This document shows, piece after piece, positions 1-24,140 of a stretch of 24,140 nucleotides of DNA. The stretch covers positions 1 through 24,140 of IMG/VR virus record IMGVR_UViG_3300042565_000142; one strand, 5' to 3'. Each line of letters begins with the position of its first letter. Position 1 is the first letter of the stretch. This DNA is from a virus. Made by a program: the position numbers and the translations under genes. The notes under the pieces were generated by a model. That model saw only the letters and a program-made list of their open reading frames with translations. It searched no databases and was not told the DNA's origin.

Positions 1-81
1 GACCTTTTGTCAATTTGTGCGAAAATTCAGTCGCTGAGTTCTGGCATCCAGCGGCCTGCCCTGTATAGGAGTTGTGCATGA
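1..81 (+). CDS. 3' end of an upstream gene, partial
   Basis: The first bases are open in two forward frames. Frame 1 runs from base 1 to a TGA at 79-81 that overlaps the ATG of the next gene in an ATGA junction, the usual arrangement in this genome. Frame 3 is open to a TAG at 66-68. I prefer frame 1 because of the junction, but the alternative peptide also looks protein-like. Only 26 codons are present, so nothing can be said about function. By position it would be a virion gene lying between the coat gene region and the ejection proteins. Confidence 0.35.
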   Translation, partial: DLLSICAKIQSLSSGIQRPALYRSCA

Positions 82-521
82 CCGATGGACTGCGAGAGAA
101 CCTGACCAAGGTTTTTATGCTTCCCCAGCCAGCCGTTGAGTGGTTGGTAATGGTCTATGACGCAATCCAAGTCTTTGATGACGTAGCAGATGGCGATCCA
201 GTAGCACGAGAAGACCTGAATGCGGCCATTTGGAACACGCTGGTGGGTATGCACCAGAACGCATTTTTTATCGGCAACAGCAGCCATTTAACGCCCTTGT
301 TGGCGACAATGATTCTCAAGTGGCAAGCCTCGGACACGGCAGAGCGCAATAAACAAGCAGATGCCAAGTCGTTCATGTGGCGAGCTGGGTATTACGATTT
401 GATTTTGATGGCGGTCTCACTGGTGCATGGGGCTGGTTTTGCTACCAAGCACGGTCATCATGTGATGGCTTTATATGGCGAAACGCTAGAAGATTATTTA
501 AAGGAGTTCGGCGATGCCTGA
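78..521 (+). CDS. Conserved phage protein of unknown function, 147 aa
   Basis: I chose ATG 78 because AGGAG (67-71) lies six bases upstream; a TTG two codons earlier would sit directly on that site. The protein is helical and acidic, with an aspartate-rich run DDVADGD near residues 32-38 and a C-terminal LYGETLEDYLKEFG. It resembles a small protein I remember from P22-like and related podoviruses next to the ejection genes, but its role there is unknown to me. The stop overlaps the next gene by eight bases, so the two are probably translationally coupled. The Asp-rich motif recalls the DDxxD of prenyl synthases, but the protein is far too short for that enzyme. Confidence 0.8.
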   Translation: MTDGLRENLTKVFMLPQPAVEWLVMVYDAIQVFDDVADGDPVAREDLNAAIWNTLVGMHQNAFFIGNSSHLTPLLATMILKWQASDTAERNKQADAKSFMWRAGYYDLILMAVSLVHGAGFATKHGHHVMALYGETLEDYLKEFGDA

Positions 522-1164
522 TCCAATAACAGCCCTAGTAGTAGGTGGAAGTCAACTTATCGGCAGTTCACAGCAAGCTAAAGCCGCAAGTAGCGCGGCT
601 GGCGCACAAGTTGAATCAGCAAGACTTGGTATCGAAGAACAGCGGAGGCAGTTTGATGCTTTGCAAGCCTTATTGAAGCCTTATACAGAAGCTGGTGTAC
701 CTGCCTTAGAAGCACAGCAAGCATTTCTTGGCCTTGCAGGGCCAGAAGCGGAGCAAGCCGCTATTGAGCGCATTCGTGGCGGTGAGACTTTCCAAACACT
801 TGCACAGCAGGGTGAGGAAGCATTACTGCAACGGGCATCAGCCACTGGTGGTTTGAGGGGTGGCAATATTCAAGGCGCATTGGCTCAATTCAGGCCAGAA
901 TTACTGTCCAGTTTGATCGAACAGCAGTATGGGCGTTTGGGTGGATTGGTAAAAACTGGGCAAGCATCAGCCGCAGGAGTTGGTGAAGCGGGTATGGAAA
1001 CAGGCACAAATGTGTCGAATTTACTTGCCCAGCAAGGTGCGGCACGGGCTGGCGGCACATTGGGAGAGGCCAAGGCTTATGGCCAACTGTTCAACTTGCC
1101 TGCTCAAATGCTTGGTTTCCAATATGGTGCTGGTGGCAAAGCAGGTGTTGGATTTGGGTTTTAA
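514..1164 (+). CDS. P22 gp7-like DNA ejection (pilot) protein, 216 aa
   Basis: Probable internal virion protein that leaves the head with the DNA and helps it cross the cell envelope. AAGGAG (501-506) precedes ATG 514. The chain is Ala/Gly/Gln-rich. A central section, residues about 109-158, matches the layout of P22 gp7: an ATGGL turn, a helix ending in an EQQYGRLGGL-type stretch, then GQASAAGVG; in P22 this reads ATGGL, GQQWLSGQMNN, GQANAG. The N terminus is a weak hydrophobic/helical region and the C terminus is glycine-rich (GAGGKAGVGFGF). Length is close to the 229 aa of P22 gp7. It is first of three consecutive candidate ejection genes, as in P22. Assignment rests on pattern and order, not alignment. 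Confidence 0.75.
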   Translation: MPDPITALVVGGSQLIGSSQQAKAASSAAGAQVESARLGIEEQRRQFDALQALLKPYTEAGVPALEAQQAFLGLAGPEAEQAAIERIRGGETFQTLAQQGEEALLQRASATGGLRGGNIQGALAQFRPELLSSLIEQQYGRLGGLVKTGQASAAGVGEAGMETGTNVSNLLAQQGAARAGGTLGEAKAYGQLFNLPAQMLGFQYGAGGKAGVGFGF

Positions 1165-1174
1165 GGGATAAAAA

Positions 1175-2632
1175 ATGGCAACCATTAATCCATTACAGCC
1201 GATCAATTACTCAGTTGACGTAAAAAGCCCGTTTGAGGCGGCACTGGGCGGTTTTAAAATTGGTGCTGCTGGAGCAGAAATACAGCAAGCACAGCAAAAA
1301 AGGGCGGCAGATATTGAAGCGCTTCGTCTTAAGAATGAAAAACAATTAAGTTACGCAACAGGTATAACAAATTTTTTCAATAAAAAACCAGAAGAAAGAA
1401 AATACACTGATTTAGAAAAACTTTTTGCAATAGCAGAGCCAGAGCAAATAACTAATCTACAAAACATAACAAAAACAATGGATGCAAATAAGTTAGATGC
1501 ATCCAAAAAACTAACGGGGCAGTTACTTGTTGCTTTTGAAGCTAATCCAGTAGAAGCCAAAAATATTCTGCAGCAAAGATTTGAAGCTGAAACAGACCCT
1601 AATCAAAAGGCGGCTTTTAAAACTATTTTAGATGTAGCGAATATAGACCCAGACAGAGCAGCAAATTTACTTGAACTTCAAGGCGGTGCTGCATTTGGTG
1701 ATGACTGGTACAAAGGAATTACTGCTGTAAGGGAAGAACGAAGAAAAGCAGAACTTGCGCCAAGTGTATTAGCTAAAGCAATCAATGAAGCTGACGAATC
1801 TCTTGCAAAAGCGCAACAAAAACTTGCTGAAGCCGCAGATGCCCCTGCACGTTTGCAAGCAGAACAAGAGTTGCGTGTTGCGCAGGCTAAAAAAGCAAAA
1901 ATTGAGGCAGACTATGAAGAACGAAAACAAAAAGACGAAATAAATAAACGTCTTGCTGATTTAAATTTAACAAAAGCACAGACTAACAAATTCAAAGTAG
2001 AAACGGCAAACTTAAACACAACAGGTTCTTTGCTAAAACTAGATTTTGACGCCGCTGTAAAAGGTTTGCCGTTGCCAAGTGGCAAGGGCGGAACTGTTGG
2101 CACAGCTACTGAGGATGAGAGAAAAGCTGCTGGATGGTTGGCACAAGCTGATAACGCATATAAAAATATGCTTAACGCAATGTATACAAAAGGCGGTAAG
2201 CAAACAGGCGCACAAGAACCTGGTTTTTTTGAAGCAGTTGGAATTGGTAAAGTTTCACAAAGCCCAGAACGTCAAAAATTTAATCAAGCATCGGCATCTT
2301 TGGCTGAAGCATTATTGCGTGCGGCAACAGGGGCAGGACAAAATGAGGCGGAAGTAATTCAAAAAATTGAAGAATTAACTCCAACTTTTTTTGATACGCA
2401 AGATAACATTAATCAAAAATTAGCGGCCATTCCTGTTTACCTAGATTCTTTAAAAGCACGGGCAGGTAGAGCCGCCCCTACTGGTTATGTAACACCAACA
2501 AAGGAAAGCGTAATTGCTGCAAAGCCATTCAGCGTTACAGTCGGTGGAAAAGTGTTTAATTTACCAACACAACAGGCTTTAGACATTTTTATAAATTCTG
2601 ATCTTTATAAAAAAGCCGCAGGAAATAAATAA
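1175..2632 (+). CDS. P22 gp20-like DNA ejection protein, 485 aa
   Basis: Second probable ejection protein. AAGGGA follows the previous stop and precedes ATG 1175. The protein is mostly helical and charged, with a long coiled-coil-like segment at about residues 200-280 rich in Ala, Lys, Glu and Gln. The region around residues 360-400 (FNQASASLAEALLRAATGAG) is a pattern I associate with internal virion proteins of podoviruses. P22 gp20 is 471 aa, so the size fits. The gene ends TAATG, sharing one base with the next start. It is visibly A-rich compared with the packaging genes at the right end of the window. Function is by position, size and composition. Confidence 0.65.
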   Translation: MATINPLQPINYSVDVKSPFEAALGGFKIGAAGAEIQQAQQKRAADIEALRLKNEKQLSYATGITNFFNKKPEERKYTDLEKLFAIAEPEQITNLQNITKTMDANKLDASKKLTGQLLVAFEANPVEAKNILQQRFEAETDPNQKAAFKTILDVANIDPDRAANLLELQGGAAFGDDWYKGITAVREERRKAELAPSVLAKAINEADESLAKAQQKLAEAADAPARLQAEQELRVAQAKKAKIEADYEERKQKDEINKRLADLNLTKAQTNKFKVETANLNTTGSLLKLDFDAAVKGLPLPSGKGGTVGTATEDERKAAGWLAQADNAYKNMLNAMYTKGGKQTGAQEPGFFEAVGIGKVSQSPERQKFNQASASLAEALLRAATGAGQNEAEVIQKIEELTPTFFDTQDNINQKLAAIPVYLDSLKARAGRAAPTGYVTPTKESVIAAKPFSVTVGGKVFNLPTQQALDIFINSDLYKKAAGNK

Positions 2633-4815
2633 TGTCAAAAGAACTTGAAACATTAGCAAAGCAATTGGGCGGCTCTGTTGCAAGCTCGTCAAGTCAAACT
2701 GAACCAGTCAGGGTTGAGGTTGGTGGTGTCCCTATCTTTGCTGAAAGTGCTAAAGCAAGTTCTATTACACCGCCACAAGGCTTTAAATTATTGCCGATTG
2801 CTCTTGCTGATTCAATGCCGCAGGGTTCATACTATGACGAGACTCTAAATGCTTGGTTAACCCCAACCGCTCAGACTCCATTAGTACAAACTGAAATACA
2901 GCCAAGCGCACCAGTCACGCCAGTTGATTTAACGGCACTGGCGACTCAATTGGGTGGGCAAGTAGAAGAACAGAGAGAACCATCAACAACAGCAACAGGA
3001 CTTGCTGGAGCCGCTACAAGGGGTATGGCTTTGCCTGCCGCTGGTGCGCTTGCTGGTGGGGCTGCTGGTGCGTTACTTGGTGGTGTTGGTGCAATACCAG
3101 GCGCTATTGCTGGTGCGGGTGCGGCAACCCTTGCTGGCCTTGTTGCCGACCCTATTGTTGGGTCAATCAATAGCTTATTTGGCACAAAATACACAATGCC
3201 AACGGATGCGCTTGAAGATTTGCTTACCCGTGTTGGTGTTGCCGAACCCCGTACCGCCGCAGAACGGATTGTCCAAACAACTGCCGCTGGTGCAAGCGGT
3301 GGTGCTGGTGGTGTTGCTTTGGGTAAAGCTGTTGAAGCTGCCGCCGCAGGACCAGTAGCCCGTGAAGTTGGTCGAATGATGGCAACTACACCTGTCCTGC
3401 AAACTGTTACAGGTGCAACGGCTGGTGGCGCAGGGCAACTTGCAAAAGAAGCAGGCGCAGGAACTGGTGGGCAAATTGCCGCAACAGTTGCTGGCGGGAT
3501 ATTGCCATCTATACCATCGGCGGTAAGAACATTAACCCAACAAGCTGCAAAGCAAATTGCGCCTGTTGGGGCTGGGATTCGTGAGCAAGTTGAACCAACT
3601 ATTCGAGAATCCTTGCAAAGCATTAAGGCAACTGTTGGAGAAAAAATATCTCCGCAAGATACAGCAACCCTTAAAAAAGTCATTACGCAAAGCCCTGATT
3701 CTGTTGATGTTGTTAATTTCAGGGTTGCAGGGACTCAGGTCGTACCTGATAACTTGGCGGCTGATGCCATCAAACAAGGGTGGAAAGATGGCACGATTGC
3801 GAGTATTAAAGCTGCAACCGAAAAAGACCGCCAAGCCATGTCGAAGATGCTTAACATTTTCAAAATGGGCGAAAAGAGTGAAAGATTCAGGGCGACAACA
3901 AGACCCGCTGACATTTTGGGCGATACGGTCGAATCACGAATTTCATTTTTAACTAAAGCCAATAAAGAGGCTGGAAACGAAATCAACAAAGTTGCCAACA
4001 GTCAGTTGCGTGGTAAGCGCGTGAACTTTGACCCAGCTATCAATACGTTTATTGAAGACCTTGGTGCTTTGGGCGTAAGAGTAGAAGTGGACTCAAACGG
4101 GGTTGCTAAAGCCATTTTGCAAGGCTCTGATATACAGGGAGACAGGCAGGCTCAAAGGGTCTTGAACGCCGTTTTGGAGCGTTTGAGCACTGTTAAACCG
4201 CCTGATGCTTATGGCATCCACACTGCCAAGCGTTTTATTGATACTCAGGTTGACTATGGCAAGCGAAATACTGCCAACCCGTTGACTTCACAAGCTGAAC
4301 GCACTTTAAAAAACTTGCGTAGAAACTTGAATCAAACCCTTGGTGATACTTTTCCTGAGTACAAAACGGCAAACACAAAGTATTCAGATACGGTTACATC
4401 GTTGGATGATTTGCAAAAAGCCGCAGGGACACAAATCAATTTTGAATCGCCTAATGCTGACAAAGCACTGGGTGTAGCCATGCGTAAATTGACCAGCAAT
4501 TACGGCACACGGGCAAACCTTATTGATGCGCTTGACCAAGCAAACCAGACCGCCACCAAGTACGGCATGAAAATTGAAGATGATGTAATCAATCAATTAA
4601 TTTTTGTCAATGAACTTGATCGTATGTTTGGTGCAGCCGCACAGACTTCATTGAAGGGTCAGGTTGCCGAGGCAATGCAAACTGGGGTTGACATTGCGCG
4701 AGGAGATGTTGCAAGCAGGGCATTAAATTTACTTGCGGAAAAAGCGGAGAATCTGCGTGGTGTAAATAGAGAAAATGCAGTCAAGGCAATTGAAGAATTG
4801 CTGAAGCGCAAATAA
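2632..4815 (+). CDS. P22 gp16-like large ejection protein, 727 aa
   Basis: Third and largest ejection protein candidate (P22 gp16 is 609 aa). AGGA lies upstream of ATG 2632, which overlaps the previous stop. Residues about 123-184 form an Ala/Gly-rich hydrophobic stretch (AAGALAGGAAGALLGGVGA and onward) able to enter a membrane, as expected for a protein that lines a channel for DNA entry. The rest is soluble and helical. A short motif is repeated near the N terminus: LAKQLGGSV at residues 9-17 and LATQLGGQV at 103-111. No lytic transglycosylase signature was recognised. It closes the block just before the tailspike. Confidence 0.65.
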   Translation: MSKELETLAKQLGGSVASSSSQTEPVRVEVGGVPIFAESAKASSITPPQGFKLLPIALADSMPQGSYYDETLNAWLTPTAQTPLVQTEIQPSAPVTPVDLTALATQLGGQVEEQREPSTTATGLAGAATRGMALPAAGALAGGAAGALLGGVGAIPGAIAGAGAATLAGLVADPIVGSINSLFGTKYTMPTDALEDLLTRVGVAEPRTAAERIVQTTAAGASGGAGGVALGKAVEAAAAGPVAREVGRMMATTPVLQTVTGATAGGAGQLAKEAGAGTGGQIAATVAGGILPSIPSAVRTLTQQAAKQIAPVGAGIREQVEPTIRESLQSIKATVGEKISPQDTATLKKVITQSPDSVDVVNFRVAGTQVVPDNLAADAIKQGWKDGTIASIKAATEKDRQAMSKMLNIFKMGEKSERFRATTRPADILGDTVESRISFLTKANKEAGNEINKVANSQLRGKRVNFDPAINTFIEDLGALGVRVEVDSNGVAKAILQGSDIQGDRQAQRVLNAVLERLSTVKPPDAYGIHTAKRFIDTQVDYGKRNTANPLTSQAERTLKNLRRNLNQTLGDTFPEYKTANTKYSDTVTSLDDLQKAAGTQINFESPNADKALGVAMRKLTSNYGTRANLIDALDQANQTATKYGMKIEDDVINQLIFVNELDRMFGAAAQTSLKGQVAEAMQTGVDIARGDVASRALNLLAEKAENLRGVNRENAVKAIEELLKRK

Positions 4816-4828
4816 GGAGAATAAATAA

Positions 4829-6745
4829 ATGGCAGCACTATCAATCAGCGTACCGTACCCAGTCTTTTCAGGACAGGATGGGTTGCCTTTGGACAATGGT
4901 TATGTGTGGATTGGCACAGCAAATCTGTACCCTATAACCAACCAGATTGCCGTCTATTTTGACGAAGCATTGACTATTCAAGCAACCCAGCCATTACGCA
5001 CAATCAATGGCTATATCTCCAACGCTGGCACACCAGCACAGATATATGTTGATGCTGTGAACTTCAGCATCTTGGCGCAGGACAGCAAAGGCACGATGGT
5101 CTACAACTTTCCAGAAGGCACTGGAATCAGTCCTAATGCTTCGGGTGTTGCTTTCACAGGCTTTAAAGGTCAAGTTGGGGTTGTGCAAGATTTGGCTGAT
5201 AATGACGGGTCTGATTGGGTTGGGTTTGAACCACTTTCCCCCGCAACTACTTCACGTTCAGCACAAGACAAATTGCGCGAAACCGTAAGCGTCTTGGACT
5301 TTGGTGCTAAAGGTGATAGCGTAACGGATGACACCGCAGCAATTCAAGCCGCAATCAACGCAGCGGGTACTATTTTCTTTCCCCCTGGTGGCTACATAAT
5401 TACAGACACAATTATTCTTGGTGATAAGAAAACATTATATGGTGCAAGCCCGCAATTTAGCGTTGGCGGTGGTGTTGCCTTTAATAATGTCACTACAATT
5501 TTTGCTGATAAGTCTGTATTTTCTGATGGCCAGCCAATGTTTAGGGCCGACAGCGGAATAACGCAACGGTCTGCCATTCAATTTGTGAATCTTACAATTC
5601 GCAGCAATATAACTGCATCGTTTTCAGATTTGGCCGCAATGGAATCTACAGGCCCAATTGGTGTCGCCGTTAATGGTATTAAAAATGGACTGACATTTGA
5701 CGGTTGCGCTTTCCGCAATTTAAAAAAGGCTATTTCAGATCAGGTAAGCCCCACCTATGGCTATACTGACAAACCAACATTTAACGATTGTTATTTTTTG
5801 CATTGTTATCTTGCGATTGAAGTGTTCCCCTCAGTTGATTTGGCACTTAACGACTGTTACTTTGATGAGTGTTTTAACTGGATTAAGTCAAATCGTATTG
5901 CTTTGCACAATCCAAGATTTCAAAACAGTTCTTTTGCCCAAGATTTTTGCCAGATAGAGGGAACATCTATTATTTGCACTAACCCTTGGTTTGAGGGCGG
6001 CAACAACTGGTTTAAGCCGTCTAGGTATTTAGAGGTTCGCGGTGGATATTTTTCCGAGGCAATACAATCAACTGGCACTTTTAGATATTCGGTTCAACTT
6101 ACTGTTGATGATGTTGAAGTTTTGCTTGCCGGTGTTCGTATTGGAACAAATACGCGCATATTTAATTTTAATGGTGCAGCCGAAGGAAAAACAACTATCA
6201 AGCTGCATGGAAATTACAACGGAACCAATTTTGGTAATACCGCCAACATCAATCATTACTTGGCTCTTGGTTTGAAGTATGAAGGCACACAAAATACCGA
6301 TACAAGAATGAATGTGTCTTTAGTTGGAAACGCACAATTAAATGGCCAACTAACTACTGATGGAGATGCCGCAATTCGAAAATTTCCAAATCTTTGCCGA
6401 TCAGTAAGCTGGAAAGACTCCATTACTTTTTCTTTAGCATTCCCGCAAGATATTAAAAATTTTACGGGTAGTGACCCAAATGTTTCCTATGTAAAGATTC
6501 CAATTGTAGGTTGCGACCTTGGGGCTGGTGGAACCAATGCGTATTTTGCGGAAGTTGTTATTTACAAAGGGTTTGACGATGTTTGGGATAGTTACATATC
6601 CGGCCCTGATGCGGCGTCTTATGCTGTTACTTTCACAAACAAAACCAGTTCATCGGTAGATGTTGAAATTACAGAATCACACGCTGGGTCAGGTGAAATC
6701 CTGATTTTAGAATCGGCAAGTGAAAACTGCGTAATCACTTTTTAA
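4829..6745 (+). CDS. P22-type tailspike with beta-helix receptor-binding/depolymerase domain, 638 aa
   Basis: Tail-tip protein that binds, and probably cleaves, a host surface polysaccharide. AAGGAG lies nine bases before ATG 4829. Residues 1-100 match the P22 tailspike head-binding domain: VPYPVFSGQDG, then DNGYVWIG, VYFDEALT, QPLRTINGYI, QIYVDAVNFS and DSKGTMVY in the family order. A linker follows. At residues 153-190 the pectate-lyase-3 entry motif VSVLDFGAKGD...DDTAAIQAAINAAG...FFPPGGYI begins a right-handed beta-helix. The C terminus is a separate beta-rich region. P22 gp9 is 666 aa and trimeric. The catalytic residues and the sugar target cannot be read from sequence; C-terminal regions of such spikes vary with host. 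Confidence 0.9.
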   Translation: MAALSISVPYPVFSGQDGLPLDNGYVWIGTANLYPITNQIAVYFDEALTIQATQPLRTINGYISNAGTPAQIYVDAVNFSILAQDSKGTMVYNFPEGTGISPNASGVAFTGFKGQVGVVQDLADNDGSDWVGFEPLSPATTSRSAQDKLRETVSVLDFGAKGDSVTDDTAAIQAAINAAGTIFFPPGGYIITDTIILGDKKTLYGASPQFSVGGGVAFNNVTTIFADKSVFSDGQPMFRADSGITQRSAIQFVNLTIRSNITASFSDLAAMESTGPIGVAVNGIKNGLTFDGCAFRNLKKAISDQVSPTYGYTDKPTFNDCYFLHCYLAIEVFPSVDLALNDCYFDECFNWIKSNRIALHNPRFQNSSFAQDFCQIEGTSIICTNPWFEGGNNWFKPSRYLEVRGGYFSEAIQSTGTFRYSVQLTVDDVEVLLAGVRIGTNTRIFNFNGAAEGKTTIKLHGNYNGTNFGNTANINHYLALGLKYEGTQNTDTRMNVSLVGNAQLNGQLTTDGDAAIRKFPNLCRSVSWKDSITFSLAFPQDIKNFTGSDPNVSYVKIPIVGCDLGAGGTNAYFAEVVIYKGFDDVWDSYISGPDAASYAVTFTNKTSSSVDVEITESHAGSGEILILESASENCVITF

Positions 6746-6754
6746 GGACTAAAA

Positions 6755-7048
6755 ATGGCACTCAAAAAAACAATTCAAGTTGAAGGGAAAAGCAAAGTTT
6801 TAACTCCTTTTGGTCTGTATGAAAAGGGAGTTGAAATGGTGATTATTCCTGATGCGTACTTTAGAGTTGAAGAAGTCAGCGGTTCAAAAAAATTGCTAAC
6901 TTGCATCGTTTCGATCAATGCAGATGCTGGATTAGGAATGAAAGTCAAGCATCAGTTTGAACCAACAATGGATGGTGGAAATTTTATTGCTCAGGCATAT
7001 AACCACCTAAAAACATTGCCAGAATTTGCTGGCGCTGTTGACTGCTAA
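6755..7048 (+). CDS. Small beta-rich phage protein of unknown function, 97 aa
   Basis: AAGGACTAAAA precedes the ATG. The protein has alternating hydrophobic residues suggesting a small beta-barrel or sandwich, with no membrane segment or signal. It lies between the tailspike and a fibre-like gene, so a tail-tip accessory or chaperone role is possible but unproven. I do not recognise a named family. Confidence 0.75.
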   Translation: MALKKTIQVEGKSKVLTPFGLYEKGVEMVIIPDAYFRVEEVSGSKKLLTCIVSINADAGLGMKVKHQFEPTMDGGNFIAQAYNHLKTLPEFAGAVDC

Positions 7049-7059
7049 GGAGAACTTTG

Positions 7060-7947
7060 ATGCTTAAAACAGTTTCGTCAATAACTAACGCAATCGGGGC
7101 CTTGAACTTTGTAGGCACTTGGAATGCAAGTACAAACACGCCAGCCATTGTCTCAGGCGTTGGGGTAAAAGGGGACTACTATGTAGTCGGCACGGCAGGG
7201 TCTACGACTATTGATGGTATATCCAACTGGGGTATTGGTGACTGGATTGTTTACAACGGCAGCGTCTGGCAACGTGTCGAAGGTGGCGCAAATTTAAATG
7301 GTGTCGATATTAGTTTTACAGGAACATCATCAGGGCCAACATACGAAACAAGCAATGCAACCACTGGCTTAACAATTGCCGATAATGAAATTGAGGCAGA
7401 TGGAACTGACACAAACATCAATATTGTCATAACCCCTAAAGGGTCTGGAAATGCTGTACTAACAACTGGAAATTTAGTTGTTGCGGATGGTAATGGCATT
7501 GATTTTTCTGCTACGCCTGGAACTGGCACTAGCGAATTGTTAGATGATTATGAGGAGGGGACTTGGACACCGCAATATACATTTGCTACAAGTGGTACTG
7601 CAACAATGGTAACTTCTAGCGGAACTTATACAAAAATAGGACAAATGGTAACTGTCAATTTTATTGCAGTTACAAGTGCAGTTTCTAGCCCAACTGGCGC
7701 GGCAACAATCACCGGTTTGCCTTTTACATCTGCCGCTAGCGGAGAGGCTGGTGGAGCAATAGGTGAAGTTCGTAGGTTTGCAACAGATATGCCGAATTTA
7801 AAACTTGATATTAACCCAAGTTCGTCTGCAATAAATCTTCTTAAGCAGGCAACAAACTCGTCAACCAACACTGCGGTAGATGGTGCTGATTTTTCAGGGA
7901 CAGCAAACTTCAACCGATTGCATGGAACAATTACTTATTTTGTTTAA
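7060..7947 (+). CDS. Fibre-like protein with YEEGTWTP signature, 295 aa
   Basis: I chose ATG 7060 because AAGGAGA (7047-7052) lies seven bases upstream; a TTG one codon earlier is less likely. The N-terminal part (about residues 18-77) has a GTWNASTNTP...GDYYVVGTAGSTTI...WGIGDWIVYNGSVWQRVEGG pattern typical of repeats in phage tail fibres. Residues 161-171, LDDYEEGTWTP, followed by GTYTKIGQMVTV, mark a C-terminal domain common in fibre proteins of environmental phages. Together with the tailspike this suggests a second receptor-binding or decoration protein. Composition is Thr/Ser/Gly-rich with almost no charge clusters, as in extracellular beta structures. Receptor unknown. Confidence 0.75.
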   Translation: MLKTVSSITNAIGALNFVGTWNASTNTPAIVSGVGVKGDYYVVGTAGSTTIDGISNWGIGDWIVYNGSVWQRVEGGANLNGVDISFTGTSSGPTYETSNATTGLTIADNEIEADGTDTNINIVITPKGSGNAVLTTGNLVVADGNGIDFSATPGTGTSELLDDYEEGTWTPQYTFATSGTATMVTSSGTYTKIGQMVTVNFIAVTSAVSSPTGAATITGLPFTSAASGEAGGAIGEVRRFATDMPNLKLDINPSSSAINLLKQATNSSTNTAVDGADFSGTANFNRLHGTITYFV

Positions 7948-7986
7948 TTAGTTTGAGTGGATTCTTAAACCAGAAAGGAAATCAAA

Positions 7987-8235
7987 ATGGCTTTAGATAA
8001 ACAAGTGGTTGTGGACAAAATTGAAGTGGTTCAGGTTGGCGTTGTACAGGTTCGTACTGCGACGCGCATTATTGAAAATGGCAAGGTTATCAATACTTTT
8101 TACCATCGATCAACTATCGCGCCGGGTCAAGACTACTCTAATGAAGACGCTCAAGTACAGGCCATCTGCAAAGTTGCCCACACACCAGAAGTAATTGCAA
8201 CTTATCAAGCGGCTATTGCTGCAAACGGAGTTTAA
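7987..8235 (+). CDS. Conserved small phage protein, 82 aa
   Basis: AAAGGAAATC precedes ATG 7987. The sequence starts with beta-strand-like repeats (VVDKIEVVQVGVVQVRTATRI) and ends with a helix. A segment FYHRSTIAPGQDYSNEDAQVQ resembles small proteins found beside tail-fibre genes in environmental phages. No membrane segment is seen. Role unknown; virion or fibre assembly is an inference from its neighbours. Confidence 0.75.
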   Translation: MALDKQVVVDKIEVVQVGVVQVRTATRIIENGKVINTFYHRSTIAPGQDYSNEDAQVQAICKVAHTPEVIATYQAAIAANGV

Positions 8236-8237
8236 TC

Positions 8238-8591
8238 ATGGCATCTAATTCACAAATCGCATTTGCCCCACTTGGCAAAACCGTTGTTATCCCTGCGGCG
8301 GCTAGTGCGCCCACTGGCGTCCAAGCACTTGTTGATGCACGTTTTGATGCACAAAGCACAGGGCAATACCGCATCATCAATTCCAGCGCAAATACGGTGT
8401 TTCTGGGTTATGGTTCAACTGCGGCAATTGCTACGGCAAATGCTGTTGCGCCTGTTGCTGGTACGCCATCTTCAGCTATTGTGTTAGTGCCTGGTGCTGT
8501 TGAAGTCTTGCGCTTTGGGCGTGATTCGTTCTTCAGTGGCTTGGCCTCTGCCGCATCCACCGTGTACATCGTGCAGGGCGAGGGTATGTAA
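8238..8591 (+). CDS. Small Ala/Val-rich phage protein, 117 aa, possible virion decoration protein
   Basis: CGGAG lies upstream of ATG 8238, two bases after the previous stop. The chain is Ala/Val/Ser-rich and low in charge, with beta-strand periodicity (YRIINSSANTVFLGYG, SAIVLVPGAVEVLRFG). This is the look of a small structural beta-sandwich, not of a membrane protein. The stop shares one base with the next start (TAATG). I do not recognise a named family; a tail or capsid accessory role is inferred from position. Confidence 0.75.
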   Translation: MASNSQIAFAPLGKTVVIPAAASAPTGVQALVDARFDAQSTGQYRIINSSANTVFLGYGSTAAIATANAVAPVAGTPSSAIVLVPGAVEVLRFGRDSFFSGLASAASTVYIVQGEGM

Positions 8592-8788
8592 TGGCCGAGG
8601 ATACCGACACACGGCTGGCGGTGCATGAGGCAGTTTGCGCTGAGAGATATGCCGCCATTGAGAAGTCTTTTGCTTCAGGTTCACAGCGTATGACCCGCAT
8701 TGAGTATTTGCTTTATGTGGTGATTGCGGCTGTGTTGCTGGGGCCAGGCTTTGCTGGTGAGTTGGTCAAAAAAATACTGGGGCTGTAA
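8591..8788 (+). CDS. XhlA-like single-TM membrane protein, 65 aa
   Basis: A hydrophilic N terminus (VHEAVCAERYAAIEK) is followed by one membrane segment at about residues 39-58 (YLLYVVIAAVLLGPG) and a short KKILGL tail. This is the architecture of haemolysin XhlA-like phage proteins that accompany holins. GAGGG lies upstream of ATG 8591. The TAA at 8786-8788 is followed immediately and in the same frame by the next coding region, so readthrough would fuse the two proteins. It opens the lysis/membrane cassette. Confidence 0.75.
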   Translation: MAEDTDTRLAVHEAVCAERYAAIEKSFASGSQRMTRIEYLLYVVIAAVLLGPGFAGELVKKILGL

Positions 8789-9490
8789 ATTGACCCGATC
8801 AGCATTTGCCTGCTTGCAGCTGGACTTGTCAAGAACATCCAAGCTGGGTGCGAGCTTTTCCGTCAGGCGCAACAGTCTTTCGTTGAGATCAAGCAGACTG
8901 CTGATGAAGTCATTGCAATTGGCAAAGAGGTTCAAGGATTCTGGAATCAGCTTCTCAAATTCTTTGGTGGGAAGCCAAAGCCAAAGCAGTCATCGTCAAA
9001 GCCTGTGGCGAAAAAGAGGTCAACCTATGTCGCAGTTGACGAGACACAGGTCAAGATCGATATTGTCAAAAACCTGACCGAGTTTTTCAGACTGCAAGAG
9101 CAGTTGGCGGCACACATCAGAGAAGAGGAAGAGAAGAGCCTGACAGTTTATGACCCAGATCAAAACTTGATGGAAGCGGCACTTAAGCGGGTCATGGCAC
9201 AGCAAGAGATGGACAGGCTAGTTGTGACAATTAGGGAGACGATGGTGTATCAATCTCCCAAGGAAATGGGTGCGCTGTACTCAGAAGTCCACAAGATGCG
9301 GGATGTCATACAAGGCGAACAGGAAAAAGCTAGACTTGCAAAAGAAGCGCAAGAGAGGCAAATGCGATGGCAACGGCGGCAAGAGGAAAGAAACCTCCAG
9401 CTAAAGCTGGCGGCAGTAATAGCAACTACTATATTCCTCCTGTACCTGTGGTTGTGGCTCCTCCTGTTAAGTCGCTGGCGGCAGATATGA
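8789..9490 (+). CDS. Coiled-coil protein with C-terminal TM helix, apparent ATT start, 233 aa
   Basis: The reading frame is open from the codon after the upstream TAA. The ATT at 8789 gives an N terminus (M)DPISICLLAAGLVKNIQAG, which matches the MDPI/MDPL start I remember for a phage family with this layout: hydrophobic N-terminal helix, VDEVxAIGKEVxGFW-like segment, charged coiled coil, C-terminal membrane helix. No ATG, GTG or TTG exists in frame before GTG 9005, which would remove 72 residues including all of that section. A TGGGG element lies just upstream. Residues 75-200 are charged and helical; residues about 205-228 (AAVIATTIFLLYLWLWLLLL) are a membrane anchor. The stop overlaps the next ATG (ATGA). 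Role unknown; envelope association during lysis or infection is inferred. Confidence 0.7.
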   Translation: MDPISICLLAAGLVKNIQAGCELFRQAQQSFVEIKQTADEVIAIGKEVQGFWNQLLKFFGGKPKPKQSSSKPVAKKRSTYVAVDETQVKIDIVKNLTEFFRLQEQLAAHIREEEEKSLTVYDPDQNLMEAALKRVMAQQEMDRLVVTIRETMVYQSPKEMGALYSEVHKMRDVIQGEQEKARLAKEAQERQMRWQRRQEERNLQLKLAAVIATTIFLLYLWLWLLLLSRWRQI

Positions 9491-9726
9491 TAGGCTGGAT
9501 TTTTAGCTGTGTGCTGATCGGGTTGTTATTGCCTTTGCTTGGGTTTCTGTATGTAGACATACTGGAGACAAAGCAAGAGGTCAAAATACAACTGGAAAAA
9601 GTTGAACGGTTAAGGCGTGAAATCGAAAGGGAAAGACGTGAAAAGAAGCCTAGCGATACTGTTTCTGATAACCCTGTATTTGATCGGGTGCGAAGACCGT
9701 TTCCGCTACCCATGCCAAGACCCTAA
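9487..9726 (+). CDS. Single-TM coiled-coil membrane protein, i-spanin-like topology, 79 aa
   Basis: ATG 9487 overlaps the previous TGA in an ATGA junction. The product has one N-terminal membrane helix (residues about 2-25, WIFSCVLIGLLLPLLGFLYV) followed by a highly charged coiled coil (EKVERLRREIERERREKK) and a Pro/Arg tail. This topology matches an inner-membrane spanin subunit, and a lipoprotein gene overlaps its 3' half in another frame, as in Rz/Rz1. A classical Rz/Rz1 pair lies 400 bases downstream, so a spanin role is not certain. An alternative ATG at 9367 has a good site (AGAGAGG) and would add a Pro-rich 40-residue N terminus. Confidence 0.6.
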   Translation: MIGWIFSCVLIGLLLPLLGFLYVDILETKQEVKIQLEKVERLRREIERERREKKPSDTVSDNPVFDRVRRPFPLPMPRP

Positions 9727-9820
9727 AAACTGGGAACTTGCTGATTGCAAACCGCCAATCTGCACTGCCACTGGCACTTGTCCAGACCAGCTTACCAAAC
9801 CTGAACAGGAAAAAAAATGA
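9638..9820 (+). CDS. Small Cys-rich lipoprotein overlapping the preceding gene, 60 aa
   Basis: GTG 9638 is preceded by AAAGGGAAAG. The product starts VKRS, then a hydrophobic signal, and a lipobox L15-I16-G17-C18. The mature part, EDRFRYPCQDPKNWELADC followed by two more cysteines (PPIC, TCPDQL), could form two disulfides in the periplasm. I recall similar RYPCQDP lipoproteins in environmental phages following the same pair of membrane genes. It overlaps the 79-aa gene by 89 bases in another frame, reminiscent of Rz1 in Rz. A GTG at 9617 is possible but less well placed. Outer-membrane attachment is inferred, as the residue after Cys is Glu followed by Asp. Confidence 0.65.
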   Translation: MKRSLAILFLITLYLIGCEDRFRYPCQDPKNWELADCKPPICTATGTCPDQLTKPEQEKK

Positions 9821-10143
9821 TGCCTACTGTTGCTTACAAAACAAATAATCGCCTGACGGCAGACGAGATTGAAGTCAGGGTATGGGCGTTCGTCATCGTG
9901 GTCTTGGTGACCATTCTGTTGGCCTCTATGGGTATGTTCCTATACTCAGTCTCTTTTGTAACTCAGCCCATGAATGGCGCTATGGCGGCTATTGATCGCG
10001 TATATACCCAACAAATCAGCACCATCATGGTGTTCATCACTGGCGTTCTTGGTGGTGTGGCTGGTCGTTCTGGTGTCAAAGCTATTGCCAATGCAACTGC
10101 CAAGGCTGAAGCTACTGACAACGATGAGCCGCCAAAGCCATGA
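9817..10143 (+). CDS. Two-TM membrane protein, holin candidate, 108 aa
   Basis: AGGA (9807-9810) is six bases before ATG 9817, which overlaps the previous TGA. Two membrane segments are visible: residues about 28-52 (VWAFVIVVLVTILLASMGMF) and about 70-90 (IMVFITGVLGGVAG). The C-terminal tail is charged and soluble. Size, topology and position immediately before Rz/Rz1 and the endolysin fit a holin that permeabilises the inner membrane to time lysis. ATG 9820 is a possible dual start one codon downstream. No named holin family was recognised, and the XhlA-like 65-aa protein could share the function. Confidence 0.65.
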   Translation: MMPTVAYKTNNRLTADEIEVRVWAFVIVVLVTILLASMGMFLYSVSFVTQPMNGAMAAIDRVYTQQISTIMVFITGVLGGVAGRSGVKAIANATAKAEATDNDEPPKP

Positions 10144-10613
10144 GTTTGTTTAACCCTTGGGTGATTCTTGGCATCGTCATGGCGATGCTAAGTAGCTTTG
10201 GTGCTGGGTACTTCACTGGCGAATTGAACGAGTATGAACGCCAACAACTGGAGATTGCTGCCCTGAATGCCAAGGCAAGGGAAACCGAACAGACAATGGC
10301 AAAGGTAGCGCAGACTTATGCAGAGACACTACGAAAGGCAAACCATGTTGCAAAGATTAAAGAGACCCGTTTGCGTGATGATATTGCCAGTGGTGCTATC
10401 AGCCTGCGGGTTGCTGTCAAAGCCCCCCAGTGCGCCTTACAAGCCGCCACAGATACCGCCACTGCCAGCGGAGGTGACTCAGGAACAACATCAGCCGAAC
10501 TTGACAGATCGGTTGCTGATGCTCTTATCGCCATCACCGCAGAGGGAGATGCCGCCATCAGAAAACTCAACACCTGTATCCAAACCTATGACCAAATGAG
10601 GAACATGAAATGA
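10140..10613 (+). CDS. Rz: Rz-like inner-membrane spanin (i-spanin), 157 aa
   Basis: The protein has an N-terminal membrane helix (residues about 7-27, WVILGIVMAMLSSFGAGYF) followed by a long helical periplasmic part (residues 30-85), then a section with two cysteines (QCALQ, NTCIQ). This is the layout of phage Rz, which spans the periplasm with Rz1 and fuses or disrupts the outer membrane in the last step of lysis. Start ATG overlaps the holin-candidate stop (ATGA). A lipoprotein gene is fully nested in the +1 frame, which strongly supports the call. The stop overlaps the endolysin start. Confidence 0.85.
   Translation: MSLFNPWVILGIVMAMLSSFGAGYFTGELNEYERQQLEIAALNAKARETEQTMAKVAQTYAETLRKANHVAKIKETRLRDDIASGAISLRVAVKAPQCALQAATDTATASGGDSGTTSAELDRSVADALIAITAEGDAAIRKLNTCIQTYDQMRNMK
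10345..10599 (+). CDS. Rz1: Rz1-like outer-membrane lipoprotein (o-spanin), 84 aa, nested in Rz
   Basis: The gene lies wholly inside Rz in the +1 frame. AAAGG (10334-10338) precedes ATG 10345. The product has a basic start, a hydrophobic signal and a lipobox L18-S19-A20-C21. The mature chain is proline-rich (KPPSAPYKPPQIPPLP), the hallmark of Rz1 proteins. At 84 aa it is longer than lambda Rz1 (60 aa). Both features together with the nesting make this secure from sequence alone. Nine upstream codons are open but lack a better start. Confidence 0.85.
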   Translation: MLQRLKRPVCVMILPVVLSACGLLSKPPSAPYKPPQIPPLPAEVTQEQHQPNLTDRLLMLLSPSPQREMPPSENSTPVSKPMTK

Positions 10614-11038
10614 ACTTATCCCCAAACTTCACCCTTGATGAGCTGACCCACACCGACCAGCGCAATATGGACAATACGCCCAATGATGCCGAGCTGGAGA
10701 ACTTGGTGCGCTTGGCTGAGTTTTTGGAACAGGTCAAAGAAGTGCTTGGCGGCAAGCCAATCATCGTGAATTCTGCGTTTAGGTCAAAAGCCGTAAATGA
10801 TGCAGTGGGTTCAAAAGATTCCAGTCAACATCGGCGTGGGTGCGCGGCTGATATTCGAGTGCCAGGCATGAAGCCAGATGAGGTGGTCAGGGCAATTATT
10901 GAGGCAGGGTTACCTTATGACCAAGTTATCAGGGAATTTGACCGCTGGACCCATGTCAGCATACCTAATGCAGGGGATATTAAGCCCAGAGAAATGGCCT
11001 TGATTATTGACAAATCAGGGACAAGGGCGTTTGCTTAA
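10610..11038 (+). CDS. Peptidase M15-type endolysin, 142 aa
   Basis: Probable zinc peptidase that cuts peptidoglycan cross-links after the holin opens the membrane. The whole chain fits the M15_3 (D-Ala-D-Ala carboxypeptidase-like) family: NFTLDEL near the N terminus, NSAFRSKAVN (54-63), and the metal ligands H74 (SSQH), D81 (CAADI) and H115 (THVSI). No signal peptide or cell-wall-binding domain is present, so export through a holin is needed. ATGA overlap couples it to Rz. Its TAA stop is interleaved with the stop of a minus-strand gene in the sequence TTAA (11035-11038). Confidence 0.9.
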   Translation: MNLSPNFTLDELTHTDQRNMDNTPNDAELENLVRLAEFLEQVKEVLGGKPIIVNSAFRSKAVNDAVGSKDSSQHRRGCAADIRVPGMKPDEVVRAIIEAGLPYDQVIREFDRWTHVSIPNAGDIKPREMALIIDKSGTRAFA

Positions 11039-11127
11039 TCGGCATAAAAATGCAGCATTGCCAATAAAACGCCAATGCCGATGATTGCGCCAATAAACAA
11101 AATTGCGATGGTTATGAGGACTTCCAT
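11035..11127 (-). CDS. 30-aa single-TM peptide
   Basis: Reading leftward from ATG 11127 gives a 30-residue peptide, MEVLITIAILFIGAIIGIGV then LLAMLHFYAD: one membrane helix with an acidic N terminus and a short C-terminal tail. AGGAG lies about 11 bases upstream, inside the preceding gene, and the start overlaps that gene by 16 bases. It is last in the leftward operon. The coherent hydrophobic helix and overlap favour a real gene, but the length is at the limit of what can be judged. Confidence 0.5.
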   Translation of the reverse strand: MEVLITIAILFIGAIIGIGVLLAMLHFYAD

Positions 11128-11312
11128 TTTTTGCACATCTCCTGTACTTTTTGGGACTTTTTCTTTTTATCACAAATATTGCTGAGTTGTTTCAATTTGT
11201 ACTGCATTTGCATTTGTGCTGGAGTTGGTGGAAGTGGTGGGTCTTTCGGCAATAAACCCGCCACGCCCAGCCAACAGCACACAGCGGCAACAAGTAAGCG
11301 GTCAAATATCAT
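11112..11312 (-). CDS. Small secreted or membrane-anchored protein, 66 aa
   Basis: The start overlaps the upstream stop (ATGA). Residues about 5-22 (RLLVAAVCCWLGVAGLLP) form a signal peptide or anchor, followed by a proline-rich linker (DPPLPPTPAQ) and a basic helical tail with two cysteines (NICDKKKK, EMCKKW). Export to the periplasm is inferred. Family not recognised. It may act at the envelope with the adjacent 30-aa TM peptide. Confidence 0.65.
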   Translation of the reverse strand: MIFDRLLVAAVCCWLGVAGLLPKDPPLPPTPAQMQMQYKLKQLSNICDKKKKSQKVQEMCKKWKSS

Positions 11313-11521
11313 TCTTCGCCCTCATGTTCTTTGAGCCTGCGCTGTAACCGACCGATGCGTTCTACGTTGTAGGTGACGATAGAGGCCGCATACTCGACTG
11401 CCGACTCAGCTTCCAGTTTCTTAATGACCGCCTCTCGCAGTTCCTTGGCGATGATTTCGTTGATCGTCTTGGGCTTAATCAACTCTTTGATGTACTTGAG
11501 TGTTGATTCGCGCCAGTTCAT
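11309..11521 (-). CDS. Small helical protein of unknown function, 70 aa
   Basis: ATGA overlaps link it to both neighbours in the leftward operon. The chain is charged and helical throughout (INEIIAKELREAVIKKLEAE, ERIGRLQRRLKEHEGEE) and could form a coiled coil. No enzyme or DNA-binding motif is visible. Probably a small early-expressed phage protein. Confidence 0.75.
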   Translation of the reverse strand: MNWRESTLKYIKELIKPKTINEIIAKELREAVIKKLEAESAVEYAASIVTYNVERIGRLQRRLKEHEGEE

Positions 11522-11889
11522 GTATTTTTTTCCTTGAGTTTGGCTTCAATGCAACGATAGAAGTGGTAGATGTTTCCTTGCTGGCATTGCACGACTTCCT
11601 CATCCGTCAGCCCTACCCATGTGCGCTGTGGTGGGTTGGTGTGTTGTAAAGCAAAGTCAGCCATCCAGCAGGAAATATCATTTACGAAAGGTGTTCCATC
11701 AATAAATTTTTTCCACAAGATTTTTGATTCAACAATTTGTTGTGCTTCTTTTTGAAGGGTAATCCACGCCACAGGCTCTTGGCTTTCAAGCTCTGCTGAT
11801 GCAAATGCGTTGTAGATCGTCAAGATCACATCTTCAGAGTCGATTGATCCAGCCTGTCTAGCCATCTCAATGATTTCATCTTGTGTCAT
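11518..11889 (-). CDS. Conserved small phage protein, 123 aa
   Basis: It starts MTQDEIIEMARQAG, a beginning I associate with variable early proteins of phages infecting Burkholderiales. It contains an EPVAWI segment and TWVGLTDEEVVQC near the C terminus, also common in that group. No catalytic motif or membrane segment is visible. Both ends overlap neighbours by four bases (ATGA). Function unknown. Confidence 0.75.
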   Translation of the reverse strand: MTQDEIIEMARQAGSIDSEDVILTIYNAFASAELESQEPVAWITLQKEAQQIVESKILWKKFIDGTPFVNDISCWMADFALQHTNPPQRTWVGLTDEEVVQCQQGNIYHFYRCIEAKLKEKNT

Positions 11890-12080
11890 TTCAATCCCCT
11901 GATGTAAATAGCAAAGCTGTGCAATGTGTCTTGGCCGAAGCCCTCCATTTTCTCGATATGCTGTGCAACTTCCTCAATAACTTGGTCTCGATAGGGGTTG
12001 GTTGATACGCCTAGCACGGCACGTTTGCGCCACAGGCTTTGGCGTTCCAGTTCGTTAAATGCTTCATCTTCTTCAGTCAT
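11886..12080 (-). CDS. Small acidic/helical protein, 64 aa
   Basis: I chose ATG 12080 because GGGAG lies five bases upstream and the start overlaps the previous stop (ATGA). A longer frame to 12113 would lack a site. The product begins MTEEDEAFNELERQSLWRKRA and is a mixed-charge helical protein with no motif I recognise. Operon position suggests an early accessory role. Confidence 0.7.
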   Translation of the reverse strand: MTEEDEAFNELERQSLWRKRAVLGVSTNPYRDQVIEEVAQHIEKMEGFGQDTLHSFAIYIRGLK

Positions 12081-12391
12081 ATCAACTCCCGTTGTATAGG
12101 GACAAAACACCATTCACGTTCTGCCCTGCCTGACTTGGACTTGGTGATCCGACCAGTTAACTCCACCAATCCGATCTTGGCCAACTCAGGCAACCGCCTT
12201 GCGACTTGATTGCCATCCAGCCCAGTCAACTCAGCGATGCCATCTTTACCCCGTGCGCCAAAACGCTGGAGGCAACCCACGATCAGGTCAAAGTGCTGCC
12301 GAGCCAAATCTTGTGCTTGGTCTGCGGCGGCGTGACTGGTGGCTGGGTCAAGAGACCTTGCCCGATTAAAATGGGATTGTTGTATCTTCAT
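12077..12391 (-). CDS. Winged-helix DNA-binding protein, 104 aa
   Basis: I chose ATG 12391, preceded by GGGGG six bases upstream; the longer frame to 12454 has no site. The N terminus has the RARSLDPATSHAAA motif known from a phage family of small helix-turn-helix proteins. The second half reads as a winged helix: GKDGIAELTGLDGNQVARRLPELAKIGLVELTG, an HTH followed by a wing. It probably binds DNA as a regulator or recombination accessory. It overlaps the upstream 81-aa gene by 26 bases. Confidence 0.75.
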   Translation of the reverse strand: MKIQQSHFNRARSLDPATSHAAADQAQDLARQHFDLIVGCLQRFGARGKDGIAELTGLDGNQVARRLPELAKIGLVELTGRITKSKSGRAEREWCFVPIQRELI

Positions 12392-12611
12392 TGTCAAACC
12401 CCCGTGGCTGTTGGCGTTCAGTTGGCTTGAGGTTGTAACAGTTTGCCCATCCATCCCATCCGCCTTTGGGCAGGGGTATTACATCCAGCTTAATTTTAAG
12501 GTTGCCGTTATCTTCAAACACCGAGCCGATGTTTTGATAGCGTTTCTTTTCCTCGCCCATCTCGTTGACGTATGAGCCAGTAACCACGGTGATGTCTTTG
12601 ATCTTTTTCAT
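12366..12611 (-). CDS. Small beta-rich protein in recombination operon, 81 aa
   Basis: ATGA overlap with the exonuclease gene. The chain is rich in beta strands (ITVVTGSYVNE, KKRYQNIGSVFEDNGNLKIKLDVIPL) and ends with an acidic tail, DNEDTTIPF. An OB-like fold with an acidic C-terminal tip ending in Pro-Phe is the design of single-stranded-DNA-binding proteins (SSB tips end DIPF). This, and its place beside Erf and YqaJ, suggest an ssDNA-binding accessory, but it is short for an SSB and I have no family match. Confidence 0.7.
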   Translation of the reverse strand: MKKIKDITVVTGSYVNEMGEEKKRYQNIGSVFEDNGNLKIKLDVIPLPKGGWDGWANCYNLKPTERQQPRGFDNEDTTIPF

Positions 12612-13213
12612 GCAAGGCTTTCAAGTTGTTGGATTTTCAGGTCTACATCACCCAGAAATTGGATGACTGAATTCTCAAGCGAATCAACCAGTTGTTTGTC
12701 AAAGTTGATGCGTTTGATGAATAGTTGGTATTTTTCTGGCATCCGTGGGTCAAAGGATACAAAGTCGCACCACGGGCGTTCTGTGCAGGCCATTTGCCAC
12801 ATCATTTGCGTGATGTACTTTTCTGGCACTTTTTGGTCAAGCAGGGTTGCAATGTGGGTGGCAGTGTTGGGGCATTTGATTTCCACCAAACCCTCGTCTG
12901 CCAAGCCATCAGGAGACGCACCAGACATCGCAATGTGTGGGTGGGTAATGAACCCTACCTCGGTTACCAAAATGTCAGCCTTGGCCTCGTAAGCGGCTCG
13001 GGCAAAGGGTTCGGTATCAGTACCCCACTGCATGGCTGAGTTGCTAAAAGACTCTGCTGGTTTGCCTGTCATGCGTTCGCAGACAAGCTGCGCCATGTAA
13101 TTGTCCCTGCTGGTGCTGAAACCAGTCTTGGTTTTGGCAATGATGTCTGCCACTCTGCTGGCGGTGACCTTGCCACATCTGGCGGCAAACCATTCTGTTG
13201 TGCCTTGGTCCAT
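12608..13213 (-). CDS. YqaJ-family (lambda-exonuclease-like) recombination nuclease, 201 aa
   Basis: Predicted 5'-3' double-strand-DNA exonuclease that produces single-stranded tails for annealing. Family motifs appear in order: EWFAARCGKVTASR (7-20), WGTDTEPFAR (63-72, with E68), GASPDGL (98-104, D102), LVEIKCP (109-115, E111 and K113) and QMMWQM (136-141). D102, E111 and K113 form the PD-(D/E)xK active site. Length is normal for the family. The start shares one base with the Erf stop (TAATG), so the pair is co-translated, as expected for a two-component recombinase. Confidence 0.92.
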   Translation of the reverse strand: MDQGTTEWFAARCGKVTASRVADIIAKTKTGFSTSRDNYMAQLVCERMTGKPAESFSNSAMQWGTDTEPFARAAYEAKADILVTEVGFITHPHIAMSGASPDGLADEGLVEIKCPNTATHIATLLDQKVPEKYITQMMWQMACTERPWCDFVSFDPRMPEKYQLFIKRINFDKQLVDSLENSVIQFLGDVDLKIQQLESLA

Positions 13214-13782
13214 TATTTAGCCCCTTCCAGCAAAGCCTTTTTAGCGTCTTTTTTGGCGATGACCTTGCTAACCCATGCCTGTTCGCCTTTGGTGGCTGTA
13301 TAGGCCGTTTTATAGGTTTTCTGCAACTCTGCGATAGTGGTGACTTCATCCATTGCCGCCAGCAGGTCAGCCATTTGGTTCTCGTTAACCTCGGACTTAA
13401 CCTCGGTGCGGCGTGACCCTGCATTGCCATCGTCATCCTCGGGTGCAATACCGCAGGCAGCCATCAGGCTGTACCGCCTGGCATAAGTCAGGGCAGAGCC
13501 AAACCCTTGCGGGTCTTGCTTGGCGGCTGGAACGTGCAGGATTCCGCACTCGAGCATTTCGCCCGATTCGTGCAGGAATACAGTTTCAACCATAACCCCA
13601 TCGTTGCAGTCGTAATTCTTTTGAATCAGGGCAATGCCGTTGTCGTTCAGCCCTTGGATGACTGCCTCAACACAGGCGGCAAGGTCGGCATAGCGGCTTT
13701 TGAAGTGCGGGTTGGTGGATGACTTGAGAGCAGGGCCAAAGGCTTTTTGAGCCTTGACCAGTGCGGTTGCGATGTGTTTCAT
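13213..13782 (-). CDS. erf: Erf-family single-strand annealing protein, 189 aa
   Basis: Promotes annealing of complementary strands in phage recombination, as P22 Erf does. Signature segments are visible: LVKAQKAFGPALKSSTNPHF (8-27) leading into KSRYADL, the nucleotide-like GFGSALTYARRYSLMAACGI (93-112), and the acidic PEDDDGNAG just after. The C-terminal third is a charged variable domain. AAAAGGT precedes ATG 13782. P22 Erf is 204 aa. It is followed directly by the YqaJ exonuclease. Confidence 0.92.
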   Translation of the reverse strand: MKHIATALVKAQKAFGPALKSSTNPHFKSRYADLAACVEAVIQGLNDNGIALIQKNYDCNDGVMVETVFLHESGEMLECGILHVPAAKQDPQGFGSALTYARRYSLMAACGIAPEDDDGNAGSRRTEVKSEVNENQMADLLAAMDEVTTIAELQKTYKTAYTATKGEQAWVSKVIAKKDAKKALLEGAK

Positions 13783-13791
13783 GTTGACCTT

Positions 13792-14061
13792 TTAAAAAGT
13801 TTTGTTGAAATGTGCATTGATTGCCCGACCCACACGCTGGCGGCTTGGCGGCTCGTAACCAGCGTATTCTTTGACTTCTTCTTCAATCCATTGGAAGTGC
13901 AGCTTAGGCAAGTCGTAAGTGATGTCGACACCATCTTTAAAAACAAAGATGTCAAAGTGGCCATCGGCATAGCAATCTTCATCTTCGTACCAAGTCCACT
14001 TGACTGTGACTTCATCCCAAATCAGGAAAGTGGTGAATTCGCCTTCTTCTTCGTCATACAT
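13792..14061 (-). CDS. Acidic small phage protein, 89 aa
   Basis: I chose ATG 14061, with TTTGGAGA nine bases upstream; a TTG start at 14076 would sit on that site. The N-terminal half is strongly acidic and aromatic (YDEEEGEF, WTWYEDEDCYADGHFDIFVF), reminiscent of DNA-mimic proteins, while the C-terminus is basic (PPSRQRVGRAINAHFNK). Function unknown. It sits just before Erf. Confidence 0.7.
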   Translation of the reverse strand: MYDEEEGEFTTFLIWDEVTVKWTWYEDEDCYADGHFDIFVFKDGVDITYDLPKLHFQWIEEEVKEYAGYEPPSRQRVGRAINAHFNKTF

Positions 14062-14063
14062 GG

Positions 14064-14180
14064 TTAAGGTCTCCAAACAAATACGTCAAGGGTAACCACC
14101 ACGATGGCGGCAATAGATACAAGCCAGAGGGCAACATTTGCCCAGTTGGTTGGTTTTTTGTAGTGTTCAATATCAAACAT
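14064..14180 (-). CDS. 38-aa single-TM peptide
   Basis: AAAGGA lies five bases before ATG 14180. Translation gives MFDIEHYKKPTNWANVALW then a membrane helix (LVSIAAIVVVTLDVFVW) and an RP end. The stop is two bases before the next ATG, and the next gene's ribosome site lies within this one. The clean site, compact spacing and one coherent membrane helix support a real gene below usual annotation cutoffs. Confidence 0.65.
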   Translation of the reverse strand: MFDIEHYKKPTNWANVALWLVSIAAIVVVTLDVFVWRP

Positions 14181-14193
14181 GGTTTTCCTTTAT

Positions 14194-14207
14194 GGGGCTT
14201 GCGCCCC
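14194..14207 (-). other. GC hairpin with GNRA-type loop between two small genes
   Basis: On the minus strand the sequence is GGGGC-GCAA-GCCCC, a five-bp GC stem closed by a GCAA tetraloop. It lies between the stop of the 59-aa gene and the ribosome site of the 38-aa gene. No T-run follows, so it is not a standard terminator. It may stabilise or punctuate the leftward mRNA. Confidence 0.5.
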
Positions 14208-14213
14208 GTTTGA

Positions 14214-14393
14214 TTAAGAATAATTGCGGAGGCAATTTAATGGGAGGGCTAATTCGCCCCGAGCTACACGACCCGTAACTGGGTCATAAGATTTGAGCTG
14301 CGCCCAACGCTCGCCGCCAATAATGCGGAAACCTAAGATAACAAACACGCCAGCGTTTTGGCCTGCTACGATTTGATTAAGAGAAAATGTCAT
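14214..14393 (-). CDS. 59-aa protein, first gene of the leftward operon
   Basis: AGGAG lies six bases before ATG 14393, an excellent site. The product begins MTFSLNQIVAGQNAGVFVIL and continues GFRIIGGERWAQLKSYDPVT, ending ALPLNCLRNYS. It looks like a small soluble beta-rich protein and is similar in style to short early phage proteins with an AGQNAG start. It lies about 40 bases downstream of the predicted leftward promoter, so it would be the first early product. Confidence 0.75.
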   Translation of the reverse strand: MTFSLNQIVAGQNAGVFVILGFRIIGGERWAQLKSYDPVTGRVARGELALPLNCLRNYS

Positions 14394-14440
14394 TTCTGAC
14401 TCCTAAAAGACCCTGTGCGGAATTGCTGGGGCATGGGTGC

Positions 14441-14469
14441 ATTATTAAGTAAAGTTAACCCCATGTAAA
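14441..14469 (-). promoter_or_regulatory. Predicted leftward sigma70-type promoter
   Basis: On the minus strand, TTTACA (plus 14464-14469) is followed after 17 bases by AATAAT (plus 14441-14446). Each box matches consensus at five of six positions. Transcription would start near 14434, giving a 40-base leader with a strong ribosome site for the 59-aa gene. An AAGTTAA element lies in the spacer. Confidence 0.6.
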
Positions 14470-14522
14470 GGGTTTTTTATAGGGGCTTTCCCTAGTGTTG
14501 CTTTTAAGTTAATACAAGTTAC
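14452..14522. repeat. Candidate repressor operators (AAGTTA repeats)
   Basis: AAGTTAA occurs at 14452-14458 and 14506-14512, and AAGTTAC at 14516-14522. The first is inside the leftward promoter spacer (within palindrome GTTAAC); the others flank and enter the rightward promoter. The last two are spaced ten bases apart, one helical turn. This is the arrangement expected for sites of the adjacent Cro-like protein, but binding is inference. Confidence 0.45.
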
Positions 14523-14525
14523 AAT
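14498..14525 (+). promoter_or_regulatory. Predicted rightward promoter giving a leaderless mRNA
   Basis: TTGCTT (14498-14503), a 16-base spacer and TACAAT (14520-14525). The expected start point, six to seven bases after the -10 box, coincides with the A of ATG 14532. No ribosome binding site lies between. The cro-like transcript would therefore be leaderless or nearly so. Confidence 0.55.
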
Positions 14526-14531
14526 GCCGCA

Positions 14532-14699
14532 ATGACAAAAGAACAGCTTATCAAATTGGCAGGGTCACAGAGTGAGCTTGCAAGGCTTTTGGGCATCAGC
14601 AAGCCTGCGGTCTGCCAGTGGAAGGCACAAATCCCTGAGTTGCGTTTGCGCCAGCTCAAGGACTTGAAGCCTGAGTGGTTTTTAACGGAGGAAACATGA
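14532..14699 (+). CDS. Cro-like transcriptional repressor, 55 aa
   Basis: The product is one helix-turn-helix domain: QSELARLLGISKPAVCQW (residues 13-30) followed by KAQIPELRLRQLKDLKPEWF, the typical ending of Cro/YdaS-like phage repressors (IPELR..QL..L.PEW). It is first in the rightward operon and diverges from the leftward one, as Cro does. Likely binds the nearby AAGTTA repeats to tune both promoters. No ribosome site is seen upstream, consistent with a leaderless message. No partner CI gene is visible. ATGA couples it to the next gene, whose GGAGG site lies within its last codons. Confidence 0.85.
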   Translation: MTKEQLIKLAGSQSELARLLGISKPAVCQWKAQIPELRLRQLKDLKPEWFLTEET

Positions 14700-14845
14700 A
14701 AAAAGCACTGATTGCAATTTGGATTGCAGCATCAACCACAACGGTCTGGGCGGCTTGCTCAACGCACACCTACTATGCCAATGGAAGGTATGTCACCTGC
14801 ACCACCTGCTGTTATGGAAATAATTGCAACACCAACTGTTATTGA
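14696..14845 (+). CDS. Secreted Cys-rich microprotein, 49 aa
   Basis: CGGAGG lies six to seven bases before ATG 14696, which overlaps the cro-like stop. The N terminus is a classic signal peptide (MKKALIAIWIAASTTTVWAA) with likely cleavage after A20. The mature 29 residues are packed with cysteine, tyrosine, threonine and asparagine: C21, C35, C38, C39, C44 and C48 in CSTHTYYANGRYVTC and TCCYGNNCNTNC. Six cysteines could form three disulfides in the periplasm. C21 at the cleavage site lacks a good lipobox. Function unknown; host envelope modulation or superinfection exclusion are possibilities given its early position. Confidence 0.75.
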   Translation: MKKALIAIWIAASTTTVWAACSTHTYYANGRYVTCTTCCYGNNCNTNCY

Positions 14846-14889
14846 TTTATAGTTGAGGCACGGCTACCTTTAGCGGGGGAAAAGACGAT

Positions 14890-14926
14890 TCGTTACCGTC
14901 CTGCCGAGGCTTCTTTCCAGTAACGA
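14890..14926 (+). other. Stem-loop in the leader of the replication gene
   Basis: TCGTTAC (14890-14896) pairs with GTAACGA (14920-14926) across a 23-base loop that has its own small CCT/AGG stem. It lies in the 103-base gap between the microprotein and the DUF1376 gene. It lacks a T-run, so it is not a simple terminator. It might be an mRNA control or processing element. The rest of the gap shows no promoter I can support. Confidence 0.35.
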
Positions 14927-14948
14927 CAACCGACAACGTGAGGTTTAT

Positions 14949-15728
14949 ATGCACTACTACACGCACCACATTGGTGACTTCCTAAAAGACACAGGACACC
15001 TTAGCAACGACCAAATGGGCGTTTATCTGAGGATGCTCTGGCGATATTACCTTGACGAAAAGCCACTACAAGACGATTGCGAAAGCATTGCGTTTGCTAT
15101 GCGTTCGGATGAAAAAACCGTGCGCTTGATACTGCGCCATTTCTTTGTTTTGCATGAAGATGGATGGCGGCACAACAGGTGTGACAAGGAAATTGCCAGA
15201 TACCATGAAAAGAGTGGGAAGGCATCAGAAAGTGCAAACGCACGATGGAAGAATGCGAAGGCAATGCGAACGCATACCGAACGCATTGCGGATGCACCTG
15301 TTTTTGATGCTAACCAAGAACCAATAACCAATAACCAAGTAAATACATATATATGTCCGCCTGACGGCGAACTTGAGGCGATGACGGCTTCAAAAATACC
15401 AGCCTGTCAACATCAAGGGGTCATTGAGTTGTACCACCAGCACTTGCCAACTTTACGCAGGGTTGAGGTCTGGAATGCAACGAGGCAGGGTTATTTGCGG
15501 CAACGATGGCGGGAAGTGGCTGAAGAACTGGCGCAGGAAAAGCCCATCGAGATTGCAAATGTCTTGAACTGGTGGGGTGATTTTTTCCAGCACATTGGCA
15601 AAAGTAAATTCCTAACTGGCAAAGTCAACAGCAAGGATGGTCGGGCATTCACTGCCGACCTTGAGTGGATTTTGAAACCAACCAATTTTGCAAAAATCGT
15701 AGAGGGAAAATATCATGGCAATAACTAA
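14949..15728 (+). CDS. DUF1376-type phage replication protein, 259 aa
   Basis: Probable replication initiator or organiser. GTGAGG precedes ATG 14949. The N-terminal 90 residues match the DUF1376 layout: MHYYTHHIGDFLKDTGHLS, then MGVYLRMLWRYYLDEKPL and the RHFFVLHEDGWRHNRCDKEI section, a winged-helix-like fold. A basic linker (SANARWKNAKAMR) follows. The C terminus ends GRAFTADLEWILKPTNFAKI then a short basic tail (VEGKYHGNN), typical of phage O-like replication proteins. No helicase gene or polymerase is visible, so the host replisome is presumably recruited. It overlaps the next gene by 14 bases. Confidence 0.8.
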   Translation: MHYYTHHIGDFLKDTGHLSNDQMGVYLRMLWRYYLDEKPLQDDCESIAFAMRSDEKTVRLILRHFFVLHEDGWRHNRCDKEIARYHEKSGKASESANARWKNAKAMRTHTERIADAPVFDANQEPITNNQVNTYICPPDGELEAMTASKIPACQHQGVIELYHQHLPTLRRVEVWNATRQGYLRQRWREVAEELAQEKPIEIANVLNWWGDFFQHIGKSKFLTGKVNSKDGRAFTADLEWILKPTNFAKIVEGKYHGNN

Positions 15729-16101
15729 TTTCAGAAAAGACGAGCCGCAGGACAATCTTGACCACCTTATGTGTCAAGCGCATGGTTGCCCAAACCGCTG
15801 GTCAGTTGACCGTGGAAGCCGCCTGTGTTCAGCCCATGCATGGGAAGAGCCACATAAATGGCCGCAGATTACAGAAAGCCTTTTCTACAAAACAAACTCA
15901 AAACAAGTTGACAACCTGCCGCCAATTAAATTTAGTGAAGCAGAAAAAAGGGAAGTAATACAGAATTTGCGTCAACTTTCATCAAACAACCAAGACCAAA
16001 AGCAATGGGCAAAGGTTTTGCAGCAAAAAGAACAGGCTGGGGAAAACCTTAGCAAAATCCAGCGTGAGGCATGGCGCACTGCCTTGAAGCACCATGTTTA
16101 A
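15715..16101 (+). CDS. Putative zinc-binding small phage protein, 128 aa
   Basis: GAGGG lies upstream of ATG 15715. Residues 20-41 hold a possible zinc site: C20 and C25 (MCQAHGCPNRW), C38 and H41 (LCSAHAW). The C-terminal half is charged and helical (FSEAEKREVIQNLRQL, QWAKVLQQKEQAG). Position just after the replication protein suggests a helicase loader or replication accessory, but no ATPase motif is present. The stop overlaps the methyltransferase start by eight bases. Confidence 0.7.
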   Translation: MAITNFRKDEPQDNLDHLMCQAHGCPNRWSVDRGSRLCSAHAWEEPHKWPQITESLFYKTNSKQVDNLPPIKFSEAEKREVIQNLRQLSSNNQDQKQWAKVLQQKEQAGENLSKIQREAWRTALKHHV

Positions 16102-17170
16102 CAAAATTGAATTTGGTGATTGCCGAGAAACCATGCGGCGATGGAAAGAACAGGGCATCAAAGCACAAACTTGCGTGACCAGCCCTCCTTATTTTGGCTT
16201 GCGTGATTACGGAACTGGAAAATGGGTTGGCGGTGACAAAAACTGTGATCATGTGGAAAGTGAAAATAAACATGGCGGTCAAAGAGCAGACAGAAACCAA
16301 GAAGGCTACAAAAAAAAATACAAAGATGTTTGTAAGAAATGCAATGCTGTGCGTGAAGATGGTCAAATTGGATTGGAAGAAACCCCAGAGCAATACATTC
16401 ACGCAATGGTTGAAGTGTTCCGATGCGTTTGGGATGTGCTTGAGGATGATGGGACGCTATGGCTGAACATTGGAGATAGTTATTGCAACAGCAATGGCTT
16501 TGCAAGGGCTAGTCCTGAGTACCAACGTGAAGGCAGAAACAATATGCCAGCCAATGACAGAAAGCTGGACAAACTGCATGAGACAGGCTTAAAGACCAAA
16601 GACCTTATCGGTATCCCTTGGATGCTGGCCTTTGCATTGAGGGCTGACGGCTGGTATCTACGTCAAGACATCATCTGGCACAAGCCAAACCCAATGCCTG
16701 AGTCGGTGCAAGACAGATGCACCAAGTCGCATGAATACATTTTCTTGATGAGTAAGTCGCAGAAGTATCACTACGACCATGAGGCGATTAAAGAAGAAGC
16801 AATTAGTGCTGGCATCATTGGTGGTTCTTTTCAGGGAAGACAGGGTGGTGCTGAATACCACACACAAAGCGGCGGTGTTGGCAGTGAAGCAAAAGAATAC
16901 CTAAACAAGAATAAGCGTAGTGTTTGGACGATACCTGTCAAACCCTACGAAGGCGCACATTTCGCCGTCTTTCCTCAAGACTTGATTGAGCCTTGCATCC
17001 TTGCTGGCGCACCTGTTGGCGGTATAGTCCTTGACCCTTTCATGGGTAGCGGCACAACGGCACAAGTGGCACAAAACCTTGGGCGGCAATACCTTGGCTG
17101 TGAATTGAATCCAGACTACAAACCACTGCAAGACAAAAGAATTAGCCAAATGTCTTTGGAATTAATATGA
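16094..17170 (+). CDS. Beta-class DNA methyltransferase (N4-cytosine/N6-adenine) with zinc-ribbon insert, 358 aa
   Basis: Transfers methyl from S-adenosylmethionine to an amino group of A or C. Catalytic motif IV TSPPY is at 29-33 and cofactor motif I LDPFMGSGTT at 313-322; the order IV before I defines the beta class. TSPPY is more usual in N4-cytosine enzymes, so that is favoured. Between them a putative zinc ribbon (C51, H53, C80, C83) precedes TPEQYIHAMVEVFRCVWDVL, the normal layout of a phage N4/N6 methylase family. DGTLWLNIGDSY (119-130) and ALRADGWYLRQDIIWHKPNP (181-200) are family segments. No restriction enzyme gene is near, so it is an orphan, probably protecting phage DNA. Confidence 0.9.
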   Translation: MFNKIEFGDCRETMRRWKEQGIKAQTCVTSPPYFGLRDYGTGKWVGGDKNCDHVESENKHGGQRADRNQEGYKKKYKDVCKKCNAVREDGQIGLEETPEQYIHAMVEVFRCVWDVLEDDGTLWLNIGDSYCNSNGFARASPEYQREGRNNMPANDRKLDKLHETGLKTKDLIGIPWMLAFALRADGWYLRQDIIWHKPNPMPESVQDRCTKSHEYIFLMSKSQKYHYDHEAIKEEAISAGIIGGSFQGRQGGAEYHTQSGGVGSEAKEYLNKNKRSVWTIPVKPYEGAHFAVFPQDLIEPCILAGAPVGGIVLDPFMGSGTTAQVAQNLGRQYLGCELNPDYKPLQDKRISQMSLELI

Positions 17171-17173
17171 ACC

Positions 17174-17449
17174 ATGACCACAAATCCCTACTGGACAGAA
17201 GACGGGAAGGCCAAGAATTTAGCCTTGCTGACATCAACAGAGCGTTGCAAGATGCTGGAGACCTTGCGCCAGACCGAGGCGAGAGACTGGATTCGTCGAT
17301 ACCGACTGAAAGCAAAACAACTGGGGGCACTAGCAGCACAGGCATGGTGGGAGGGTCTCAAATTGAGCCTAAAGAAGCGGCGTGGCCAGGCTGGTCTCGA
17401 TACCTTGATTGCAGAAATGGAGAGACAACGTGATGTCAATCGTCTTTGA
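17174..17449 (+). CDS. Conserved small phage protein, 91 aa
   Basis: The chain YWTEDGKAKNLALLTSTERC followed by KMLETLRQTEARDWIRRY and AWWEGLKLSLKKRRGQAGL matches a small helical phage family I remember (DUF7696-like) found beside RusA and replication genes. ATG 17174 lacks a clear site; GGA lies about 14 bases upstream. A second frame, 17167-17433, is open over the same stretch with tidier junctions, so the locus needs proteomic confirmation. It overlaps RusA by 17 bases. Function unknown; nucleic-acid binding is plausible from the basic helices. Confidence 0.65.
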   Translation: MTTNPYWTEDGKAKNLALLTSTERCKMLETLRQTEARDWIRRYRLKAKQLGALAAQAWWEGLKLSLKKRRGQAGLDTLIAEMERQRDVNRL

Positions 17450-17852
17450 TGTGCCACTTGAACCCAAGGGCAAAGGCCGACCGAGGTTTTCCCGACATGG
17501 AAAGTTCACCAAGGTTTACACCGACCAAGCAACACTTGATTACGAAACTGCAATCCAACTGTATGCCAGCAAAGCAATGGGGGCAAGCAAACCACTAGAA
17601 ACGCCTGTGAGCGTCTATTTGTACATCAGGATACCCATACCCCAGTCGTACTCGAAAAAGCGTACAGAGGCTTGTTTAAGCGGTTCTGAACGCCCAGCAA
17701 AGAAACCAGACATTGACAACGTGGCGAAGGCATTTTTGGACGCAATGAACGGCACGGTTTATCTTGATGACACCCAAGTGGTCGAGCTGAACATTAAAAA
17801 GGTCTATTCAGCGGTGGCTGGGGTGGATGTAGCAATCATGGAGGCAAAATGA
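17433..17852 (+). CDS. rusA: RusA-family Holliday junction resolvase, 139 aa
   Basis: Cuts four-way DNA junctions so that recombined or replicated phage DNA can be packaged. I chose ATG 17433 because it starts at the conserved MSIVFDVPLEPKGKGRPRF; an upstream ATG at 17409 adds only codons that overlap the previous gene. GGAGAG lies upstream. The acidic active-site segment is visible: KPDIDNVAKAFLDAMNG (91-107, D93 and D95) and VYLDDTQV (109-116, D112 and D113). PKGKGRPR (11-18) is the basic DNA-binding start of the family. It would finish recombination begun by Erf and YqaJ. Confidence 0.9.
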   Translation: MSIVFDVPLEPKGKGRPRFSRHGKFTKVYTDQATLDYETAIQLYASKAMGASKPLETPVSVYLYIRIPIPQSYSKKRTEACLSGSERPAKKPDIDNVAKAFLDAMNGTVYLDDTQVVELNIKKVYSAVAGVDVAIMEAK

Positions 17853-18178
17853 GACCAGAAGATGCGGCGCAAACCATCAGAGATAAAGCCCCAGCATTTG
17901 GGGAAGCCAAAGCCCAACGGGTTTACCTTGAGGAATTCCGCAAATCCAAAAAAGCCTTGCTGATGAAAGATGCCTTAACATTGGGCATTGAAGCGGCAAA
18001 CGCGCAGGAACGAGAAGCGTATGCCCACCCAAGTTATCAACAGCTTATTCGTGGACTGGCTGAAGCGATTGAAAAAGAGGAAACGCTGAAATGGGAGATT
18101 GAGGCGGCACGACTGGACATCGAGATTTGGCGTTCACGGGAAGCAACCAACAGAAACCAAGACAGGGCGCACCAATGA
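17849..18178 (+). CDS. Small helical phage protein, 109 aa
   Basis: ATGA junctions link it to RusA upstream and the second methyltransferase downstream. The product is charged and helical, with EAKAQRVYLEEFRKSKKALL near residues 19-38 and a C-terminal coiled coil. This resembles a conserved phage protein often located near RusA, without known function. No metal or nucleotide motif is seen. Confidence 0.7.
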   Translation: MRPEDAAQTIRDKAPAFGEAKAQRVYLEEFRKSKKALLMKDALTLGIEAANAQEREAYAHPSYQQLIRGLAEAIEKEETLKWEIEAARLDIEIWRSREATNRNQDRAHQ

Positions 18179-18870
18179 AAATCGAATTTGAAAACGCAAC
18201 GTTATATTTAGGAGATTGCATGGACATTCTGCCTACGCTTGACAAGGTAGATGCCGTGATTACTGACCCGCCTTATGGCATTAACGAAAACAGTAAAAAA
18301 GTTGCGTCTAGACAAAGAAAAAATAGCAATTCAAAGGCATTGGCAGACCAACGAGATTATGGGGATTTTAATTGGGATGAATTTGCACCATCAAATGATT
18401 TGATTAATTTAGTACGAACAAAGGGACAGCACCAAGCCTTTTTTGGTGGCAACTATTTCACATTACCCCCTACATCATGCTGGCTAGTATGGGACAAGCT
18501 GAATGGCGACAACGACTTTGCTGATTGCGAACTGTGCTGGACGAACTGGCCTAAGGCTGTACGCCGCTTGCAATGGCGCTGGAACGGCATGATTCGGCAA
18601 GGAAATGAGGAACGCTATCACCCAACACAAAAGCCACTTGAGGTTATGAAATGGGTTATTACCTTATGCCCTAAATCTGAAACCATACTTGACCCATTTA
18701 CGGGAAGTGGCACAACTGGTGTAGCAGCCATCCAGATGGGTAGGAAGTTCATTGGTATAGAGCGAGAGCCTAAATATTTTGATATTGCTTGCAAACGTAT
18801 AGAGCAAGCATCAAAACAAGTGGATATGTTTGTTAGACAACCCAAGGCGGTTCAAGAGGTAATGTTTTGA
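18175..18870 (+). CDS. Second beta-class DNA methyltransferase, DPPY type (probable N6-adenine), 231 aa
   Basis: I chose ATG 18175 (ATGA overlap); a longer frame to 18127 has no support. Motif IV DPPYG is at 31-35 and motif I DPFTGSGTTG at 173-182, again the beta-class order, with HPTQKP (149-154) as the family's conserved segment before motif I. DPPY favours N6-adenine methylation. The FIGIEREPKYFDIACKRI ending (192-209) is typical. A small target-recognition region sits between (residues 36-100). No nuclease partner is visible, so the genome carries two orphan enzymes with different catalytic motifs and probably two target sites. Confidence 0.9.
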   Translation: MKIEFENATLYLGDCMDILPTLDKVDAVITDPPYGINENSKKVASRQRKNSNSKALADQRDYGDFNWDEFAPSNDLINLVRTKGQHQAFFGGNYFTLPPTSCWLVWDKLNGDNDFADCELCWTNWPKAVRRLQWRWNGMIRQGNEERYHPTQKPLEVMKWVITLCPKSETILDPFTGSGTTGVAAIQMGRKFIGIEREPKYFDIACKRIEQASKQVDMFVRQPKAVQEVMF

Positions 18871-19052
18871 AATGCCCCGAATGCGGGACATGGACAATAG
18901 TCAAAGAAACGAGAATATCCACAGGCAATACACGCAGAAGGCGCTTGGAATGTGCCAATATGCACAGATTTTCCACATTGGAGACCATAGTTGATAGAAA
19001 AACATTCTTACGTCAGAAGCAAAAAACTGCTGAAGATGGTGGCAAGCCTTGA
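18867..19052 (+). CDS. NrdR-like zinc-ribbon protein, 61 aa, TTG start
   Basis: TTG 18867 is preceded by AGAGGT (18854-18859) and overlaps the previous TGA (TTGA). The product starts MKCPECG and continues ETRISTGNTRRRRLEC...HRFSTLETI, which follows the zinc-ribbon half of the NrdR repressor (CPxC, arginine run, F.T.E). The metal ligands look like C3, C6, C29 and H33, whereas NrdR uses four cysteines. The ATP-cone of NrdR is absent. It may bind DNA or regulate host or phage genes. No ATG is available in this frame. Confidence 0.7.
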   Translation: MKCPECGTWTIVKETRISTGNTRRRRLECANMHRFSTLETIVDRKTFLRQKQKTAEDGGKP

Positions 19053-19305
19053 TTGCCAAACCTGCGGGTCGGGTCACATGGTCCAAGCCGCACACACAAA
19101 CTGGGGCGGCGGCAAAGGCAGGGGCATCAAGGCCAGTGACAATCTGGTGGCGGCTTTATGCCTGAAATGCCATTACGAGATTGACCAAGGGAAAACACTA
19201 AGCAAACAGGAAAGGCAAGACTTATGGCAAAAGGCGCATATTGCAACCATTGCTGCTCTCGCAGAAGATTGGCCTGTGGATGTTCCCAAACCGATGGAGA
19301 CTTAA
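18991..19305 (+). CDS. HNH-like zinc nuclease-fold phage protein, 104 aa, TTG start
   Basis: TTGGAGACC puts GGAG seven bases before TTG 18991; an ATG at 19036 would remove the conserved RSKKLLKMVASL start. Metal ligands are C22 and C25 (DCQTC), H35 (QAAHTNW), C57, C60 and H61 (CLKCH). GGGKGRGIKASDNLVAALC and the DQGKTLSK section match a family of phage HNH-fold proteins (DUF1364/Ref-like). In related phages such HNH proteins beside terminase help packaging, so a role in DNA cleavage at packaging is possible. It overlaps the zinc-ribbon gene by 62 bases and abuts the small terminase. Confidence 0.75.
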   Translation: MIEKHSYVRSKKLLKMVASLDCQTCGSGHMVQAAHTNWGGGKGRGIKASDNLVAALCLKCHYEIDQGKTLSKQERQDLWQKAHIATIAALAEDWPVDVPKPMET

Positions 19306-19743
19306 ATGAAAACCGTCAACAAACCCAAAACTAAACCAAAAAGCCCAGATAGAGCAGAACTAGCCGATTTGGTCTTTGCGGGTATGCGAAACGGTCTAAG
19401 CGCCCACCAAGCCTGCAAACAAATCGGCCTGCCTCAAAGTACATTTAACCACTGGCTTAATGATGACTCTAAAATGGCGGCAGAGTACGCGCGCGCGAGG
19501 GAAGACTTAATCGAGCACATAGCCTCGGAGACCTTAAAAATTGCTGACACCCCTGTGGGAAGTACAGACAGCGGCGCAACCGATTCTGGCGCAGTGCAAA
19601 AACAGAGATTACAGGTTGATACTAGAAAATGGCTTTTGTCGAAGTTAGCCCCGAAAAAATGGGGCGATAAGTTAGAGCTTTCCAGTGACCCAGAAAACCC
19701 ACTGTTTGAAAAACTTGAACGTGTTGTAGTCAAAAATGGGTAA
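19306..19743 (+). CDS. terS: Terminase small subunit, Sf6-like, 145 aa
   Basis: Recognises phage DNA and feeds it to the large subunit. GGAGAC precedes ATG 19306, directly after the previous stop. The N-terminal DNA-binding domain has a helix-turn-helix (GLSAHQACKQIGLPQSTFNH, residues about 30-49) followed by WLNDD and a helical oligomerisation region (AREDLIEHIASETLKIAD). The ending WLLSKLAPKKWGDKLEL is common to Sf6-type small terminases (about 140 aa). The ORF overlaps the large subunit by eight bases. Confidence 0.9.
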   Translation: MKTVNKPKTKPKSPDRAELADLVFAGMRNGLSAHQACKQIGLPQSTFNHWLNDDSKMAAEYARAREDLIEHIASETLKIADTPVGSTDSGATDSGAVQKQRLQVDTRKWLLSKLAPKKWGDKLELSSDPENPLFEKLERVVVKNG

Positions 19744-20962
19744 AACCCTACAAATCCACACTCCAGAATGGTGCTTGCCATTGCTTGAGCCAGCCCGATA
19801 CAAGGGCGCATGGGGTGGTCGGGGCAGCGGTAAGTCTCATGCCTTTGCCGAGCTGATGATTGAGGAACACATCATCGACCCCAAGCGAAGAAGCGTTTGC
19901 GTCCGTGAAATACAGAAGTCCCTTAACCAATCGGTCAAACGTCTGCTGGAAACCAAGATTGAGGCCATGAATGCTGGGGCTTACTTTGAAGTCCAGGATT
20001 CGGTCATCAAGTCCAAAAAGGGCGATGGGGCGATTATTTTCCAAGGGATGCAGAACCATACCGCCGACAGTATTAAGTCGCTGGAAGGGTACGACTGCGC
20101 TTGGGTTGAGGAAGCCCAATCACTCAGCCAGACCAGTCTTGACCTATTGAGGCCAACAATCCGCAAACCAAACAGCGAGCTGTGGTTTACATGGAATCCT
20201 CGCCAGGAATCCGACCCAGTGGATTTTCTACTGCGGGGGCCAGAGCCGCCGGCCAGCGCAACGGTCATCAAGGTGAACTTTGGTGAAAACCCGTGGTTTC
20301 CTGATGTCCTGCGGGAAGAAATGGAGTACGACAAACGGCGTGACCCTGACAAGTATCAGCACGTTTGGATGGGTCAGTATCTGCGAAACAGCAACAGCCG
20401 TGTGTTCAGGAACTGGAAGATTGATGACTTTGAAGCCCCGCAAGAAGCGATCCACCGACTTGGCGCCGACTGGGGATTCTCGGTTGACCCGACAGTATTG
20501 GTGCGATGCCACATTATTGGGCGTACCCTGTACATTGACTATGAGGCGTATATGGTGGGCTGTGAGATTGTCAATACGCCTGAACTGTTCATGCAAGTGC
20601 CAGAGGCCGAGAAGTGGCCGATCGTTGCCGACTCAGCTCGACCAGAGACCATCAGCCACATGAAGCGCAACGGTTTTCCAAAGATAATGACAGCGGTCAA
20701 AGGGCCAAAGTCGGTCGAGGAAGGCATCGAGTTCTTAAAGAATTACGACATCGTGGTTCACCCGCGGTGTATTCACACCATTGACGAACTGAGCCTGTAC
20801 AGTTATAAATCAGACCCATTGACGGGGCGAATCCTGCCCCAGCTCGAGGACAAAAAGAATCATGTAATTGATGCTTTGCGGTATGCGTGTGAGGGCATCA
20901 GGCGGTCAGCGGTCACAAAACCAGCTACATTTACGCCATTGCCCAATGTCAAACGCTGGTAG
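19736..20962 (+). CDS. terL: Terminase large subunit, Sf6/PBSX type, 408 aa
   Basis: ATP-driven motor and nuclease that packages DNA into the prohead. ATPase: Walker A GGRGSGKS (27-34), Walker B YDCAWVEEA (119-127, with E125/E126), coupling motif FTWNP (151-155). Nuclease: D245 (GADWGFSVD), D299 (VADSARPE) and D379 (NHVIDALRYA), the RNase-H-like triad. The length is typical for this subfamily (Sf6 gp2 is 470 aa). Headful packaging is usual for such enzymes, so the phage DNA ends would be terminally redundant. It ends 23 bases before the portal gene. Confidence 0.95.
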   Translation: MGKTLQIHTPEWCLPLLEPARYKGAWGGRGSGKSHAFAELMIEEHIIDPKRRSVCVREIQKSLNQSVKRLLETKIEAMNAGAYFEVQDSVIKSKKGDGAIIFQGMQNHTADSIKSLEGYDCAWVEEAQSLSQTSLDLLRPTIRKPNSELWFTWNPRQESDPVDFLLRGPEPPASATVIKVNFGENPWFPDVLREEMEYDKRRDPDKYQHVWMGQYLRNSNSRVFRNWKIDDFEAPQEAIHRLGADWGFSVDPTVLVRCHIIGRTLYIDYEAYMVGCEIVNTPELFMQVPEAEKWPIVADSARPETISHMKRNGFPKIMTAVKGPKSVEEGIEFLKNYDIVVHPRCIHTIDELSLYSYKSDPLTGRILPQLEDKKNHVIDALRYACEGIRRSAVTKPATFTPLPNVKRW

Positions 20963-20985
20963 ATAATCGCCCCAAAAGGACAAAT

Positions 20986-23046
20986 ATGGCACGAATACCC
21001 AATGACCAACGCCTTGCCAATCTGCACGCTGAAGCACTGCGGCAGTTCAACGACATACAAACTGCGCTGCGGGATGAGCGCCTGCAATGCCTGCAAGACA
21101 GACGGTTTTATTCTCTTTGCGGCGCACAGTGGGAAGGCCCATTGTGGGACCAGTACGAAAACAAACCCAAGTTTGAGGTCAACAAAATCATGTTGGCGGT
21201 CATTCGCATCGTCAATGAATACCGCAATAACCGCATCACCGTTGACTATGTAAGCAAGGATGGCACAGAGAACGACAGACTGGCCGAAGTCTGCGATGGT
21301 CTTTATCGTGCTGATGAACAGGCATCGGTTGCTGATGAGGCTTACGACAACGCCTTTGAGGAAGCCGTGGGCGGTGGTATTGGCGCATGGCGTTTGCGGA
21401 CTGTCTACGAGGACGAGGAAGACCCAGAGAACGAGCGCCAGCGCATCAGGTTTGAGCCAATTTTTGATGCCGACTCCAGCGTGTTCTTTGACTTGAACGC
21501 CAAGCGGCAAGACAAGTCAGATGCCAAGTATGCCTTTGTGGTCACCAGCATGACCCGTGAAAGCTACAAAGAAACATACAACGATGACCCAACGGACTGG
21601 CCAAAAATCATCCACCAGTACGAGTTTGACTGGGCAACTCCTGATGTTGTGTTTGTGGCCGAGTATTACAAGGTTGAGGAAAAGACCGAGGTCATCCGCA
21701 TATTCGAAGCCATTGATGGAACTGAGGAACGCTACACCCAAACGGACTTTGCGAACGATGAGACGCTAGAGGAAACCCTGATGGCAGTCGGCACTCGCGA
21801 GGTGCGCCAAAAGCGCATCAAGCGGATGCGGGTTCGCAAATACATCATGTCGGGCGGCAAGGTGCTGGAAGATGCCGGCTACATTGCAGGCCGAAACATC
21901 CCCATTGTGGTGGTCTACGGCAAGCGGTGGTTTGTGGACAACATCGAGCGATGCATGGGCGCTGTGCGCCTGGCTAAAGATGCCCAACGTCTCAAGAATA
22001 TGCAACTGTCCAAGCTGGGCGAAATCAGCGCACTGTCCAGCATCGAAAAGCCCATCATGACCCCCGAGCAAGTAGCAGGGCATCAAGTCATGTGGGCTGA
22101 AGACAATCTGCGGGATTACCCTTATTTGCTGGTCAACCCAATCACTGGGCCAGATGGCAATACGCAAGTGACTGGGCCATTGGCTTACACCAAGTCGGCA
22201 GCAATCCCGCCTGCGATGGCGGCACTGTTGCAGATTACTGAGCAGGATATGCAGGACATTTTGGGCAACCCGCAAGGGGCTGACAAGATGGTTTCAGGCG
22301 TATCAGGCAAAGCGGTAGAGATGATTCAAACCCGTGTGGATATGCAGACGTTCATTTACATGAGCAACTTTGCCAAGGGTATGAAGCGATGCGGCGAGAT
22401 ATGGCTTGGCATGGCAAAGGAAATCTACACCGAGGACAAGCGCAAGATGAAAACCATTGCGCCCACTGGTGAAGCTGGCATGGTCGAGCTGATGCAACCC
22501 ACGATTGACACCGAGACTGGTGCTGTGGTGATGGCAAATGACCTGTCCAGGGCCACGTTTGATGCGGTTGCCGAGGTTGGACCATCATCTAGCAGTAAAC
22601 GTGCGGCTACGGTCAGGTCATTGACAGGGATGCTGCAAATCACCCAAGACCCTGAGACCCAGCAAGTTCTGACTGCAATGGCGATGATGAACATGGAAGG
22701 CGAGGGCGTTGGGGATGCAAATGCTTATTTCCGCAAGAAGTTACTGCGGATGGGTGTTGTACAGGCAACCGAGCAAGAAGCACAGGAAATGATGGCCGAG
22801 ATGCAAGGGCAGACCCAAGACCCGAACGCTGTATTCCTGCAAGCAGCGGCTGAAGAGGCAATCGCTAAAGCAGCCAAAGCCAGAGCGGATACTGTGGAAA
22901 CTGTGGCGGCGGCAGAACTCAAACGTGCTCAGACGCTGGAAACTTTGGGCAAAGTTCAAGAGAACGCACAAAACATGGCATTGACAAATACCGAGGCTGT
23001 TCAGCAAATTCTGCAAGGGCAGATTGTTCAGCCTGTTGTCAGGTAA
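20986..23046 (+). CDS. P22-type portal protein, 686 aa
   Basis: Forms the dodecameric ring through which DNA enters and leaves the head. AAAGGACAAAT precedes ATG 20986. It has the P22-family start (FNDIQTALRDERLQCLQDRRFYSLCGAQWEG and FEVNKIMLAVIRIVNEYRNNRITVDY), a central core with GYIAGRNIPIVVVYGKRWFVDNIERCMGAVRLAKDAQRL..., and a long C-terminal helical tail (AAAEEAIAKAAKARADTVET) as the P22 barrel. P22 gp1 is 725 aa. It follows the terminase genes as in P22 order. Base composition is visibly richer in GC than the left-hand ejection genes. Confidence 0.95.
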   Translation: MARIPNDQRLANLHAEALRQFNDIQTALRDERLQCLQDRRFYSLCGAQWEGPLWDQYENKPKFEVNKIMLAVIRIVNEYRNNRITVDYVSKDGTENDRLAEVCDGLYRADEQASVADEAYDNAFEEAVGGGIGAWRLRTVYEDEEDPENERQRIRFEPIFDADSSVFFDLNAKRQDKSDAKYAFVVTSMTRESYKETYNDDPTDWPKIIHQYEFDWATPDVVFVAEYYKVEEKTEVIRIFEAIDGTEERYTQTDFANDETLEETLMAVGTREVRQKRIKRMRVRKYIMSGGKVLEDAGYIAGRNIPIVVVYGKRWFVDNIERCMGAVRLAKDAQRLKNMQLSKLGEISALSSIEKPIMTPEQVAGHQVMWAEDNLRDYPYLLVNPITGPDGNTQVTGPLAYTKSAAIPPAMAALLQITEQDMQDILGNPQGADKMVSGVSGKAVEMIQTRVDMQTFIYMSNFAKGMKRCGEIWLGMAKEIYTEDKRKMKTIAPTGEAGMVELMQPTIDTETGAVVMANDLSRATFDAVAEVGPSSSSKRAATVRSLTGMLQITQDPETQQVLTAMAMMNMEGEGVGDANAYFRKKLLRMGVVQATEQEAQEMMAEMQGQTQDPNAVFLQAAAEEAIAKAAKARADTVETVAAAELKRAQTLETLGKVQENAQNMALTNTEAVQQILQGQIVQPVVR

Positions 23047-23143
23047 GAAAAAAAGTACGACAATCAAAACAACGGTTACCACCCAGCCGTTCAAAGTGGG
23101 TGAGTTGAATGGGGTCAAAGATGAATCAAAAGGCAGTAATTGA
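23024..23143 (+). CDS. Candidate 39-aa ORF bridging portal and scaffold
   Basis: A frame from TTG 23024 to TGA 23143 crosses the 62-base gap between portal and scaffold. AAGGG is upstream. It reads (M)FSLLSGKKKSTTIKTTVTT then QPFKVGELNGVKDESKGSN: a hydrophobic start, a basic run and a soluble tail. It overlaps the portal end by 23 bases and the scaffold start by up to 35. The sequence is protein-like, but the TTG start and short length make it tentative. Confidence 0.4.
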   Translation: MFSLLSGKKKSTTIKTTVTTQPFKVGELNGVKDESKGSN

Positions 23144-23954
23144 AGACAATGAACCTGAAGTAGAAGAAGAGGAAATCGAAGTCAGCGAACCCGTTGAAGA
23201 GATTGAACCAGAAGATACCGAAGAAGTTGTTGTCAGCATTGGTGAGGAAGCGCCACCTCCCGAAGAACATACTCCTGCGCCTGAATGGGTAAAAGAGTTG
23301 CGTAAGACGAACCGAGAACTGCAACGGCAGAATCGTGAATTGCAAGGCAGGCTACAAGCCGCACCACCTGAGACCAAACCAGTGGTGATTGGAAATAAGC
23401 CCAAGCTGGAAGATCACGACTATGACGCTGATAAGTACGAGGAAGCATTGGCAAATTGGTTTGAGCGCAAGCGACAAGCTGATGATGCTAACGCCAAGCA
23501 AGAAGCTGAAGTTATGAATCAGCAAAAGGCATGGCAGGCCAAGTTGGATGGTTACGGCAAGGCGAAAGCCGAGCTAAGAGTGAAGGACTTTGAAGATGCT
23601 GAAGAAGTTGCTCAACAAGTTTTTTCTATCACCCAGCAAGGCGTTTTGCTGCAAGGTGCAGATAACCCTGCACTCGTTGTTTACGCACTCGGAAAGAACC
23701 CTGCAAAGGCTAAAGAGTTGGCTGAAATCAAAGACCCCGTAAAGTTTGCCTTTGCGGTAGCAAAACTGGAGAAAGACTTGAAAGTTACAAATCGCAGGCA
23801 AGCACCCGCACCCGAAAGAATCGTTACAGGAACTGGGCGTTCCTCTGGTGCGGTGGACTCAACACTTGAACGGCTGAGAGAAGATGCGGCTCGTACTGGC
23901 AACATGACGAAAGTCATTGCCTACAAAGCGCAAAAACGATCAGCTACTAAATAA
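23109..23954 (+). CDS. Scaffolding protein, P22 gp8-like, 281 aa
   Basis: Directs coat assembly into proheads and then leaves. The N terminus is extremely acidic (EVEEEEIEVSEPVEEIEPED), followed by a basic-acidic coiled coil (VKELRKTNRELQRQNRELQG) and a helical middle. The C terminus (STLERLREDAARTGNMTKVI then AYKAQKRS) is a basic helix pair as used by P22 scaffold to bind coat. P22 gp8 is 303 aa. It lies between portal and coat as in P22. Two starts are possible: ATG 23109 (GTGAG upstream) or ATG 23121 (GGGGT six bases upstream). Confidence 0.85.
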   Translation: MGSKMNQKAVIEDNEPEVEEEEIEVSEPVEEIEPEDTEEVVVSIGEEAPPPEEHTPAPEWVKELRKTNRELQRQNRELQGRLQAAPPETKPVVIGNKPKLEDHDYDADKYEEALANWFERKRQADDANAKQEAEVMNQQKAWQAKLDGYGKAKAELRVKDFEDAEEVAQQVFSITQQGVLLQGADNPALVVYALGKNPAKAKELAEIKDPVKFAFAVAKLEKDLKVTNRRQAPAPERIVTGTGRSSGAVDSTLERLREDAARTGNMTKVIAYKAQKRSATK

Positions 23955-23972
23955 ACCAATTAGGAGTTTTCC

Positions 23973-24140
23973 ATGAGCAATTCATTCAGTAAAGAAGAGC
24001 GCGTAGCGTTCGAGGACATCCTCGAAGGCTTTAACGATGCTTTAGTGCTGTCCCGCAACGTGTCCATCTACAACACAGATGGCTCGATGATGGAACGCAC
24101 CAACAACGTCATCTATCGTCCACAGCCTTACATCGCACAG
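23973..24140 (+). CDS. Major coat protein, P22 gp5-like, 5' part only
   Basis: TAGGAG (23961-23966) lies six bases before ATG 23973. The 56 codons visible read SNSFSKEERVAFEDILEGFN then DALVLSRNVSIYNTD, SMMERTNNVIYRPQPYIAQ. This is the P22 coat N terminus: a helical arm, then the ERTNNVIWR-type segment. The gene runs off the right edge of the window. P22 gp5 is 430 aa. Confidence 0.93.
   Translation, partial: MSNSFSKEERVAFEDILEGFNDALVLSRNVSIYNTDGSMMERTNNVIYRPQPYIAQ

Follow-up and report, generated by a model that had tools for sequence, protein, structure and literature searches.

The early control region of the window, as we call the whole stretch of DNA that was analysed (an IMG/VR virus record of 24,140 bases), is very likely to be a negative-feedback timer in which Cro alone acts on both early promoters, more tightly on PL, in a P22-like podovirus that lacks CI. 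The genes for a P22-like portal (E 9e-150), a Terminase_3 protein and an Sf6-type small terminase identify the window as part of a P22-like podovirus. Two divergent sigma-70-like promoters, PL and PR, were predicted from the sequence at the same places where the first-pass annotation had put them, and each of them has in its spacer one copy of a 16-bp palindrome, GTTAAG-N4-CTTAAC, which is the conserved element of the region (Table 1). Palindromic operators in the spacers of two divergent early promoters are a feature of the lambda-type switch. The annotation had described the divergent arrangement as similar to that of lambda, with a Cro-like gene as the first rightward product, and had suggested timing control by Cro only. 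The arrangement is supported by the operators and by the match of the first rightward product to the Pfam family P22_Cro, and the Cro-only control by the operators, by their covariation with the Cro recognition helix and by the absence of S24-type CI and of integrase in the complete relatives tested.

Table 1. Features of the early control region and of the flanking early operons (window positions).
Feature	Position	Strand	Remarks
YqaJ-type exonuclease	12608..13213	-	Leftward early operon; Pfam YqaJ, E 3.6e-31
ERF single-strand annealing protein	13213..13782	-	Leftward early operon; Pfam ERF, E 2.6e-22
First leftward gene, 59 aa	14214..14393	-	No family; variable slot behind the PL leader
PL leader RNA	14400..14434	-	Conserved; possible 5'-terminal hairpin, then Shine-Dalgarno of the first leftward gene
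PL promoter (predicted)	14441..14469	-	-35 TTTACA 14469-14464, 17-nt spacer, -10 AATAAT 14446-14441
O_L, predicted operator ATTAAGTAAAGTTAAC	14444..14459		In the PL spacer; overlaps 3 bases of the PL -10
Dyad TAGGGGCTTTCCCTA	14480..14494		Consensus TAGGG-N5-CCCTA; centre about 45 bp before the cro ATG; unassigned second element of PR
PR promoter (predicted)	14498..14525	+	-35 TTGCTT 14498-14503, 16-nt spacer, -10 TACAAT 14520-14525
O_R, predicted operator GTTAATACAAGTTACA	14508..14523		Weaker copy, in the PR spacer; overlaps 4 bases of the PR -10
cro, 55-aa P22-type Cro repressor	14532..14699	+	Pfam, PDB sequence match, AlphaFold/Foldseek
Replication protein	14949..15728	+	Rightward early operon; DUF1376 N-terminus, primosome/O-like matches

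The 55-aa protein is a P22-type Cro. It matched P22_Cro (PF14549) with an E value of 9.2e-12 and 45 bits, as compared to a cut-off of 30.2, and by sequence it matched the P22 Cro structure 1RZS in the PDB (E 2.6e-4). The AlphaFold model has five helices and a pLDDT of 86, and in this predicted model the protein has the all-helical fold of the P22 and N15 Cro proteins. A Foldseek search with the model gave 1RZS as the best match (TM 0.78), followed by the N15 Cro entries 2HIN (0.77-0.79) and 6ON0; none of the Foldseek E values was below 0.001, the best being 8.9e-3, because the protein is short.

Viral contigs were scanned with the 55-aa Cro, and the best 80 of the 408 relatives found were retained; the set was widened by four further protein scans, one of them with the 59-aa product of the first leftward gene as query. 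The DNA pattern TTGTTAAGNNNNCTTAAC, run against viral contigs, gave at least 120 stretches; it is insufficiently specific, and its loci were left out. There were 267 loci with cro, and the 257 with sufficient upstream sequence gave 111 distinct regions, 90 of them with Cro proteins of the MTK type and 21 of other types (8 MDK/MNK and 13 MNL). The operator statistics rest on the 89 distinct MTK-type regions that have 115 nt or more upstream. The distant MNL-type regions, where the two-site geometry was not found in the places expected, were excluded from every operator count. Since the relatives share ancestry and are not independent, all counts given here overstate the number of evolutionary events. 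The probable Cro-only early switch is one of freshwater phages.

A promoter scan of the window gave 4 promoter-like sites as compared to 3.6 expected in shuffled sequences, so the scan is by itself no proof of PL, and PR is missing from the scanner output because its -35 box is weak. Among the relatives, the PL -35 box agrees with the consensus at 5 or 6 of its 6 positions in 55/89 regions and at no more than 3 in 28/89. All 12 regions with a 54-bp operator spacing belong to these 28, which have no good -35 box at 17 nt, and PL is thus not a uniform promoter across the family. In the window, the PR -10 box ends 6 nt before the ATG of cro, which has no Shine-Dalgarno sequence. This distance is also 6 nt in 88 of the 89 relatives, and a Shine-Dalgarno-like sequence before cro was found in none of the 89; taken together, this predicts that cro is leaderless.

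The first-pass annotation had pointed to AAGTTA elements at both promoters, and the word does occur on the + strand, at 14452, 14506 and 14516. As a site or signal it did not hold. The comparison of the repeats in related phages, which the annotation had proposed as a check, showed that the last 110 nt before cro have no copy of AAGTTA in 75 of the 89 distinct relatives, one copy in 3, two in 2 and three in 9. The direct repeat was rejected as the conserved element on these grounds, and it is the 16-bp palindrome that is kept instead. Three copies in 138 bp correspond to a Poisson P near 1e-4 for a word that was chosen after looking, and the 16 copies in the whole window, where 11 were expected, were reached in 14 of 100 shuffles, which means that the word is not enriched overall. 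The three copies overlie three of the four half-sites of the window, GTTAAC (14454-14459), GTTAAT (14508-14513) and GTTACA (14518-14523), and the fourth, ATTAAG (14444-14449), is without AAGTTA. AAGTTA is a clade-specific form of the half-sites of the palindrome.

The window's own sites are degenerate, with 10/12 consensus matches in O_L and 8/12 in O_R, and can for that reason not be safely read from the window sequence alone; the O_R score is equalled by chance 16-mers nearby. In the relatives, O_L has 9-12 of 12 matches, and is perfect in 20 of the 89 regions, and O_R has 8-11 of 12. Both palindromes were above the thresholds (at least 9/12 for O_L and at least 8/12 for O_R) in 90/90 MTK-type regions. 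When symmetry alone was considered, O_L was the most symmetric 16-mer in 81/89 regions, and O_R came first in 10/89 only and among the top three in 65/89. In tests that avoid circularity, the half-site derived from O_L ranked first of 90 letter permutations at O_R, and a 4-nt spacer was the best of all spacers from 0 to 10 at both operators. When all 4,096 half-sites were tried over the 89 regions, GTTAAG came out on top for the left side and, in a separate reading, for the right side.

A genome-wide search that allowed one mismatch to the consensus gave matches in 20 of 22 records, each of which has a match at the switch. Two of these records (G019 and G022) have one extra match each, approximately 5 kb rightward of the switch. 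The two records without such a site are G001, which belongs to the window's clade, and MW202544, and a reversed control pattern gave matches in 5/22 records. The position of the matches at the switch, with one extra place in two records, suggests that Cro probably acts only there. The O_L-O_R spacing falls into classes of 54, 64, 67, 74 and 75 bp in the relatives, and is 37 in the MDK type. The spacings 54, 64 and 74-75 are about one helical turn apart, and we do not claim a helical phasing of the two operators, as 67 (20 regions) and 37 (the MDK type) do not fit and the independent events are few.

The half-sites change together with the recognition helix of Cro. In a sister clade of 8 distinct regions, where Cro begins with MDK or MNK and the recognition helix reads HQSAVSQWK, O_L and O_R have TAT(C/T/A)AG half-sites instead, and GTTAAG is number 481 in the ranking; TATCAG scores best at the left site, and TATTAG and CATTAG share the first place at the right one. 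Within the main, MTK-type group it was also possible to observe a covariation at base 1 of the half-site, in sites that were placed without using that base. Base 1 is G in 240/240 half-sites where the first varying helix position is Arg, and in 69/116 where it is Lys, Phe or Tyr. When counted by distinct Cro protein, only G is found at base 1 in 49/49 Arg types, and at least one other base in 18/18 Lys/Phe/Tyr types. This covariation is indirect support for Cro binding to O_L and O_R and acting there as a repressor. The lambda half-site TATCAC, with Gln27 and Ser28 in its Cro, resembles the MDK clade with its QS helix and TATCAG. A Cro half-site code was reportedly worked out by Hall, Lefevre and Cordes in 2005.

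An unassigned second element of PR is the TAGGG-N5-CCCTA dyad, which has at least 8/10 matches in 69/89 distinct regions, always 28 bp before O_R, and is absent from the 20 regions with the 67-bp operator spacing. A similar TAGG...CCCTAAT is present in MW202544. On the other side, the leader of the PL transcript may fold into a hairpin directly at its 5' terminus. Single-sequence folds of the leader were no better than those of shuffled sequences (z from 0.02 to -1.43), and in a set of 18 variants, picked by hand from the 87 unique leaders, there are two pairs in which both partners differ, each in a single sequence, a result that a slid control equals. A mini-ORF from the predicted PL start was rejected because its AUG is often AUU and the loop lengths break the frame.

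It was noted earlier that the leftward arm starts with the 59-aa protein and continues with recombination genes, and the latter are confirmed by Pfam as ERF and YqaJ. The 59-aa protein itself had no Pfam or PHROG match. The genes that directly follow the PL leader in 96 distinct loci form 25 unrelated groups, 11 of them single, with products of 38 to 149 aa for most, and the start codon lies 11-13 nt after a conserved TCTT box in 93/96 loci. This implies that the PL promoter and leader are constant and that the gene is exchanged. The 59-aa protein is the first leftward product in only 5 of the 96 loci, so it is not part of the mechanism, and it was rejected as a regulator. The genes of this slot are candidates for early host-takeover or counter-defence genes.

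Some other genes of the window were also seen. At the end of the leftward operon, 12077-12454 on the - strand belongs to PHROG 1123 and has a weak winged-helix match, which makes it a regulator candidate. Directly after cro, 14696-14845 encodes a small cysteine-rich protein with a signal-like N-terminus, which had no Pfam, PHROG or NCBIfam match; a similar protein follows cro in MW202544. The rightward operon contains two N6/N4 DNA methyltransferases (16094-17170 and 18127-18870), and a tail-spike-like protein with a pectate-lyase-like domain is encoded at 4829-6745.

Integrase, S24 peptidase and HTH_3 were searched for in 28 and 24 records, 43 together, including phage PBR31 as positive control. 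The other 42 were the window, 38 records with this type of Cro, G027, MW202544 and MW202867; G027 was found by its homologue of the 59-aa protein and is not among the records with a demonstrated switch. Peptidase_S24, the CI type, was found in none of the 42 records, nor was HTH_3 over its cut-off, and PBR31 matched both. Phage_integrase was found in PBR31 and in one of the 42, G027, and Resolvase in none of 10 records, PBR31 included. The weak HTH_3 matches were to cro itself, except for those in frames of 870 and 763 residues in two records and in an HNH endonuclease. HTH-bearing frames of 201 aa in two relatives were considered as CI candidates and rejected as HNH endonucleases, and a below-cut-off HTH_26 match in G008 is likewise in an HNH endonuclease. 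HNH endonuclease genes with HTH-like ends lie in the right part of the relatives L424 and L425.

Exact terminal overlaps of 114-127 bases were present in 6 of 10 long contigs tested, which makes these six complete genomes, of 34-36 kb, and MW202544 and MW202867 are circular records. An S24-type CI or an integrase was found in none of the complete relatives and in neither circular record. As the window is only a 24-kb record, the absence of CI rests on the relatives. The first impression that no CI is visible is thus supported, and the suggestion of a different repressor elsewhere has so far found no support. In bacterial genomes, a scan with two peptide patterns gave four places, two of them short betaproteobacterial metagenome contigs with 64 and 52% identity and the other two matching 24 residues only. 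With these four places only, an intact prophage of the group was not seen, in a two-pattern scan that is not exhaustive. It appears that the group is virulent.

We propose the following mechanism. PL would drive the recombination genes together with the variable small gene, and PR would drive cro and then the replication genes. The 55-aa Cro would bind as a dimer to O_L and O_R and block RNA polymerase; because each operator overlaps the -10 box of its promoter, a bound dimer should have this effect. Early after infection both promoters would fire, and cro would be made at a low rate owing to its leaderless mRNA. The rising Cro would close the stronger O_L first and the weaker O_R later, so that the recombination genes would be turned off first, and cro and the replication genes would then level off through self-repression. 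Such a circuit would be a one-repressor pulse timer with no choice between lysis and lysogeny, and it seems that half of the textbook lambda switch survives here as a stand-alone timer.

Other explanations have to be considered. It is conceivable that a remnant Cro provides an immunity-like state, in which a carrier or pseudolysogenic cell keeps a constant level of Cro that turns down PL and PR of incoming relatives, the timing being a by-product. Operators that are kept and coevolve with Cro family-wide would fit any use of Cro as a repressor, and Cro is the sole repressor-like protein found in the records screened, but no maintenance genes or integration functions were seen, and the variety of the operators is no larger than what one protein-site pair needs; we regard this explanation as rather unlikely. 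It is improbable that the palindromes are bound by another protein of host or phage and that the Cro-like protein acts otherwise, for instance as a YdaS-like toxin. Toxicity and a divergent RacR-type repressor are features of the YdaS toxin family. The 55-aa protein does pass the YdaS_toxin (PF15943) cut-off, with 34.6 bits as compared to 30, and PR holds a second dyad without an assigned binder. However, the P22_Cro score is the higher of the two, P22 and N15 Cro are the nearest folds, and the half-site and the recognition helix covary in two separate ways.

The phage could also be temperate, with a repressor and an integrase that are located outside the window or are of another type. The record has only 24,140 bases, PBR31 with a terminase that is 70% identical is temperate, and the profiles searched were Phage_integrase, Resolvase, S24, HTH_3 and HTH_26 only. 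None of these functions was found in the six complete relatives or the two circular records, however, and the two-pattern scan of bacterial genomes gave only four places that encode a relative, two of them matching over 24 residues, and no intact prophage, which leaves this explanation a very small probability. That the repeats are functionless, AT-rich and due to chance is contradicted by the covariation, and by the conservation seen along with it in 89 plus 8 distinct regions, even if the promoter scan was no richer than shuffles and the window shows no enrichment of AAGTTA; we give it practically no weight. The Cro-only timer is the explanation that we prefer.

A comparison with known systems shows where the switch of these phages is similar and where it differs. 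P22 Cro is of the same protein family, and 1RZS is matched in both sequence and fold. The c2/Cro operator of P22 has the core TTAAG-N4-CTTAA, which is the same core with the same spacing as here. P22 is temperate, with c2 and several operators per promoter, whereas here there is one site per promoter and a c2-like gene was not found in the records screened. The lambda immunity region is alike in its divergent early promoters, its spacer operators and its order of genes, with Cro first on the right, recombination on the left and replication on the right. Lambda has CI, an integrase, PRM and three operators per promoter; in contrast, the phages studied here have no CI, no integrase and no PRM-type cI promoter, and the three operators per promoter were not found, each promoter having a single one. 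Xanthomonas phage PBR31 is similar in its terminase and in its P22-like portal gene order, and its early region is divergent, the first rightward gene being that of a putative repressor. A site matching 11/12 is found beside its c repressor gene, at 39912. PBR31 differs in having an integrase and that S24-type c repressor.

The telomere phages PY54, N15 and phiKO2 (immB) are also alike, PY54 with a 16-bp palindrome and a leaderless cro and N15 with a matching Cro fold. In these phages Cro has a single site, beside the gene of the prophage repressor, and presumably does not repress its own synthesis. According to the PY54 study, PY54 Cro binds a 16-bp palindrome in which the end bases G and C set the specificity, and the cro mRNA was measured to be leaderless (PMC4488713). 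Contrary to the telomere phages, there is no prophage repressor here, and there is a site in each early promoter, including that of cro itself. The virulent pac phages of Streptococcus thermophilus have reportedly retained cro, and we know of no operator coevolution in them. Remnants of lysogeny modules in virulent phages are mentioned for these pac phages (PMC6213268).

Each element by itself is of a known kind, whether the P22-type Cro, the palindromic operators, the leaderless cro or the lysogeny remnants in virulent phages. What may be new is their combination, a family-wide Cro with one site per early promoter and no CI. None of the open-access titles and abstracts listed describes phages that lack CI and have a switch with Cro only, which is weak evidence. 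With a little less than even confidence, we suggest that a widespread lineage has dropped the CI half of the switch and that its Cro is a two-site timer, in which the strong site closes the recombination arm and the weak site in the leaderless cro promoter sets the steady level. The dyad fixed at 28 bp would then mark a second regulator of PR, PL and its leader would be a socket for exchanged small genes, and Cro and its operators would have coevolved through at least two specificities.

The Cro of lambda is normally studied against CI. If our explanation is true, a cro gene and operators that are selected without CI would show the worth of Cro alone, and it would become directly testable whether Cro is mainly a lytic timer or mainly an anti-CI device. 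The 67 distinct Cro proteins, for each of which two sites are mapped, are a natural data set for the rules of protein-DNA recognition, and the coevolved specificities of Cro and its operators would, if true, be a natural series from which the recognition code of Cro can be read.
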